A stretch of DNA of 64,000 nucleotides from a candidate division KSB1 bacterium (lineage in GTDB: Bacteria; Electryoneota; RPQS01): the NCBI GenBank assembly GCA_016214895.1, contig JACRMR010000017.1:1-64000 (forward strand). The letters are read 5' to 3'. Both the position numbers and the translations under genes were made by a program. Of the stretch, positions 1-64,000 are shown piece by piece (within the stretch, counting starts at the first letter, position 1; each line of letters begins with the position of its first letter). The notes beneath the pieces were generated by a model. That model was not told where the DNA came from. It saw only the letters and a list, made by a program, of their open reading frames with translations, and searched no databases.

Positions 1-66
1 CGACTCCAGCTCCTGCACCACCCGCCGCTTAAACTCCGGGCTGAACGACCGTCTCTGACGTGGCAT
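1..66 (-). CDS. IS3-family transposase OrfA, N-terminal fragment (runs off the window)
   Basis: The 22 visible codons read MPRQRRSFSPEFKRRVVQEL and onward. This is the hallmark start of the HTH_Tnp_1 domain of IS3-family OrfA (pattern RRxFSxEFKxxVV). An AAGGAG-like Shine-Dalgarno sequence lies just upstream of the ATG at 64-66. OrfA is the DNA-binding half of the transposase; the DDE catalytic half (OrfB) would lie off the edge. Confidence 0.8.
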   Translation of the reverse strand, partial: MPRQRRSFSPEFKRRVVQELES

Positions 67-141
67 CCTTGGCTCCTTTGTTGCCCCGCCCCTAATCTAC
101 GAAATCAACCCCTGACTGTCCAGTCCGATGGGTGCAGTCCA
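1..141 (-). mobile_element. IS3-family insertion sequence, terminal part only
   Basis: On the minus strand the element appears to begin at base 141 with TGGACTGCACCC, a typical IS3-type terminus starting TG, followed by a GC-poor leader and then a transposase OrfA start at base 66. The methylase reading frame upstream stops resembling its family exactly at this point, which fixes the boundary. The rest of the element lies outside the window. That is what one would expect if the contig broke at a multicopy IS. Confidence 0.75.
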
Positions 142-759
142 GTTCTTCTCGTTGTATCGAATGAACCCGTTGTTGTTGTGAGTTACCGTGTAGGTGGGAT
201 CGCAGTAGACCAGATCGCCGTGTTTCGCCCGGCCAATTATCGGCTCGAAATCAGATTGCTCTATGTGGCAATTCGAAAGAGCCCGAGACGCGTTGATCAG
301 AAGATTGTCTTTCCAAAATGGGGATAGTCCGCGTTCGCCGCCGCCAAAGGGGACATTGAACTCGCCGTTCGCGTTGAGCCGATAAACTCCGCCGAAACAG
401 GTTCGATTGAGATACAGGAAACGAACGGCTCGATCTATGGGATCCGAGGGTTCGCTCGCTCGGAGACGGTTGTAAGTTGGCTTCGTCACGCGGAGCATCT
501 GAATCCGATTCATAATCGCCCGTGGATGATCCCGAACTTGCAAGTAAGTATTTATTAAATCTTTGTTTATGTCTGAAAGATGCGCAAACGTTGGAAGCAA
601 CCCGAAGTAGACGGCACCGCCGCCGAGAAATGGTTCGATGTAATTGGCGAAATTTCGTCCGTCCACTAATCCTCGAATAGTGGGAACGATCCATCGCTTG
701 CCACCGGGCCATTTGATAAACGGCTGAACGCGAGGGCGTTGGTCAGTACAGTTAGTCAT
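142..759 (-). pseudogene. Dam-type (D12 class) DNA adenine methylase truncated by an IS
   Basis: It would transfer a methyl group from S-adenosylmethionine to N6 of adenine in DNA. Visible motifs are the N-terminal FIKWPGGK segment (residues 14-21), the SAM-binding EPFLGGGAVYF (42-52) and the catalytic tetrapeptide DPTY (187-190, a variant of DPPY). Family members run to about 260-290 residues. Here codon 206 is the last native one; translation then enters the IS end and stops at base 97, removing the C-terminal core. The ATG overlaps the nurA-like stop codon as ATGA, so the two were translationally coupled. Whether the truncated protein keeps any activity cannot be told from sequence; loss of function is likely. 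Confidence 0.8.
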
Positions 760-2108
760 TGTCCACGACGCATTAAGCTGTCCGTGAAGCGTTCGAGAAT
801 ATTGTTCGAAGGGTAGAAGGAGAGAGAAGCAATTTTGTTCACTGCGGTAATCGGAACCAGCGCGTTTTGGTATTGGCGAGAAACAAGCCGAGAAAGAGTG
901 GACGCGATTCGTGGCAGGCCAATCAAATCGGATGTGCCTGCGTCCGGATCATACATGCTGAAGCTGGTTTTTCGGCTTGGCACGCTCATGACGATGATAT
1001 TGCGCTCGTCGATCCGCAAGTATGACTTCTGGCCGTACAGTACCTTCTGTCCATAAATTGTATCGTTCGCTCCACTGTGTTTGATTCGATCAAGGATGAA
1101 CTGGCTGTTCGGAGTGAAAACGCTGCCCTTCTCTGGGAAGGCAGAGCGCACTTGTTCAATGAACTGCACAAATGCGCCATCTTTCTCAACACCCGCAAGA
1201 TAGAACTCAAAGCCCTGTTCGTACAGGTGATGCAGGTAGCCGCGGATTGGATCAACGAGGCGAGCATACTGACCCCTCAACATCAGTGGGCCATCTTTCA
1301 GCAAGAGTACCTTTGAGTGGAATTTCGGACCGCGCTCAACCAGAACTCGAAGATAGTGAATTAGGGTTAGGTGTTCCAACACACCCATCAGGTTTACGGC
1401 CAGCTTTGAATCGTTACTCGTTTCACTGACATCAAGCATTAGTCCCAGATAATCTGATAGCACGAGCTCTCTTGCGCAGTGCGTGCACGTGAATTGGAGT
1501 TGGCTTCTTGGAAAGTAGGTTACTTGATCACAAAATGGACACTGGAAATGCGGGCGTCGGGACGTTTCCCCTTGCCATGCCGGGGGGGATTCCTCCCACT
1601 CCTGACTGACGAGAAATCGCAGCGTGTCGTACAACGCGCCGTCGTTGAAATGGCGAAGAGTAGTCTCTATCGCGTGCCGTATGCTCTCAAATAAAGTCCT
1701 GTCACCGACCGTCACATTGCTCAACGGCAGGACGGTGCTTTGGGTGTCGGCGTAACGGCTAAGAATCTTCTGCACGACCTCCGGATTGACAATCGGGGCG
1801 TTTGCCTGCCGAAGCTCCGACAAGCTAATGTTCAAGACGCCGATCTTGATGTACCCAAGTGTCTTGTCGGGTGCAAGTGTGTTCGGTACGACCGAGAAGC
1901 TCCCATCAACACATATAATGAAGTCAAGCGGATCCGTGCCGTCGACGTCTATAGTTGTCATGTCTGGCAGAGGTTCGGCTTGTTTGTCCCGTTTGACCAA
2001 CTCGAATGATTGGACCATTTCTTCGATAAAGGGATCCTGAATTACAGAAAGATGACCGAGCTTCGACGCTGATTCGTATGAAAGGTTTGAACTGGACTTG
2101 TAAGCCAT
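756..2108 (-). CDS. NurA-domain nuclease with an inserted zinc ribbon
   Basis: NurA proteins are 5'-3' DNA nucleases that work with a HerA translocase in DNA-end processing. The expected acidic motifs are present: DGS at residues 68-70 after a hydrophobic strand, and KDGPL at 271-275, followed by a VEKDG segment near 307-311. Between them sits a CPFC ... CTHC zinc ribbon (Cys190, 193, 208, 211), which is an embellishment relative to plain archaeal NurA. At 450 aa it is within the family range. It starts 4 nt after the herA-like stop and overlaps the methylase start by ATGA, so all three genes form one transcription unit. The gene call is firm; the biological role (defence or repair) is inference. 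Confidence 0.8.
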   Translation of the reverse strand: MAYKSSSNLSYESASKLGHLSVIQDPFIEEMVQSFELVKRDKQAEPLPDMTTIDVDGTDPLDFIICVDGSFSVVPNTLAPDKTLGYIKIGVLNISLSELRQANAPIVNPEVVQKILSRYADTQSTVLPLSNVTVGDRTLFESIRHAIETTLRHFNDGALYDTLRFLVSQEWEESPPAWQGETSRRPHFQCPFCDQVTYFPRSQLQFTCTHCARELVLSDYLGLMLDVSETSNDSKLAVNLMGVLEHLTLIHYLRVLVERGPKFHSKVLLLKDGPLMLRGQYARLVDPIRGYLHHLYEQGFEFYLAGVEKDGAFVQFIEQVRSAFPEKGSVFTPNSQFILDRIKHSGANDTIYGQKVLYGQKSYLRIDERNIIVMSVPSRKTSFSMYDPDAGTSDLIGLPRIASTLSRLVSRQYQNALVPITAVNKIASLSFYPSNNILERFTDSLMRRGQ

Positions 2109-2112
2109 GTGA

Positions 2113-4086
2113 TTAACCCTTAGCTGCGAATTTGCGAATCTGAACCGGCAGAGCGAACCGATGCGAACGCGTGATCATGCGGACGTACCCTTGGCTCTTC
2201 GTCCTCTGTACGTCGGGCCCGACATCCCGGAACTCATGATATCTCGTCAACGCTGTGATCTCGCGGTCGTCGTTCAGGTGCGCGACGAAGAAATTCTCTG
2301 AATTCTTCAGTAGATCCGGACTCAGACTCTCGATGCTCTGCGTTGCGTAAATCATTCCGATATGAAATTTTGCGCCTTCCTTCGCGAGGCGATTGTATAT
2401 CTTGCGTAGGTCTTTGTCGTCTCGGGGAAACAGGTTGTGCGCCTCTTCAAAGTAGAACTGAACATAATGTTCTTCTAGCTTATCGTTGACGAATTTTGTG
2501 GTCTGGTGCTGGAATAAGTGCCTGCAGACTCGATCTCCAAAAAAACTGGACAATTCCTCCGATGCGTTGCCTAAGTCTATGATCACCGTCTTTCCCTGAT
2601 CGACAAACCTGGTAATGTCGTCCAGAAGACGTCCCGCGCCCGATTGATGATACCGGCGATATGATTGGATTTTCCTGAATCCACTCACGGTGGTCTTGTT
2701 CCATTTGAGTCCGGTCAGCGTGGCTAACATGGATTGCTCTGTTGAATCAAAATACTCCTTTTCGGGAGCTTCATCAACGTTACTCTCTTGTCCACTCGGC
2801 TGTTGCTTCGATTTGAACGGACCCGTCTTGTTTACAAAGTGCGTCCATGCTTGCTTAAAGATTTCAGCAGCCCGGTCCACAGTGACACTTTCCGCCGTGG
2901 CAGCGCCACACGCTGTTCGAATCTCAGCCTTCATGTTGAGACTTACGTTGTTCGCAGCACCCGGAACGAAGCCTGCTTCGGTCAGAATGCATTTGTAGAT
3001 ACTCTCTTGGCGTCTGTAGTGCGTGTGCCGTGATCTTTCATCTTGTTCGAGTCGCTGCAATTCCGCGTCATCCATCACTTCCCACTCGAACAGCCCTTTC
3101 AAATAGTCCGGCTCTGTTCCCAGCTCGTTACGGTATGACTGCGTAATGATCTGGTGCCCCAATGCGATGTCGGCAAAGAAGTCTACTTTCAGGGGTCGCA
3201 CATCCGAAAACGTCGATTCACGCAAGGAGTAGCGGACACATCTTTCCTTATACAAGTCGAATAGTGACGTTTTATCGTTTCCGTTCAGATTCGCATATTC
3301 TCCGCTCAAGTCGAAGATAACCTGACCGACGCTTGCGGATGACTCCAAGATCATCTGTGCGATGATTTTGATAGTATTGCTCTTCCCCATACGTGTCTTG
3401 CCAAAGAGTGCCGTGCGTGTTCCGATAAAGTCCGCCGGAGAGACCTGAACCGGTATTGGAGCAGAGGGCGCGGTCAGACGACTTTCTGTGAGCCGCATCT
3501 CACCAATCGGGTAGGCATTCTTTGGATCGACGAAAGCGTTGACCAACTTGGTCAACATGTCAGCCGTAGGAATATGGACGGTGTACATGTGAGGTGATAA
3601 GAACGTCTCGATGTCCCCGCCAAACTCCACAGTAGCATTGACAGGATGGTCATAGAATGTCCCCAGAACTGCGACCTTAACGGCGCCCCACTGCAACTCA
3701 CTTTTTGTAAAGACGTCAAGCTCCGGCATATGGCTTTTGTGCATCTCAAAGTACGTTCGAGCGATGTCCTGCGCAAGAGGCGTGGGAGCAGGTTCGAGTA
3801 CCCGGCAAAGTATGAGATGGGGTGGTTTGTCCTGAATGTCGATGCTACTCGTTGTCTCGTCCGGCTGCATCAATTGGGTAATCGAGCCCGGGCGAATGAC
3901 AAGCAACGAGTTCTTTGAGATGCCACCAGCCCGCATTTTGTAGTAGTCGTTGGTCACGACTATGCCCGTATCGTACCCCAACTCCATAACGTAGCCAAGA
4001 AGGTGTCGATTTTCAGCACCAAGTTCAGTATGAAACCGCTTGATGTCTTTCGCGGCATTCTCAATTGGCGCAAGAACGCTGTTCAT
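2113..4086 (-). CDS. HerA-like hexameric DNA translocase ATPase
   Basis: This is an ATPase of the FtsK/HerA superfamily, expected to form a hexameric ring that pumps DNA toward a partner nuclease. An N-terminal beta-rich HAS-barrel-like region (about residues 1-210) precedes the Walker A motif GKTRMGKSN (229-237). Walker B is in the segment YVQFYFEEAHNLF (541-553), followed by a sensor-like ATQS. A 658-codon gene is longer than archaeal HerA, with extra helical sequence between the Walker motifs. An AAGGAA ribosome-binding site precedes the ATG. It is the first gene of the operon with the NurA-like nuclease and the Dam-like methylase. Confidence 0.85.
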   Translation of the reverse strand: MNSVLAPIENAAKDIKRFHTELGAENRHLLGYVMELGYDTGIVVTNDYYKMRAGGISKNSLLVIRPGSITQLMQPDETTSSIDIQDKPPHLILCRVLEPAPTPLAQDIARTYFEMHKSHMPELDVFTKSELQWGAVKVAVLGTFYDHPVNATVEFGGDIETFLSPHMYTVHIPTADMLTKLVNAFVDPKNAYPIGEMRLTESRLTAPSAPIPVQVSPADFIGTRTALFGKTRMGKSNTIKIIAQMILESSASVGQVIFDLSGEYANLNGNDKTSLFDLYKERCVRYSLRESTFSDVRPLKVDFFADIALGHQIITQSYRNELGTEPDYLKGLFEWEVMDDAELQRLEQDERSRHTHYRRQESIYKCILTEAGFVPGAANNVSLNMKAEIRTACGAATAESVTVDRAAEIFKQAWTHFVNKTGPFKSKQQPSGQESNVDEAPEKEYFDSTEQSMLATLTGLKWNKTTVSGFRKIQSYRRYHQSGAGRLLDDITRFVDQGKTVIIDLGNASEELSSFFGDRVCRHLFQHQTTKFVNDKLEEHYVQFYFEEAHNLFPRDDKDLRKIYNRLAKEGAKFHIGMIYATQSIESLSPDLLKNSENFFVAHLNDDREITALTRYHEFRDVGPDVQRTKSQGYVRMITRSHRFALPVQIRKFAAKG

Positions 4087-4188
4087 AGATTCCTTTCGTG
4101 CGTGTCTGGTTGACTATTTTCCAACGATCGACTCTTCTCAGTCCATGGCCTTGCCGAGCAGTATTTCCGAGCGCATATCCATGCGGCG

Positions 4189-5202
4189 CTACGGCTTTGT
4201 CGTTTCCAGCACGTTGCGGATATTCCCCTCGGCTGCATCCAATAGCTCCCGGGCGGCGTTGGCACCCACCGACCGCCAGTGCATCACCAGCGCGGTCTTC
4301 AGCTCGCCCCCGGCTTCCTTCAAGACTGCGTCCGCCCATTCGTAATCGCTGCCCGTCAGCTCCATGAAGATCCGCCGCGCCCGCGCCCGCAGCTTCAACG
4401 ACCCCTGCCGCAAATCCACCATCAGATTCTCGTAACACTTCCCCAGCCGGACCATCGACGCCGTCGTCAACATGTTCAATACCAACTTCGTTGCCGTCCC
4501 CGCCTTCAGCCTTGTCGAGCCGGTCAACACTTCGGGACCGACCGGAACGGAGATGACGACATCCAAACTTGAAACTTGAAACCTGAAACCTGAAGCCGAA
4601 TCCGATTCCGGCCGCCTGGGGACGGACGGCTCGGCGGTTTCCGCTTTCCGCTTTCCGCTTTCCGCTTTCTCGTCCGGCGGCTCATTACAGATCAGCAGCA
4701 CCGTCTTCGCACCCCTTGATTTTGCGTACGTTAGAGCACCCAGCACGTATGGTGTACGACGCGAAGCGGTGATCCCGACCAGCACGTCCGCCTCATTTAG
4801 AGTACAGACGTCGAGATCATGGGCGGCTTGTGCGAAGTCGTCCTCCGCCCCCTCCACGGCGCGGAATACGGCATCCTTCCCACCGGCGATGAAGCCCTGT
4901 ACCAGATACGGCTCCGTCCCGAAGGTCGGCGGACACTCGGCCGCATCCAGCACGCCCAATCGGCCCGATGTCCCCGCCCCGACGTAGATCAATCTTCCGC
5001 CAAGGTGGAAGCAACTGACGATTAGCTCGACCGCGCGCTCGATATCCGGGATCGCCCGGGCCACGGTCTCCGGGACGGTGCGGTCCTCGGCGTTCATCGC
5101 TGCGAGGATCTCGCGTGTGCTCATGCTGTCCAACCCCAGCGTGCGGGGGTTGCGCGCTTCGGTCGTCAGGGCCGACAATTCGTCAACGATGCGCTTGGTC
5201 AT
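4189..5202 (-). CDS. murQ: N-acetylmuramic acid 6-phosphate etherase with a repeat-encoded insert
   Basis: MurQ cleaves the lactyl ether of MurNAc-6-phosphate to give GlcNAc-6-phosphate and D-lactate during cell-wall recycling. The SIS-domain signature YVGAGTSGRLGVLDAAE and the GPEVLTGSTRLKAGTATK segment are intact. The start at 5202 (MTKRIVDEL) is preferred over the longer frame because upstream codons come from a G13 tract. Between the strand ending LLICNEPP and the strand VVISVPVGPE there is an in-frame insert of about 35 residues absent from MurQ homologues. It is encoded by two arrays of four heptamers (4566-4593 and 4638-4665). The start lies inside the 3' end of rsmG, so the two are coupled. 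Confidence 0.88.
   Translation of the reverse strand: MTKRIVDELSALTTEARNPRTLGLDSMSTREILAAMNAEDRTVPETVARAIPDIERAVELIVSCFHLGGRLIYVGAGTSGRLGVLDAAECPPTFGTEPYLVQGFIAGGKDAVFRAVEGAEDDFAQAAHDLDVCTLNEADVLVGITASRRTPYVLGALTYAKSRGAKTVLLICNEPPDEKAESGKRKAETAEPSVPRRPESDSASGFRFQVSSLDVVISVPVGPEVLTGSTRLKAGTATKLVLNMLTTASMVRLGKCYENLMVDLRQGSLKLRARARRIFMELTGSDYEWADAVLKEAGGELKTALVMHWRSVGANAARELLDAAEGNIRNVLETTKP
4566..4593. repeat. tetra-heptamer element, AAACTTG type, inside murQ
   Basis: Four contiguous heptamers: AAACTTG twice, then AAACCTG twice. The element is translated as part of the murQ insert and is followed by AAGCCGA. The same heptamer occurs as four units at 7734, 55957 and 63886. Confidence 0.9.
4638..4665. 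repeat. tetra-heptamer element, TTTCCGC type, inside murQ
   Basis: Four perfect TTTCCGC units (GCGGAAA on the coding strand), 44 bp from the AAACTTG-type element. They encode a KRKAE-like stretch in MurQ. Confidence 0.9.
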
Positions 5203-5857
5203 GTGCTCGGATTCCCCCCTGCTCGCGGGGGGGGGGGGGTAAATCGGGTTCGGTTTCCAGCCACAACAGCCGCCCGCCATCGGATAGCTTCATCTCTTGC
5301 TTCAGAATTAGTTTAAGCTGAGCCAAATCAGCCTCTTGCCGCCATTTCTCGCCCTTCCACAGCAGCCACCGCCCTCCCGGCTTCAAGAGCCGCCGCGTCC
5401 AGTCGATCAACTCCGGCAGCTCCGCCACCGCCCGGGCAGTTATGACATCGAACCGCGCATTGTACTCAGCGGAGAGCATTTCAACCCGGGCCGTAAGCAC
5501 CTCGACATTCGAGAGTTGGGTTTCACGTGAAACTCGCGCCAGGAACGCTGTTTTTCGAGCACTTGACTCCACCAGCAGCCAGGAAACGTCCGGCCGGGCG
5601 ATTGCCAGCGGAATCGCCGGAAATCCGCCGCCGGAGCCAAAGTCCAGCACTCGCGCCCCATCGGGCACAAGGTCGTTCCCTGTCATACTTGGCTCTAAAT
5701 GTCTTTGTTCCAATCTGTTACGATCAGAATCCGAGACCAGCGACAGCCCGGCATCCCGCACCCGCTCCAGAAAGTGTTTCACGTGGAGCGAACGCGAATC
5801 GTCGGCAGACCAGCCGAACCGAGCCAGCATAGCAGTTAACTCAGCTGTCGATGTCAT
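5183..5857 (-). CDS. rsmG: 16S rRNA (guanine-527-N7)-methyltransferase RsmG
   Basis: RsmG (GidB) methylates G527 of 16S rRNA. A Rossmann SAM-binding motif [16 protein letters not shown] and a following acidic LLVES are visible, then the family segment [12 protein letters not shown]. The ATG overlaps the mnmG stop as ATGA, the standard mnmG-rsmG arrangement. The native protein seems to end near LLWLETEPD. The last 20 or so codons are low-complexity sequence from a C-run/G-run element containing 13 consecutive G (5227-5239), so the C-terminus is sensitive to tract length. The 3' end overlaps the murQ start by about 20 nt. Confidence 0.9.
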
Positions 5858-7725
5858 TGCGCTCCGGAGGTGCGGGACTTTTTCAGGTGAATCATGAGCG
5901 CCGTGCAGTCCACCGGACGGACGCCGTCAATACGGCTGGCCTGGCCAAGCGTGAGTGGGCGAAAGCGCGAGAGCTTTTCCCGCGCTTCGAACGAGATGGA
6001 ATGAATAGATTTGTAATCGATGCTGACGGGAATCTGATGCGACTCCAGGGAGCGCATCTGGTCGGCGCGCGCGAGGTCGCGCTTGATGTAACCATCATAT
6101 TTTATATCCATTTCCACTCCGGCGACGAGATCTTCGTCAGTAGCAGCGTGAGCGATCCCGGCAAGGTCGGGGTGGCGCAGCAGTTCGCTCAGGCTGGCTT
6201 CAGGACGCTTCAAAATGGCAGCGAAGCGAGAGCCTTTCAGAGATGGATCAGAGAGTAAGCCGGATTCGGCGAGTTCTTGCAGCTTTGTGGCTGCCAGGTA
6301 GTCCGTGACTTCTGAGAGCAATTGCTGCTTTTTCAGATAACTATCGTACTGCTCATCCGAAACGAGACCGAGGCTCCGGCCGATCGCCGTGAGTCGCAAG
6401 TCGGCATTGTCCTGACGGAGCAACAGCCTGTGTTCCGAGCGGGACGTGAACATGCGGTAAGGCTCCACCGGAGTCTTCGTGATTAAATCGTCTATTAACA
6501 CACCGATATAAGCTTGATCGCGGCGCAGCACCAGCGGTGGCTCTCCCTTTAGTTTCAGCGCGGCATTGACTCCGGCAACGAGGCCCTGGGCGGCCGCCTC
6601 CTCATAGCCGGTGGTGCCGTTGATCTGTCCAGCGAAGAACAAACCATCTATAGGCTTGGTTTCTAAGGAATAGTGAATCTGATGAGCAGGGAAGAAGTCA
6701 TACTCAACGGCATAACCCGGGCGCATCATCTCGGCGTTTTCGAGGCCATTGATGGTCTTCAGGGCCTCGAATTGGATATCTTCAGGCAGGCTGGAGCTGA
6801 AGCCGTTCATATAGACTTCACTTGTATGCCAGCCCTCTGGCTCTAAGAATATCTGGTGACTATCTTTATCAGCGAAGCGGACGACCTTATCTTCAATGGA
6901 TGGACAGTAGCGCGGACCGCGTCCGGTGATGCGGCCAGCGAAGAGCGGCGAGTGAACAAGGCCGTTCCTGATGAGCTTATGAGTGGACTCGTTCGTATGC
7001 GTCAGATGACAGGCAAGCTGATGATTATTGTTTAATTGTGAACGTTTTGAGAATGGAATAATCCGGCCATCGCCGGGTTGAATCTGGCAGCGATTATAAT
7101 CAATCGACCGACCGTCGAGCCTCGGCGGGGTGCCGGTTTTCAGGCGGCCCAGAGTGAAGTCGTGCCGTTGCAAATTCTCAGATAACAAGAGGGCAGGGCC
7201 TTCACCGATGCGGCCGGCGGGAATCTGGAAGTCGCCCATGTGGATCAAGCCGTTCAGAAAGGTCCCCGGGCAGAGTACGGCGGCGCGGCACTCGAAGCGC
7301 TGGCCGGTCTGGCAGATAACTTCAGTCAGGCGACCGCCGCGAGTCTCGAAATCGACGACCATGCTTTGCTTAAGATCAAGATTTCGTTGCGATTCGAGCG
7401 CCTTTCGCATCTCCCGAGCATACATCATGCGGTCGCACTGCGCGCGAGGCGACCAGACGGCAGGGCCTTTGGAGCGGTTCAGCATGCGGAACTGGACGGT
7501 GGCCAGGTCGGTGATGCGGGCCATCTCGCCGCCCAGGGCATCGATCTCCTTCACGAGTTGACCCTTGGCCAACCCTCCAACCGCAGGATTACACGACATT
7601 TGTCCGATGGTCTGCAAGTTCATCGTGACCAATGCCGTCTTGAATCCCATCCGCGCGGAAGCCAGCGCGGCCTCACAGCCCGCATGCCCGCCGCCGATGA
7701 CGATGATGTCGTAGGAATGGGGCAT
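5854..7725 (-). CDS. mnmG: tRNA uridine-5-carboxymethylaminomethyl modification enzyme MnmG
   Basis: MnmG (GidA) is the FAD subunit that, with MnmE, installs cmnm5 groups on wobble U34 of certain tRNAs. The N-terminal dinucleotide-binding motif [16 protein letters not shown] is present. The conserved [19 protein letters not shown] and [13 protein letters not shown] segments and the C-terminal YEGYI-like region (KYDGYIKRD) are all present too. The length of 623 aa is normal. It is separated from mnmE by about 17 kb of secreted, defence and repeat DNA, whereas these genes are adjacent in many bacteria. A 26-bp copy of its first codons recurs at 8568-8593. Confidence 0.97.
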
Positions 7726-7733
7726 CAGGCGGA

Positions 7734-7761
7734 AAACTTGAAACTTGAAATTTGAAACTTG
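7734..7761. repeat. tetra-heptamer element, AAACTTG type, upstream of mnmG
   Basis: Units AAACTTG, AAACTTG, AAATTTG, AAACTTG end to end, just before the mnmG start on the minus strand. The rest of 7726-7825 shows nothing else recognisable. Confidence 0.9.
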
Positions 7762-7825
7762 AAGAAATGCAGTTGGGTCATGGTATGTTTAAGCTGTGCT
7801 GTCATGCGGTGCGGTTCCGGCCGGG

Positions 7826-8218
7826 TTACTGTTTCCGATTCATTCGTTCGCCAACCAACTCTCTAATCTTCTCTGCCGTATCTAACGCGAGCTTCACCAC
7901 CGAAGTGTCCGGCCAGAATTCCTCGTCATAACGAAGTTCCACCGCAAACGGCGTGAGGTCAGATACCGCGGTTTCAAGATCGCCAAACGACGCGTCGATT
8001 GTCGTACATTGTTCAATCAGCTTCTGCAAATTGTGAGTATGCGGATACATGACCTCGTGTGCCGTGAGAAACGCTTTCAGCGCGCGTTCTGCCGCTTGTT
8101 GACAGTGAAAGCAGGCCGTATCCAGCGATTCGCCCGATTTCAAACAGAGCCGCGCGTTGGCCAGATCAGAATCCGCTTTGCGCAACATCGCCGCGACCAG
8201 ATCAGCTCGGCTTTTCAT
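7826..8218 (-). CDS. HEPN-domain protein paired with a minimal nucleotidyltransferase
   Basis: A 130-aa all-helical protein. The segment ACFHCQQAAERALKAFL followed by HTHNLQKLIEQC is the core of the HEPN family (PF05168). The start at 8218 (MKSRADLVAAML) overlaps the 3' end of the nucleotidyltransferase gene by 17 nt. The C-terminal helix carries ELRYDEEFWPD instead of the R-x4-6-H ribonuclease motif of HepT-type toxins. It therefore more likely belongs to the non-RNase HEPN branch often coupled to MNT proteins. The pair is probably a mobile toxin-antitoxin or regulatory module; the role is not provable here. Confidence 0.75.
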   Translation of the reverse strand: MKSRADLVAAMLRKADSDLANARLCLKSGESLDTACFHCQQAAERALKAFLTAHEVMYPHTHNLQKLIEQCTTIDASFGDLETAVSDLTPFAVELRYDEEFWPDTSVVKLALDTAEKIRELVGERMNRKQ

Positions 8219-8516
8219 AGAGGACCTTCCCTTCCCGCAGGGCCGTCGTGACGAAGGCCTGCTTGACCTGGCTCCAATCTTCGGCTTCCTGCGGTGTGTA
8301 AACGATGATGTCCATCGGCTGCGGAATATCGCTGAGCGCACGGTAGAGTGACGCCGCGCGCTTATAGCGGGGGAGATCGGATTCAGCGATTACGAGAATA
8401 TCCAGATCGCTGGTCGGCTTTGAATCGCCGCGCGCGTAGCTACCGAACAGCACGACTTTGCGCGGCTGGGAGATGGCAACGATCCGCGAGACAATCGTGG
8501 CGAAGTCAATGGTCAT
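8202..8516 (-). CDS. minimal nucleotidyltransferase (MNT) of the HEPN/MNT pair
   Basis: A 104-aa DNA polymerase beta-type nucleotidyltransferase. The signature VVLFGSYARGDSKPTSDLDI contains the GS...SDLDI metal-binding pattern, so catalytic residues are present. MntA-type antitoxins transfer AMP to a HEPN partner. Start chosen at 8516 (MTIDFATIV) because the longer frame upstream runs through a stray copy of the mnmG 5' end. It overlaps the HEPN gene, so they are co-translated. Confidence 0.8.
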   Translation of the reverse strand: MTIDFATIVSRIVAISQPRKVVLFGSYARGDSKPTSDLDILVIAESDLPRYKRAASLYRALSDIPQPMDIIVYTPQEAEDWSQVKQAFVTTALREGKVLYEKPS

Positions 8517-8567
8517 GCTATTGTAAGTTTTTGTTTGTGCTGTGTTTGTGTGCTCGACATTGGCGTG

Positions 8568-8605
8568 CCGCCGCCGATGACGATGATGTCGTAAGGATGT
8601 CATAG
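8568..8605 (-). pseudogene. relic copy of the first codons of mnmG
   Basis: Bases 8568-8593 are identical to 7688-7713, the part of mnmG encoding YDIIVIGGG. The relic also has an ATG at its 5' side (8605) and a TCC, but with one extra T that shifts the frame. The copy and the real mnmG start bracket the HEPN/MNT pair, 880 bp apart. Confidence 0.75.
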
Positions 8606-8606
8606 A

Positions 8607-9605
8607 TTAGGGTTCTGGGAAGTAATCAGAGTCTATTCGCTTGATTGCAAATGATTTCGTCGTTGTTACGCCTACTCCGTGTTCAATCATAAGTTGAGCC
8701 AGCATCTTGCCATCTATTAGAATGACTTTCTTCGGTAGAATATCCCCAGCATATCTTCTTGCGTCGCTTGAGAAGTCAGCTGTTGTAATTAGAACGCCTT
8801 TCATCACTCGTCGCTGATCAAAACTTCCAGAAAAATCTCTTACCGCCGATACAGGAACTTGGCTATCCCATTTTTTTGCTTGAATGACAATAGAATCGGT
8901 AAGTCCAAGCATGTCTCCGTGGATTATTCCGTCTATACCACCGTCACCTGTGCGTCCAACAACCTGACCAGCGCCATCGAAGCCTCCTCCGTAGCCCATT
9001 GCTATCAAGAGATCAACAACAAGTTGCTCAAAGAACCTCGGACTGCTTGACTTAATTCGCTCTAGGAGGTCATCTATTAACAGTCCATTAATGACTCGCA
9101 GATTGAGTTCCACGATTTCCTCCGGCGTTTTCGTATCGACCGGCGGTGCGATTGCGGGTTTCGACTCAAAGGCCTGGATTTCAGGTGCACGGCTGGTTGA
9201 TTGTGTTGATTGTTCACGAACAGAAGACCAATCCGGGAATACTGGGTTTGTCCCTTTCTCCCAAGTCCATTCATCCAGCCAATTTTTGAAGTCAGGAATT
9301 TTGGAGAGAAACGTTTTATCAATTTTTGTTGGATTTTGCGTAAGGATTCTTCTACCCAAATCCGTGATCATAAACTGCGATCTTGCTGGGTACGTGATTA
9401 ATCCTGCCTTTTTGAGATAAGTTTTAGTCCAACTAAAATTGGCATCAAAGTAGTACAGATTTCCCGATCGCTCGCGTCTGTCATCTTCTGTTACTCCGAA
9501 CTGCTTTGCCAGGATATTTAAGGTTTCCTCTGTTGTATGAGAATGTCCATCTGCAGAGATTTTAAGAGTAGGGAGCATCATTGATTCATAATCTGGAATA
9601 GGCAT
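8607..9605 (-). CDS. Mrr-type restriction endonuclease (copy 1)
   Basis: Type IV-like restriction enzymes of the Mrr family cut modified DNA. The 332-aa protein has an N-terminal winged-helix Mrr_N-like region (residues 1-90) and a C-terminal PD-(D/E)xK nuclease: FFEQLVVDLLIAMGYGG, then TGDGGIDGII and IVIQAKKW, giving the D...QxK catalytic set. Start at 9605 (MPIPDYESM) matches the start of its paralogue at 11346. The open frame extending 160 codons upstream crosses repeat DNA and is not credible as protein. Copy 2 lies 0.8 kb upstream in the same direction. Confidence 0.88.
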   Translation of the reverse strand: MPIPDYESMMLPTLKISADGHSHTTEETLNILAKQFGVTEDDRRERSGNLYYFDANFSWTKTYLKKAGLITYPARSQFMITDLGRRILTQNPTKIDKTFLSKIPDFKNWLDEWTWEKGTNPVFPDWSSVREQSTQSTSRAPEIQAFESKPAIAPPVDTKTPEEIVELNLRVINGLLIDDLLERIKSSSPRFFEQLVVDLLIAMGYGGGFDGAGQVVGRTGDGGIDGIIHGDMLGLTDSIVIQAKKWDSQVPVSAVRDFSGSFDQRRVMKGVLITTADFSSDARRYAGDILPKKVILIDGKMLAQLMIEHGVGVTTTKSFAIKRIDSDYFPEP

Positions 9606-10425
9606 GGCGATTCCTCTCGCTGGGTTGTTGACAAATTCTTCCGAGCGTACGCATTGCGGCGCTTGCGGGAATTGTGATTTACGATGCAGACATTTGTCCC
9701 GATTTCGCACACGGGTGTGCTTTGCTACGGGCGGGAGATGCAATCGCCCTCCCGTATGCTTTGCGGTGCTTGGGATCGGCGATGCAATGGGCAGCCACGG
9801 GGGGCAGCGGCTACAGTCCTTGGGTTTCGCCGGACAGCCACGCGGGGCTGTCCCCACCGCCGGGCCGCCTGTCGATGAAGACGACTTCTTGTGATCCTGC
9901 AGCCGGAAGACGTGCTTCAGGATGACAGGCTTCTTGCCGGGGCTGCGGCGGAGGGGGCGCGGGGTTCGGTTTGTTTCGCCGAGGGGGCACTTGGAGACAA
10001 GTGCCGCCAAGGTGCTCCGGATCTGGGCCGAGCACCGTTCCGGCGGGGAAGGAATCCCGGCTCGGCGGAAATCAAGACATAGACTCTGCACGGCGACGAA
10101 CCCCGATTTCGCGCACGCAGTGCGGCGCTACGGGCGGGGCGATGGATGCGGTGCCTACGCTTTGACACGCCCACCAAGGTGGGCGCGACGGTTCGCAAGG
10201 CGGCCACGGGGGGGCAGCGGCTACAATCCGGTGGCTTCGACTACTCTTCCGATGGGGCACTTGAAGACAAGTGCCGCCAAGAGGGGGGTGCCGATTCCGG
10301 CCCCCCGGGGATGGACGGCGCGGCGGCGAGCAGAGCAGGGCAGGTTAACGGCGAAAGAGATCTGCCGCCGCAAAGAGGCCGACCCCCTTCGGTTCCCCCA
10401 CGGAGTGGGGGAAAGTCAGAGCAGG
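9606..10425. repeat. 820-bp repeat-rich spacer between the two mrr genes
   Basis: No gene is supported. It contains several hairpins: CGCACACGGGTGTGC near 9703, GGCACTTGGAGACAAGTGCC near 9984-10003, a GATTCCGG-family hairpin at 10038-10068, GCGCACGCAGTGCGGCGCTACGG near 10107 and CACTTGAAGACAAGTG near 10259. A segment beginning GCCACGGGG and containing GGCAGCGGCTACA occurs twice (near 9792 and 10202). TTCAGGATGACAGG near 9916 is half of another palindromic family. Confidence 0.7.
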
Positions 10426-11346
10426 CTATTCTTCCTCAAAATAGTCCGAGTCGATGCGCTTGATGGTGTAGCTGGTCACGGGCGTCACGCCCACGTCGTG
10501 GTCGATCATGAGTTGGGCCAGTTCATAGCCGTCGATTAGCACGATCTTCTTCTCGCCTGTCTTGGTCACGTACGTTTTCGCGTCACTGGTGAAGCTGGAG
10601 GTTGAGATCATCACGCCCTTCTTGGCCCCGTGGGCATCAAGACTTCCGCTGAAGTCCCGGACCGCGCCCACGGGCACGAGGCCCTCCCAGCGCTTGGCTT
10701 GCAGGTAGATCGCGCCCAGCCCCAGCTTGTCTTCCTTGATCAGGCCGTCAATCCCGCCGTCCCCCGATTTACCAATAACCTGTCCCGCTTCGGGAAGTGT
10801 CCCGCCATAGCCCATGCGTACCAGCAGATCGACAACCAAACGCTCGAAAAAGCGCGGGGAACAGGACTTGACCTTGTCCAGAATATCGTCGGCCAGGGCA
10901 GCGCGGATCTCCTGGTATGCCCCGCCGATCTGCTCTTCGGGGGTGCGAGGCGCGGGACCGTCGTGTGCTGGGTGCGCCGTGCGTTCGTCGTCGCCGCGTG
11001 TCGAGGATTCTCGCCATTCGACGTACTCGGGAAACCGGGTCAGGAACCTCATGTCAATCCGGGCGGGATTCTCTTTCAACGTCGCGGTCCCGCGTTCCGA
11101 AATTGAGTACACCCCGCGAGATTTGCGCGATGCCAACATCGCCTTGAAGAGGTAAGTCATGGACCACCGGACGATGTAGTTGAACCGCGGGCTCGCACCA
11201 TTGGGCATCAGCTCTGATCGCTCCGCTTCCGAGAGTTTGTACTCCACAGCGAGCGTTTCCACAATCTCGGTCAGGCTGCGAGGCTTGCCATCGGCCAAAC
11301 TGCGCAGCACGGGCAGCATAAGGGTCTGAAAATCGGGTATCGGCAT
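10426..11346 (-). CDS. Mrr-type restriction endonuclease (copy 2)
   Basis: A 306-aa paralogue of the downstream Mrr protein with the same architecture. It starts MPIPDFQTLMLPVL. The nuclease core reads FFERLVVDLLVRMGYGG, SGDGGIDGLI and IYLQAKRW, so the D and QxK catalytic residues are intact. Both copies end in the same sequence, KRIDSDYF. The linker between winged helix and nuclease is shorter than in copy 1 and differs in sequence. Divergence between the copies argues for an old duplication or separate acquisition, not a recent event. Confidence 0.88.
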   Translation of the reverse strand: MPIPDFQTLMLPVLRSLADGKPRSLTEIVETLAVEYKLSEAERSELMPNGASPRFNYIVRWSMTYLFKAMLASRKSRGVYSISERGTATLKENPARIDMRFLTRFPEYVEWRESSTRGDDERTAHPAHDGPAPRTPEEQIGGAYQEIRAALADDILDKVKSCSPRFFERLVVDLLVRMGYGGTLPEAGQVIGKSGDGGIDGLIKEDKLGLGAIYLQAKRWEGLVPVGAVRDFSGSLDAHGAKKGVMISTSSFTSDAKTYVTKTGEKKIVLIDGYELAQLMIDHDVGVTPVTSYTIKRIDSDYFEEE

Positions 11347-11660
11347 GTTGTTGTCCCCTGTGGAATCATTGATAATTTCTGAATCAGCCCCGAGCGTACA
11401 CAGGGGGTGCTGCGAAGCGGGCGATGCAATCGGCCCCTGCGGGAGACGCCGTTTTCTCCATGCCGTGGTCTCTGACCGTCGGATTAATTAGCCCGCCGAG
11501 CGGGGTGCCCTCACCCCGCCGGAATCGGAACGGCGGAAGGAACACCCCCGAATGCATGCCCAGGAGGCGCGACGGACCACCGAGACCCGCCCTCTGTCCC
11601 CCGGTGAACGGGGGGGGGATGATCCATCCTTACCCTTTGACACGCCCACCGAGGTGGGCG
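11347..11660. repeat. repeat-bearing spacer
   Basis: It holds an inverted copy of the GATTCCGG/CGGCGG hairpin family (11493-11526, stem GCGGGGTG/CACCCCGC). It also holds a C/G-run palindrome (11590-11620) and a CCACCGAGGTGGGCGCTACGG hairpin (11647-11667) that runs into the end of the next gene. No coding region is seen. Confidence 0.65.
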
Positions 11661-12101
11661 CTACGGCTTTCGGGGTTTGGTCTTCGGCTTCGTTGCGGGC
11701 GATTTGGCGCGGTTCGGGGCCGGTTTGAGGCTGGGAGACGGTTTACGGGCCGATCGGCGATTCCGGGCCACGGAAATGGCCTTCTGACCCCACTCCCGCA
11801 GCAGGTCGTCGTCCTCCAGCACGTCCGCGGGCACCGGGAAGTATGGCATCCGGCTCTTTTCCGGCTTGGACGGGTCGTACACCCACTGGCTCAAGCCGCG
11901 CACCGTGTAGTCCGCGCGATTCGTGTCGTCGGCCTTGAAGTACAACGTGTCGTCGTCGATGATGGCGAACATCGCGGGCTTGAGCTCGCCGCGCACCGGA
12001 ACCATGATCCCGGCCCCGCCGAACATCTTGCGGCAGTGGACTTTACCGAGCACCGCGAGGCGCTCCATGATGTAGTCAAGATAGGAATCGGAGATGGGCA
12101 T
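11661..12101 (-). CDS. TfoX N-terminal domain protein
   Basis: A 146-aa protein whose first 100 residues match the TfoX_N fold: a DYIMERLAVLGKVHCRKMFGGAGIM start and a later ADDTNRADY segment. Stand-alone TfoX_N proteins are widespread and poorly understood; they are named after the competence regulator. The C-terminal 35 residues are rich in Lys, Pro and Arg and probably disordered. Start at 12101 (MPISDSYLD) is chosen because the longer frame reads through a tetra-heptamer element immediately upstream. Confidence 0.75.
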   Translation of the reverse strand: MPISDSYLDYIMERLAVLGKVHCRKMFGGAGIMVPVRGELKPAMFAIIDDDTLYFKADDTNRADYTVRGLSQWVYDPSKPEKSRMPYFPVPADVLEDDDLLREWGQKAISVARNRRSARKPSPSLKPAPNRAKSPATKPKTKPRKP

Positions 12102-12107
12102 GGGAGG

Positions 12108-12135
12108 AAAATCCAAAATCGAAAATCCAAAATTC
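12108..12135. repeat. tetra-heptamer element, AAAATCC type
   Basis: Units AAAATCC, AAAATCG, AAAATCC, AAAATTC directly upstream of the TfoX-like start. The tail is AAATGCCGA. Related arrays occur inside dnaA (45122) and at the end of the AsnRS-like gene (61267). Confidence 0.9.
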
Positions 12136-12227
12136 AAATGCCGAGAACTGGCGCGGGACAGGCTGACCGATTCCGGGCACCCGGGGACCGGTGCCGCGGC
12201 GGGTCCAACGGGCGGCGCAGCCGGCCC

Positions 12228-12698
12228 CTACGACTCCAGCAGCTCTTCGAGCTGAAAGCGGTGGCGGAGGGGGTGCATGACGGCGTGCTCGAGCATGGCG
12301 TCGATGCAGTAGTCCACGCCCCAGCGGGATTTGTAGGTTTCGTCGAAACGCGGCTCCGCGACGCCAGCCAAGGGCTCGCGCCAAGCGGTAAGTAGTTGTT
12401 CAAGATAGGCTTCGGCCTCGCGCTCCACCACGGCGGGCTCCGGGGCCGTGGGCAGGCCCGGATCGGGCAGGCCCAGCATCTCGCACATCCAGCTCAGATA
12501 GCCCCGGGCCGCACGCAGGATATGGTGCAGCAGGTGCTCTTTGGATTGATAGTCCGGATCATCGGTCTTGGGGAGCGGGATACCCGCCGCCTTGGCCGCG
12601 CGCCAGGTGACCAGACATTTGCGCAGTTCCTGATCGTGCAGAATCACCATGGCGCGGGCGCCGCGGTAGGCATAGTGCTGGAGGTCGTGAAGAGGCAT
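12228..12698 (-). CDS. DinB-superfamily protein
   Basis: A 156-aa four-helix protein of the DinB/YfiT type. The helix containing KEHLLHHILRAARGYLSW and the late HAVMHPLRHRFQLEELL supply the spaced histidines that bind a metal in this superfamily. Substrates vary (some members are thiol transferases) and none can be assigned. Start at 12698 (MPLHDLQHY) is preferred, since upstream codons are non-conserved spacer. Confidence 0.7.
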   Translation of the reverse strand: MPLHDLQHYAYRGARAMVILHDQELRKCLVTWRAAKAAGIPLPKTDDPDYQSKEHLLHHILRAARGYLSWMCEMLGLPDPGLPTAPEPAVVEREAEAYLEQLLTAWREPLAGVAEPRFDETYKSRWGVDYCIDAMLEHAVMHPLRHRFQLEELLES

Positions 12699-13509
12699 GG
12701 GAAGAATTATCCGGGATCGAGAATTGAAATTCCGAGACCGCGTGGCCACCGTGGAGCGGAGAAAACCCGAGTGAAATCGGGGCGGGCAGGGGAGGTTGGC
12801 CCAAGCACAGTAAGATAATGAGAGTGAACCAGAAACGAAAGCGGAGAGTTGAGAGAAAACATGTAAACCGCGAGCCGCGGAAACGCTAACATCAAAGAAT
12901 GGCTAAGCTTGGAACTCCAAACTTGAAGCGTGAGGGCGGAGGCGATAGAGCGCTGACCCGGTTCTGCGGCTGGGTGTGCCGCACCCCCGTCTCAGGATGT
13001 AGCTCGAAATAGGGTTGGCTGATCACTACGGCAAGGCAAGGCGGCTTTAGACCCGTGACCTTCCGCTCCGACAACGGGCTGAAGCCACGTTGCCCCCCTT
13101 GCTGCTATTCCGGGATCGGTTCTATACCCCCCCTGTGCTCCCCCCTTGGGAAGGGGAAAAGGACCCGATCCGATTCCGGGCATGTGGAGACACATGCCGC
13201 GGCGGAGCCGGCAAGATTCCGGCGGGGTGAGGGCACCCCGCTCGGCGGACAAGGCGTTCCGGCGGGGGAGGGTTAAATCCGGCCCGCGACATAACCCAAA
13301 ACGCGCCCGAATCGTTCGGCATGCCGACGCGAACCGTCGGCTGCGCATGCGATGCGCTCGGGAGGGCAGTGGCATAACAGATGGCGAGTCCGGTGTATTT
13401 GCTTTCCTGCTGTTTATTCTTTACTTTAGTCGTTGGTCCGGGGGTTGCTGTTTGCACTTATCGAGAGTGAAACCAAACAACCCCTAAATAAGAGGCGAAA
13501 ACAAGAGAC
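12699..13509. repeat. 810-bp spacer with hairpin elements and the upstream region of the next gene
   Basis: No gene is supported. Bases 13037-13093 carry a GGCTTTAG...GGGCTGAAGCC palindrome also found at 21747-21803. 13172-13204 and 13215-13248 are two consecutive hairpins of the GATTCCGG/CGGCGG family (stems GGCATGTG/CACATGCC and GCGGGGTG/CACCCCGC). The last 100 bp before 13510 are less structured and should hold the promoter of the secreted-protein gene. Confidence 0.65.
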
Positions 13510-15594
13510 ATGAACCGCAACCTTCTCTCAACTCTGGCGATTTTGATGATCGCCGCGGCGGCGTGGGCGGGCACCCTGCAGGGGACCGTTTATCTGCCAA
13601 ACGACGGCGGCCCCGCGGCGGGCGCGACCGTTACCATTCATGCGAATCATGGTCAGCCACTGGTGGCGACCACGAACGACGCAGGTTTCTATCTGTTCGA
13701 AAGTCTGGCAAACGGCCGCTACATGGCCGTGGCTACGCTGGAAGGCTATCGACCCGGTGACGGTCAGGCCTGGGTGTTCGGCGACAGCGTCGTCACACTG
13801 GACCTCTTCCTGCATGCGCCGCTGACCGGCTTCGGCAACCTTGAAGGTCATGTCTGGCTGCCGGAAGAGGCGGGCCCGGCCGTGGGCGCGACGGTTTCGC
13901 TAATGCGCGACCCGGCGAATCCGCCGCTCGTCGCCACGACGAACGACGACGGCTACTACCTGTTTGAGAACATCGAGACCGGCCATTACGGCGGCTCGGC
14001 GGAACTTGAAGGCTATGGGGCGGACTTCCACGGGGCGTTTGTCCCGGATGGCGAGACCGGTGAGGCCAATTTCATGCTGCATCCGCTGCCGACGGGCTTC
14101 GGCAACGTCGAGGGCGTGGTGATCGTTGACAATCACGGGGGTCCGGCGGCCGGTGCGACGGTTGTCCTGTCGCGGCCAGACGCCGAATTGGTCACGACGA
14201 CCAACGAGAACGGCGAGTTCGGCTTTGCGGACGTCGCGGTCGGCGGGTGGGATGCCACTGCATCGCTGGAAGGCTTTGAAGACGGTCATGCGCGGGTGAT
14301 GGTCTTCGACGGCGTTACGGCGCATGTCATGATCATGCTGCACGGTGAGCCGGCGGAGGGTACCGGGACGGTTAACGTGCTGGTCACCACACCGGACGGC
14401 GCGGCGGTTCCGGGCGCCAACGTCAATCTGAACGCGGGCGGCCCCGGTCACGGACGCCATCTGCACGGGGAAACCGGCGAGGCCGGAACGGTGACGTTTG
14501 AGCATGTCCCGGCCGATCACTATTTTGTGGTCGCCTCCGCACACATGCTGGGCTTTGCGACGACGGAAATCGACGTGGCTGACCTGAGCGTCATCGATGT
14601 GACGCTGGTCCTGAGTGATTCCAACGGGCACGGCGGCGGGCACCACGGCGACTCGCTGACGGTGGTCGAGCTGTCCGGGACCGCGATCGTGGTCGATGAC
14701 ACCACGAATCCCAACCGGATCCGCGTGCGTTACTTCATCGATATCGATGCCGACGGCGTGGGTGACTATCGCCTGGCGTTCGGTCCGCCCTGGTACAACC
14801 CGGATAACGGCGCGACGCGCCCGGCCAACGGCGATCAGATTACGGTGACCGGTGGCCTGTTGACCTATGCCGACCCGCAGATCGTGGTCGTCTATACGAT
14901 CAACGGCCAGTTCTGGCGGGAACCGCGGCGCGGCCACGGCGGCCACGGCGGCGGAGACCACGGTCGGCGCGGCTGCAACCCGGATAGCGTGACAGCGGTC
15001 GAACTGGCCGGTGTGGCGATCGTCCATGAGTGCAACCCGCTGCACGGCGACCCGACCTGCTACGCGATTGACACCGACGGCGACGGCGCGATCAATTCGT
15101 TCCTCGACTTCGGCGCACCGGACTACGATCCGGGCAACGGCGCGACGCGTCCCGCCAACGGCGACGAAATCACGATCGTGGGCGGCGAAATCTTCTGCCC
15201 GAATGCGCCGATGCCGATGGTGATTGTCTATGAGATCAACGGCATGTTCTGGCGCGAGCCGGGCGACACGCTGGGCCTCGGACCGCTTGAGCAGAACGCC
15301 GTGGACGAGCCGATTGCGATCGGCACGCCGACGAGCTACCTGACGGCGCGGAACTATCCCAACCCGTTCAACCCCTCGACGATCATCAACTACAACATCC
15401 CGACCACGGGCACGGTCCGGCTGGCGGTGTATGATGTGACCGGTCGCGAAGTGGCCGTGCTGTTCAACGGCACTCAGGCCGCGGGCAGCTATGCCGTCAA
15501 CTTCAACGCCAACGGCATGGGCTCGGGCATCTACTTCTACCGCCTGACCGCCGGTTCGACCAGCCTCACGAACAAGATGATGTTGCTGCGCTAA
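13510..15594 (+). CDS. large exported protein with carboxypeptidase-regulatory-like repeats and a YPNPFNP sorting domain
   Basis: A 694-aa protein with a signal peptide (MNRNLLSTLAILMIAAAAWA). Three CarboxypepD_reg-like repeats of about 90 residues follow (patterns GATVTI..., TTNDAGFYLFE and so on), then a fourth, a His/Gly-rich stretch near residue 375, and two related repeats containing NGATRPANGD. The C-terminal 80 residues contain NYPNPFNPSTI, VYDVTGREV, GIYFYRLTAG and a KMMLLR end. This is the Por/type IX-like C-terminal sorting domain with an FlgD-Ig fold. It is likely surface-anchored or secreted; ligand unknown. A strong terminator follows. Confidence 0.85.
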   Translation: MNRNLLSTLAILMIAAAAWAGTLQGTVYLPNDGGPAAGATVTIHANHGQPLVATTNDAGFYLFESLANGRYMAVATLEGYRPGDGQAWVFGDSVVTLDLFLHAPLTGFGNLEGHVWLPEEAGPAVGATVSLMRDPANPPLVATTNDDGYYLFENIETGHYGGSAELEGYGADFHGAFVPDGETGEANFMLHPLPTGFGNVEGVVIVDNHGGPAAGATVVLSRPDAELVTTTNENGEFGFADVAVGGWDATASLEGFEDGHARVMVFDGVTAHVMIMLHGEPAEGTGTVNVLVTTPDGAAVPGANVNLNAGGPGHGRHLHGETGEAGTVTFEHVPADHYFVVASAHMLGFATTEIDVADLSVIDVTLVLSDSNGHGGGHHGDSLTVVELSGTAIVVDDTTNPNRIRVRYFIDIDADGVGDYRLAFGPPWYNPDNGATRPANGDQITVTGGLLTYADPQIVVVYTINGQFWREPRRGHGGHGGGDHGRRGCNPDSVTAVELAGVAIVHECNPLHGDPTCYAIDTDGDGAINSFLDFGAPDYDPGNGATRPANGDEITIVGGEIFCPNAPMPMVIVYEINGMFWREPGDTLGLGPLEQNAVDEPIAIGTPTSYLTARNYPNPFNPSTIINYNIPTTGTVRLAVYDVTGREVAVLFNGTQAAGSYAVNFNANGMGSGIYFYRLTAGSTSLTNKMMLLR

Positions 15595-15627
15595 GACGGC
15601 TGATCCCCCACCGGGGACATTACATAG

Positions 15628-15661
15628 AAAGCGCCGGCCCTGTCTGGGGGTCGGCGCTTTT
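15628..15661 (+). terminator. rho-independent terminator after the 13.5-kb gene
   Basis: AAAGCGCCGGCCC and GGGGTCGGCGCTTTT form a long GC stem closed by a short loop, with a U run. A nearly identical terminator ends the ABC operon at 21416-21452. Confidence 0.88.
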
Positions 15662-15707
15662 GCGTAGGGGGGGGGGGTGGTCGACGGAGAATCACGGTCT
15701 GGTGTTT

Positions 15708-16577
15708 TCAGACTTGCGGTTTCGCAGGAGTGGGAAGGCGCGGCTCGCCGCACAGTTGCACGACGGCCATGACCGTTCCCGAAATGTCAGCCTGGTAGGC
15801 TTCATCGCCTTCGCGTCGAAAGAACAAGGCCTGTTTGACCGGGCCGATGCAGTCGAGAGTCCCGAAATTCTGCCGAAGCAAGGACAACCCATGCCTAGCG
15901 GTTTCGTCGTCTAACAAGCTCCGGAGACGTTCCGCCACATCTTCGGGGCCTCTGCCATAGTTACGCGATACGTAGTGTATGTCGTACGCGTCCTTTCCAT
16001 ACGAACGGGATTGCAGAGCGAGCACCTTTGTGATAAGTAGTGCCCCGGCGCCACACACCTTGATGCTGCGCTCCACATTAGCGCCATCAAGTGTCTGCCC
16101 GGCAAGCAGGATCTGTTCGAAATCGCGAAAGGCGAGTCCTATGCCCGGCGTGACGATCGCGGCAAGATCGCCGGTGAGGTTTTGCAGTTTGGACGGTTCG
16201 CCATTGGCGTCCATCAAGAAGTCCACTATCGCGTTATCAAACCGAGGATGTCGCCAGCGTTGGCGGGTAACGTTCCCGTCTCGGTTTGTGCCGGGTTCAA
16301 AGCCGGAATTTCGCAATCGGTCCGCGATAGCCTCGTATCGATGATCGTGCAACAGAGCGACGCTTAGGCCCAGATCAACATCCATGCTCCCAATGTGTTT
16401 CTGCTCGTATGGTTGCTCGGTTTGATCCACAAGGAAGTACGGAACCATTCCTCCGATAACAACAATATCATCCTGAAAGTCACCCAGTATCGTGGCCAGA
16501 TGCAAGCTGGTACGAACAACGATTTGCGTTGTGTCGGCGACGTATTCGTCCGCGTGCCGCGGTTTCGGCTCAGCCAT
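15708..16577 (-). CDS. AbiEii-like nucleotidyltransferase (putative type IV toxin)
   Basis: A 289-aa protein with the nucleotidyltransferase signature of the AbiEii/JHP933 family: VVIGGMVPYFLVDQ followed by HIGSMDVDLGL. The GS...DVDL residues form the metal-binding pair. AbiEii toxins of characterised type IV systems block growth after phage infection by modifying a nucleic-acid substrate. It overlaps the upstream AbiEi-like gene by 8 nt, the usual antitoxin-first order. The match is by motif and gene pairing only. Confidence 0.7.
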   Translation of the reverse strand: MAEPKPRHADEYVADTTQIVVRTSLHLATILGDFQDDIVVIGGMVPYFLVDQTEQPYEQKHIGSMDVDLGLSVALLHDHRYEAIADRLRNSGFEPGTNRDGNVTRQRWRHPRFDNAIVDFLMDANGEPSKLQNLTGDLAAIVTPGIGLAFRDFEQILLAGQTLDGANVERSIKVCGAGALLITKVLALQSRSYGKDAYDIHYVSRNYGRGPEDVAERLRSLLDDETARHGLSLLRQNFGTLDCIGPVKQALFFRREGDEAYQADISGTVMAVVQLCGEPRLPTPAKPQV

Positions 16578-17649
16578 TTGCCAGTAGTCCGGGCTCTATT
16601 GTTCGGAAGAGCTCTTCCGCCGCTTCGTCGGATCGTTCCGGCTGGTCCTTCAGGTCGAGATAGGCCTGAATGCGGCTGACGCACGGAATGCCTGCCACGA
16701 TTTCACTTCCCATAAATACACCTTCGTCTTTGGGAACTACAAGCCAAACATTGGCGCCGCGTGGCTCTTCACGAAAGAGCAAGACCTGTAGCAAGTCGGG
16801 ATTCGGCATGGTCTTGAGATAGACTGAAACAAGGCGAAAGGTTGCCCACTGGGTATATTGCCATGCCGCAGCCAAGCCGGTGAATGCGAATTTCTGAGCT
16901 TGTTCGACGTCAAAGCGAGTGGCCAGCTTCCTGACTAACTCTTCGCTTGTCCTGGCCGGAATGTGGCCGCGCAGCACTTCGTTTTGTTTGAAGAAATCAT
17001 AGGAAGTTCGCCAATCCGCCAGCAAGAGTTGGTGGTTTTGCGGTGCGAATTCGTCAACTTGATCGCGGGAAAGGTATGAAGACTCCACCAGTCGATCAAG
17101 AATGCGACCGAGGTGGCCGGGATCAACTCCGGTTGCTTCGACCAGTTGTTTCTTCGTGACTCTGCGATGGGGATTCAACAGCAGCCAGCGAATGACGCGC
17201 GAACTCTTCGGGGCAAACACGGACGACGGGCGGCCCCGGGCGATGAATTGGTTGGGGTTGCCGCTGATGTTGATTAGTAGCCCGGGGGCCTTGATGGCGG
17301 CGTTGCCTGACAAATCAATCCAGTTTACGCCGTTCTCTTGGCATAACTTTCGGCCAGTTGGCCCCATGAATGGCACAGCGATTACCGGGATATAGTGGTC
17401 GGGGTCAGCTTTGACGAAGTAGATCGAACGGAGGATCTCCGATGATGAGCCCGTGGATGCCCAATTAACCGTGAAACGATGATCTCCGGCTGACAACTTC
17501 AGATGGAGCATGGTCCCTACCACTGCGCCGCCCATTAGCTCAATCGAAGCGTCCGGCAACAGTTTCTTCAGGCTATCGATAATATGAATCTGGACAAGAC
17601 TCCAGCGAAGAATGCCCCTTGGTTTAGGATGAAGCTCAGAGTTGCTCAT
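16570..17649 (-). CDS. AbiEi-like winged-helix antitoxin
   Basis: A 359-aa protein with a central winged-helix segment (RRVTKKQLVEATGVDPGHLG and following, about residues 160-200). A larger C-terminal domain resembles the AbiEi_2-type antitoxins that precede AbiEii toxins. The N-terminal 120 residues form an alpha/beta region resembling the DUF-type front half of long AbiEi proteins. Such antitoxins repress their own promoter. Two 60-bp operator-like repeats lie directly upstream. Confidence 0.65.
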   Translation of the reverse strand: MSNSELHPKPRGILRWSLVQIHIIDSLKKLLPDASIELMGGAVVGTMLHLKLSAGDHRFTVNWASTGSSSEILRSIYFVKADPDHYIPVIAVPFMGPTGRKLCQENGVNWIDLSGNAAIKAPGLLINISGNPNQFIARGRPSSVFAPKSSRVIRWLLLNPHRRVTKKQLVEATGVDPGHLGRILDRLVESSYLSRDQVDEFAPQNHQLLLADWRTSYDFFKQNEVLRGHIPARTSEELVRKLATRFDVEQAQKFAFTGLAAAWQYTQWATFRLVSVYLKTMPNPDLLQVLLFREEPRGANVWLVVPKDEGVFMGSEIVAGIPCVSRIQAYLDLKDQPERSDEAAEELFRTIEPGLLANG

Positions 17650-17677
17650 TTCTGTAAACTGTTTATATGTAGTTGTG

Positions 17678-17737
17678 TTGACTAAATTGGCTGTCTTGAC
17701 AATATAGTCATTTCTGTTTCTTTAGTCAAATGCATGC
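17678..17737. promoter_or_regulatory. operator-like 60-bp repeat, proximal copy
   Basis: Begins TTGACTAAATTG and ends TTTAGTCAAATGCATGC, so the ends form an inverted repeat (TTGACTAAA/TTTAGTCAA). An inner TTGACAATATAGTCA is a second imperfect palindrome. It lies just upstream of the AbiEi-like start in AT-rich DNA. A second copy with identical spacing lies at 17811-17870. Confidence 0.7.
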
Positions 17738-17810
17738 TAACGCGGATATTCTAACGGTCTGAAGAAATAGATTTGGCCTGTATAAGCTATTTTTATATTT
17801 TATATGTGTT

Positions 17811-17870
17811 TTGACTAAATTGTCATATTTGATAATGTTGTCAATTGCAAATTTTTAGTCAAATGTATGC
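17811..17870. promoter_or_regulatory. operator-like 60-bp repeat, distal copy
   Basis: Same ends as the proximal copy (TTGACTAAATTG ... TTTAGTCAAATGTATGC) with the same 31-bp interior, exactly 133 bp away. The interior is only partly conserved (TTGATAATGTTGTCA), which points to selection on the half-sites. Confidence 0.7.
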
Positions 17871-17881
17871 GTGGCTCTTTC

Positions 17882-17914
17882 CACCGGGCGGGTCGCGGAC
17901 CCGCCCCTACGGAT
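17882..17914. repeat. CTACGG-class hairpin
   Basis: GGGCGGGTCGCGGACCCGCCC followed by CTACGG. Stem GGGCGGGTC/GACCCGCCC. Similar flank-plus-stem units occur at 10107, 11647, 32690, 32868 and 33048. Confidence 0.65.
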
Positions 17915-17972
17915 TCTCGTTGCTTGAAATATTACAACACAAGTCTTATTACATATTTGGAAGGTGTTTTAC

Positions 17973-18001
17973 TTGACAACCTGATATTTCCTCACTACAT
18001 T
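17973..18001 (+). promoter_or_regulatory. sigma-70-type promoter of the arsR operon
   Basis: TTGACA at 17973-17978, a 17-bp spacer, then TACATT at 17996-18001. The region downstream, TTCG TTATCTGG CGAA (18001-18016), is an inverted repeat placed where an ArsR repressor could occlude transcription. A GGGAG ribosome-binding site (18021-18025) precedes the ATG. Confidence 0.6.
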
Positions 18002-18030
18002 TCGTTATCTGGCGAAACAAGGGAGTAAGA

Positions 18031-18441
18031 ATGCGGGAATTCCTGAACATCGTGAACGCGCTTTCAGATGCCAATCGGCTTAGGTTGTTCCTGAGCCTGC
18101 GCGATCGTGAATTGTGCGTCTGCAATCTCGTTGACTTTATTGGGCTTGCGGATTCGACGGTGTCCAAACACTTGGCCATCCTGCGGGATGCCGGACTCGT
18201 CGATGCTCGAAAGTGCGGGAAGTGGGTGTACTATCGGTTGGCAGGTCCGAACGCCTCGCCACTGGTGCGTCAGGTCGTCCAACTGGCGCGAGAGGCCCTG
18301 GCGGGAGATCCGGCGGTGGTCGCGGATGAGACGCGGTTGGTCGGAATGCTCAGCAGAGCAGATGTGATGCGCTGTCTGCCCGACGCTTCCCCGTGTCCCG
18401 TGGATGACCCCCAGCGGACGCCGGCAATGCAGAAGGCCTAA
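18031..18441 (+). CDS. ArsR/SmtB-family metalloid-responsive repressor
   Basis: A 136-aa winged-helix repressor. The recognition region TVSKHLAILRDAGLVDARKCGKWVYYRL is classic ArsR. The segment RELCVCNLVDFIGLA carries the CVC thiolate motif of arsenic/antimony-sensing ArsR proteins, at the right place in the helix preceding the recognition helix. It should release DNA when As(III), Sb(III) or a similar soft ion binds. It heads an operon with an exported thioredoxin-like protein and an ABC exporter, so its ligand is presumably what the exporter handles. Confidence 0.88.
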   Translation: MREFLNIVNALSDANRLRLFLSLRDRELCVCNLVDFIGLADSTVSKHLAILRDAGLVDARKCGKWVYYRLAGPNASPLVRQVVQLAREALAGDPAVVADETRLVGMLSRADVMRCLPDASPCPVDDPQRTPAMQKA

Positions 18442-18487
18442 CAACGATTCAAGTTTCAATGGAGCGATTTCATAGAGGAGCATGATT

Positions 18488-19453
18488 ATGAGTAAGCAGG
18501 CTAAGTGGTCCGTGAGCGGAGGCGTCATTCTGTTGGTCGCGGCCGCGCTGGTCTTCCAATTTGTGTCGGCGTCGAATCACAACAGCAGCAGTCCGACCCA
18601 CTTCGGAGTGGCCAGCGTCAAGGCCGCTGAACCGATCGGGCACATCGGCACGGGAAAGTGCGCGGAGGCAGTAGAACAGGCCGGCAGCGCGGATAAGTAC
18701 GTGTACGCCGTGTTTTACCGGGACGACAATGACCAGCTGACGAGAGCGCGTGGACTCGTTGAATCCGCGCGGAAGCAGGTCACGCGCAAGTCTGCTGAGG
18801 TTGAGATCAATGTTGCGGACCCGGCTGAGCAGGACATCGTCAACAAGTACGGCGCGAGCCGTGCCCAGATGCCACTCATTCTCGTGTTGGCCCCGAACGG
18901 TGCCATCATGGGCGGCTATCCGGCCATGCAATTGACGGACGAGACCATGCTGGTGGAGTGTGTCGGCTGCAAGGCCTCGGAGCAAGCCATGAAGGCGCTT
19001 CAGTCGAAGAATATGGTCGCGTTCTGCATGCAGAACAAGCAGACGGCCGATAACGCCGGCGCGATGCGGGGGGTCGAGGAGTTCCTGAAAGACGCAAAAT
19101 ACGGTCAGAGCACGGCCGTCGTGATGGCGGATCCTTCGGATCCGGCAACAGCAAAGTTCGCGACCAAGCTGGGCCTTGATCCGCAGTCACCTGTCGCCGT
19201 GACCGCGCTGCTGGCACCTCCCGGTACGGTCATCGGCGTGTTTCAGGGCGCAACGCCGAAAGACAAGATCGTGGCCGCCGTACAGGCCGCCGCCGCTCCG
19301 AAAGCCGGGGGGTGTTGTCCTCCGGGAAGCGGCAAAAGCTGTGGCCCGACCGCCACGGCCGCTCCGCAAAACAGCCCGCCGCCGGTGAAGGTAGTGCCCG
19401 TACCGTCAACTTCAACTTCGGCGAAGCCCCCGACGCCACCCAAGGGGAAGTAG
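18488..19453 (+). CDS. exported protein with two thioredoxin-like domains and a Cys-rich CCPP tail
   Basis: A 321-aa protein with an N-terminal membrane or signal segment (SGGVILLVAAALVFQFVSA). Residues about 60-155 look like a thioredoxin fold (VYAVFYRDDND ... MPLILVLAPNGAIMGGY), with the usual cis-proline but no CxxC. A second, similar domain ends TVIGVFQGATPKDKIVAAV. Single Cys residues and an ECVGC pair lie between them. The tail contains GGCCPPGSGKSCGP and a Pro/Thr-rich end. Start at 18488 is favoured by GAGGAG 7 nt upstream. It probably binds or passes a soft metal(loid) to the exporter; no named family is certain. Confidence 0.55.
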   Translation: MSKQAKWSVSGGVILLVAAALVFQFVSASNHNSSSPTHFGVASVKAAEPIGHIGTGKCAEAVEQAGSADKYVYAVFYRDDNDQLTRARGLVESARKQVTRKSAEVEINVADPAEQDIVNKYGASRAQMPLILVLAPNGAIMGGYPAMQLTDETMLVECVGCKASEQAMKALQSKNMVAFCMQNKQTADNAGAMRGVEEFLKDAKYGQSTAVVMADPSDPATAKFATKLGLDPQSPVAVTALLAPPGTVIGVFQGATPKDKIVAAVQAAAAPKAGGCCPPGSGKSCGPTATAAPQNSPPPVKVVPVPSTSTSAKPPTPPKGK

Positions 19454-19454
19454 A

Positions 19455-20675
19455 ATGAATCTCAGAACCCTCGTCTGGCGCGAGATCTTCGAGCGCAAGA
19501 ATCAGCTGGCGACGAGCTTCATGGCGATTCTGCTCGGAATTACGGTGATCGTCTCGATTAAGAACGTCACCTTCTACTCGGAGAAAGCCGTCTCCCGGGA
19601 ACTCGACGCGCTGGGGGCCAATGTGCTGATCCTGCCCAAGTCCGTTTCGATGCAGGACTACTATTCGGCGGATCTGCAAACCGAGGAGATCCCCGAAGAA
19701 TATGTGGATCGGCTGATCCACTCGGATCTGGAGGGTCTGGACAATCTTTCGCCAAAGCTGTCGGTTCCGATTTCGGTTCGAAACCAGCATGTCACGCTGA
19801 CCGGCATTCTACCGAAGGAAGAGTTCGCCGCAAAAGCGGCGTGGGAAGGCGCGGGGATCTTCTCGCGGCCGCAAGGGTGTGGAACCGTGGCCGTGATTCC
19901 GGGCCTCAGCGCCACATCGCCGAAAGAAACGCTGGTCCGTAACCGCGTGATCGAGACGCTGGGCAGCACTGAAGTCCTCGTGGGTGCGGATATCGCATCG
20001 TCCCTGCGGATTCGCGAAGGGGACGCAATCGACGTCATGGGCCGCCGCTTCACCGCCGTGGCGGTGCTCCCCGAAACTGGCACCGTGGACGATGCCCGCA
20101 TCTTTGCGCACCTGCACACGGTGCAGGAAATGACCGGCCGGGGCGCGGTGGTGAGTGCCATCGAGGTCGTGGGCTGTTGCAGCCAAATCTCCAAGGGCCT
20201 GGTCCAGAAGATCAACAAGCTCCTGCCCGATGCCAAGGTGGTGACGATTACGCAGATCGTCGATACCCAGCTCCAGACCAACCGCACCATGGCGCGGCTG
20301 TCGCTGGTGTTTCTGGTGATTATCATTCTGGTCGGTGGCGCCAGCATCGCGAACTACATGTTCGCCAATGTCTATGAGCGCCGCAAAGAGATCGGGACCC
20401 TGATGGCCATGGGCGCCGATTCGGCGATGGTGCTGCGGATCTTCCTCTGGAAAGCGGTCCTGCTCGGATCGGCGGCCGGAATCGGCGGCTATGTCCTGGG
20501 CACGATTCTGGCCATCGTCATGGGGCCGAAGCTGGCCGGGGTTCCGGTCTTGCCGATGCCGACGTTGATCGTGCTGGCCTTAGCCCTGGCGATTCCGCTG
20601 GCGGTTCTGGCCAGTTTCTTGCCTGCGATCCGGGCCGCCCGGCTTGATCCGTGCACTACCCTGCAGGAGGTTTGA
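19455..20675 (+). CDS. FtsX/MacB-type ABC transporter permease
   Basis: A 406-aa permease with one N-terminal transmembrane helix (residues about 18-40), a large extracytoplasmic domain and three C-terminal helices with the FtsX signature NYMFANVYERRKEIGTLMAMGA. Unusually, the exported domain contains Cys residues (PQGCGTVAV and VVGCCSQIS) that could coordinate a thiophilic ion or form disulfides. The ATG follows the previous stop by one base, and the ATPase gene starts 3 nt after its own stop. MacB-type systems export substrates from the periplasmic side or act by mechanotransmission. Confidence 0.85.
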   Translation: MNLRTLVWREIFERKNQLATSFMAILLGITVIVSIKNVTFYSEKAVSRELDALGANVLILPKSVSMQDYYSADLQTEEIPEEYVDRLIHSDLEGLDNLSPKLSVPISVRNQHVTLTGILPKEEFAAKAAWEGAGIFSRPQGCGTVAVIPGLSATSPKETLVRNRVIETLGSTEVLVGADIASSLRIREGDAIDVMGRRFTAVAVLPETGTVDDARIFAHLHTVQEMTGRGAVVSAIEVVGCCSQISKGLVQKINKLLPDAKVVTITQIVDTQLQTNRTMARLSLVFLVIIILVGGASIANYMFANVYERRKEIGTLMAMGADSAMVLRIFLWKAVLLGSAAGIGGYVLGTILAIVMGPKLAGVPVLPMPTLIVLALALAIPLAVLASFLPAIRAARLDPCTTLQEV

Positions 20676-20678
20676 GCG

Positions 20679-21380
20679 ATGCTGAAGATCGAAGGCGCGA
20701 AAAAACACTACCGGCATCGCGGGCAGACCGTGGCCGCCATGGATGATATATCGCTCGAGGTCGCCGCGGGGGAGTTCGTCGCTCTGGTAGGCCCCAGCGG
20801 CAGCGGCAAGAGCACGCTTCTGCTGACGCTGGGCGGCATGCTTTCCCCCACGGAAGGCCGGGTCTATCTCGACGGCACTTCGCTTTATGAACTCTCGCCC
20901 GACGCCCGGGCGCGGGTCCGGCGCGCGAAGATCGGCTTCGTGTTCCAGACGTTCAATCTGATCCCCTACCTGACCGCCCTGGAAAACGTCCAGATTCCAC
21001 TGCTGCTGGGCGGGGTAAATGAGGGTGAACAAAAGCAGAGGGCCGTGAAACTCCTCTCGCGGATGGGCTTGGCGGATCGCCTCGATCACAAGCCGTCAGA
21101 ATTGAGTGTCGGTCAGCAGCAGCGCGTGGCGTTGGCGCGGGTCTTGGCAAATGACCCGATGCTGGTATTGGCTGACGAGCCGACGGGCAATCTTGACCCC
21201 GAAACCAGTCAGCAGGTCATCGGCTTCCTCGAGGAGATCCATCGCGAGGGTCGAACGGTGGTCATGGTCACGCACGATCCGAACGCCGCCAGCAGGGCGA
21301 AACGAATGCTGCGGTTGGAGAACGGGCGGATTACCAACGGCCATGTTGCCGAAGCCAGCCGGCTGCTGTCTGGCGTTTGA
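20679..21380 (+). CDS. ABC transporter ATP-binding protein (LolD/MacB type)
   Basis: A 233-aa ATPase with Walker A GPSGSGKST, Q-loop FVFQTFNLIPYLTALENV, signature LSVGQQQRVALARVL, Walker B LVLADEPTGNLD and the H-loop MVTHD. The NLIP and TGNLD variants place it in the LolD/MacB/FtsE group, matching the adjacent FtsX-like permease. It is the last gene of the ArsR operon. Confidence 0.95.
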   Translation: MLKIEGAKKHYRHRGQTVAAMDDISLEVAAGEFVALVGPSGSGKSTLLLTLGGMLSPTEGRVYLDGTSLYELSPDARARVRRAKIGFVFQTFNLIPYLTALENVQIPLLLGGVNEGEQKQRAVKLLSRMGLADRLDHKPSELSVGQQQRVALARVLANDPMLVLADEPTGNLDPETSQQVIGFLEEIHREGRTVVMVTHDPNAASRAKRMLRLENGRITNGHVAEASRLLSGV

Positions 21381-21415
21381 CCTAAGTCCGGGCCGTACAC
21401 ACATCCGTGATTCGA

Positions 21416-21452
21416 GAAGCGCCGGCCCTGTTTGGGGGTCGGCGCTTTTTTT
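21416..21452 (+). terminator. rho-independent terminator of the ArsR-ABC operon
   Basis: GAAGCGCCGGCCC, a short loop, GGGGTCGGCGCTTTTTTT. It is nearly the same sequence as the terminator at 15628-15661. Confidence 0.9.
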
Positions 21453-21472
21453 GATGGGGGGGGACCCGATCC

Positions 21473-21740
21473 GATTCCGGCGGGGTGAGGGCACCCCGCT
21501 CGGCGGAAGGCAGCAAGATTCCGGCAGGGAAGGAATCCCTGCTCGGCGGTGACGCTCCGATTCCGGGCATGTGGAGACACATGCCGCGGCGGAGCCAGCA
21601 AGATTCCGGCGGGGTGAGGGCACCCCGCTCGGCGGAAGCCAGCAAGGTTCCGGCAGGGAAGGAATCCCTGCTCGGCGGTGACGCTCCGATTCCGGGCATG
21701 TGGAGACACATGCCGCGGCGGAGCCAGCAAGATTCCGGCG
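21473..21740. repeat. higher-order hairpin array A-B-C-A-B-C
   Basis: Six consecutive hairpins start at 21473, 21517, 21559, 21602, 21646 and 21688, with a partial seventh at 21731. Each opens with (GA)TTCCGG and closes with CGGCGG. Stems cycle through A (GCGGGGTG/CACCCCGC), B (GCAGGGA/TCCCTGC) and C (GGCATGTG/CACATGCC). Spacing is 42-44 bp, so the A-B-C trimer is a 129-bp tandem repeat. The array lies between convergent genes. The adjoining 21747-21803 repeats the GGCTTTAG...GGGCTGAAGCC palindrome of 13037. Confidence 0.85.
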
Positions 21741-21889
21741 AGCCAAAGCGGCTTTAGCCCCTTGACCTTCCGCTCCGACAACGGGCTGAAGCCACGTTGC
21801 CGCACAACTCGTTGTTTCAGGATAGGCTCTAAGACCCCCCCGATGCGGGGTGGTGACAGGCTGCGCCGCCCAGCGGAGGTGCCGTCAAC

Positions 21890-24235
21890 TTATCGCAGCA
21901 GCAGCAGTTTCGTTTCGCGGGTCCGGGAGTCCGCCGTGAGCCGCAGGAAGTACGTGCCGGTCGGCAGCCTGCGGGCATCAAACCGCAGACGTTGCTCGCC
22001 CGCCGGGAGGACGCGATCCGCAACCACCGCGCTCAGCCGGCCCGTCAGGTCGTACAGCCGCAAGCTGACCGGCCCCGGCTGCGCCAGATTCAGCGAAATT
22101 GTCGCGACGCTGTTGAACGGATTGGGAAAAGCCGACAGCGACAATTGGGGCAGTGGCGTGAAGCGCACCCGTTCCGGCGCCGCCAGCTCATTCAGATTCA
22201 TCCGCACCGGCCCGAGCGAGCTTGAACCCCACAGCTCTTCCGTTTGGGGCGAATAGATGACCGTACCAAGCTGCGGGTGGGTCCCGGCGAACGGCAACTC
22301 CAGATCATGATGCACCCAGGTTCGCATGGTGTCAGGCGAGATCCAGGCGTCACCACCCGAGGAGAACAGCAGGATGCGGAGCGGATCATCAAGCACGGTG
22401 AGGAATCCGTCGCTCGCCGCGTCGCCGCTGCGAAGGGACCAACCGGCTTCCGTCCAGAGCCAGTTCTGAACGTCGTTGTGGCGGAAGAATCGGATCAGCA
22501 CCCCACCCGGGAAGACAGTCGGTTCGAGGCGCTCGCCCTCGGCGGGGGTATCCGGTGGGCCAATCTCCTGCCATGTCGCCGCCAGATCGGTCGAGCGATA
22601 GACCACGACGTCGGCCCCCCACTCGTTCGAGCCGACCAGGCATATTTCGTTGCTACGCTCGGCACAATCGAAATTATAATAATCCCTTACAACCGGATAG
22701 CCACGGGACAGCCAGTGCTCGCCGAGGTCGTTCGAGACGTAGAGACTGTCCGACCAGCCGCTTGCCACGAAGACCGGGACCGAATCGGTCTCGATGGTAA
22801 ACCACGACCATAGATCAGTCGGCAAGGCCGGGCCGAACTGCCAGCTCTGGCCGTGATCCACACTGCGGACAAGCTGAGAGACGGCGAGCGCTGGACTGCC
22901 GCCCTCATGCTCACCGTAGCGACTGACGGCCGCCAGCATCACGCCCGCGCGGTCATAGAGCACCGATTCGATGGACGTGACGGTGTCCGGGAAGACCGGG
23001 ACCGTGATCGGCTCCCATTGCCGCGACGAGAAGGATTGCCGAAAAAGTGCGCCCGGGAAGTGGTAAAACGTGAGGGACTCGTCATGAATCTGAACCGGCC
23101 CGGTCGCCCCCACCGGAGGGACAGGCAGCGCATGCCAGGATGCGCCGTCGTCGATGGACTCCCACGGCGCGTCGGAGGCCACGATGGTCAGCGAGCCGTT
23201 GTCCGGGTTCTGCCGCAGGCCCGAGGTCCAGCGGGTCGAAGCCGGGATGCCGTTCGAACAGGAGCTCCAGGTGTCGCCATTGTCCGGCGAACAGGCCACG
23301 GGATGCTGGAAATCCCAGCCTTCCGTATAGAGCCGCCCGGGCTGGTCGATGTCCTCGATCACAGGCCCCCAGGGCACGTCGTCGCCGGGCCAACCGGCGC
23401 GTTGAGATGTCCAGGTCTGGCCGTTATCCGTCGAACGCAGCCAGTCGGCGATACAGGTATCTCCGTCGCAGCTGTTGAAGGAGAACAGAAAGTCGCCGTT
23501 CATCTGGTGGAGAAACGAACCGATGGCAACGTCCTGGGACGCATAGTGTGCGTGAAAGTCAAAGAACTCCGTCCACGTCTGGCCGAGATCGGTACTGCGC
23601 ATGATCCCACCCGGCAGCAGGGTGTCCGTGGGCGAGTAGCGGTAATAGCTGATCGACCACAGCGTGCTGTCGGACAGCGGATCCGGATAGAGCCACTGGG
23701 CAAAGGCGGCCGCGCCGATCCGGGGAAAGACGAAGGTCTGCCAGGTGTCTCCGCCGTCGTCCGAACGCGCGAAGGCCGCGCCGTAGGGCGGACGAGTGAA
23801 TCGCCCCAGGGCATACCAACGGTCGCGCCGGCGCGGGTCAACAATCCCGCCGGTTTCGTAGAAGAACCCGGCTGGATGCGGAGTGCGATCAACCCAGGTC
23901 GTGCCGCCATCCACGGAGGCATAAAGCACATATTGGTCGTCGGCGCCTATGACCAAGGTGTCCGCCGCGGCATCGACGATCTGCAGGCTGCGGCTGTACA
24001 GCGATTGGGCGTCGGGGGGCAGTGTCATGGGCTGCCAGGTCTGTCCCGCGTCCGCACTGCGCCAAAATCCGCTCGGGTAGAGCTCCATGAACCGTCGCGA
24101 ATTCGTTGAATTCGCTTGGTATGCTTGAATTTCCGGCGATACCGGAGTGTCCAGCACCCAGCCCAGCGCGGCGGATCCGCCGCAACACAAAAAGGCCGTC
24201 AGTGCGGCCAGAATGGACAAAACTCTTCCCAACAT
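21890..24235 (-). CDS. exported BNR/sortilin-like beta-propeller protein with a C-terminal sorting domain
   Basis: A 781-aa protein with a signal peptide (LSILAALTAFLCCGGSAALG). Many repeats carry Asp-box/BNR signatures such as SVDGGTTWVDRT, RSDDGGDTWQTF, STDNGQTWTS and SVDHGQSWQF, forming one or two propellers as in sialidase and VPS10 folds. No catalytic sialidase arginine triad is evident, so a binding or structural role is more likely. The C-terminus has AFPNPFNSVATI, LYDLTGRLS, GTYFLRL and a KLLLLR end, the type IX-like sorting tag. Confidence 0.82.
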   Translation of the reverse strand: MLGRVLSILAALTAFLCCGGSAALGWVLDTPVSPEIQAYQANSTNSRRFMELYPSGFWRSADAGQTWQPMTLPPDAQSLYSRSLQIVDAAADTLVIGADDQYVLYASVDGGTTWVDRTPHPAGFFYETGGIVDPRRRDRWYALGRFTRPPYGAAFARSDDGGDTWQTFVFPRIGAAAFAQWLYPDPLSDSTLWSISYYRYSPTDTLLPGGIMRSTDLGQTWTEFFDFHAHYASQDVAIGSFLHQMNGDFLFSFNSCDGDTCIADWLRSTDNGQTWTSQRAGWPGDDVPWGPVIEDIDQPGRLYTEGWDFQHPVACSPDNGDTWSSCSNGIPASTRWTSGLRQNPDNGSLTIVASDAPWESIDDGASWHALPVPPVGATGPVQIHDESLTFYHFPGALFRQSFSSRQWEPITVPVFPDTVTSIESVLYDRAGVMLAAVSRYGEHEGGSPALAVSQLVRSVDHGQSWQFGPALPTDLWSWFTIETDSVPVFVASGWSDSLYVSNDLGEHWLSRGYPVVRDYYNFDCAERSNEICLVGSNEWGADVVVYRSTDLAATWQEIGPPDTPAEGERLEPTVFPGGVLIRFFRHNDVQNWLWTEAGWSLRSGDAASDGFLTVLDDPLRILLFSSGGDAWISPDTMRTWVHHDLELPFAGTHPQLGTVIYSPQTEELWGSSSLGPVRMNLNELAAPERVRFTPLPQLSLSAFPNPFNSVATISLNLAQPGPVSLRLYDLTGRLSAVVADRVLPAGEQRLRFDARRLPTGTYFLRLTADSRTRETKLLLLR

Positions 24236-24333
24236 GGTACCCCCCGTGTTTGGTCAGAATACGACTTTCGGTTTCAGCCCAATATACGGCTTGCCGTGTG
24301 CGGAGGCAAGCCTTCCCGAGGCCACCGGTCTGT

Positions 24334-24936
24334 TCAGCTGGACGGCTTCCGCGCGATTATCTGCACGACCGAGGCGGGGCCGGTGTGGCACGTGCCTTCG
24401 CGGACTTCGCGGACCTGCTCCCCGGCGCGGATGAAGTCAAGACCGGAAAGCTCCGCACGCAAATCACTCAGCTTCAGCAGCATCGACACGTCGCCAGGCC
24501 CGCCCGTGGCGTAGGTGAGCTGCTCCGGCGTGTAGGCTTCGAGCACGAAATGGCCGCCGGGCTTGAGACCGTCCACCACCCGGCGATGAAGCGGAAGCCG
24601 GACGCTGGGCGGCAGGTGGCAGAAGATCGAGAGAATCACGTCCCAGCTCGCGGGCGGGATCGGATAGCTGGACAGGTCGGCAACGACGGTCTCCAGGGAA
24701 ACCCCGCGACTCGTGGCCAGCTGGCGGGCCTTCGTGAGACCGACGTCGGACGCATCGACGGCAGTGACCGCGAAACCAAGGCCCGCGAGGTACACGCCAT
24801 TCCGGCCCTCGCCTTCGCCGAGGGACAGCAGCCGGCCCGGCGGGAGGTCCCGCGCGATCTCGACGACGAAGCTGTTGGGCTCGGTCCCGTAGGCGTAGCC
24901 GGGCTCATTGTAGCGGTCATTCCAGAACGTTGACAT
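24334..24936 (-). CDS. class I SAM-dependent methyltransferase (TehB-like)
   Basis: A 200-aa methyltransferase. FWNDRYNEPGYAYGTEPN opens it, a pattern shared with TehB/thiopurine-type enzymes. The SAM motif is LLSLGEGEGRNGVYLAGLG and the acidic residue after strand 2 is in VDASDVGL. The late GGHFVLEAYTPEQL fits the family. The substrate cannot be assigned. It starts 2 nt after the mnmE stop, so it is co-transcribed with mnmE. Confidence 0.78.
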   Translation of the reverse strand: MSTFWNDRYNEPGYAYGTEPNSFVVEIARDLPPGRLLSLGEGEGRNGVYLAGLGFAVTAVDASDVGLTKARQLATSRGVSLETVVADLSSYPIPPASWDVILSIFCHLPPSVRLPLHRRVVDGLKPGGHFVLEAYTPEQLTYATGGPGDVSMLLKLSDLRAELSGLDFIRAGEQVREVREGTCHTGPASVVQIIARKPSS

Positions 24937-24938
24937 TG

Positions 24939-26546
24939 CTATTTCCCAATGCAGAACTTCGAGAAGATGCGGTCGAGGATCTCTTCACCCACGGTCTCGC
25001 CGGTGATCTCGCCCAAGGCGTTCACGGCATCGCGCAGGTCGGCAGCCATGAGTGTCGGCTGGTCAAGCTGTGTGCGGGCGGCTTGCAGGCTCGCCGCCGC
25101 CTGGGTCAGGGCGTCGGCGTGTCGTGCTTCAGTTACGACAATTTCTGAATTTGTAACGGTTTCCGTGATTAGGAGTGGGACAAGTCCGGCGAGTAATTCG
25201 GGTATTCCAAGTCCGGTGCGTGCCGAAATCTCGAAGATCGCCGCAGGTGTGATGCCGACGGGGCAGCCCAGATCGGGCGCCGCACTGCCCGTTCGCAGGT
25301 CGATCTTGTTGAGGACGAGTGCGAGGGGGGGGGACGATGAACGATGAACGATGAACGATGAAGCAGAACCCCCCTTAGTCCCCCCAGTCAAGCTGGGGGG
25401 AGAGCCGAGACCCCCCTTGGTCCCCCCAGTCGAGCTGGGGGGAGAACCGAACCCCCCCTTGGTCCCCCCAGTCAAGCTGGGGGGAGAGCCGACACCCACC
25501 TCAGTCCCATCGGTCAAGCTGGGGGGAGAGCCGAGACCCCCCTGTAGTCCCCCCTTGAAAGGGGGGACGGCCAAGTCTGGCCAGATCGGTCGCTGCTCGT
25601 CGAGGACGAGCAAGATCAGATCCGCGCGGTCGATGGCGCGGTGGGTACGGGCAATGCCCTCGCCCTCGATGTGCCCCTCCGCTGAGCGAATGCCGGCGGT
25701 GTCCTGAAGAATCACTTCAATCCCGGCGAGTTCCAAGTGCGCTTCCACCACATCACGCGTCGTGCCCGGTTCGGGGCTGACAATCGCACGGTCCTCGCCC
25801 AACAAGGCGTTCAAGAGTGTTGATTTTCCGGCATTTGGAGCACCAATGATCGTCACGCGTATCCCCTCGCGAATCAACCGACCGCGAGTGAACGTCGCGA
25901 GTAGAGCATGAAGCGTCTGCTCCGCCGTGGTCAGGCTGTCCAGCCGGTGCTGGTGGGACTGAAACTGGACGTCCTCATCCGAGAAGTCCAGCTCAAGCTC
26001 AAGCAATGCCAATAAATCCAATAACATTGATCGCATGGCCCGAATCTTCTCCGACAGTCCACCAGCCAACTGCCGCGCCGCCGCGCTCCCCGCCTGAGCG
26101 GTTCGCGCGTGAATCACATCGGCCACGGCTTCGGCCTGGGCCAGGTCGAGCTTGCCATTCATAAAGGCACGCTCGGTGAACTCTCCCGGCTTGGCCTGCT
26201 GAGCACCTTTCAATAACAATAATTCCAATATCCTACTTGCCGCATATCGCCCGCCGTGGCAGCTCAGCTCGACCACATCTTCGCCGGTGTAAGAGTGCGG
26301 CGCCTTGAAGTAAGTTACCACCACCTCGTCAATGAACTCGCCGTTGTGAGAGATGCGGGAGAAGCGAGCGGAGTTCGGTGGAAGCGACTTCGGCTCGCCC
26401 GACACCCCCCCCTGCCCCCCCTTGAAAGGGGGGGTAGCTATCGTGCTCGTAATCGCGAGCGCATCCGAGCCGGAAAGGCGCAGAACAGCAATCCCGCCCA
26501 GTCCGGGCGGGGTGGAAATGGCAGCGATGGTCGAAGGGGAAGACAA
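24939..26546 (-). CDS. mnmE: tRNA modification GTPase MnmE carrying repeat-encoded inserts
   Basis: MnmE partners MnmG in wobble-uridine modification. The N-terminal TIAAISTPPGLGGIAVLRLSG, the G1 motif GAPNAGKSTLLN, G3 DTAG, G4 NKID and the C-terminal CIGK (whose Cys is family-typical) are intact. No ATG fits; TTG at 26546 gives the canonical N-terminus. Two low-complexity inserts are visible. One of about 18 residues follows AITSTI. The other, about 75 residues (GSPPSLTGGTKGG-type repeats), lies between the switch region and NKID. They are translations of C6/G6 palindromes plus one ACGATGA tetra-heptamer. The total of 535 aa compares with about 450-460 in homologues. Confidence 0.92.
   Translation of the reverse strand: MSSPSTIAAISTPPGLGGIAVLRLSGSDALAITSTIATPPFKGGQGGVSGEPKSLPPNSARFSRISHNGEFIDEVVVTYFKAPHSYTGEDVVELSCHGGRYAASRILELLLLKGAQQAKPGEFTERAFMNGKLDLAQAEAVADVIHARTAQAGSAAARQLAGGLSEKIRAMRSMLLDLLALLELELDFSDEDVQFQSHQHRLDSLTTAEQTLHALLATFTRGRLIREGIRVTIIGAPNAGKSTLLNALLGEDRAIVSPEPGTTRDVVEAHLELAGIEVILQDTAGIRSAEGHIEGEGIARTHRAIDRADLILLVLDEQRPIWPDLAVPPFKGGLQGGLGSPPSLTDGTEVGVGSPPSLTGGTKGGFGSPPSSTGGTKGGLGSPPSLTGGTKGGSASSFIVHRSSSPPLALVLNKIDLRTGSAAPDLGCPVGITPAAIFEISARTGLGIPELLAGLVPLLITETVTNSEIVVTEARHADALTQAAASLQAARTQLDQPTLMAADLRDAVNALGEITGETVGEEILDRIFSKFCIGK
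25334..25361. repeat. tetra-heptamer element, ACGATGA type, inside mnmE
   Basis: Four perfect ACGATGA units, translated within the G-domain insert and directly adjoining the palindrome cluster at 25369. Confidence 0.9.
25369..25568. repeat. cluster of five C6/G6 palindromic elements inside mnmE
   Basis: Four tandem units share the plan CCCCCCTTNGT, then the hairpin CCCCCCAG TCAAG CTGGGGGG (or a close variant), then AGANCCGA. A fifth unit has the hairpin CCCCCCTTGAAAGGGGGG. Unit length is about 42-45 bp, so each adds 14-15 residues to the protein in frame. The fourth copy has drifted (CCCATCGGTCAAG). Confidence 0.88.
26400..26441. repeat. C/G palindromic element in the mnmE N-terminal domain
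   Basis: Plan CCCCCCCCTGCCCCCCCTTGAAAGGGGGGG. It encodes the TPPFKGGQGGVSG insert. The same TTGAAA loop closes the cluster at 25551-25568. Confidence 0.8.
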
Positions 26547-26548
26547 GA

Positions 26549-26576
26549 TTAGAAATGAAGAATTAGGAAGCAGAAT
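26549..26576. repeat. degenerate tetra-heptamer element at the mnmE start
   Basis: Units TTAGAAA, TGAAGAA, TTAGGAA, GCAGAAT read as four related heptamers. They end 2 bp from the proposed TTG start codon. A C6/G6 palindrome lies just beyond at 26630-26662. Confidence 0.5.
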
Positions 26577-26667
26577 TTCGATTATTTGCGTTCCCGGGTT
26601 TTGTGCGCACGGACCTCGAGTCCCCCCCTCGGTCCCCCCCGCAAGATGTGGGGGGAAGTCCGAACGA

Positions 26668-27762
26668 CTATTGTCCTGGGTGCCCGTACTCGGGGTTGCC
26701 AAGGCGTTGGATGTGGTAGCGGTAGGCTTCGTCGGTGAGGTTCGACTGCCACACCCCGGACAGCTGGGCGGTGATGACAAAGATAATAAAAACAGCAGCT
26801 ACGATGATCGCGACCTGTTTGGGCGCGGGCTTCCAGCGGGGGGTGCCCATGTGCAGGCAGTCCACCACGGGACACGCTTCGACGCATTGCATGCAGCCGG
26901 TACATTCGACCGAGATAATCGCCAGCTTCGTATCCACCGGCAGACGCGACGGACAGACTTTCGCGCACTTGCCGCAATCGATGCAGCTCGCCGGATCGCG
27001 GCGAACCTTGATCGGCGAAAGCCACGAGAACAGACCCAGCAGTGCGCCGTAGGGACAGAGATAGCGGCACCAGAAGCCCTGGACAAAGATACTGAGAAGC
27101 GTGAGCAGGAGCAAGACTACCGCGCCCAACGTCCCAAGCTGGACAAAAAACAGCAGCATCTTCACGTCCGCGACCTGATTGTACGGACTCTGGATAAAAC
27201 TCGAGATGCCCGCGGCGCCCATCATGTAGAACGCCCAGAGGAAGAAGCCGAGAATCAGATACTTCAGACCCAGCAGCGGGAAATCCAGCCAGCGCGGCAA
27301 GAGGAAATTGCGCATGAAGAGCCAGCGGCCCAGCTTGGCCAGACCGTCGGAGAGTGTGCCGATGGGACAGAGCCAGCCGCAGAATGCCTTTCGTACAAGG
27401 AAGCTGATGGCCAGAAATGTGAGAAAGAGCACCGTCGCCGCCGGATGCACCGGATTCAGCGATCCCGAGGCCAGCCAGTCAATGGCCCCCATCAGCCCAC
27501 TGATCGGCAGCCAGCCTTCAGCTCCCGGCGGACGACTGGGCAGCGGGCCGTCTGAAGTCAGTTGTGCGGCCAGCACAAACAGATAAAATTCAGTACATAA
27601 CCAGATATTCAGCAGCACGAAACCGAGTTGCACATAGCGCCGGGGCGTCCAGAATAGCTTTCTGACTCTACGGAGGATGGGTTTCGGGAGGGATGAGGGC
27701 GGAGGGACGAGGGATGAATACGCACCGCCATCGGAATGGGGGGAGTCAGACTTGCGGTCCAT
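26668..27762 (-). CDS. NapH-like membrane polyferredoxin
   Basis: A 364-aa membrane iron-sulfur protein with about five hydrophobic helices. It has the paired CGWLCPIG and CRYLCPYG motifs of the NapH/NosR/CcoG group, then two [4Fe-4S] motifs, CIDCGKCAKVCP and CTGCMQCVEACP, and a final helix. It would pass electrons between quinol and a periplasmic or cytoplasmic reductase. No partner oxidoreductase gene is adjacent. Residues 15-27 (YSSLVPPPSSLPK) are translated from a GGGATGA-type tetra-heptamer, so the extreme N-terminus is repeat-derived. Confidence 0.82.
   Translation of the reverse strand: MDRKSDSPHSDGGAYSSLVPPPSSLPKPILRRVRKLFWTPRRYVQLGFVLLNIWLCTEFYLFVLAAQLTSDGPLPSRPPGAEGWLPISGLMGAIDWLASGSLNPVHPAATVLFLTFLAISFLVRKAFCGWLCPIGTLSDGLAKLGRWLFMRNFLLPRWLDFPLLGLKYLILGFFLWAFYMMGAAGISSFIQSPYNQVADVKMLLFFVQLGTLGAVVLLLLTLLSIFVQGFWCRYLCPYGALLGLFSWLSPIKVRRDPASCIDCGKCAKVCPSRLPVDTKLAIISVECTGCMQCVEACPVVDCLHMGTPRWKPAPKQVAIIVAAVFIIFVITAQLSGVWQSNLTDEAYRYHIQRLGNPEYGHPGQ
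27692..27719. repeat. tetra-heptamer element, GGGATGA type, in the NapH-like gene
   Basis: Units GGGATGA, GGGCGGA, GGGACGA, GGGATGA, in frame near the N-terminus. Spacer 27763-27948 also contains a weaker heptamer run (27841-27868: AGCGGAA, AGGAACA, GGGAACA, AGGACGA). Confidence 0.8.
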
Positions 27763-27948
27763 GACGGATACTCCGGGATTGCTTTGAATCAGTCACAATA
27801 TACATGACTAATCAGTCCGGAATGTCACGGAAAGGTCAGAAGCGGAAAGGAACAGGGAACAAGGACGAGGCCGACCCTGTTGTCCCCCCGGCGGACCGAG
27901 GATGGGAGATGACTTGCGCTGGCTGCGAGCGGCCGGTGCGTTGAACGA

Positions 27949-28181
27949 GATTCCGGCAGGGAAGGAATCCCTGCTCGGCGGTGACTCTCCGATTCCGGGC
28001 ATGTGGAGACACATGCCGCGGCGGAGCCAGTATCATTCCGGCGGGGTGAGGGCACCCCGCTCGGCGGAAGTGAGGAAGGAATCCCGGCGCGGCGGTGACC
28101 CTCCGATTCCGGGCATGTGGAGACACATGCCGCGGCGGAGCCAGCAAGATTCCGGCGGGGTGAGGGCACCCCGCTCGGCGA
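27949..28181. repeat. hairpin array of the GATTCCGG/CGGCGG family
   Basis: Successive hairpins use stems B (27949), C (27990), A (28034), a truncated variant with CCCGGCG (28075), C (28103) and A (28147). Stems and flanks are the same as in the 21473 array. The array sits between two minus-strand genes. A hairpin GCCCGCACCGGGAACGGCGCGGGC at 28209-28235 just after the array may be the terminator of the next gene's transcript or a further element. Confidence 0.8.
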
Positions 28182-28268
28182 AGGAGGGGAAGGACCCGAT
28201 AGAGAAATTAGCCCGCACCGGGAACGGCGCGGGCTAATCTTGAGTAGCGGGGCGTGAGCTGACCGCGG

Positions 28269-30725
28269 CTACTTCATCAGCACGATCTTCTGAGTGAGCA
28301 GCTGACCCCCGGCGCGAAGCTGAACGATGTACACGCCGCTGGCAAACGCTTCCGCATTCCAAACGACGGAGTGCTCGCCCGCACGCTGTTTGTCGGTGAC
28401 CAGTGTGGCCATGCGCTGACCCACCACGTTGCTGACCTCCAGCCTGACTTCCCCGGCTTGCGACAGGTAGTAGTGCAGCGAGATCGTCGCGTTGAACGGA
28501 TTCGGATAGGCCGGATACAATGCCGTCTCGCGCGGCAGCACGGGCTGGTTCGGATCGACAGCGGACCCGGGCAATACGTGCAGGCGCACGGGCCAGCGCA
28601 CCGAATCCTCGTTCGGATCATCCGAGTTGAGTTCCCACCAACCCACGTAATAGCCGGGCGTCAGCCCCACTCCGGACCAGTGCAGCGTGAAGCTGATCGA
28701 ATCATTCGGACTGATCGAGCGCGGAAGATCGCCCTCCACCGTCAGCCAAGCGACCTGCGGCGGCGCGAAGGGACCGTTGCACTGTAACTGCGCGTCGCCG
28801 CGATTGTGAATCCACATTGTCGATGCGCCGGTCTGGCCTTCTGTCAGCGTGTAATCCACAATGGCATCAGGAATGTCGATGTCCGGCACATTCTCCGTGT
28901 GCGTGCCGTGCAACGCATTCCAGATATTGTGGCCCAGTTGCACATTGTCCGCCAACGTATCGAGAAAGCAGATGTCGCCCGCGCCAATGATCCGCGCGCC
29001 CGAGACCACTTCCCGCGCCACCAGTACCGGCGGATAGCTCCCCTGCGGATAGGGGCACGGACCCGCCCAGGGATCGCAATACGTGTCGTCGTCACCTGAC
29101 AGGACAACTTCCTCCGGAGGGGCCAGAATCGGACCCGTGAACTCTCCGTTTACTGCGGTCACTCCGGCCAGTAGCTCGGCCGTCAGCGGACTCGCCCCCG
29201 GCGTATGAAAGAGAATGCTGCCCCAGAGGCCCCACTCGGGATACACATAGCCGGGATTCGTTGTGTCCAGCAGCGGCTCGTCGTAAAAGTGCCAGCCCCA
29301 GGCGTCCATGTCGTCGAGCGGATCGCCGCCGTAGTACTCCCGCAGTGCGCCGTATTCGTGATACTCGCCGACGTCGCCGCGGGCGGGCTGTGTCGTTGTG
29401 GCCCAACGCGGATGCACACCGGCGGGCTCGCCGACCCGCTCCGGGACGAACGAATGCACCCACAGCACGCGCTTGGTCTCCGCGGGAACGGGCGTCACCA
29501 GTTGCGGAAACAGGGCGTCATAATCGGCACCGTCGAGATAGTAGAGCGCGAGTTGCCCCGGCTCGGCGCTGACGCGCGAGAGGATGCGCAGCGGCCAGTT
29601 GCAGCGCGTGAAGAACGAGCTAATCTCTTCGTCGGTCAGCCCGGCTTTCGCGGCCTGGGCGCGCATCAGGCGGTCAAGGTCGGCATAGGCCGCGGCGAAC
29701 GACAGTTTGGCCGCACCGGACGCCGGCCCGCTGGCGCCGGGCAACAATGTTCCCACGGGCTGAATCCGATAGCCCTGGCCCGACTCAAACGAGATCAATT
29801 GCAAGTCGTGAACGGTGGCCCAGGAACGGTTCTCGGCGATCCCGCTGCCCGGGATCGACCAGACAAAATTCAGCGGCTGCCGCAGTTGGACTTCGTAGTC
29901 AAGTTCCACCTCGCCTGTCGTCGGCCGGATTTGCCACTCCAGCGGCTTGCGGAAGGTTGGCTCGGGCAGCGCGAGCGTCAGGCGGCCGGGCACATCGATT
30001 CGCACCGTCGCACCTCCGGCGGCCAGCCCGCGCAGCCGAATGATCGGCTTGTCCGCGATGGGTTCGCTGCAATCGTAGAACAGGCCGATGCCCATGCCGC
30101 GCGCGATCGCGCTATCGATCGCGCTATAGTCCGCGGCGGTGCGATGCGGCGGCACGCCGGACCAGTACGCGTACATGTCATTGTGAAAATCCAACAGCGC
30201 GTCGTAGTCATCCAGCGGATAAATATCCCAGACGTGGGGCCCGGTGCCGATCTGATAGGGGAAGGTGCCGTCGGAATGGGAGATATACAGGGTGTAGTCG
30301 CCGGCGGGCGGCGAGTCGAGGTGCGTGAAGCCGTATTCGCCGCTCATGGTCGATTCGTCCGGCAGCACCAGCGAGAGGAACGGATAGGCCCAGGCCGGAT
30401 CGGGCGGATAGACGGTGTGGCCGCCCACGTGTAAGTATAGCACCGGCGCGCCCGCGGGCACGGCGAAGCGCACCGTGTCATAGTGGGTATGGGCCGTGCT
30501 GCCCTCCGCGATCATCTCATAGATCGGCAGGCGTTCGACGCCAAACATCGTGAACCGCGTTTCCGGATAGATCGCGGGCAGGTCCGGGCCATAGTGAACG
30601 CCATTGAGGTTCTGTTGGCCGTGGATCCCGTCGATGGCGATCCGGTTCAACGCCGAGACCGGCGGAGCGGCCAGCGTGAAACCGAGCAGGGCACAGAGTA
30701 GGGCAGCTGCAAAGCGGGGAAGCAT
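28269..30725 (-). CDS. large exported protein of unknown function with a C-terminal sorting domain
   Basis: An 818-aa protein. The start at 30725 gives a good signal peptide (MLPRFAAALLCALLGFTLAA) and follows GGAGGG. The middle contains no enzyme motif I recognise; it is rich in Tyr, Trp and Asp with several acidic loops. Residues about 660-730 resemble an immunoglobulin-like DUF11/ASPM-type domain. The end has AYPNPFNATISL, VSNVVGQRM, GVYIVQLRAG and KIVLMK, a type IX-like sorting tag. The call as a secreted protein is secure; the function is unknown. Confidence 0.75.
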   Translation of the reverse strand: MLPRFAAALLCALLGFTLAAPPVSALNRIAIDGIHGQQNLNGVHYGPDLPAIYPETRFTMFGVERLPIYEMIAEGSTAHTHYDTVRFAVPAGAPVLYLHVGGHTVYPPDPAWAYPFLSLVLPDESTMSGEYGFTHLDSPPAGDYTLYISHSDGTFPYQIGTGPHVWDIYPLDDYDALLDFHNDMYAYWSGVPPHRTAADYSAIDSAIARGMGIGLFYDCSEPIADKPIIRLRGLAAGGATVRIDVPGRLTLALPEPTFRKPLEWQIRPTTGEVELDYEVQLRQPLNFVWSIPGSGIAENRSWATVHDLQLISFESGQGYRIQPVGTLLPGASGPASGAAKLSFAAAYADLDRLMRAQAAKAGLTDEEISSFFTRCNWPLRILSRVSAEPGQLALYYLDGADYDALFPQLVTPVPAETKRVLWVHSFVPERVGEPAGVHPRWATTTQPARGDVGEYHEYGALREYYGGDPLDDMDAWGWHFYDEPLLDTTNPGYVYPEWGLWGSILFHTPGASPLTAELLAGVTAVNGEFTGPILAPPEEVVLSGDDDTYCDPWAGPCPYPQGSYPPVLVAREVVSGARIIGAGDICFLDTLADNVQLGHNIWNALHGTHTENVPDIDIPDAIVDYTLTEGQTGASTMWIHNRGDAQLQCNGPFAPPQVAWLTVEGDLPRSISPNDSISFTLHWSGVGLTPGYYVGWWELNSDDPNEDSVRWPVRLHVLPGSAVDPNQPVLPRETALYPAYPNPFNATISLHYYLSQAGEVRLEVSNVVGQRMATLVTDKQRAGEHSVVWNAEAFASGVYIVQLRAGGQLLTQKIVLMK

Positions 30726-31000
30726 GATCAGACCCTCCGGTGATGTGAGAGGAACAGACACAAAAAGACCGGGCGCTGACCCGGTCCAGATTCCGCTGCC
30801 GCCATGGCGAAAAGCCGACTGCATGCGGCGGCTATGTCTTCCGGACGCGGATCGGGGTGCGGAGATATTCCGTCAAGTGAAAAGTATCACAAGTCTGCCC
30901 AATAAGCAAGAAATCCGGCGGGAAAGCCGGACATCAGTACGAGAGCGGTGTGCAGAATTTGCTTGGCGAAAGTGGTTGGGATGTCGCGGTTTGTGTCGCA

Positions 31001-31020
31001 CTTCCTTCATCCTTCATCTC
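31001..31020. repeat. partial heptamer run at the lhgO stop codon
   Basis: On the minus strand TGAAGGATGAAGGAAG begins with the stop codon of the oxidase gene. Two to three GATGAAG-type units are present, fewer than the usual four. The remainder of 30726-31013 holds no other gene. Confidence 0.5.
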
Positions 31021-32147
31021 TTCAGCAGCTCTCCCACCCGTCGCGCAATCGCCGGGGACGCCGTCAGGCCGGGCGAATCGATACCGATGAGATTCACGAA
31101 TCCCGGCAGACCGTGAGCGGATTCTTCTGCGACGTAAAAATCGCGCTGCGGCTGGCCGGGGAGGGTCAGCTTGGGCCGGATCCCGGACATGACCGGCGCA
31201 AGATCGCCGTCGCTGATGCCGGGCAGATAACGGTCGATCGCCTGTGCCGCACTGATCGGATCTGCGGCCACAAATCCATAATCTTCAATCGCTTTGTCCA
31301 TCAACTCGGCGGTGGGGCCGAAGCGCAGCCCGCCGCTCAAATCCAGCACGGCATGTACCCCCAGCGAGCCATGAGCCTTGTCCGGGATCGGATAGACCAG
31401 ATGCTGCAGCTGCGGTTTGAAAGCGCCGGTCAGGGCGAAGTAGTAGCCCTTGGTCCAGTGCTGCCGTAGGCCCAGCGCGTCCACGCTCAGACCCGCCAGT
31501 TCGGCGACGCGATCGGCATGCAGTCCGGCGCTATTGACGACGCGCACGGCGGTCAGCGTGTCGGTTCCGCCCTGCCCAATGCGCACGGTCAGCCGGTAGG
31601 TACCCGCGGTACGTTCAATCCCGACGATTTCGCTGTGATAGACCACGTCCGCGCCGGCCTGCTGCGCCGTGTGCAGGAAATAGCTCATCAGACCGTGGCT
31701 GTCCACGATGCCCGTGGATGGCGAAAACAGTCCGCCCACGGTCGTCGCGCCCAGCTCCGGCTCCAGTTCGGCGACCTCCGGCGGCTCCAGCCACGTCAAA
31801 TCCGAAACGCCGCACGCTTCGGCATTGGCCCGGAGATCGCGCAGCAGCTCCGCCTCACGCTCGGTCGTCGCCACGACGAGCTTGCCGATCCGCCGATAGC
31901 CGATGGCGTGCGCGGCGGAGAGGTCGCGGATCAGGCGGTTGCCCTCGATGCACAGCCGCGCCTTGAGTGAGCCCGGCGGATAGTACAGCCCGGCATGCAC
32001 CACCTCGGAGTTGTGGCTCGAGGTGGACTGACCGTATTTCCACGCCTGTTCGAGCACCACGAGGGAGCCGCGCGGCGCCAGTTCCGCCGCCACCGCCAGA
32101 CCGACGACGCCCGCGCCGATGATGGCGTATTGATAATCCGAAGTCAT
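31014..32147 (-). CDS. lhgO: L-2-hydroxyglutarate oxidase-like FAD enzyme
   Basis: A 377-aa DAO-family flavoprotein. The N-terminal YAIIGAGVVGLAVAAEL binds FAD; NSEVVHAGLYYPPGSLKARLC is the signature of the LhgO/L2HGDH group. The C-terminal HGLPGFVNLIGIDSPGLTASP fits too. The enzyme oxidises L-2-hydroxyglutarate to 2-oxoglutarate, passing electrons to the membrane. The start at 32147 is clear. Palindromic elements (32196-32275) lie just upstream. Confidence 0.85.
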   Translation of the reverse strand: MTSDYQYAIIGAGVVGLAVAAELAPRGSLVVLEQAWKYGQSTSSHNSEVVHAGLYYPPGSLKARLCIEGNRLIRDLSAAHAIGYRRIGKLVVATTEREAELLRDLRANAEACGVSDLTWLEPPEVAELEPELGATTVGGLFSPSTGIVDSHGLMSYFLHTAQQAGADVVYHSEIVGIERTAGTYRLTVRIGQGGTDTLTAVRVVNSAGLHADRVAELAGLSVDALGLRQHWTKGYYFALTGAFKPQLQHLVYPIPDKAHGSLGVHAVLDLSGGLRFGPTAELMDKAIEDYGFVAADPISAAQAIDRYLPGISDGDLAPVMSGIRPKLTLPGQPQRDFYVAEESAHGLPGFVNLIGIDSPGLTASPAIARRVGELLKR

Positions 32148-32195
32148 AGGTGGGATTTAGACGACAAAGCCGCGATCCGTAGGAGCCGATTGCAT

Positions 32196-32275
32196 CGCCC
32201 TTACCCCCCCTGCCCCCCCCGTGAACGGAGGGGAGTCCGAATCGGGTCCCCCTCCGCTTGCGGGGGGGGTAGATC
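32196..32275. repeat. two linked C/G palindromes upstream of lhgO
   Basis: CCCCCCGTGAACGGAGGGGA-type and CCCCCTCCGCTTGCGGGGGG-type hairpins are joined by TCCGAATCGGGT. The same joint occurs between the palindromes at 35838-35915. Confidence 0.75.
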
Positions 32276-32279
32276 GGGC

Positions 32280-32660
32280 TTAACTAAACTCCTCCGGCAG
32301 CGCGTTCACAATCTTTGCCGTTTCGGGGCTCACGCGGATCACCTGACCCACCAGCCGCACGATATATTCCGGGTCATCTTCGCGGTTCGGATCGCTGGTG
32401 ATGCCGCTGCGTTTGTCGGTCTTAATCTGGTATTGATCGACGACCCATTCCAGCGCGCTGCGGTTGCCCAGGCGATAGTCGAAGACTTCGGGCGGGATCC
32501 CCGTCACGCTGACGTGCTTGTTGATCAATAGCTCCCGGAACCCCCCTTCCGTCCCCCCAGTCGAGCCGGGGGGAGACCCGACTTTCCCCCCCAACTCGCT
32601 TGGGGGGGCAGGGGGGGTTAATCTGGAGAGCCGCATCTTCTCGACTTGCCAAAGGTCGCT
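32280..32660 (-). pseudogene. C-terminal remnant of a type ISP restriction-modification enzyme
   Basis: The residues DLWQVEKMRL, then GIPPEVFDYRLGNRSALEWV, DQYQIKTDKRSGI and DPNREDDPEYIVRLVGQV resemble the extreme C-terminal domain of long type ISP (and related helicase-methylase) restriction enzymes. These normally exceed 900 residues. Only about 110 codons of it remain, with no upstream helicase or methylase. A C6/G6 palindrome pair (32542-32618) interrupts it as PPAPPSELGGKVGSPPG. It is read as a relic; a short translated ORF to 32831 exists but starts in repeat DNA. Confidence 0.55.
32542..32618. repeat. pair of C6/G6 palindromes inside the ISP remnant
   Basis: CCCCCCAGTCGAGCCGGGGGGAGACCCGA followed by CCCCCCAACTCGCTTGGGGGGG. 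Plan and tail match the mnmE cluster. Confidence 0.8.
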
Positions 32661-32760
32661 CGGCCGCGCCTTGGGGTCAAGGACCAGTAGGGGCGGGTCC
32701 GTGACCCGCCTGTCTTTTGTCTTCGCGGCGGGTGTCGTGTGGTTCGAAATCCGGGATTCT

Positions 32761-33084
32761 GGAAAGAGCTTGCGGGGCCCGTAATCTTCGCCGATTGCCT
32801 GTGTTCTCCCGATTGGGGCACTTGAAGACAAGTGCCGCCAAGCCGATGAATCTGTTGCTTGGACTCGCCCACCAAGGTGGGCGCTACGGGGCGTCTTGCT
32901 GGTCTATTCTGGGCGGCACATGTCTGCATGTGCCCCGTCTGGAAGGAGCTTGCGGAACCCGTAATCTTCGCCGATTGCCTGTGTTGTCCCGATTGGGGCA
33001 CTTGAAGACAAGTGCCGCCAAGCCGGTGAATCTGTTGCTTGGACTGGCCCACCAAGGTGGGCGCTACGGGGCGTCTTGCTGTTT
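32761..33084. repeat. 180-bp direct tandem duplication
   Basis: The segment 32761-32904 recurs at 32941-33084 with few differences. Each copy carries a CACTTGAAGACAAGTG hairpin and a CCCACCAAGGTGGGCGCTACGG hairpin. The interval holds another inverted hairpin (GGCACATGTCTGCATGTGCC, near 32913). No coding sequence is supported. Confidence 0.8.
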
Positions 33085-33119
33085 TTTCGCCAAGGGCAGG
33101 CGGGCGGCGCGGCCGGCCC

Positions 33120-34847
33120 CTACTTTTTCCACTTCTTCGGCTTGTCTTCGATCACGACCGCAGAGGGGGTGAAATCGGGGAGTTTGATCAGCTTCTGCTC
33201 GATCATGGCGAACACGTTGAACAAGGTGTAGTAAAAGGTCAGGCCACTGGGGAAGCTGTTGAACATGAAGGTCATGAAAAACGGCATGATATAGACCATG
33301 GCCTTCTGATTGGGATCCGTGACCGTCTGCTTGCTCATGAAGAACTGCGTCACGCCCATCACAATCGGCATCAGCGCCACACCGGCACCATAGAGCGGCA
33401 GCGAAAACGGCAGCGTGAAGATCACGTCGGGCTGGGAGAGGTCCGTGATCCAGGCCGTGAACGGCGCCTGGCGGAACTCGATGGTCGAGGCAAACACCTG
33501 ATACAGGCCGATCATGACCGGCATCTGAAACAGCAGCGGAATACAACCCGAGGCCGGGTTGACCCCGTTGTCCTTGTAGAGCTTCATCACCGCCGCGTTC
33601 ATCGCCTGCGGGTTGTTCTTGTGCAGCTCGCGAACTGCCTGCATCTGCGGCTGCAAGGCCGACATCTTGCGCATCGAGACCTGCGACTTGCGCGTCAGCG
33701 GCCATAGCACGACCTTTACAATTACCGCAAAAATAATAATTACGACGCCGTAGTTCGTGATGAACTGGTGCATCAGCGTGAGCAGCCAGAGCGTGCCTTT
33801 CGAGAACGGCCGGACAATCGCCCAGCCCCAGTTCATGGTCTCATCCAGGCCGGCGTTCTCGGCCTTGAGCAGGTTCACATCAATCGGACCCCAATAGACC
33901 CGCACCCGCGCCTTGGCCTGCTCACCCCAGGGGAGCCGCAGGCTGAGATCGTAGAAATGCGGATTCTTACTGTCTTTGTGATTGAAATTCTTGCCTTTGA
34001 GATCCACTCCGCCAGCCGGGACCGACGGCACCACGGCGGCCATGAAGTACTTCGAGCGGGCGGCAGCGAAAGTCGTTTGTCCGGTCGCGTTGAAGCTCTG
34101 CTCGGGATCAGACGTAACTTTTATATCTTCAAGCTCTTCTCCGACCTTGGCGTAGGCGGCGGCATACTGCAGATCGCGCTCGGCGTGCTCTTCAGTGATC
34201 GGAACACCGCCGAGGAACTTTACGTTGAACTCAGCATTATCTGGTTTGCGCAGGCCATTCGTTGCGACTTCCGCTTCAAACCCATATTTATCTGCATCAA
34301 AGATGTAGGTCAGCCGAATCACCCGGCCCAAAGAATCCACACGATCGAGCGTAACGGAATCCCGGCCGGAGGGGACAAACAGGCGATGCGTGCTCGCCGT
34401 GAAACGCAGCTCTTTGAGGCTGCCGGGGTTGTAGTTGCCGAAGTCAACGTCCAAGACTCCGACAACTGGGTCCTTGCCTGCGGACCGATGATGCAGAGCA
34501 ATCGGATTGCCGTGCTTATCTGTGTATTTTTTTAGAATATAACTCGACACCTGCGCATTGGAGGCCAGCCTTGCGGTGAACAGGGGAGTCTCAATCTCGA
34601 CGAAGCCCGGATCGAGCGCCTGCGTGTCGGGTGTGGCCGGGGCAGATGCGATTACGGATGCGCTGGTCGGAGTATCTAAGGTTACTGTTTTAACAGTATC
34701 TGCAACTGGTTTCTCGGTTGCTATTGAGTCCGCAACTACCGCTGGCTTGGGCGGCTGCGGCGGTGAGATCCAGCGATAGTAGATCGGCATAGCCAGCAGA
34801 ATGATGCCGACGACTACCAGGGCGAGCAGGGTGTGGCGGTCGAACAT
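33120..34847 (-). CDS. yidC: membrane protein insertase YidC
   Basis: A 575-aa Gram-negative-type YidC. An N-terminal transmembrane helix (residues 7-26) is followed by a Pro/Ala/Thr linker, a large periplasmic beta-sandwich (residues about 80-350) and the conserved insertase core with ITNYGVVIIIFAVIVKVVLWPLT and QVSMRKMSALQPQMQ. The ASGCIPLLFQMPVMIGLYQV segment follows and the C-terminus is Lys-rich. It inserts and folds inner-membrane proteins with or without SecYEG. Its place after yidD and rnpA is standard. Confidence 0.97.
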   Translation of the reverse strand: MFDRHTLLALVVVGIILLAMPIYYRWISPPQPPKPAVVADSIATEKPVADTVKTVTLDTPTSASVIASAPATPDTQALDPGFVEIETPLFTARLASNAQVSSYILKKYTDKHGNPIALHHRSAGKDPVVGVLDVDFGNYNPGSLKELRFTASTHRLFVPSGRDSVTLDRVDSLGRVIRLTYIFDADKYGFEAEVATNGLRKPDNAEFNVKFLGGVPITEEHAERDLQYAAAYAKVGEELEDIKVTSDPEQSFNATGQTTFAAARSKYFMAAVVPSVPAGGVDLKGKNFNHKDSKNPHFYDLSLRLPWGEQAKARVRVYWGPIDVNLLKAENAGLDETMNWGWAIVRPFSKGTLWLLTLMHQFITNYGVVIIIFAVIVKVVLWPLTRKSQVSMRKMSALQPQMQAVRELHKNNPQAMNAAVMKLYKDNGVNPASGCIPLLFQMPVMIGLYQVFASTIEFRQAPFTAWITDLSQPDVIFTLPFSLPLYGAGVALMPIVMGVTQFFMSKQTVTDPNQKAMVYIMPFFMTFMFNSFPSGLTFYYTLFNVFAMIEQKLIKLPDFTPSAVVIEDKPKKWKK

Positions 34848-34862
34848 GGGGACGAGCAGAAA

Positions 34863-34890
34863 GGATGAGGGATGAAGGATGAAGGATGAA
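34863..34890. repeat. tetra-heptamer element, GGATGAA type, between yidC and yidD
   Basis: Units GGATGAG, GGATGAA, GGATGAA, GGATGAA, followed by AGGCCGAC. It fills most of the 51-bp gap between the two genes. Confidence 0.9.
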
Positions 34891-34898
34891 AGGCCGAC

Positions 34899-35132
34899 CT
34901 ACTTCGATAGCATGGGCGAGCGGGTAGGGACGGGGTCATGGCCGCCGGGATGCCAGGGGCCGCATTTCACAAGCCGCCGCAGGGTCAGCCAGCCGCCGCG
35001 GAGGGCGCCATGCGCCTGAATCGCCTCCTTGCCGTAGCAACTGCAGGAGGGCGTGAAGCGGCAACGGCCGCCCAAATGGGGACCGAGGGTCACTGCGTAG
35101 GCGTCGATGAGGAGGGTGAACAGGCGGCGCAT
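34899..35132 (-). CDS. yidD: membrane protein insertion efficiency factor YidD
   Basis: A 77-aa protein with the invariant [15 protein letters not shown] and KCGPWHPGG motifs of the haemolysin/YidD family. It is a small peripheral membrane protein that assists YidC. Its position between rnpA and yidC is the conserved order. Confidence 0.95.
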
Positions 35133-35179
35133 GAAGAGAACAGGGGAAAGGCGGAAAGTCAGAAAACCCGAGACTCAGA

Positions 35180-35562
35180 TTAATTTATTGATCTTAATAA
35201 CTCTGTAAGACGTTTTTCAAAGATGTTCCAGTCAGATATGCGAGCGCGGATGTGTAGGAGAACTGTGTAGTTTACCGGAAACTTATCCTTGTTTAAACGA
35301 TAGTATTCTCGGAGTTTGCGAATGTGTCGGTGACGTACAACTGAATTCCCTACTGCGCGGGTCGCGGCAAAGGCGATCCGACGGGTCGGGAGAGTTCCGA
35401 GACCCCCCCCTGCCCCCCCAATCGAGTTGGGGGGGAGAGCGGAGGTCAAAGGCAAAAAAAAAGGACCAACTCCGGGAGTACCCGTCGCCGACCTTCTTTT
35501 CTGAGCTTCACCAGTTCCGATCGGCTTGAGAGCCGCTCAGCACGGGGAAAGTTAGCGTTCAT
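35180..35562 (-). CDS. rnpA: ribonuclease P protein component, split into two frames at a T9 tract
   Basis: RnpA is the protein subunit of the tRNA 5'-processing RNase P. The N-terminal part ([19 protein letters not shown], start at 35562) reads to a TGA at 35444-35446. The C-terminal part ([20 protein letters not shown] and onward, with the RNR-type basic helix) is in another frame entered just after nine consecutive T (35454-35462). One extra T, by slippage or a sequencing error, would join them. The junction also contains a C6/G6 palindrome encoding about 20 extra residues ([14 protein letters not shown]). The start overlaps the rpmH 3' end by 11 nt, as is usual. Confidence 0.8.
35401..35441. 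repeat. C/G palindrome inside rnpA
   Basis: CCCCCCAATCGAGTTGGGGGG, preceded by a C8 run and TG. Same plan as the elements in mnmE; translated in the rnpA C-terminal frame. Confidence 0.8.
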
Positions 35563-35698
35563 CCGAAACGGTAAGCCGCTTCCGACCCTTTGCCCGGCGA
35601 CGAGCCAGCACATCCCGGCCCGACTTGGTGGACATGCGCGTCCGAAATCCATGCTTGTTCGCCCGGCGACGGCGCGAAGGCTGATAGGTCCGCTTCAT
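35552..35698 (-). CDS. rpmH: 50S ribosomal protein L34
   Basis: A 48-codon gene reading [20 protein letters not shown], then [20 protein letters not shown]. This matches L34 throughout. The product is a ribosomal protein of the large subunit. It starts at 35698 and its stop overlaps the rnpA ATG region, the universal rpmH-rnpA pairing next to the origin. Confidence 0.95.
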
Positions 35699-35800
35699 AA
35701 CTCGTTTATCCTCCGATAGTTAAGCTCGATGACGGGGCCGGGGCTTCCCAGCTAAGAAGAGCAAATATAGCCAAATAGAGCGAAGAGCGCAAGTGGGGCG

Positions 35801-35828
35801 GGGAACAAGGAGCAAGGACCAAGGAACA
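35801..35828. repeat. tetra-heptamer element, AGGAACA type
   Basis: Units GGGAACA, AGGAGCA, AGGACCA, AGGAACA, followed by AATCCGAT and then directly by the palindromes at 35838. It is in the rpmH upstream region, otherwise without features. Confidence 0.85.
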
Positions 35829-35837
35829 AATCCGATT

Positions 35838-35915
35838 TCCCCCCGGCCCCCCATAGGATATGGGGGGAGGTCCGAATCGGGTTCCCCCCTGCGTCCTGTG
35901 GGGGGGTTAGGGTGG
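35838..35915. repeat. two linked C/G palindromes upstream of rpmH
   Basis: CCCCCCATAGGATATGGGGGG, a TCCGAATCGGG joint, then CCCCCCTGCGTCCTGTGGGGGGG. Together with the preceding heptamer element this makes a three-module chain with NCCGA at each joint. Confidence 0.8.
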
Positions 35916-35921
35916 GAGAAT

Positions 35922-37424
35922 TTACTCCGACGCGGCCGTCACCTGATAGAAATATTTCTGCTGCGCGCCGACGATGAAGGGATGATGGTAGCTGGTGGTG
36001 GGCGAGACGCCGAAGGGGGTGAACGGACCATCCGCGCTCGTGCCGCCGTAGATGATGTAGTAAGGCGGCGCGAACGGCTGGCCGGTGATTGTGTGCGTGA
36101 CGGGGGCCCAATAGAGCAGCGTCCCGTTCTGCGGGCCGCGCTGCACCACGAGGCTGTCCACGGGCGGGAGCAGAATTTCGGCCTGGCCGGAAAGCGGAAC
36201 GCGGATCACGCTATCGCCCGGCTGCTGCGCGATGATCGTCAGCGTGTCAGCGAAGCTGCCGGTCGTTGTGGGCGCGAAGGTGACGGGCAATTGAAACGTT
36301 GTATGCGCGGCGATCTGGCCGTTCAGCCCGGTGGTGTCGAAGGAGAAGGCGGGGGTGGCGAGTGAGATGCTTGAGATTGGTATTGCCGAGCCGGATGGAT
36401 TGAAGAGTAATAGCAGTTGTGTTGAGTCCGTGCCGATGTCGAGCAGGCCGAAGGCGAAGGAGTCCGGGGACAATATGAGATCATCAAGATATTCATAGAT
36501 GCCCATGCCAGCATATCCGTCTGCAACGTAGACTACGCCATTTGCAGTTACCACGCCGTCAGCCTCGCCCGGCGTAACGTAGAATCCGATCTCGCGAGGT
36601 GCCGCTGGATTAGAGATGTTGACCACGCGGAGTCCAGCGGAAAGGCACGCCAGATAGACCCGATCGTCAGCAACGCACACATCTCGAACGTCATTGCTCG
36701 TGGCCAGGCTGCCAATGGACAGCGGTGGCCCTGAGATATCAAAGATCTCTAAGCCCGCACTTGTTCCGACCACTGCGAAGTGGTCATATGTTTCGACTGC
36801 CCATGCAGTTGACGAGGTCGGCACGAATTCATCCACGACCGGATCGGGGAACGGGGCGAGATTCACCCTGCACAACCCGATGCCTGTGGCTACGTACGCA
36901 TACTGACCGGACAATTTAATATCGTGCGCCCCGCCAGGAATTTCGCAAAGGCCGACCTGGTACGGAGCGGTTGGGTTGGCCGCATTGATTCTGTTGAGAT
37001 AGCCTCCTGCATGCCCTATGTAGACCGTCTGATCGGAGTATGCTACCGACGTTGCTTGCCCCCAAACATAGTGCCCCTCTTGGTATATCGAATTCGGGTT
37101 CGCAATATTGACGATTCGCAGTCCGCCCTCGTAGTCTGCAACATAGGCGTATGTTCCACTTAACTCGACGGCATAGCAATACGTCATGTTGTACGAAAAG
37201 CAGTAACTCGTTTCAAATGGACTCGTCGGATTGCTCACGTTGATCGCGCGTAGGCCGCCTTCGAAGTCGGCTACAAGTGCCAAGGTGTCGCGAATGGCTA
37301 CTCCCCGAGCCCGTCCAGGTGTATCGACACTGCCAATTCGGCGCACTCTCAAGCTGTCTTCGCAGAGTGCCGTGGAGACTTGAGACACGATTACGGCGGC
37401 GATGAAGGCAAGCATACGGGGCAT
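35922..37424 (-). CDS. exported LVIVD-repeat beta-propeller protein
   Basis: A 500-aa protein. The start at 37424 follows AAGGAG and gives a signal peptide (MPRMLAFIAAVIVSQVSTA). LVIVD-type repeats are clear: GLRAINVSNPTSP, GLRIVNIANPNSI, GLEIFDISGPPLS, GLRVVNISNPAAP. An ASPM/Hydin-like immunoglobulin domain (about 345-420) and a C-terminal fibronectin-type segment (PYYIIYGGTSADGPFTPFG) follow. There is no YPNPFN tag. The next secreted protein (38192-40774) has the same C-terminal segment, so the two may share a fate. Confidence 0.75.
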   Translation of the reverse strand: MPRMLAFIAAVIVSQVSTALCEDSLRVRRIGSVDTPGRARGVAIRDTLALVADFEGGLRAINVSNPTSPFETSYCFSYNMTYCYAVELSGTYAYVADYEGGLRIVNIANPNSIYQEGHYVWGQATSVAYSDQTVYIGHAGGYLNRINAANPTAPYQVGLCEIPGGAHDIKLSGQYAYVATGIGLCRVNLAPFPDPVVDEFVPTSSTAWAVETYDHFAVVGTSAGLEIFDISGPPLSIGSLATSNDVRDVCVADDRVYLACLSAGLRVVNISNPAAPREIGFYVTPGEADGVVTANGVVYVADGYAGMGIYEYLDDLILSPDSFAFGLLDIGTDSTQLLLLFNPSGSAIPISSISLATPAFSFDTTGLNGQIAAHTTFQLPVTFAPTTTGSFADTLTIIAQQPGDSVIRVPLSGQAEILLPPVDSLVVQRGPQNGTLLYWAPVTHTITGQPFAPPYYIIYGGTSADGPFTPFGVSPTTSYHHPFIVGAQQKYFYQVTAASE

Positions 37425-37447
37425 GAGTGGCTCCTTGAAGTGTTCTT

Positions 37448-37643
37448 TCCCCCCTGGCCCCCCATAGGATATGGGGGGAAGCCGATAACGAGGGGAAGAT
37501 AAGATACAGCGGAATTTGGCGATTCTCAACTGGGGCAGATGGATTGGGCTGAGCGACGGAGATTTCCCCCCTTAATCCCCCACAGGATGTGGGGGAGACC
37601 CGACTCCGACTCCCCCCATATCCTATGGGGGGCCGGGGGGGAG
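37448..37643. repeat. three C/G palindromes between the LVIVD and DUF559 genes
   Basis: CCCCCCATAGGATATGGGGGG (37456-37476), CCCCCACAGGATGTGGGGG (37576-37594) and CCCCCCATATCCTATGGGGGG (37613-37633). The last runs into the 3' end of the DUF559 gene and supplies its final codons. AAATTTGGC-type spacer around the first one is repeated near 38085. Confidence 0.75.
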
Positions 37644-38012
37644 CTCGGGCTTCAGTTGCGTGATGATCTTGCGGATTTCGTCGAGGACTTTTTCCGGCGT
37701 TTCCAAAACTTCGCGGTTGGTGAAGCGCACGACGACGCGCTGACGCGATTTCAGATAGGCTTCGCGTTCGGCGTCACGGGCTTTCACTTCTTCCAGCGCG
37801 TGAATCTCGCCATCGAGTTCGATCACCAGGCGCAATTCGTCGGCATAGAAATCGACGATGTACGGACCGATGGGATGCTGGCAGCGAAACTTGACACCGA
37901 GTTGCTTGCCCATGAGCGCGCTCCACAGCACCTGCTCGGCAGGGGTCAAGGCCCGGCGAAGCTCGTGGGCGCGCGACCAATTTTCGTGGGGGACGGTGGT
38001 CCAGCGTTTCAT
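37623..38012 (-). CDS. DUF559-family restriction-endonuclease-like protein
   Basis: A 129-aa protein that starts MKRWTTVPHE at 38012. RALTPAEQVLWSAL, GVKFRCQHPIGPYIVDFYA and LRLVIELDGEIHAL are the signature blocks of DUF559, a PD-(D/E)xK (Vsr-related) fold. The acidic residues of IVDFY and ELDG are in place. Members are often solitary and of unknown substrate. Its last residues (LPPGPP) come from a palindromic element, and palindromes flank both sides, so it may have moved in with them. Confidence 0.78.
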   Translation of the reverse strand: MKRWTTVPHENWSRAHELRRALTPAEQVLWSALMGKQLGVKFRCQHPIGPYIVDFYADELRLVIELDGEIHALEEVKARDAEREAYLKSRQRVVVRFTNREVLETPEKVLDEIRKIITQLKPELPPGPP

Positions 38013-38022
38013 GGGAAGATTT

Positions 38023-38186
38023 CCCCCCTGGCCCCCCACTGGATGTGGGGGGAACCCGAAAGGTGGGAAGATCAAGTTACGGCGGTTTTTGGCAAAACTC
38101 AATTGGGGCGGAAGATTTCCCCCCTGGCCCCCCATAGGATATGGGGGGAATCCGAAAGACCCACTGGATGCGGGGGGAACCCGAGG
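38023..38186. repeat. three C/G palindromes upstream of the DUF559 gene
   Basis: Near-identical units GATTTCCCCCCTGGCCCCCCA...TGGGGGGAANCCGAAAG at 38019-38064 and 38109-38158, plus a partial third (ACTGGATGCGGGGGGAACCCGA, 38164-38185). Confidence 0.8.
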
Positions 38187-38191
38187 AAGAC

Positions 38192-40774
38192 CTAACCTGG
38201 CGCGGCGGATACCTGATAGAAGTAGCTTGGCGGCGCGGTCAGAATCGATGCATGATGATAGCTCGTGGTGCGGGATGTACCGAGGGGAGTGAACGGGCCG
38301 TCCGCGCCGGGGGAACCGTAGATAATGTAATAAGCCGGTGTGAACGGCTGGCCGCTCAGCGTATGCGTGACCGGGGACCAGTGCAGGCGGATGCTGTGGT
38401 CGGGACCGCGCGCGATCACGAGGTGTTCCACCTTGACATGCAACCTGTGGCCAAGCTGCGAGAATGTGAACGGAATCGCACCGATGTCGGCGATGGTGAA
38501 GTCGGGATCGCGCGGGGAGTTTGGATCCCCGGCGTTGAGGCAGGGCGAGCTGGCGGTCAGGCTGTAATCGTCCAACAGCGTATCGGCGAACTGCGGGTCG
38601 AGGAAGATGTTGAAATTCGCATCGCAGGAATCGCCGTTCGCGTTTGTCGTGTCGCGCCGCTCTTCGAGGCCGCCGCCGATCTCCGTGCTGTTGCCGAAGA
38701 AATTGCAGTAACGCGCGATCACATTGTGCGATCCGGTAATCCCGGCTCCGGTGTTGCAGGCGATGATGGTATTGACCAACGTCACGCCGACTTCGTTTTG
38801 CAGGCCGCCCGGCCAGTTGTTGACGATGGTGCTGTTCGTGACCGTGCCGCCGCTCAAGCCGATCCAGAGGCCGCCGCCCTCGCCCGTCCAGGGCGAACGG
38901 TTGCGGGCGAAGACGCAGTGATCGATGGTGGGCCGCGACGTTTGAAAGCCCATCAGGCCGCCGCCGCGACTGGACTCATTGTAGCGAATCGTGCAGTGCG
39001 CGAAGGTCGGCGAGGCATTGACGCAGAGTAAACCGCCGCCGTTGGTGTCGTGGTCATTGCCCTCGCCTTTGAAGGCATGTTCCACCACGCAATATTCGAG
39101 GCGCGAGTCGTCGTTGGAATTGTCGTGGAATCGAATACCCCACCAGCGGGATGCTTCCGTCGGGAACTGGCGGGTGAAGCTGATCGAATCCCGCTCGGTG
39201 CCGACGGCGCGCAGGGTGCCGTAAACGTTGAATCGGTAGTGCCCGGAAAAGAGCACACGAACACCGGGCCTGATATCCAGCGATTGTCCAGCAGTGACGG
39301 TAATGTCGCAAGTTACGATATAGGGTGAGCCCGACAAATCCCACACACCCGAGACAGCGCCGCAGACGGGAGTGGCCACCGATGCGCCACAGGCTTCGTG
39401 CGGATCGCCAGCCGTGCCGCAGGACCAACTCGCGGCGTCGATGGTCGTCGTGTAGCCGCCATTCCACTCGATAGGGCCACTCAACCAGCAGCAGTCATCG
39501 GTGATCAGTTGGACATAGTAGTTTGGGTTTGTGAAGCCCCCGGCCGGCAGGGGCGTCCAGCGGCCATCCCAGGGCGGCAGGCCGGCACCGGCCATGACGG
39601 AGAACGAACTCACGACCGAATCATCGGAAGATACGCCGTCGAGGCCGAGATCGCGGCGCAACCAGACCTGCGAGCCTTCGCGCAAGGTGACCGGGTACTC
39701 ACAGGGACAGCCAAGGCCGGTGAAACCGCCGGGGAAATCGATCGTGGTCCAGAGCGGTACGCCTTGGTTGTACGGATAGGCGCCCATGTCCGCAAGCGTT
39801 CCGTCGGGATCATGGGGAGAGGCCGGGTCGCCCGCATCGATGCAGGGCGAGGTTCGCAGCAGATGAAAGTCCCCTTGCACGGCATTGACGAATCGCGGAT
39901 CGCCATCGATGTTGCCTTCGCCGAAATAGCCGCCCTGAATGTCCGAGTAGCGAACCTGCGCGTTCACTGTTTCGCTCGAATTACCCCAGACGATGCAGTT
40001 AGAAAGCTGGGCGGTCGAGAAGGTGCTCCACACCGGTCCGCTCCCGTTTGTTGAAGAATTTCCTGCGATGGTGCAGTTGACAATGATCGGCTCCGTGGAC
40101 CAGTTGTCGTAGCCGATGGCGCTGCCGCTGGCCGATCCGATCACGCTATTGCCGACGATCAGGCAGCCGGAAATTACAGGACTGCTGAGCCAACTCCCGA
40201 TGCCGCCGCCGTCGCCCGTGCCGGCGCAGATGTTCCCCGAGATCACGCAGTTTTCGATCGTCGGATCGCTGCTGTCAACGAGGATGCCGCCCCCCGTGCG
40301 GGCGGCATAGTTGTTCGTAATCAGGCAGTGCCGGATGAGGGGGGAACTGAGCAGGCTCATGATCCCGCCACCTGCGTCGTCGTAGGTGTTCGCACCCGGC
40401 GTGGCCCGGCCATACTCGATCCGACAATATTCGAGGATGCAGAGACCGTCGGCAGCCACGAACCGGATTCCCCACCATTTGCTCTCCTCGGTGGGAAAGG
40501 CGCGGGTGAAAATGATCGAGTCCTGAGCGGTCCCGATCGCTTGCAGGCGCCCCAGAACGTTGACTTTGTAATGCCCTGTGAACAGCACCTGCACGCCCGG
40601 CTCGATGGTCAGCAGGTGGCCGGCCGGAACGGTGACGTGGTCGATCACCGTGTAGGGAGATCCGGACAGTGTCCAAGTGCCTGAGACGGGGCCGCTGACG
40701 TCGGTGGCGCAGGCAGGGATGAAGCAGGCGAGTGAGATCGCGACTGCGATGTGAAAGAAGACACATGAACGCAT
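38192..40774 (-). CDS. exported protein with two right-handed beta-helix domains
   Basis: An 860-aa protein with a signal peptide (MRSCVFFHIAVAISLACFIPA). Two homologous halves each begin SGTWTLSGSPYTVI/SGVWDLSGSPYIVT, continue with IEPGVQVLF-type and RLQAIGTAQDSIIFTR-type strands, then turns of NosD/pectate-lyase-like repeats (DGGGIGSWLSSPVISGC, GGGLLCVNASPTFAHC). The end is a fibronectin-like domain with PAYYIIYGSPGADGPFTPLG instead of a YPNPFN tag. It is likely a surface or secreted carbohydrate-interacting protein; no catalytic residues are assigned. Confidence 0.78.
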   Translation of the reverse strand: MRSCVFFHIAVAISLACFIPACATDVSGPVSGTWTLSGSPYTVIDHVTVPAGHLLTIEPGVQVLFTGHYKVNVLGRLQAIGTAQDSIIFTRAFPTEESKWWGIRFVAADGLCILEYCRIEYGRATPGANTYDDAGGGIMSLLSSPLIRHCLITNNYAARTGGGILVDSSDPTIENCVISGNICAGTGDGGGIGSWLSSPVISGCLIVGNSVIGSASGSAIGYDNWSTEPIIVNCTIAGNSSTNGSGPVWSTFSTAQLSNCIVWGNSSETVNAQVRYSDIQGGYFGEGNIDGDPRFVNAVQGDFHLLRTSPCIDAGDPASPHDPDGTLADMGAYPYNQGVPLWTTIDFPGGFTGLGCPCEYPVTLREGSQVWLRRDLGLDGVSSDDSVVSSFSVMAGAGLPPWDGRWTPLPAGGFTNPNYYVQLITDDCCWLSGPIEWNGGYTTTIDAASWSCGTAGDPHEACGASVATPVCGAVSGVWDLSGSPYIVTCDITVTAGQSLDIRPGVRVLFSGHYRFNVYGTLRAVGTERDSISFTRQFPTEASRWWGIRFHDNSNDDSRLEYCVVEHAFKGEGNDHDTNGGGLLCVNASPTFAHCTIRYNESSRGGGLMGFQTSRPTIDHCVFARNRSPWTGEGGGLWIGLSGGTVTNSTIVNNWPGGLQNEVGVTLVNTIIACNTGAGITGSHNVIARYCNFFGNSTEIGGGLEERRDTTNANGDSCDANFNIFLDPQFADTLLDDYSLTASSPCLNAGDPNSPRDPDFTIADIGAIPFTFSQLGHRLHVKVEHLVIARGPDHSIRLHWSPVTHTLSGQPFTPAYYIIYGSPGADGPFTPLGTSRTTSYHHASILTAPPSYFYQVSAAPG

Positions 40775-41205
40775 GGCAAACTCCTTAGGAGAAATTGCCC
40801 ACCGGGTTGCCTGAGGTGTCCGAACGCGGGGGGGCGCTGTTAAGATATGGCCGAACCGCTTCGATTACAACGGGCGTGGCGGATTCGGACGGAGAGAACG
40901 GGCCGGAATCCGGCGTGTGGCGACCGGAAAGCGTGCAGGTTTTGCGGGGCGAAAATGGACCTCGTCTGTCAGCTTTCCTGTGAAGAATACCCGGATCGCA
41001 CCGCACGATCCATGCTTCTGATTGTGTTGACTTTGCCGCTGTGTTCAGGTTCGGTCATGGCCGCGCGACACGCGGCGAGTCCGCGGAAAGACGTTGTTTG
41101 TCGGTGAGCACCTCTGTATCTTGACATGAAGGGCGTCACCGTGTACCGAACTTCTGTTGCGCCCGTGCCGATGCACCTACATGCCGCACCTATGTGCCGG
41201 AGGAC
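40775..41205. other. 430-bp divergent intergenic region
   Basis: It separates two oppositely directed secreted-protein genes and must hold both promoters. I see no convincing -35/-10 pair, RNA gene or repeat-family member in it. Confidence 0.4.
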
Positions 41206-44200
41206 ATGATGGACAAGATCTGTCGAGTCATTTGTTGCCTTACTTTGTGGGTCGCTATTTCGCCGGGCTTCGCACAGCCGCCCGGCAATGACAACTGCTC
41301 CGGCAATTTCCAGATTCTGGCGCTGCCCTATGTGTATGAAGGGCAAACTTGGACGGCCAACACGGATTGGGGGTACGCCTGCCCGCCCGTGTCTTCCACC
41401 TCGAGTGATGTGGTGTTCACGCTGAACCTCACCACCACGACCCTGGTCACAGCGTCACTCTGCGATGGCACCAACTTCGACGCGGCAATCTTTGTCCGCA
41501 CGGGGGGCGCGTGCCCCGGCATGCTGCAAGTGGTGTGCAGCAGCGATGCCTGCGGCGCGGGTCTTAATCGCGGGATCGCGACGTTCACGGCCAATGCGGG
41601 CATCAATTACTACCTTGTCGTCGGAGGGATGACGACCGCGAGCCGTTCGGCGACTACCGGCTGAGGGTGACGGGAGCCAGCCCGGGTGTACCGGGCAACA
41701 ATGCTTGCCCCGGCTTCGCCATTCCCGCGCTGCCCTACACGTACACGGGGAATACGTTGTACGCCGGAACGGACTACGACCTGCAATGTTCCGGGGGTCC
41801 GTCCAGCGTCCACGATGTCGTGTTCACGCTCAGTGTTCCCGTGCTGACACAGGTGACGGCCTCGCTGTGCGCGGGAACGTTGTTCAATGCGCAGCTTTTC
41901 GTGTTCGCCGGCCCCACTTGCCCGGGGATCTTCTTGGCGGCGTGCAGCTACAACGATTGCGGAGCGGACTTCCAGCGCGGGACCGCGACGTTCCTGGCGC
42001 AGGCGGGGGGAACCTACTATCTGATCGTGGGGGGAGGGGTGGCTCCGGCCTGGGGCGCGTATGAGCTGGTGGTCTCCGGCGTCGAGGCGCCGCCGAATGA
42101 CGACTGCCCGGGCACGCTGATCACCCAGTTGCCGTACTCCGATGCGGGAAGTACGGTCGTCGCCGAGGACGACATCGACCTCAGCTGCGAGGCCGGTGAT
42201 CCCAACACGAACGAGGTGGTCTATGAACTCACCTTGGCAGAGTGCTACGAGGTCACGGTGTCGCTGTGCGGCTCAAGTTTCGACACGCAACTCATCGTGC
42301 GCTCGATGGCCCCGTGTCCCGGCTCCTATCCGACGGTATGTAACGATGATTACTGCGGGTTGCAGAGTCAGGCCACGTTCGTCGCGCGCGCCGATTACCA
42401 CTATTTCATCACCGTGGATGGGGTGAGTCAAACGGGGAACTATGTCATCAACATCAGCGGGACGCCGCTCGCGACACCGCCCAACGATGTTTGTCCGGGG
42501 ACGCTGATCTCGACGCTGCCGTTCAACGATACCGGCAATACCGGGTGCGCGACGAATGACTATGCGTACGCCTGCCCGGTGGCGGACCATCGGGAGGTGG
42601 TCTATACGCTGAATCTATCCGAGGCGGGCGACGTGACCGCGTCGCTGTGCGGATCGGATTACAACACCATGATGGTCGTGCGGTCGGGCGGTGAGTGCCC
42701 GGGAACGACGGCGGTGGTGTGCAACGATGATTACTGCGGGCTGCGGAGTCAGGTGACGTTTCCGGTGACGGCGGGGACCGATTACTATCTGCTGGTGGAC
42801 GGTGTCGGGCAGACGAACGGGATCGGGACGTATGTGCTCGACGTGACCATGCCGCGACCCGAAAACGACGCTTGTCCCGGCGCGGCAATCACGACGTTTC
42901 CGTTTGAGTATAGCGGCAACAACGCCAACGCGCTGACGGACTACGGGGTGAGCTGCGCGGTCCCCGGCACGCACGATGTCGTGTTCAGCTATTTCGATAC
43001 GGGCGCTTGCTATGCGCAGGTCACGGCGTCGCTGTGCATGGGGACCTACTTTGATGCGCAGATCTATGTGCGGGCGGGCGGGCCTTGTCCGGGCGACGTC
43101 GCGGTGGATTGTGACGATGCGTCGTGCCTGATCGCCGCGCGCGGGGTCTTGACGTTCATGGCCGCGCCGAATGTGCCGTACTACCTGCTCGTGGCGGGCA
43201 ATGCCGCGGCCGGTGCATCCACCGGCGATTACGAACTGAGCGTAACGCGGACGACGGCGCAGTCGCCGCCGAACGATGCCTGCCCGGCGACGGTGATTCC
43301 GGCGTTTCCATACACCGACTACGGCAGCACCGCCTGCGCGACGGACAACTACATGGCCAACACCCATGACGACGGGCGCGAAGTGATCTATCAGTTCAGC
43401 CTGCCGTCGTGCTCCCGGATTACGGCCTCACTGTGCGGATCGACCTACGACACCTACCTCAGTGCGCGGGAGGGCGTGAATTGCCCCGGCACGACCTTTT
43501 ATGGCAACGACAATAGCTGCGGACTGCAGAGCGAGCTGTCGTTCGTCCGCCATAGCGGAACCTATTGGCTCGCGGTGGGGGGGACCAACGACGAGGCGTT
43601 TGGCAACTACGTGCTCAACGTGCAGGCGACGTCGCTGAACGGCAACTCGAGTTGCCCGTATGCATGGATCATGAGCCTGCCGTACGAAGCGGACGGCAGT
43701 ACGCTGTGCGCGGCCACAGGCCTGTATCCGCACCGCTGCGGAACGGACAGTGCCTATCGCAATGTGGTCTATACGCTGGCGGTGTCCGGTTGTCAGCAAA
43801 TTACCGCGGCGCTTTGCGGATTGGATTTCGATACCCAGATCATGGTCCGCGCCGGCGGAGCCTGTCCCGGCGACACCGTAGTGGCCTGCAACACCGGCGA
43901 TGGCAGCTGCGGCGGCTTCGGCAGTCAGGTGGAGTTCACCACGCAGATCGAGGAGCAGTACTACCTGCTGGTGGGCGGAAATCAGGCGCTGGCCGGGGAT
44001 TACCATCTGAGCGTGACCGGGGCGCCGTGCGCGCCGCCGGCGACCGTAGAAGGTCTGATTCTGATGCCGCGGACGGCTCCCTCCAGCATGGCCCTGAGGT
44101 GGCGGACGGCTCCGGGTGCGGTTGCTTACCGGGTCTATCGCGGTGATACCTATGATTTTCCAGTGGACTTCACCCATGTCATCGCTACGGTGGCGGACAC

Positions 44201-44285
44201 GCAGTACGTGGATGCCGCCGCAATCCAGCCGTCTCTGCCGTTCCGGTACTACGTCGTGACGGCCCTGTCAACCGAGCCGCGCTGA
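41206..44285 (+). pseudogene. Cys-rich exported repeat protein interrupted by a frameshift
   Basis: The signal peptide (MMDKICRVICCLTLWVAISP, start 41206 or 41209) and the first repeat lie in one frame, ending at a TGA at 41662-41664. The remaining seven repeats lie in another frame. Reading GAGCCGTTCGGCGACTACCGG near 41640-41660 in the second frame restores EPFGDYRLRVTGAS, the normal repeat end. So this is one gene of about 1,020 codons. Each repeat of about 125 residues has NDACPG, a VTASLCG strand, FDTQI.VR.GG.CPG and YYLVVGG, with conserved cysteines likely paired. No YPNPFN tag is present. A real mutation and an assembly error are equally possible. Confidence 0.75.
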
Positions 44286-44847
44286 GTCCCGACGGACCGC
44301 GAGATCTCCGCTGCGGACGTGTAAGTTCAGCAGGGAGTGAGCGAAGGTCGGCTCGGCGGGAGCGGCGCAGCAGGGATGAGGGATGAGAGTCGAGGGATGA
44401 AACGGGCTTAGACGCTGTGGCGCACAACACAGGCCGGATCCGAAAGGGTTCGGCCTGCGCTTTTCACGTACGATCCATTGCAACCTGCCGCCGCCGGGCG
44501 GCACACTCTGTACAGCGCAGATTCTGCCTCTGTAGATGAACATATGAACGTGCCACGATGGCCGCGATCTGCCTCGCCTCTGCGGCGAGGTGGCAGGAGC
44601 GCGATGTGGGTAAGCAGAGCTAAAAATTACAAGCTCGTAACGAAAAGCAAGGTGAGATAATCTGAGAAATTATGAGTTGACTACGAGAGCGCAGGTGTTA
44701 TATTATGAACCCGCGCAAGAAGAGGCGGAAAGGCGGAAATCCGGACAGGCAAAAAGCCCGAATTACCCCGCTGTTCGTCTCGTTTGGGGCGGCTGCCTAT
44801 ACGGTTCCGAATCTCCGATTCTTCGGATTTAAGATATACCCACCTTC
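44286..44847. other. intergenic region upstream of dnaA
   Basis: It contains a tetra-heptamer (44373-44400), a short stem around AAAGGGTTCGGCC/GGCCGGATCCGAAAGG near 44431-44455, and AT-rich sequence at 44625-44700 that probably holds the dnaA promoter. An imperfect octamer run (AGGCGGAA twice, near 44722) precedes dnaA. I found no good DnaA box here. Confidence 0.5.
44373..44400. repeat. tetra-heptamer element, GGGATGA type, upstream of dnaA
   Basis: Units GGGATGA, GGGATGA, GAGTCGA, GGGATGA. Confidence 0.8.
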
Positions 44848-46362
44848 ATGTCCCACTCCGACGTCTCCGCAGCCGAAGCGCTGTGGCAGGGAACGTGCGC
44901 GCTGTTCCGCCCGCAGATCCCCGAGCAGAGCTTCACCACCTGGATTCAGCCTGTCACGGTACTTCGCTTCGTTAACAACCTGTTGCACCTCGGTGCACCG
45001 ACTCAGTTCCACCGCGAATGGATCGAGGGACACTACTTGCCCGCCCTTGAGCACTGTTTACGCGATCATTGCGGCGGAGACGTGCGCGTGAAGCTGGAGG
45101 TCGTCGCGCGGGCCAGGGACGAAAATCCAAAATCGAAAATCGAAAATCCGAGGGCCGAAACGGGCGAGGTTGGGGTGACCGATGCAACGGAGACCCCCTC
45201 CTGCTCCCCGGTGAACGGAGGGGAGACTCATGGCATCGCCGCGCGCGGGACGCGTGGGCTGAGTGCCGATGAGACCCCCTCGCACCCCACCGTCAGCGGA
45301 GGGGAAGGAACGGTTTCGCAGCTGAATCCGCGTTACACCTTCGAGAATTTCGTCGAGGGGGACTCCAACTCGTTTGCGCGGGCGGCGTGCATGGCGATGG
45401 CGGATTTCGCACGTAAGTGCCCGTGGAATCCGCTCTTACTCTATGGCGGAACGGGGCTGGGAAAGACGCACCTGTTGCAGGCGATCGGCAACAAGCTCGA
45501 ACAGCGCAGCCGTCGGCAGCGGGTGCTGTATGTGACGTCCGAACGCTTTACCCAAGAGTTCATTCATTCGGTGCGAACGAGTAACACGACTGAATTCGCA
45601 TCGCGCTACCGTACGATCGACCTGCTTCTGGTCGATGATATTCAGTTCTTCGCAGCGAAAGAGCGCACGCAAGTAGAATTTTTTCATGCGTTTAACACGC
45701 TCTATCAAGCGGGGAAGCGAATTGCACTGACTTGTGACCGGCCGCTGGCCGAGTTGGCGGGATTTGACCAACGCCTGATCTCGCGCTTTGATTCGGGACT
45801 GGTCACTAACATTGATCCGCCGGATTACGAAACGCGGGTGGCGATTCTCCTGAGCCGCGCGGAGCAGGACGAGTTCCCGTTGACCAAAGAGACCGCCGAC
45901 CTGATTGCGACGCACGTGACGCAGAATGTGCGAGAATTGGAGGGGGTCTATGTGACGCTGGCGGCACGCTGTCAGCTCTCGCGAATCCCGCCGACGATGG
46001 AGCTGGTCCGGGATATCATTCGCGCGCGGACCGGGCAGGCTGGCGGACGACCACCGGCGGAGAAGATTCTCGAAGTGGTTTCCGAGCACTTCCGCATGAG
46101 TATCGAGGCGCTCAAAGGGCCGTCGCGCAAGAAGGAGCTGGTGTTTGCCCGGATGATGGCGATCTCGCTGATTGCCGAGCTGACGCCGCTCTCGCTCAAG
46201 GCTATTGGTCAGCTCATCGGGGGCCGCGATCACTCCACGGTCATTCATGCCCGCGATACGATCGACGGACGCAAACAGGCCCACGATCCGGAAGTGAAGG
46301 CGGCCATGGATGCGCTGCTGCAACGGCTCTCGCTGCTGACGCTGATGGGAAGACGAGGGTGA
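44848..46362 (+). CDS. dnaA: chromosomal replication initiator DnaA with a repeat-filled domain II
   Basis: DnaA is the AAA+ initiator that opens oriC. Domain I (residues 1-85) has the family FRPQIPEQSFTTWIQPV. Domain III begins NPRYTFENFVEGDSNSFA, with Walker A GGTGLGKTHLLQA and Walker B LLLVDDIQF. Domain IV has the DNA-binding signature GGRDHSTVIHA. At 504 aa it is longer than usual. The excess is in linker domain II (residues about 90-152), where a tetra-heptamer (45122-45149) and two degenerate C/G palindromes (45192-45225, 45274-45306) are translated. No strong ribosome-binding site precedes the ATG. Confidence 0.97.
   Translation: MSHSDVSAAEALWQGTCALFRPQIPEQSFTTWIQPVTVLRFVNNLLHLGAPTQFHREWIEGHYLPALEHCLRDHCGGDVRVKLEVVARARDENPKSKIENPRAETGEVGVTDATETPSCSPVNGGETHGIAARGTRGLSADETPSHPTVSGGEGTVSQLNPRYTFENFVEGDSNSFARAACMAMADFARKCPWNPLLLYGGTGLGKTHLLQAIGNKLEQRSRRQRVLYVTSERFTQEFIHSVRTSNTTEFASRYRTIDLLLVDDIQFFAAKERTQVEFFHAFNTLYQAGKRIALTCDRPLAELAGFDQRLISRFDSGLVTNIDPPDYETRVAILLSRAEQDEFPLTKETADLIATHVTQNVRELEGVYVTLAARCQLSRIPPTMELVRDIIRARTGQAGGRPPAEKILEVVSEHFRMSIEALKGPSRKKELVFARMMAISLIAELTPLSLKAIGQLIGGRDHSTVIHARDTIDGRKQAHDPEVKAAMDALLQRLSLLTLMGRRG
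45122..45149. repeat. tetra-heptamer element, AAAATCC type, inside dnaA
   Basis: Units AAAATCC, AAAATCG, AAAATCG, AAAATCC, encoding the NPKSKIENP stretch of domain II. The tail is GAGGGCCGAA. Confidence 0.92.
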
Positions 46363-46739
46363 GACACTGCTGAGCTGAAGGCCGGTTTCCGATTCCGGCG
46401 GAGTCTCCCGACTCCGGTCGGGGTCTGAAGCTCGCGCACGGCTGGATGGGCTTGTTGCTGAAAGGCGCTCGCCGAGCCGTGCGTCCCCGTGCGGACGGAA
46501 TCTGGGGCATTGGATGCCGATTGAAGCACAACTGAGTTTGACTGCCGTCAATTCCGGCGGGGACACAGTCCCCGCTCGGCGGATTCCGATTTCGGCAACA
46601 AGCCCGGATGACGCTATGAATGCGGGGCACATCAATGCTGAAGAGATGTGCCGCCGCCTGCAATGATATCAATGCTCAAGAGATGTGCCGCCGCGAGCGA
46701 CAATGGATGCCCGGGCTGGCGAAGCTCGCGTCCTGCTAC
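46363..46739. repeat. hairpin-bearing spacer downstream of dnaA
   Basis: Hairpins of the TTCCGG/CGGCGG family occur at 46393-46425 (GCGGAGTC/GACTCCG) and 46552-46582 (GCGGGGAC/GTCCCCGC). CACATC...GATGTGCCGCCG stems lie near 46627-46655 and again near 46670-46697. No gene is supported. Confidence 0.6.
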
Positions 46740-47040
46740 GGGGGCTCTTGGGCAAAAAGTCTAATTCACAGAGCTATCCACTCGGGTGTTGAAACGGTGC
46801 GGTGGCGGTGTGGATAGGGGGTCGATAACGGTGGACAGAGTTGGCGTGGGTCAGGTGGTTCCACCGCGGGAACGGAAAGTCGAGAGGTATTTGGGTAGTT
46901 ATCAACTGGTCATTGAAGATGTAAACGTAATTAGATTATATAGTTTACTTGACTTTTCCCGCTATCCACAGGCTCTTCTAACTCTGCGAGTTTCTGAGTA
47001 TATTGAGAGATTGCAGAGTAAGAGCTGAAGCTCGAAGAAC
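46740..47040. other. candidate replication origin (oriC)
   Basis: Immediately downstream of dnaA. Sequences within one or two bases of the DnaA box TTATCCACA occur at 46774-46782 (CTATCCACT), 46809-46817 (TGTGGATAG, reverse), 46899-46907 (TTATCAACT) and 46972-46980 (CTATCCACA). They flank an AT-rich stretch at 46915-46958 that could be the unwinding element. No perfect box is present, so this rests on clustering and position. GC skew over the whole genome would test it. Confidence 0.45.
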
Positions 47041-47076
47041 CTTCGGCGTTCCCCATACGGGAGGGGGGCGAAGCGC

Positions 47077-49830
47077 ATGCGGCACTATTTTGTGGTTACG
47101 CTTGTGGTTATTCTGTTGGGTAGTGCGGGTTCGGTCCGGTCGCAGGATCCGTACTGGGGGTTTTTGTTGCATCCAGAGGAGCTGGCGGACACACTGCACG
47201 CCGAGGTCAGCCAGTTCTCAAGTTATGACCGGAATGGGGGGAACGACGACTACGCGAACTTTCTGTCCATCGATCCGGACGGCTTTCGCGTGATGTGCGA
47301 TGTTACGGGTCCAGGGGTCTTGACGCACATGTGGTGTACGCAGCGGTCGATTCCGGACACGATGCGCTGGAAGATCTACGTTGATAATGGGACCGTGCCG
47401 CTGTTTGATTTGCCGATTCACGAGTTATTCGGTCATCACCTTCCGTTTACTCCGCCACTTTGCGACACGGTGAATTACTCGCGGTATTCGTATGTTCCGA
47501 TTCCGTTTGCCGGGCGGCTGAAGATTACATCGCACATGCACGGCGGGATCTACTACCAGCTGGAAGTCCTGCGCTATGTGAACGGCACGCCGATCACTTC
47601 GCTGACGAATCCGCCCAGCGCGGACTATCTGGCGCGGCTGGACAGCTTGCAGGAGCGGTTTGCCAATCCCGCTCAGCCGCCCGAGTTGGGTGGAGCGGTG
47701 CAGGTGATCGCGGGCACACGAAATGTCAGCCCCGCGGTTACCGATACGATGGTCGGATACACCGGCAACGGAACCTGCCGACGGGTCATGTTGCTGCTCG
47801 GGGAGCACACGGCAGCGTTGCATGACAGTCTGTGGATCCGGGTGTATAGCGACGACTACCCGCTGCCGGTTCTGAACGGCCCGGTCAATTCGCTGTTTGG
47901 TGCCGCGAGCGGCTGGCGACCGTTTCAGTCCGCGGTCAGCGGGATGAGCGGAGATACGCTCTATCTGAATCTGCCGCTGCCGTTCAAACAATCGCTGCGC
48001 GTGGAAGCCGAGAATCGCACCGCCACTACCCAGGCGGTGACGGCGGTGCTCGAAGTCGTGGCGCGCGCGGAAAGTGAAGTCAAGCCATTCCGCTTGCAGA
48101 GCTTCTATCAGCAGGCCGCGTCGAATCCGGCGTTCCGGCTGTACGAAGTGCTCAATCAACGCGGCGCGGGGAACTTCGTCGGCATGTTCTGGCAGATGAT
48201 AGGGACCGATCACCGGACGATAGAGGGTGACGAAGCGATCTACCTGAACGGTGCCAACTCTCCGCAGTGGCGCGGCACCGGCATCGAGGGCTATTTCAAC
48301 GGCGGTTACTTGTGGACGAACTTGCAGGGACAGGTCGATCCCCATCAGCTTACTGCGCACGGGTGTCTGTATCTGGGCGGTGGCCAGGCGGCGGCGTATC
48401 GCTGGCACGTGGCCGATCCGGTGCCGTTCGCGGACGGTTTGCGCATGACGCTGGAGTGCGGCGGGTACCGTGAAGTGCCCGCGAATTATCAGACGACGGC
48501 CTTCTACTATGCGCCGCTGCCGCGCTGGGCCGTGAGCGACGTGAGCGGCGATGGTCAGAGCTATCCCGGCGAGCCATTGCGGTTCGTGGGTTACGGGTTG
48601 GCGCCGCAGAGCTGGCTGGAGGGCGCGACGTGGGGCGGAACTGATCTGGTGCTGACCAACGGTGACACGGAAGTACGCGCGAGCGGCGTGATTGATTTCA
48701 CCGTGATTTCGCCGGTGGGCTTGGACGGTACGGCAGCGCTGACCGTCAGGTTTGCCAATGGAACCGAGACCGCCGCCGCCGACTGGCGGGTCAGCTCGAC
48801 GCCGCTGTTCACGTTCCGGCCCGAGCGAATGGATGCGGATTCACTGGTGTTCATGGCGGATACGCTGAGCGTCTCCCTGCACGGAATCCCGGCGGGGCAG
48901 TCGGCGACGATCCAACAGGCTTCGCACACTTTCGCGTGGGTTGATCCCAGCGTGATCGCCGATCTCACGGGCAGGCTGGAAGGCCGGGTGGTGATTCCGG
49001 CCGGACTTCCGGTGGGCGAATTGGTACTCCGCAGCGAGAACAATGCCGTGGCGGATCACGCGCTGAAGCACTATCAGCTGATTCGCTATGAAGCGGAGGA
49101 TTTGGTCACGACGGCCTGGCGGGGGAGCACGTACAGCGACCGCTTCGCGCCCACCTGGACGCCGGCCGGGCAGAGCTACCCGTGGGGTCGCAACGTGGTG
49201 CGCTGGCTGCGCGGTACGGGAATCGGCGACTCGCTCAGCCTGGCCTTCACGTTTCCCGACAGCGGCAATTACCGGACGTGCTACTTCTTCGCCGCAACCA
49301 CGGGGGCGACGATCGTGCAGACGCTGATCGACGGCGTGCTGGATGTGGTGTCGTTTGATACCTACCGGCTGGACAACGGTTGGCGCATTGCGCGCACGGA
49401 TACGGTGTGGGGACAGTGGCGCGTGATCGGACGCGGCCCGCATACGCTGACCGTGAAGGTCACCGGCCGGAACGACGCGGCGACGGCGTGGGAAACCTGG
49501 TTCGACCAGTTTGCGATCGGCTCCGAATTTCCGCAGGACGCACGCGAGCGTCCGGCCGAGCTGCCGGGGCGGTTCACGCTCGAACAGAATTACCCGAATC
49601 CGTTCAATCCGTCCACGCAATTCAGCTTCACGGTGCCGCGTGCGAGTGACGTGCGAATCGTGGTCTATGATCTGCTCGGGCGGCAAGTCGAACTGCTCGC
49701 GGATCGTCACTATCATCCCGGCGAATACACGCTGACGTGGGATGCGTCGGCACTCGCGAGCGGGTTGTATTTCGTTCGCCTGGAGGCGCCGCAGACGCAG
49801 ATTGTCCGGAAGGCGATGCTGCTCCGATAG
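47077..49830 (+). CDS. exported DUF2961 (GH172-type) protein with a C-terminal sorting domain
   Basis: A 917-aa protein with a signal peptide (MRHYFVVTLVVILLGSAGSV). The first 450 residues follow the DUF2961/glycoside hydrolase family 172 pattern: SSYDRNGGNDDYANFL, GPGVLTHMWCTQ, IYVDNGTVPLFDLPIHELFG and the late GTGIEGYFNGGYLW. This last corresponds to the GTGxEDYF core and keeps the glutamate. Some members are fructofuranosidase or arabinofuranosidase-type enzymes; the substrate here is unknown. Middle domains look Ig-like. The end has QNYPNPFNPSTQF, VYDLLGRQVELL, GLYFVRLEAP and KAMLLR, a type IX-like tag. Confidence 0.8.
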   Translation: MRHYFVVTLVVILLGSAGSVRSQDPYWGFLLHPEELADTLHAEVSQFSSYDRNGGNDDYANFLSIDPDGFRVMCDVTGPGVLTHMWCTQRSIPDTMRWKIYVDNGTVPLFDLPIHELFGHHLPFTPPLCDTVNYSRYSYVPIPFAGRLKITSHMHGGIYYQLEVLRYVNGTPITSLTNPPSADYLARLDSLQERFANPAQPPELGGAVQVIAGTRNVSPAVTDTMVGYTGNGTCRRVMLLLGEHTAALHDSLWIRVYSDDYPLPVLNGPVNSLFGAASGWRPFQSAVSGMSGDTLYLNLPLPFKQSLRVEAENRTATTQAVTAVLEVVARAESEVKPFRLQSFYQQAASNPAFRLYEVLNQRGAGNFVGMFWQMIGTDHRTIEGDEAIYLNGANSPQWRGTGIEGYFNGGYLWTNLQGQVDPHQLTAHGCLYLGGGQAAAYRWHVADPVPFADGLRMTLECGGYREVPANYQTTAFYYAPLPRWAVSDVSGDGQSYPGEPLRFVGYGLAPQSWLEGATWGGTDLVLTNGDTEVRASGVIDFTVISPVGLDGTAALTVRFANGTETAAADWRVSSTPLFTFRPERMDADSLVFMADTLSVSLHGIPAGQSATIQQASHTFAWVDPSVIADLTGRLEGRVVIPAGLPVGELVLRSENNAVADHALKHYQLIRYEAEDLVTTAWRGSTYSDRFAPTWTPAGQSYPWGRNVVRWLRGTGIGDSLSLAFTFPDSGNYRTCYFFAATTGATIVQTLIDGVLDVVSFDTYRLDNGWRIARTDTVWGQWRVIGRGPHTLTVKVTGRNDAATAWETWFDQFAIGSEFPQDARERPAELPGRFTLEQNYPNPFNPSTQFSFTVPRASDVRIVVYDLLGRQVELLADRHYHPGEYTLTWDASALASGLYFVRLEAPQTQIVRKAMLLR

Positions 49831-50128
49831 GGATGGGGGACGGAATTCCGGAACCGATTCCGGGCGGGTAACGCGCGGGTCAGGTGTTTAGGTTTCGGAA
49901 GGAGTGTGCGCTAACCCGCCGCGGCGGGGAAGGTGTGTGTCATTCCGGACTTCGTCCGCGAAGGTCCGGAAACTCTCGGAGAGGTTCTGGACGCCCGCGT
50001 TGCGGTGTCCAGAATGACAGAAAAGACCGCAGGGGCCAAACCCGGTTCCGGCAGGGTCTGAAGACCCTGCTGGGGGTGATCGTAATGGCGCACTGAGTGC
50101 GCTCGGAGAAATTACACAGGAGGGCTGT
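49831..50128. repeat. spacer with a long inverted repeat and hairpins
   Basis: GTCATTCCGGAC at about 49939 and GTCCAGAATGACAG at about 50007 form the ends of an 80-bp imperfect palindrome containing inner stems (TCCGGACTTCG...CGAAGGTCCGGA). CAGGGTCTGAAGACCCTG at 50052-50069 is another hairpin after TTCCGG. ACAGGAGGGC before 50129 is the ribosome-binding site of the next gene. Confidence 0.6.
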
Positions 50129-51082
50129 ATGAACTCCGTGTGGTGGGCGATCGTGGCGGTGCTGTTCTTTGGCATGACGGCATGGGCGGATGATCCGCTG
50201 CAGTTGACGATCTATGCGACGGGAAACGGCGACTCGCTGGTTCTGCGCTGGGTCGAGATTGCCGATGCCACGGAATATTGGGTGTATGCGGGGGAGCGTG
50301 CCGATGATGACTACCTCGTGATCGGCGGGGGCGGCGAGCGGATGTACGCGGACGAAGACAAGGGGCATTCGTCGCGGTTTTATCGAGTTGAAGCGCTGAA
50401 GTACGATGGGACGTACGTTTTGCTGGCGCGGTCGGACACGGTGGGGTATTTCACTTTCGACATGCCGATGTCCGGTTACTATTCGTTCGGGCTGCCGGGA
50501 TTCGAGTTTCTCGACTTGACCGAGGCGAACGAACCGATTTGGTGCACGCGGTCGTTCAGACCTTCAGACATTCTGGATGAACAACCCGCGTGCGGCAACC
50601 TAGTCACGGCCGATCGCGTGATTCGACAGGGCGGGGGCTTCTCCTATCGGAGTGAGTATTCGAACTGTGTGTGGGCGGGTTCGCTGGAGACCCCGCCGGT
50701 GATGCGGGGGTCATGCGCTTACTGGTACCAGGCCTGGTGGCAGTTTCCGCCGCGGTTGGTGTTGGCTGGCGTGATGCATCCGTGCTCGGCGCTAGTGGTG
50801 GACAGCTCGGTAGTGAATCCGAACTCGTATACGCCGTATTCGTGGGCGACGGTGCGGAATCTACCGCGTGAACAGGTCGGGGCGACGCTCTTGGACGCCG
50901 GGTTTCTGGGCGGCACCATCAGCACGTCGGACAAAGTGATTGAGCAGGGCGCGGGGTATATGTACTACAACACGGAGGCGGGAGCGTGGCGCGGGTCGCT
51001 GACCGAAATCAAACCGGTGAAGGCGTACTGGATTCAGAGTAAGCATGTGACCGGGTTTACGTATCGGTGGAGGCCGGAGTAG
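50129..51082 (+). CDS. exported protein of unknown function with an N-terminal fibronectin-like domain
   Basis: A 317-aa protein with a signal peptide (MNSVWWAIVAVLFFGMTAWA). Residues 22-110 look like a fibronectin type III domain (LVLRWVEIADATEYWVYAGE, then RFYRVEAL). The rest contains two related segments of about 60 residues: VTADRVIRQGGGFSYRS...WAGSLE and STSDKVIEQGAGYMYYN...WRGSLT. Each is followed by a YW pair (CAYWYQ / KAYWIQ). The repeat pattern resembles an unnamed domain seen in secreted proteins of this type; no function is assigned. It has no sorting tag. Confidence 0.65.
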   Translation: MNSVWWAIVAVLFFGMTAWADDPLQLTIYATGNGDSLVLRWVEIADATEYWVYAGERADDDYLVIGGGGERMYADEDKGHSSRFYRVEALKYDGTYVLLARSDTVGYFTFDMPMSGYYSFGLPGFEFLDLTEANEPIWCTRSFRPSDILDEQPACGNLVTADRVIRQGGGFSYRSEYSNCVWAGSLETPPVMRGSCAYWYQAWWQFPPRLVLAGVMHPCSALVVDSSVVNPNSYTPYSWATVRNLPREQVGATLLDAGFLGGTISTSDKVIEQGAGYMYYNTEAGAWRGSLTEIKPVKAYWIQSKHVTGFTYRWRPE

Positions 51083-51148
51083 AGAGGGATGAAGCCGGTT
51101 CCGAGCGGGGCATGTCCACTGCGAAAGAGACATGCCGCCGCGAGGATT

Positions 51149-51190
51149 CCCCCCTTGATCCCCCCACAGGATGTGGGGGGAGAGTCCGAT
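51149..51190. repeat. C6/G6 palindrome upstream of dnaN
   Basis: CCCCCCACAGGATGTGGGGGG, followed by AGAGTCCGAT. It lies about 40 bp before the dnaN start. A GGGGCATGTCC...GGACATGCC-like stem (51107-51135) precedes it. Confidence 0.8.
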
Positions 51191-51226
51191 GTTTGTAATT
51201 TGTCGTTTGATCATACTGAGGTGTTC

Positions 51227-52345
51227 ATGAAGTTCTCGGCTTCTCAAAGCGCATTGCTGTCCGCCCTCTCGACCGTGGCGGGCGTGGTTCCGGCCAAAAG
51301 TCCGATGCCGGTGCTCACGCATATTCTGGCAAAACTCGACAAGAACGAGCTGACGCTGTCCGCGACGGACCTCGAAGTCTCGATGGAGACCAAGCTCGAA
51401 GTCAAAGGTGAACGCGACGGCACAGCATTGCTGCCCGCGCGCAAGCTGCTCGACCTCGTGCGCGGCTGGGGCGGCGACGGCCTGATGAACGTCGAAACCA
51501 AGGACAGCGATCGACTGAATGTGCGCGACGCCGGCGGCAAGCTCTATCAGCTCGCCACCGAAAACGTGGCCAACTACCCGAAGATCCCCACGCTGGAAGC
51601 GTTGCCGGTCTTCAAGTTTGACCGCATGCGGCTGAAGCGCATGATCGAAAAAGCGATCTTCGCCGTCTCGCAGGATGAACTGCGGCCGCAACTCACCGGC
51701 GTCTATGTGCAGGCGGTGGCGGGCGAACTGCGGCTGGTCTCCACCGACGGGCACCGGCTGGTCAAGGTGAGCGCGCTCAACACCACCTATGCGGGCGACG
51801 AAAAGACCGCGATCGTGCCCAAGAAAGCGATGCAGAGCGTGCAGCGTGTCTGCGAACGCGAAGGCGAAGTTGAGGTCGTGTTCGCGGGCAATCAGATCGG
51901 CTTCCGCGTCGGCCATACTACGCTGATCTCCAAGCTGATCGAAGGCCGCTATCCCAACTACGAAGCGGTGATTCCGCAGGGCAACAACAACACGCTGACC
52001 GTGGGCGCGGACGAATTGGGCGGGGCCGTACGCCGCGCGGCGATCGTGTCCAACGAAATTTCGCGGCAGATCCGGCTCAAGTTAGACAGCGAGAAGATTC
52101 AGATTCACGTCGAAGACGCGGAGCAGGGCAACGAAGGCGAAGAGTCGGTGCCGTGCAGCTATGACGGCGACCCGATGGAAGTCGGCTACAACGCGGCCTA
52201 CGTGATGGACATGCTGAAACAGATTCCCACCGGCGAAGTCGTGATGAAATTAGGCGGACCGACCTCCGCCGGAATCGTCACTCCCGCCGAACAGGAAAAA
52301 GATGAAAACCTGCTCATGCTGATCATGCCGGTTCGCTTGAACTGA
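51227..52345 (+). CDS. dnaN: DNA polymerase III sliding clamp (beta subunit)
   Basis: A 372-aa clamp. Three repeats of the beta-clamp fold are evident: MKFSASQSALLSALSTVAGVV, the LVSTDGHRLVKVSA segment, and the C-terminal MLIMPVRLN. The protein forms a dimeric ring around DNA and tethers polymerase. The start at 51227 is required by the conserved N-terminus; the frame continuing upstream runs through a palindromic element. It is separated from dnaA by two secreted-protein genes, although these are usually adjacent. Confidence 0.97.
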   Translation: MKFSASQSALLSALSTVAGVVPAKSPMPVLTHILAKLDKNELTLSATDLEVSMETKLEVKGERDGTALLPARKLLDLVRGWGGDGLMNVETKDSDRLNVRDAGGKLYQLATENVANYPKIPTLEALPVFKFDRMRLKRMIEKAIFAVSQDELRPQLTGVYVQAVAGELRLVSTDGHRLVKVSALNTTYAGDEKTAIVPKKAMQSVQRVCEREGEVEVVFAGNQIGFRVGHTTLISKLIEGRYPNYEAVIPQGNNNTLTVGADELGGAVRRAAIVSNEISRQIRLKLDSEKIQIHVEDAEQGNEGEESVPCSYDGDPMEVGYNAAYVMDMLKQIPTGEVVMKLGGPTSAGIVTPAEQEKDENLLMLIMPVRLN

Positions 52346-52522
52346 CCGGCAGGGACTCGTTCGAAAGCGGATGCAGGAAGCGGGGCGGGTGTGCGGCACC
52401 CGCCTCGTGTGCTCTCAAAAGTCACCAAGTTGGTTGACTATCCCGGAATCCCTTTCATCGATTCCCGAGTCTAAGTAACAGAACCCGTGAAGTTCAGTCG
52501 ATCAGGAGGGCGTAAATCCGCC

Positions 52523-54124
52523 ATGAATAGTCGTATTTTGAGTCTGATGCTGCTGGGTGTGTTGCTGGCCCTTGGCTGTGCCAGAATGCGGTCGGATACG
52601 ATTCCACTGACCACCAATTCCGCCGAGGCCAAACAGCACTTTCTGAAGGGCATGGAATATGCCGAGTGCGCCAAACGCGACGCGGCGCGGGCCGAATTCG
52701 CGGCCGCGGCGATGATCGACTCGGACTTTGCCATGGCCTATGCCGGACTGTCCATGGTGCAGCCGAATGCCGGGGAGATGGTCGAGGTCGCCTCGCAGGC
52801 CGAGACGATGTCCCGTCCCGAAGAACGCAGCAAGCCCGCCCGTTCCGGCTTCGGAATCCGGATCGACGCCTTCGCCGGAAACAAAGTCTCTTCGGACCTC
52901 GTGGGCCAGGCCACCAAACGCATCAACAAGGTTTCCGACGGCGAACGGCTGTGGATCCTCAGCCTGCAGGCGCAGCTGAACGCGGACAGGCGCGCGCAGT
53001 TCGAGGCGTGCTCGACCCTGGCGGCCCACTATCCGAAGGATGAACGAGCGCACCGCTTGCTCGGCGACTGCTATGCCGAGGCGCAGCAATACGACGAGGC
53101 CATTGCCGAATATCAGCGGGCGATCGCCCTGAAGCCGGCCTGCCCCGCAGCGTATAACATGCTCGGCTATTACTGCGTGCGCAAGGGCGACATGAAGGCC
53201 GCGGAGCAGGCCTTCAAGCGGCAGACGGAGATCTTGCCGGGCGAGGCGAATCCACGGGATTCGTTCGCGGAATTCCTGTTGACGCAGGGCCGGTACGCAG
53301 AATCGCTGGATAACTACAAACAGGCGCTGGCGCTGGACCCGGGCTTCGTCAACGCGCGGGTGGGCGCGGCCACGAACCTGATGATGCTCGGCCGGCACGA
53401 CGAAGCGGTGCCCTATCTGGTGCGAGCGGGAGATGATTCGCTGGCCGCCGAAGCATGGGGGCTGCTGAAGCTCGCGAAGGTGTTTTGCTGCTACGACCGC
53501 GGCGATCATGAGCAGGCGCTCAAACTGATGCGCGAGCAGGTCGAGTATTCGCGGGCGGCGCAATCGCCCTATGAGACGGTCCAGAACCTGAACATGCTGG
53601 GCCGAATGTTACTGGTTCGCCGTCAGTTTGCCGACGCCAAGCAGGTTTTTCAGGAACAGAAGCGGGAATGTGACGCCGCGGGCTTTCCGGCCGCGATCCG
53701 GCGACGGCAGGAGGCCGTGCAGGCTGCCGTCAACGGGTGTATCTACGAAGCGGTCTCGGGTGACGTGGCTGCCGCCCGGCACTATGCCGACAAGTTATCG
53801 CAATTGGTCGCGACCTTGAGCGATCCGTATTTCCGCGAACTGTCGCATTTCTGCACGGGACTGGTCGAGTACCACGACGGACACTATGCCCAGGCGGTCA
53901 CGGAACTGGCGCAGTCGAGTCCCCTCGATGCATTCAACCTGTACTATCTCGGGTTGGCCTATGAGAAGAGCGGAGATCTGGCCAAAGCACGGGAATCGTT
54001 TGAGCGAGCGAGTGTTCCTAAAATGTTGAATAACCTAAACTTCTATTTGGCGCGGCCGGATGTCGCGGAAGCGCTCAGACGCACAGCCGCTTTCGCAGAA
54101 AAAGACCAACCCGTACGGACCTGA
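52523..54124 (+). CDS. TPR-repeat lipoprotein
   Basis: A 533-aa protein that starts at 52523 after AGGAGGG, with a lipobox (LLGVLLALGC). Tetratricopeptide repeats are visible: AKQHFLKGMEYAECAKRDAA, YDEAIAEYQRAIALKPACPA, AEQAFKRQTEILPGEA and YAESLDNYKQALALDPGF. The late YLGLAYEKSGDLAKARESFE is a further unit. It resembles the C-terminal TPR half of Ser/Thr-kinase/TPR fusions, but no kinase is present. Probably a periplasm-facing scaffold. Confidence 0.78.
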   Translation: MNSRILSLMLLGVLLALGCARMRSDTIPLTTNSAEAKQHFLKGMEYAECAKRDAARAEFAAAAMIDSDFAMAYAGLSMVQPNAGEMVEVASQAETMSRPEERSKPARSGFGIRIDAFAGNKVSSDLVGQATKRINKVSDGERLWILSLQAQLNADRRAQFEACSTLAAHYPKDERAHRLLGDCYAEAQQYDEAIAEYQRAIALKPACPAAYNMLGYYCVRKGDMKAAEQAFKRQTEILPGEANPRDSFAEFLLTQGRYAESLDNYKQALALDPGFVNARVGAATNLMMLGRHDEAVPYLVRAGDDSLAAEAWGLLKLAKVFCCYDRGDHEQALKLMREQVEYSRAAQSPYETVQNLNMLGRMLLVRRQFADAKQVFQEQKRECDAAGFPAAIRRRQEAVQAAVNGCIYEAVSGDVAAARHYADKLSQLVATLSDPYFRELSHFCTGLVEYHDGHYAQAVTELAQSSPLDAFNLYYLGLAYEKSGDLAKARESFERASVPKMLNNLNFYLARPDVAEALRRTAAFAEKDQPVRT

Positions 54125-54237
54125 GTCCTTGCGGCGCTGACGGATTATCGAGGCCTTCCGAGGTCAAATCAGGACCCAGACCCGGAAAATACACGACAGC
54201 GCAAAAACGTTTGTAACCGCAAACAGGATATATACTT

Positions 54238-54267
54238 AAAGACCGCCTTCGGGCGGTCTTTTTTTTG
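54238..54267 (+). terminator. rho-independent terminator
   Basis: AAAGACCGCC TTCG GGCGGTC followed by eight T. It ends the TPR-lipoprotein transcript. Confidence 0.93.
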
Positions 54268-54477
54268 GAATTCAGAGGCGAATTTCGTATATTAACTTGG
54301 TTTAGCCCGCCCACATCGTTGTGGATTTCAGGACGCCCAGTTTTCAGCGCAACGGGCTGGGTGGCGTGGCCTGGCCATACGCCGCCGGGCCCGGTTAAGT
54401 CGGCGCAACCCGGACGGAATCGGATTACGCTTCCGCCGAACCACCTCTGTCCCCGTGAGCGAGGGGGAGAAAAGAAC

Positions 54478-55659
54478 ATGCAACGAATTCTTTTCGTAAT
54501 CGTACTTGCGGTATGTTGGCTCGGACTCGTTTGCCCGGCCGGACCCGGAACCGTCCGCGGGCAAACACCCGACGCGGTCGCTACCACGCCAGCGCCGCCC
54601 GGCGGCGAACTGCATGCGGTTTCCGTGCCGGCACCATCGCTGCGACATAATGCGTTCGCGATTCCCGACGAGCAACCGGTGTCGGTGTATCTGCCGCCGT
54701 CGTACCGCTCGTCATCCCGCAGCTACCCGGTCGTGTACTTTCTCCCGGGTTTCGGCGATCTGGTTCACTACTACACGCTGTGGGGCGTGTACGGATTCTC
54801 GCTCCAGCCGATGATGGATCAGCTGATCGGCGCGGGGAGCGTGAACGAGATGATTGTCGTCATTCCGAACGGCAGCGACTTCCTGCAGGGTAGTTTCTAT
54901 GTCAACTCACCGCTCGCAGGAGACTGGGAGTCGTTCATCGTGCGCGACGTCGTCTCCTATGTGGACGCGCACTACCGAACCCTGCCCGCTCCGGCAGCGC
55001 GGGGGATCTCGGGACATTCGATGGGCGGGTTCGGCGCGCTCTTCCTGGCAATGCGTCACCCGGATGTGTTCGGCGCCGTCTATGCCCTGTCGCCCGGACT
55101 CGCCGCCCCCGATGGTTTGAAGCAGCATGACATGTTTGCTGATCCGGTGCGAATCGAGAGGACGCTGGCGCTGATGGACACGTTGTCCCGGCTGCCGGAG
55201 CAGGAAGCTAAACTCCTGCTGATGTCGAGAGTCAACGGGATGCTGAACGCCGCGGACTTGACCGGAGTCTTCGCGATCGCCTATGGAATCACGTTTGCGC
55301 CCCGAACTGACGGCAAACCACCGTTCTTCGAGTATCCGTATCATGCGGTCCAGGGGACCGTCGCGCTCGATCCGGTGGTATGGGCGCGCTGGGAATCCGG
55401 ATTCGGCGACCTGGCGGGCAAAGTCAGAGACTACAAATCGAATCTGCTGAAGCTCAACGCCGTGGTGATTGATGTCGGAACCCGTGATGAACACGCGTGG
55501 ATTCCGCCGGGCTGCCGCGAGTTTGCAAGATTGCTGACGGCGAACAAGATCGCGTGCCGACTGGTGGAGTTCGAGGGGGCGCATCAGGACCAACTGAAGC
55601 AACGGCTTGAAGAGCACCTGCTGCCGGAGCTGTCACGCGCGCTCAAGCACACGCCGTAA
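54478..55659 (+). CDS. exported alpha/beta-hydrolase esterase (esterase D / S-formylglutathione hydrolase-like)
   Basis: A 393-aa protein with a signal peptide (MQRILFVIVLAVCWLGLVCP). The nucleophile elbow GHSMGG has Ser181. The preceding PVVYFLPGFGD holds the oxyanion-hole region, and the remaining triad is likely the Asp in VGTRDEHAW and the His in FEGAHQDQL. This arrangement is that of the putative esterase family (PF00756). The start at 54478 follows GGGGGAG; the longer upstream frame is spacer. The substrate is unknown; family members act on ester-linked acyl or feruloyl groups. Confidence 0.8.
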   Translation: MQRILFVIVLAVCWLGLVCPAGPGTVRGQTPDAVATTPAPPGGELHAVSVPAPSLRHNAFAIPDEQPVSVYLPPSYRSSSRSYPVVYFLPGFGDLVHYYTLWGVYGFSLQPMMDQLIGAGSVNEMIVVIPNGSDFLQGSFYVNSPLAGDWESFIVRDVVSYVDAHYRTLPAPAARGISGHSMGGFGALFLAMRHPDVFGAVYALSPGLAAPDGLKQHDMFADPVRIERTLALMDTLSRLPEQEAKLLLMSRVNGMLNAADLTGVFAIAYGITFAPRTDGKPPFFEYPYHAVQGTVALDPVVWARWESGFGDLAGKVRDYKSNLLKLNAVVIDVGTRDEHAWIPPGCREFARLLTANKIACRLVEFEGAHQDQLKQRLEEHLLPELSRALKHTP

Positions 55660-55664
55660 GCCAC

Positions 55665-55958
55665 ATGCGACGAACCGAGCGGATGACTCCCATTGGCGAT
55701 CTGATTACGCGGATCCTGCAGCGCAAGGGCTGGCAGGGGCACGTGCTGTCCGCGCGCGTCGCCACGCAATGGGAAGCCATCGTCGGTCCGGTCAATGCCT
55801 TGCACACCAGACCCGCGAGGATCGAGCGCGGCCGACTGACCATCGAATGCGATCATGACACCTGGCGCACCGAACTGCAATTCCTGAAGCCGGAGATCAT
55901 CGAACGCGTCAACGAAGTGCTGGGCAAGGATGCCGTAAGGGAAGTGTTTTTGAGGTAA
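55665..55958 (+). CDS. dciA: DciA-like DUF721 protein
   Basis: A 97-aa protein with the DUF721 plan: MTPIGDLITRILQRKGW, then VATQWEAIVGP, RLTIECDHDTWRTELQFLKPEII, RVNEVLG. DciA is the ancestral bacterial loader of the replicative helicase DnaB, and its gene sits near dnaA-dnaN-recF in many genomes. It starts 5 nt after the esterase stop. A second ATG at 55683 (MTPIGDL) is an equally good start. recF and gyrB are not in the window. Confidence 0.8.
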   Translation: MRRTERMTPIGDLITRILQRKGWQGHVLSARVATQWEAIVGPVNALHTRPARIERGRLTIECDHDTWRTELQFLKPEIIERVNEVLGKDAVREVFLR

Positions 55959-55984
55959 ACTTGAAACGTGAAACTTGAAACGTG
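55957..55984. repeat. tetra-heptamer element, AAACTTG type, forming a gene start
   Basis: Units AAACTTG, AAACGTG, AAACTTG, AAACGTG. The last GTG (55982-55984) is the apparent start codon of the next gene, and the first unit overlaps the dciA stop codon. Confidence 0.9.
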
Positions 55985-57694
55985 AAAACCACCCAAATCA
56001 TCGCATGCACCCTCGTCGTGTTGTTCATGGTCGCACTGGCGGAGCCCAGCCTCGCGGATACGACGTGGGTGGCGGCGGGGGATGTCTCCGGGACGTGGAC
56101 CGCGAACGGGAGTCCGTACCTGGTGTCAGGAGGGATTAGCGTCGCGCAGTTGGATACCTTGCGCATCGAGGCCGGGGTCCAAGTCCTGTTCCTCGATTAT
56201 GGATGGGTCGAAGTGGTTACGGGCGGGGCATTGATCGCGACGGGTACCGCGACCGATTCGGTGGTCTTCACCAACGGCCCGGGATCCGCGCCGTGGTGGC
56301 GGGGAATCACCAGCGCGCCGGACGCGACGCTCGAATTCGCGTATTGTCGGATGAGTCTCTCGCGCGGGACCGGGACACCCATGAAGGCGACAGGCTGCCG
56401 CGTCAGGCTGGAACACAGTGAATTTAGCAATTGTGTGACCGATTATGTGGACCAGAGCGGGATCGGGGGGATTGCGGCGTTCATCGGCTGTGATGTGGAA
56501 CTCCGGTCCTGCCGGTTTGAAGCCAACTGGCCAATCGGCGGTACACTGTGGTTCGGCAATGAATGCGTGGCAACCGTCGAAGACTGCGTGATTCGCGAAT
56601 CGCGTTACTGGGGCGGCGAGCACTTCGCCGGGGGAATCTGCATCGGCAGCGGAACGATGGCGACGGTCAGGCGGTGCGTGATTGAAGACAATGATGGAGA
56701 GGGAATCAGTGTGGGCGAGGCCGACGCGCTGATCGACTCGTGCACGATCCGCGACAATCACAGCGCGAGCCCTGGCGGCGGGATCTATGTCGGGAGCAGT
56801 AACGCGCGCATCACCAACTGCCTGATCTCGGGCAACCACAGCGAGCAGGACGGCGGGGGTGTGTATGTTTCCTACGGTGAGGTCCAGATCGATCATTGCA
56901 TCATCGCCGGGAACTCGGCCGCTGTCGGGGGCGGACTGGCCACGACTTACTATCCGGTGCTCACGATTTCGCGCACTACCATCGTTGAAAACTCCGTTAC
57001 GGCTTCCGGGAGCGCGATCGAGATGGCCTACCCGGATTATACCGTGCTGACATCGTGTGTGATCGCTCGTAATACCGGCGCGGCGGCGGTGGCGAACCCG
57101 CCATCTGCTATTTGGAATCGATGCGGCGTGTTCTACAACTGCTTCTTCGAGAATCCGGATGGCAACTTCGCGCAAAACCCCGACCCCGATGCACTCGGCG
57201 TTGTCAGCCGTGTCAATGACAACCGGGACTCGTGCGATGTGCTGTACAACCTGTATCAGGATCCCGGCTTGCTGGATCTGGAAGGCGGCGACTACCGGCT
57301 CAGCGAGGATTCGCCGTGCATCGACGCGGGACAGCACTCGTTACCCCGCGATCCCGATTCGACGTTCGCGGATATCGGCGCATTCTATTACCACCACACG
57401 GTCCGGGCGGATGAACCCGGTCGGCCCGTACCTGAATTCGCGCTCGGCCAGAACTACCCGAATCCGTTTAACGCGACGACCACGATTCCGTTCGAGCTGG
57501 CGCGGGCGGAACGTGTGACGATTACCGTATTTGACCTGACCGGCCGAATGGTGACGACGCTGTTTGACGGGCAGGCGGCCGCCGGAGGTCATGTGATTCG
57601 CTGGAACGCCGCCGCCGAGGCGTCCGGAGTCTATTTCTGTCAACTCAAGACCCAAGACCGTGGCCACACGCAAAAACTCCTGCTGCTCAAGTAA
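55982..57694 (+). CDS. exported beta-helix protein with a C-terminal sorting domain
   Basis: A 570-aa protein. GTG start at 55982 gives a good signal peptide (KTTQIIACTLVVLFMVALAE). Two strand-rich sections (SGTWTANGSPYLVSGGISV, IEAGVQVLFLDYG) lead into right-handed beta-helix turns (GGGIYVGSSNARITNCLISG, DGGGVYVSYGEVQIDHC). The end has QNYPNPFNATTTI, VFDLTGRMVTTLF, GVYFCQLK and KLLLLK. It is related to the 58180 and 38192 proteins. No catalytic site is assigned. Confidence 0.8.
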   Translation: MKTTQIIACTLVVLFMVALAEPSLADTTWVAAGDVSGTWTANGSPYLVSGGISVAQLDTLRIEAGVQVLFLDYGWVEVVTGGALIATGTATDSVVFTNGPGSAPWWRGITSAPDATLEFAYCRMSLSRGTGTPMKATGCRVRLEHSEFSNCVTDYVDQSGIGGIAAFIGCDVELRSCRFEANWPIGGTLWFGNECVATVEDCVIRESRYWGGEHFAGGICIGSGTMATVRRCVIEDNDGEGISVGEADALIDSCTIRDNHSASPGGGIYVGSSNARITNCLISGNHSEQDGGGVYVSYGEVQIDHCIIAGNSAAVGGGLATTYYPVLTISRTTIVENSVTASGSAIEMAYPDYTVLTSCVIARNTGAAAVANPPSAIWNRCGVFYNCFFENPDGNFAQNPDPDALGVVSRVNDNRDSCDVLYNLYQDPGLLDLEGGDYRLSEDSPCIDAGQHSLPRDPDSTFADIGAFYYHHTVRADEPGRPVPEFALGQNYPNPFNATTTIPFELARAERVTITVFDLTGRMVTTLFDGQAAAGGHVIRWNAAAEASGVYFCQLKTQDRGHTQKLLLLK

Positions 57695-58094
57695 GTTGCT
57701 CCTGCTGGCGCTACCGATACTGTTGTTCGCCGCCATGCTCACAGCGGACGAAACGCAGACCGACATCACGCGTACAACTGTCGCGCTGACCGGCGATTCC
57801 ACGCGGGTTTATCTGCACGTTACCGCCGAGACGAGCTACGGCTGGTTCTGGCAGCGCTCCACGGGTCGCGCGTACACCACGAGCGACGTGAAGGGCAAGC
57901 AGCGCGTGAAGGTCGATAAGCTGTGCCTGACCTTGATGGCGCACGACACGACCACGCAGTGCGTGGAACAGGCGGACTCCATCGTCGTCACCGAAAAGAA
58001 ACGCGGGATCGCGATTCCCCGCCGCACCGTCCGCCTCAGCGCGATCACGGAAGGGCCGGTGCTGGGGCCGGAGACGATGGAGATCAGGCCGTGA
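57660..58094 (+). CDS. small exported protein of unknown function
   Basis: A 144-aa protein in another frame that overlaps the preceding gene by 35 nt if the GTG at 57660 is used. It has a hydrophobic leader (KLLLLALPILLFAAMLTA) and then an unrecognised beta-rich domain with VYLHVTAETSYGWFWQRSTG and DKLCLTLMAHDTTTQC. The signal-like leader and orderly composition support it being real. The start codon is uncertain. Confidence 0.5.
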   Translation: MATRKNSCCSSKLLLLALPILLFAAMLTADETQTDITRTTVALTGDSTRVYLHVTAETSYGWFWQRSTGRAYTTSDVKGKQRVKVDKLCLTLMAHDTTTQCVEQADSIVVTEKKRGIAIPRRTVRLSAITEGPVLGPETMEIRP

Positions 58095-58179
58095 ATGGCT
58101 GAAACACCGAAACTGCCGAATTTGTTGGCAGGCATTTAGGACATGGCGGTATCATCTATGAAACACATGGGGGTGTGTG

Positions 58180-59889
58180 ATGGGACGAATGACTCTGGGG
58201 TTGCTGCTGTTGGTGTGTTCGATGGCGAGGGCGGATACCACGTTTGTGGCGGGACCGGAAGTGGCGGGGATTTGGACAGCCGCGGGAAGCCCGTATGTCG
58301 TGCAAAACGATCTCACGATTACGAGCGATGCGGCACTGACGATTGAATCCGGAGTGACCGTTCTGTTTGCGGGCTACTACCGGCTCGCGGTGGCCGCGGG
58401 GACGGTGCTGACCGCGACAGGCACGGAACAGAATCCGATTCGTTTCACCGCTGATACGACGGCAAATCCGGAACGATGGGCGGGAATCCGGATCGAGAAC
58501 AATCTGGATACCTGCCGATTCGTTTACTGCGTATTCGAATTCGCGCGTAGCGACAGCGCGGGCGCGCGCGCCGCACCGATGCACGTGAATATCGGCCGCG
58601 CCGGCTTCGAGCACTGCACGTTCCGTGACAATGAAGGCAGCTACGAGGGCGGGGCACTGGCGGTGTGGAATTCGTGGACAGAGATCCGGGCCTGTCTGTT
58701 CGAGCGAAACCGCTGCGAGGTGAATGGCGGCGCGCTGCAACTCTTCCGCTGCGCCGAGCCGAGCGTGATGGAAGACTGTCGCTTCACCCGGAACCAGGGC
58801 CAGCGCGGAGGCGCGCTGGATATCTTCGACTGCCCGGGGATGTTCGTCCGCCGCTGCGAATTTGATTCCAACTACGCCACGGACTACGGCGGTGGAATTT
58901 GGGCCGAAGACGGGGAAGCCTATTTTGAAGACTGCGATGTGTACGAGAACAGCTGTGGTGGTAGTGGTGGAGGAATCGCAGCGACGTTCGGGGGAACGTG
59001 CGAATTCAGGCGCTGCACCGTGCGCGCCAATCACGTCGGACCGTTTGAGCAAGGTGGCGGTTTGTGGGTGGCCAGCCATCTGATCCTCACGAACTGCCTG
59101 ATCACCGACAATCAAGGCGGTCAAGGTGGCGGGCTGTTTGTCTCGTCCGGCGGATATGATCCCACGTTGGAGCGCTGCACGATTGTCGGGAATCAGGCGG
59201 CGATCGAGGGCAGCGGAATCTATGTCAGCCCCTTCTCTACCCCGCGGCTGCGAGCCTGCGTCTTCGCCTTCAATTCGGACGGCGCCGCGCTTTACAACCC
59301 GCCCGCTCCTCAACGGCTTTCGTATTGCGCCTTCTTCGGAAACACCGAGGGCAACTTTGCGGGCGACAGCGTTGATACCTTGCTGGGATTGCTCGACCGC
59401 GTCAATGCCAACGGCGACTCCTGTGACAGTCGCCACAACATCTTTCTTGATCCGCTGTTTGTCGATGCCGAGCAGGGCGACTTCCAGCCGACCGCGACCT
59501 CGCCGCTGATTGATGCGGGGAATCCGCCGCCGGTACTGTCGCGCGATCCGGATTCGACGGTGGCCGATATCGGCGCGTTCTATTTCCATCAACCGAACGA
59601 CGCGCGGGCGGGCGCTCCGGTAGCGCGCGCGTTCTGGCTGGCGCAGAATTACCCGAATCCGTTCAACGCAGGCACCCGGATCGAGTTTCAACTGGAGCAG
59701 GTCGCAGCGGTTCGCCTGCAGGTATTTGATGTGTTGGGAAGCGAAGTGGCCGTACTGGTTGACGAAACGCTCGCTGCTGGAACGCACGGACTGCAATTCG
59801 ACGGCCACGAACTGGCCTCCGGGCTGTACTTCTATCGGCTCGAAACGGACGGCGCGCAAGAAACAAAGAAGATGCTGCTGTTGAAGTAA
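58180..59889 (+). CDS. exported beta-helix protein with a C-terminal sorting domain (second copy)
   Basis: A 569-aa protein with a signal peptide (MGRMTLGLLLLVCSMARA). SGVTVLFAGYYRLAVAAGT and repeated beta-helix turns (GGALAVWNSWTEIRACLF, GGGLWVASHLILTNCLI, GGGLFVSSGGYDPTLERC) follow the same plan as the 55982 protein. The end has QNYPNPFNAGTRIEF, VFDVLGSEVAVLV, GLYFYRLET and KMLLLK. The two genes are likely paralogues from a local duplication that has since diverged. Confidence 0.8.
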   Translation: MGRMTLGLLLLVCSMARADTTFVAGPEVAGIWTAAGSPYVVQNDLTITSDAALTIESGVTVLFAGYYRLAVAAGTVLTATGTEQNPIRFTADTTANPERWAGIRIENNLDTCRFVYCVFEFARSDSAGARAAPMHVNIGRAGFEHCTFRDNEGSYEGGALAVWNSWTEIRACLFERNRCEVNGGALQLFRCAEPSVMEDCRFTRNQGQRGGALDIFDCPGMFVRRCEFDSNYATDYGGGIWAEDGEAYFEDCDVYENSCGGSGGGIAATFGGTCEFRRCTVRANHVGPFEQGGGLWVASHLILTNCLITDNQGGQGGGLFVSSGGYDPTLERCTIVGNQAAIEGSGIYVSPFSTPRLRACVFAFNSDGAALYNPPAPQRLSYCAFFGNTEGNFAGDSVDTLLGLLDRVNANGDSCDSRHNIFLDPLFVDAEQGDFQPTATSPLIDAGNPPPVLSRDPDSTVADIGAFYFHQPNDARAGAPVARAFWLAQNYPNPFNAGTRIEFQLEQVAAVRLQVFDVLGSEVAVLVDETLAAGTHGLQFDGHELASGLYFYRLETDGAQETKKMLLLK

Positions 59890-60197
59890 CAAACGACGAA
59901 GACCCCCTATCGACTAAACTCAACCGTGGGCAAGATCCCACTTCCTCCACAAACGGACAACCACACAGGGTTGTCTCTACCCGCGTCTGGCGGGAACGTG
60001 GCGACGCGCGATGATGCCCGGCGCGCACCACGATGACACGAACCGATGAGTAACGACGGCCTGTGAGCCGTCACTGTCAAGTAGTAACGACGACCCGAGA
60101 GTCGTCCCTAAATGAATGTTCACCCCGATCCGACCCCCCTTAGTCCCCCCACAGAGTGGGGGGAGACCCGAGGCGGATCACACAAGGAGGAAGTCTG
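59890..60197. repeat. spacer with small hairpins and a C/G palindrome
   Basis: GACAACCACACAGGGTTGTC (59963-59982), GACGGCCTGTGAGCCGTC (60055-60072) and GACGACCCGAGAGTCGTC (60089-60106) are stem-loops with similar surroundings but different stems. CCCCCCACAGAGTGGGGGGAGACCCGA at 60145-60171 is a C6/G6 element. AAGGAGG at 60184-60190 serves the next gene. Confidence 0.65.
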
Positions 60198-61331
60198 ATG
60201 AATTCGACGCAACAAATTCAGCTCTGGGATCTGGTCACGCGCACGAGCTTCTCGTATTGGTGGGGTCGTGGGTTTACGTATGTTGAAGTGCCGTCGCTGG
60301 TACGGGCGTCGGGCGCTTGCGAATTCGTGGATTCGCTGATGGAAGCCGCGCTCGACAGCGGCACGACCTGGGCCGCGCAGCCGGTCTTTCTCAAGCAAAC
60401 CGGACAATTGCACCTCGAAGGCGCGCTGGGCGAGTTTCCGAAAGTGTTCACGGCGGGCCGCAGCTTCCGCGGCGAACGCCACGACCCGTCGGATGGCCGC
60501 CACTGTCTGGAATTCAGCCTGCACGAAATCGAGTTTCGCGGCGAACCCGACGAACTCTATCCCGCGCTGCTGTCGGAGATCGAAGGCTTCGTGCAGGGCC
60601 TGTGCTGCCAGCTCAGCGCGCACGCGGCTGAACTCGGTCTGAGTGCCGGGCGCGTCCAACTGTTAGACAAGTGGTCGCATTCGACGTTCACGCGGCTCTC
60701 CTACGATCACGCGATCCGCACGCTGCAACTGAAGGGCGAGACCATTCAGTGGGGCGAGGATTTCTCGCACCGGCAGGAACTCATGCTGGCCGAGCTGCAC
60801 GGGCCGCTGTTCCTGATCAAGTTTCCCGATCCGATGTTCGAGCACGCGGAACTCGAAGGCCGCGAGCTGAAAGTCATCAAGTTCTTCAACATGCAGCCCG
60901 ACGGCAAGGGCCGCATCGACAGCGCCGATCTGATCCTGCCCGGCAGCGGCGAATCGGTGGGCGCGGCGGTCAGGCTGCACGACCTGAAGACCCTGCGCGA
61001 ACGGCTGGAAGGCTCGCTGATGTTCGAGCATCTCGTCAGCCGCCGCTGGGAATGGTACACGAAGATGGCGCAGGACGCGAGCGAGGAGCAGGTGCGCGCG
61101 TCGGTGATCGGCGATTTCGAGCCGTACTTCGAAGAGGTCGGTTCGCACGGCCTGCCCCACGCGGGCTGCGGCTTCGGCATGAACCGCATCGTGCAGGGCT
61201 TGGTAGGCAAACCCACGATCGAAGAGATCGACGCGTTTCCGGTCACGTACGCAGGATTCCGGAAGCAAATCCCAAATCCCAAAATCCAAATCCCAACTCC
61301 GACCGCGGAATTGGCGACGGAAATGGTGTAA
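60198..61331 (+). CDS. class II aminoacyl-tRNA synthetase-like protein lacking the anticodon-binding domain (AsnRS-like)
   Basis: A 377-aa protein equivalent to the catalytic core of AspRS/AsnRS. Motif 2 is FRGERHDPSDGRHCLEF; motif 3 is GLPHAGCGFGMNRIVQGLVG. There is no N-terminal OB-fold, so it cannot recognise tRNA in the normal way. Homologous stand-alone proteins in archaea make asparagine from aspartate (AS-AR type), which is the best guess here. The last 25 residues (QIPNPKIQIPTPT) are repeat-derived. The start follows AAGGAGG. Confidence 0.7.
   Translation: MNSTQQIQLWDLVTRTSFSYWWGRGFTYVEVPSLVRASGACEFVDSLMEAALDSGTTWAAQPVFLKQTGQLHLEGALGEFPKVFTAGRSFRGERHDPSDGRHCLEFSLHEIEFRGEPDELYPALLSEIEGFVQGLCCQLSAHAAELGLSAGRVQLLDKWSHSTFTRLSYDHAIRTLQLKGETIQWGEDFSHRQELMLAELHGPLFLIKFPDPMFEHAELEGRELKVIKFFNMQPDGKGRIDSADLILPGSGESVGAAVRLHDLKTLRERLEGSLMFEHLVSRRWEWYTKMAQDASEEQVRASVIGDFEPYFEEVGSHGLPHAGCGFGMNRIVQGLVGKPTIEEIDAFPVTYAGFRKQIPNPKIQIPTPTAELATEMV
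61267..61294. repeat. tetra-heptamer element, AAATCCC type, at the end of the AsnRS-like gene
   Basis: Units AAATCCC, AAATCCC, AAAATCC, AAATCCC, in frame, followed by AACTCCGACC. Confidence 0.9.
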
Positions 61332-61398
61332 CAAACACACTCTTCCTGATGCGGGGCCTCCGGTGTGGGGGCCTCGCGGAGGGGAGAGGGAGGAGAAC

Positions 61399-62520
61399 AT
61401 GAACAGCACATTGCGGGCTTGCATCCACGCTATGATTTCGATACTGCTTGGTATCGTCGTGATTTCATGCAAGGAATCCAGCGTCAACGACGTATCGGAT
61501 GTAAACGCCAGACTATCAGTCGTTCGTGACGTGCGCGAAGCAACAAACGGAGACCTGATAGTTGGTGGTTGGACGGTCGGCGCGAGTCCAGCCTATTCTT
61601 ATGCCGTCGCCAGATTTGACGCAGACGGGAACGCGCGAAGTATGCAAGCGTATGGTAACGGCTTACGATATGAACTTGAAGGCATAGATTTGTGCAGGGA
61701 TGGTGGCGTTGCCGTTTCTGGAGCGTCGCGTTCCACCTCGGGTTCTGATGACTTCTTCATGGCGAAAATTGCCGCAGATGGAAGTCTACAATGGGAAACC
61801 ACGCTTGGGAACGATAGTTGGCGCGGAATGGCTGTCGAAGAAACGGACGACGGTGAACTTGTCGCGGCTGGAGGATGGGCGAACGACACCACAGGAGGAT
61901 TGACCGCCTATGTTGTCAAGACCGCCGCCAACGGAGACACACTGTGGACGGCAAGATTTGGCTTCACTTCGTTAGCAAATGACCTGAAAATTCTTCCGGA
62001 TCGGCGAATCGCGGTGGCCGGGTTCTTGTATGGTGACGCATATCTATATGTGTTGGACTCGGCAGGTCACTTGACGCAGGGCAACGGTCACGGCGGCGAT
62101 AACTACGAAGAAGCACGCGCATTGGCACTCACGAACGACGGTGGCTATGTTCTCGCAGGGTATTCCGAGTCGTACGGAGACCGAGTGCAGGCGTATGTAG
62201 CGCGAGTCAGCTCGTCGATGGGGACCGTCTGGACGAAGACGTTTGGCGATACTGCGGTCAGTGCTGCAAATGCCATCGCGGTTACGGCGAATGGCGGGTT
62301 CATTGTGGCGGGCTATGTGGGCCAGCAACCGAGGAAGGCGTGGATTATTCGGCTTTCGTCTGACGGTGACAGCCTTTGGTCAGTCAAGTATGAGCGAGGT
62401 GCGATCCTCAGCGCCAATTCGATACAGCAGACGCAAGACGGCGGTTTCATTGCGGCGGGGAATGGCTTTCTGTTGAAGCTCAGCGCGGACGGTGACACCC
62501 TCTGGTCACGGATTCTGTGA
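61399..62520 (+). CDS. lipoprotein with a delta-60/WD-like beta-propeller
   Basis: A 373-aa protein with a lipobox (ILLGIVVISC). Six or seven repeats of about 50 residues follow the pattern GGWTVGASPAYSYAVARFDADG / DGSLQWETTLG / ANGDTLWTARFG / DGGYVLAGYSES, typical of delta-60-repeat propellers. The last repeat ends SADGDTLWSRIL. Base composition is lower in GC than neighbouring genes, which may mean acquisition. Role unknown. Confidence 0.75.
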   Translation: MNSTLRACIHAMISILLGIVVISCKESSVNDVSDVNARLSVVRDVREATNGDLIVGGWTVGASPAYSYAVARFDADGNARSMQAYGNGLRYELEGIDLCRDGGVAVSGASRSTSGSDDFFMAKIAADGSLQWETTLGNDSWRGMAVEETDDGELVAAGGWANDTTGGLTAYVVKTAANGDTLWTARFGFTSLANDLKILPDRRIAVAGFLYGDAYLYVLDSAGHLTQGNGHGGDNYEEARALALTNDGGYVLAGYSESYGDRVQAYVARVSSSMGTVWTKTFGDTAVSAANAIAVTANGGFIVAGYVGQQPRKAWIIRLSSDGDSLWSVKYERGAILSANSIQQTQDGGFIAAGNGFLLKLSADGDTLWSRIL

Positions 62521-62820
62521 TCGTGGGGATACCGAATATCGCGCACGCGTTGTGCCGCTACGGAGAGGCCGCGATCATTCTGTTCGCAGCAACGGGTTAT
62601 TCCTCAGTCATTCTGAAGGTCGCGTCGGGGGGATTTCGCGGCCTGAAGAATCACTGAAAGTTGATTTCATTTTCCGAGTCCGAGACTTTCAGCGATCCTT
62701 CACGGCGAAGACTTGTTCAGGATGACAGGTTTGGACGGCGGTGGTTTTGCATGGTTCGTTCATCGAGGTTCGTTGAATTCGCCCGAGCGCATATCTATGC
62801 GGCGCGACAAATAATAGAAT
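62521..62820. repeat. spacer with a long inverted-repeat element
   Basis: A segment from about 62602 (TCATTCTGAAGG) to about 62727 (TTCAGGATGACAGG) is an imperfect inverted repeat whose ends also occur alone at about 9916. CGCACGCGTTGTGCCGCTACGG near 62541 is a CTACGG-class hairpin. Confidence 0.55.
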
Positions 62821-62922
62821 ATGACAGCACCATTACATACCATCCTTTCCGACCTGCGCGAGCGGCTGCAAGCCCACTACGGCGAGCGGCTGGTAGCGCA
62901 TGCAATAAGGATTCCCCGATGA
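62821..62922 (+). pseudogene. truncated minimal nucleotidyltransferase, N-terminal 33 residues
   Basis: MTAPLHTILSDLRERLQAHY, then GERLVA, is the opening of an MNT nucleotidyltransferase just before the expected LFGSxARG motif. It ends there by a change of sequence. Its TGA overlaps the ATG of the next gene as ATGA, so it could still act as a translated leader. Confidence 0.55.
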
Positions 62923-63296
62923 AGAAGTCCCCACCGCCCGAGCAAGAGGGCACACAGACCTACATCCTGCGCGGCCCGATTCCCGAGCAGGTTCAGCAGG
63001 CATTGAAAGCGCGGCTGGAAAAGCGCATCAGCGAGGAGTGGGATCATACCCTTGTCAAGCTGAAACTGCGCTTTCGCAGCTACTATGCCTACGTCGATGT
63101 GCAAGACCCGACGGAAGAAGTTCCCACGCACCTGTGCCGCCTCGGTTACCTCGGCAACATGGAGGAGTGGCAGTTTGCCTTCTACAAGTATAGCGACGAG
63201 AAGTACGAGATCAGCATGGACATGGAAGGCAATTGGCTGGTTTGCCCGGAAACCGCCCTCGATATTTCCGCCGGAGTGTATTTGCAGGGCGGATGA
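62919..63296 (+). CDS. conserved-looking protein of unknown function
   Basis: A 125-aa soluble protein starting MKKSPPPEQEGTQTYILRGP. It is rich in aromatic and charged residues (FRSYYAYVDVQDPTEEVPTH, EEWQFAFYKYSDEKYE) with no membrane segment or known motif. The pattern of well-placed hydrophobics suggests a small alpha/beta domain. It may have been the partner of the truncated nucleotidyltransferase upstream. Function is not assignable. Confidence 0.6.
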   Translation: MKKSPPPEQEGTQTYILRGPIPEQVQQALKARLEKRISEEWDHTLVKLKLRFRSYYAYVDVQDPTEEVPTHLCRLGYLGNMEEWQFAFYKYSDEKYEISMDMEGNWLVCPETALDISAGVYLQGG

Positions 63297-63418
63297 GGCG
63301 CGAGCAGGAATCGGGTCGGGAAATCAGAAACAAACGCCGAGTTCTTGAGCGGGGCATGTCAAGACTCCAGAGACATGCCGCCGCAAGATAGATCGCACAC
63401 GGCGGTGCGACGCTACAA

Positions 63419-63880
63419 ATGAAAATTATCGCCTACTTACTCATTCTACTACCGCTCGTGATCGGCGGGTGCAAGCCGAGTGCGCCGCCGCCAAAGGCTG
63501 TCGCGCCGAAACCCGCGGCTCCCGGTTCCGAGAAGCAGGCGGTGCCCGCCGTGCAGGACTCCATCGCCGAGGTCATCGCCACCTTCATCAACGCGATGAA
63601 AGCGGGCAATGAGAAGCAGGCCAAGGCCGTGCTCGCGCTGGAATATTTCGAGCACTATTCGCTGCCGGGTCCGGTCGAGATCAAACAATACACGATCACC
63701 GAGCGCACCGTGCTGGATTCCGCCGAAATCGAACAGCTGGGGTTCGTCGAACCGCCGCACGTCGGTGATGCGCGCGTACGGACGGAGCAATACATGACCG
63801 GAAATGTGCTCGTGTACGGAACCTATTGGCTGCGGAAGATCAACGGCTACTGGAAGATTTGGGGATGGGGGCTCTCCTAA
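63419..63880 (+). CDS. small lipoprotein
   Basis: A 153-aa lipoprotein (lipobox LVIGGC at the end of MKIIAYLLILLPLVIGGC). A Pro/Ala/Lys linker is followed by a domain of about 100 residues resembling NTF2/DUF4878-like folds (AEVIATFINAMKAGNEKQAK ... YGTYWLRKINGYWKIWGWG). It is likely anchored to a membrane; ligand unknown. Confidence 0.65.
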   Translation: MKIIAYLLILLPLVIGGCKPSAPPPKAVAPKPAAPGSEKQAVPAVQDSIAEVIATFINAMKAGNEKQAKAVLALEYFEHYSLPGPVEIKQYTITERTVLDSAEIEQLGFVEPPHVGDARVRTEQYMTGNVLVYGTYWLRKINGYWKIWGWGLS

Positions 63881-63885
63881 ATCGA

Positions 63886-63913
63886 AAACTTGAAACTTGA
63901 AACCTGAAACTTG
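63886..63913. repeat. tetra-heptamer element, AAACTTG type
   Basis: Units AAACTTG, AAACTTG, AAACCTG, AAACTTG, followed by AATGCGGAGGCCGA. It lies between the lipoprotein stop and the next start. Confidence 0.9.
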
Positions 63914-63928
63914 AATGCGGAGGCCGAG

Positions 63929-64000
63929 ATGGAACTTGGCGTGTGGTTTTGGGTCAAGATGGCAGGGATCTTCGCGACGGTCGCGGCGGTCGGAATTGGC
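63929..64000 (+). CDS. probable membrane protein, N-terminal fragment (runs off the window)
   Basis: Twenty-four codons are visible: MELGVWFWVKMAGIFATVAA and on. The hydrophobic segment suggests a transmembrane helix. Too short to classify. Confidence 0.4.
   Translation, partial: MELGVWFWVKMAGIFATVAAVGIG

Follow-up and report, generated by a model that had tools for sequence, protein, structure and literature searches.

Bacterial REP repeats with stem classes tied to RAYT genes are already known. In Pseudomonas fluorescens and Stenotrophomonas, many REP classes are distinguished by their stems, each with a cognate RAYT; the classes were defined by proximity to a RAYT, their abundance follows the presence of the cognate RAYT, several classes occur per genome, and RAYTs that are orthologous do not always share a stem (Nunvar et al. 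2013, PMC3686654). TnpAREP proteins and REPs co-evolve, and recognition combines tag, bulge, loop, and stem in various ways (PMC8266576). In strain SBW25, tandem arrays mix two REP classes in a single orientation (PMC3116915). Palindromic repeats of 20–40 bp tagged with GTAG or CGTC are both dispersed and clustered, include intragenic copies, and can form several families per genome (PMC3733652). No literature was found on REPs in candidate phyla or in KSB1.

The array studied here occupies positions 21473–21740 of a 64-kb window (the whole stretch of DNA analysed) of a 3.21-Mb genome (G000; 26 contigs, 98% complete) and is bordered by two convergent genes, whose 3′ ends face it. It contains six plus-strand hairpins in the order A-B-C-A-B-C, starting at 21475, 21519, 21561, 21604, 21648, and 21690 and spanning 21475–21721. 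The first unit consists of a class A hairpin (GCGGGGTG stem, AGGG loop; 21475–21506), a class B hairpin (GCAGGGA stem, AGGAA loop; 21519–21549), and a class C hairpin (GGCATGTG stem, GAGA loop; 21561–21592), and the second unit occupies 21604–21721. TRF reported a period of 129 bp (2.1 copies, 98% match) together with a 43-bp sub-period, in agreement with the original prediction of a 43-bp-period array whose three stem types recur in order every 129 bp. The A-B-C-A-B-C order therefore results from ordinary tandem duplication of a unit of three hairpins, 129 bp in length. When folded as single-stranded DNA, the array had a free energy of −91.2 kcal/mol (200 shuffles, z = −8.5), and all six hairpins were present in the centroid fold. 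Scans for terminators and promoters around the array called nothing, T-tracts were absent, and the curated Rfam families yielded zero matches at gathering score across the window. By eye, a GC-rich hairpin followed by T's can be seen nearby at about 21418–21452. A 105-nt sequence was also observed behind this array (21736–21840) and ahead of the hairpin doublet at 13174 (13029–13133), with 80% identity between the two sites; its CAACGGGCTGAAGCC portion is similar to the stem flanking another RAYT, L185.

Units related to the A-B-C unit, with nearly identical linkers, are present at two further places on the plus strand, as had been predicted for 13172–13248 and 27949–28181: a C-A doublet at 13174–13248 (starts 13174 and 13217), whose linker is that of the focal array, and an array of B-C-A, truncated B, and C-A at 27951–28181 (hairpins at 27951–28179). 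The additional stems expected at 10038, 11493, 46393, and 46552 were likewise all found at these coordinates. They include a lone GCGGGGA/AGGAA hairpin with one mismatch (10038–10068, plus strand), a lone class A hairpin on the minus strand (11493–11524), and a GCGGGGAC/ACA hairpin (46552–46582, plus strand). Three plus-strand copies had not been listed earlier, namely a GCCGCCTG/GGGA hairpin at 4606–4637, which lies within an in-frame insertion of murQ, a degenerate hairpin at 10295–10326, and a GGCACCCG/GGGA hairpin at 12171–12202. Of the copies in the window, those in the three arrays (13174, 21475, and 27951) and the single one at 46552 fall outside genes with Pfam support, one is inside murQ, and a few could be either.

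Base pairing extends to the flanks TTCCGG and CGGCGG, where CCG is matched by CGG and one T or G is left unpaired. The layout is TT-CCG-(8 bp)-(3–4 nt)-(8 bp)-N-CGG-CGG, and the hairpin thus consists of a 3-bp outer stem, a 1-nt 3′ bulge, an 8-bp inner stem, and a loop of 3–4 nt. A scan of the window for 3-bp outer plus 8-bp inner stems yielded 34 hairpins in which just one 3′ base is unpaired and 12, 8, and 5 in which zero, two, and three are, respectively, so that the 1-nt bulge is enriched. Sister classes in the same genome have other outer stems and the same bulge: GGCACTTG/AAGA with the outer stem TGG/CCA (10253–10279, plus strand, with more copies at 9986–10005, 32814–32840, and 32994–33020), and GGCACATC (46623–46656) and GGCATGTC (63350–63383), both on the plus strand with the outer stem CGG/CCG and an 11-nt loop. 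The bulged hairpin recalls the Group 2 TnpAREP/REP system of Escherichia coli, in which an HUH-Y1 protein recognizes such a structure and REPs reside beside the gene (PMC8266576; PDB 4er8). In the E. coli REPs, however, the stem contains two conserved mismatches and GTAG is required, whereas here a single unpaired 3′ base separates the inner and outer stems.

The consensus upstream of the hairpin is CCGATT. In 52 of 67 copies, GATT abuts the 5′ side of the outer stem, although its TT part is imposed by the search pattern. REPs of Pseudomonas and Stenotrophomonas start with a GTAG/GTGG-type tetranucleotide; here GTAG was found at the hairpin foot in 1 of 67 copies (0.7 expected), i.e. at chance level. 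No CGTC tag above chance was found at the foot of the 67 copies either. The present elements resemble the GTAG/CGTC palindromic repeats in being 20–40 bp long, dispersed, and clustered, in sharing a genome with other families, and in having an intragenic copy (PMC3733652), but not in their tags. Orientation also differs from that of REPINs, which are inverted doublets: among the listed copies, all 27 neighbour pairs ≤300 bp apart are on the same strand, head-to-tail, and none form the inverted doublets of REPINs or BIMEs, with inversion seen at some RAYT loci. The mosaic higher-order arrays are nevertheless a feature shared with REPINs, BIMEs, and tandem REP arrays (PMC3116915).

Genome-wide, the pattern TTCCGG-N18-22-CGGCGG (30–34 nt) had 157 exact matches, compared with 16 for a control pattern read backwards, a high copy number for a palindrome in the 20–50 nt range of REPs. 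Of these matches, 100 were listed, and the listed ones of 31–32 nt comprise 48 different paired elements, which have 28 left arms between them. This number, a minimum because it comes from the listed matches, substantiates the claim that constant flanks enclose many different stems. In the 48 listed elements, 340 of 384 positions form Watson–Crick pairs, compared with 216 ± 10 when right arms were shuffled among elements. An alignment of 39 distinct 32-mers, chance matches included, gave a covariation score of 0.414 (shuffles, 0.154 ± 0.018; slid partners, ≤0.125) with double changes in seven of the eight inner pairs. Pairing is thus retained far above shuffles while the stem changes, as originally proposed, and the number of left arms together with the covariation is incompatible with a genome holding only two or three stem sequences, the case named in advance as fatal to that proposal. 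The stems are not all perfectly self-complementary as had been stated: mismatches cluster at stem positions 5 and 8 (15 of 67 copies each), and class B closes with an A·A mismatch. The stems form multi-copy families common to distant loci, and some families have been amplified with a fixed mismatch. The same flanks are present in several related genera; a pattern scan of genome contigs was too permissive, and among its loci only L056 (genome G061) is well paired. The G061 contig RPQS01000049 is labelled candidate division KSB1.

The copy in murQ was compared with related genomes. The gene (4192–5280, minus strand) was identified by its SIS domains, and in G000 it encodes about 32 extra residues corresponding to a TTCCGG hairpin plus 7-bp repeats, in frame. 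The two halves of murQ are only 3–12 nt apart in G001, G005, G008, and G011, and in G002 and G007 this position is occupied by other repeats. This comparison shows the gain of a composite piece at a formerly near-empty site; since the inserted piece is composite, the mobile unit is not delimited by the murQ site. Many short tandem arrays, with periods of 7 or 14 bp and varied units (AAACTTG, TTTCCGC, ACGATGA, and AAGGATG), were also noticed at 4549–4594, 4638–4669, 7734, 12107, 25334, 34861, 45120, 55957, and 63886, and heptamer repeats occupy the same in-frame murQ site in G000 and G002.

The search for a RAYT-type transposase suggested by the original prediction was successful. Four RAYT-like genes were detected in G000 with PF01797 (Y1_Tnp), and two of the four are clearly flanked by hairpins of this kind. 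L033 and L032, the two scanned, exceed the cut-off of NCBIfam NF047646 (REP-associated tyrosine transposase), and aligning ten proteins of the RAYT clade showed no variation in the HUH (HxH) motif or the catalytic Tyr, so that the HUH motif with Tyr, the Y1_Tnp domain, and the REP_Tyr_transpos model all agree with a RAYT identity. The best PDB match was the solved TnpArep 4er8, a weak one (E = 0.38). Upstream of L033 (contig C7, 32422–32907) lie two class B hairpins in inverted orientation, and downstream of it two in direct orientation, so that the class B stem of the focal array occurs on both sides of the gene. L032 (contig C3, 161293–161766) lies inside arrays of GGCACTTG hairpins with approximately ten copies per side, L034 has GGCATGTC hairpins (11-nt loops) on its flanks, and the hairpins around L031 are of the GGCAGGTG/GGCACGTG kind. 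For stems A and C, a cognate RAYT is absent from this 98% complete genome, which counts against the RAYT–REP interpretation. Hairpins with the RAYT's own stem type were also seen in frame within the RAYT reading frame; in L034 and L190 they lie between the HUH and Tyr motifs, and in L252 they lie in the C-terminal part. RAYTs of other groups in the same genomes (L176, L183, L185, and L203) have different flanking hairpins, some by CTAG or ATTAG; several REP/RAYT systems therefore coexist in these genomes.

RAYTs of this clade in related genomes tend to have a stem of their own (GCAGGGTC, GGCAGATC, GGCAGGTG, GCCGGGTT, GGCACGTG, GCGGGGTC, and others). A hairpin with the same stem was present within 200 bp on both sides of 15 of 27 RAYT loci in the order, compared with 6 of 600 random control windows; this is a looser version of the test, in which the outer stem was not required, adopted after a stricter bulged-hairpin version (7 of 27 loci versus 4 of 400 controls). 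A cognate RAYT flanked by the same REP is thus found for class B at L033 and at these 15 loci, but not for A or C, and the remaining 12 loci have no matching pair, some owing to nearby contig ends. Across all pairs, RAYT distance and stem distance were not significantly correlated (Mantel r = 0.09, p = 0.16), which also counts against the RAYT–REP reading. GGCA stems, a pattern noticed post hoc, accompany all nine RAYTs of one clade (support 87/92) and one of the 11 others with an assigned stem.

Once the RAYT table had been built, the prediction that a stem should be abundant only in genomes with a RAYT carrying it was put to the test. GGCACTTG has 67 copies in G000, 16 in G002, and none in 11 others; G000 and G002 are precisely the genomes in which a RAYT lies next to this stem. 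GGCAGATC has 24 copies in G009, 24 in G011, and 16 in G012, with at most one elsewhere, and RAYTs beside it occur in G012 and G009, two of the three genomes rich in this stem; the RAYT of G011, a sister of the G012 RAYT, is instead flanked by GCAGGGTC. The paired GCAGGGA..TCCCTGC stem has 60 copies in G000, 30 in G008, and 2 in G001. Among the listed places, its AGGAA-loop form, which flanks L033, is confined to G000, and its ACA-loop form occurs in G000, G008, and G001, being abundant in G008 even though no RAYT of this clade lies beside it there. The GGCAGATC copies in G011 and the ACA-loop form in G008 run against the RAYT–REP reading; overall, stems are abundant mainly in genomes whose RAYT carries them.

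Our analysis demonstrates the hairpin architecture, the covariation of the arms, the multi-copy stem families, RAYTs flanked by hairpins with matching stems, and stems abundant mainly where a RAYT carries them. From these we infer that the elements are very probably REP elements, i.e. hairpins mobilized, now or formerly, by RAYT/TnpAREP HUH-Y1 enzymes. The signs of mobilization are indirect, namely stem abundance that tracks the RAYTs and a murQ site occupied here and near-empty in relatives. The suspected likeness to REPs has thus been borne out, and the system behaves like REP/RAYT while falling outside strict GTAG-tagged REPs. The accompanying remark, according to which the stems of REP/BIME elements are usually conserved, is true within a REP class but not between classes, since published classes differ in stem, each with its own RAYT (PMC3686654, PMC8266576). 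Each RAYT would bind the folded strand through the tag, the bulge, and the outer stem, with specificity for stem and loop, and would cut and re-insert the hairpin so that both arms move together; a RAYT lineage that switched to a new stem would then give rise to an expanding new REP class with flanks and bulge unchanged. After insertion, arrays such as A-B-C-A-B-C would lengthen by ordinary tandem duplication and copies would decay. The spread of classes A and C may go back to RAYTs that have since been lost or to one of relaxed specificity. More tentatively, this could be an untagged REP system in which the RAYTs all recognize a shared handle, the constant frame of GATT, the CCG/CGG outer stem, and the single unpaired 3′ base, and read the 8-bp inner stem with its loop as an exchangeable specificity code, so that the RAYT clade of one order forms many mutually selective enzyme–hairpin pairs.

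Other explanations account for parts of these data. Structured RNA elements (terminators, mRNA stabilizers, or regulators), kept copy by copy through selection on RNA folding and drifting in place by compensatory changes, would produce covariation of the arms and would suit an array located between the 3′ ends of convergent genes. We nevertheless consider this improbable, given that identical stems form families at distant loci, that families mismatched at position 5 have been amplified, that T-tracts, terminator calls, and Rfam matches are all absent, and that stem identity tracks the presence of a RAYT. The proposal that structure is selected at each copy is accordingly not supported by these multi-copy families, some of which are amplified with a fixed mismatch, although a secondary RNA role following insertion may exist. 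Rewriting of stems in place by replication template switching (quasipalindrome correction), in which one arm is copied onto the other, is even less probable; it would preserve pairing while the sequence changes, as the original prediction pointed out, but it would also erase mismatches, which persist in amplified families, and it leaves both the RAYT link and the identical stems at dozens of loci unexplained. The idea of a mechanism that copies both arms survives in part: a single-strand RAYT-type transposase would move the whole hairpin, whereas free exchange of stems in place is not supported.

Two further readings are least likely of all. Integron attC sites combine ends that are conserved with unpaired bases and stems that vary, an architecture similar to that seen here. 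A parallel between REP and attC recognition has indeed been drawn (PMC8266576). The present elements, however, are only 31–32 nt long and form short-spaced arrays with no cassette genes between them, and the associated enzymes are RAYTs, so that attC-like recombination sites are a highly implausible identification. A mere tandem duplication of three unrelated hairpins belonging to no wider family would explain the A-B-C-A-B-C order and the 98% identity of the 129-bp units, but as a full explanation it is refuted by the 157 genome copies, the at least 28 left arms, and the occurrence of the same flanks in several related genera.

Viewed as REP elements, the hairpins share with those of Pseudomonas and Stenotrophomonas classes that differ in stem, proximity to RAYTs, abundance following the cognate RAYT, different stems at orthologous RAYTs, and the presence of several classes in one genome. 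They are distinct in having GATT rather than GTAG, the conserved 1-nt 3′ bulge, head-to-tail arrays, and RAYTs that form a separate clade restricted to two families of one order in a little-studied lineage. RAYT–REP co-diversification would thereby be extended, without the GTAG tag, to a lineage with a MAG labelled candidate division KSB1 in its family, and the approximately 20 natural RAYT–stem pairs of one architecture make the choice of hairpin by RAYTs directly testable.

Several other features of the window were observed. A second abundant hairpin family has C/G-rich stems (CCCCCC..GGGGGG) with a trailing CCGA, single or in tandem, and was seen at 25365–25568, 26404, 32538–32617, 35400–35444, 35829–38158, 51145, and 60134. 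In MnmE (613 aa; 24939–26780, minus strand) the helical domain is split by consecutive in-frame copies of a 14-residue repeat, GSPPSLTGGTKGGL, whose coding sequence is a 42-bp C-rich hairpin array at 25368–25554. The window also contains two adjacent genes for Mrr-type restriction endonucleases (Mrr_N plus Mrr_cat) on the minus strand at 8607–10091 and 10426–11346, and several of its proteins end in a Por_Secre_tail domain.
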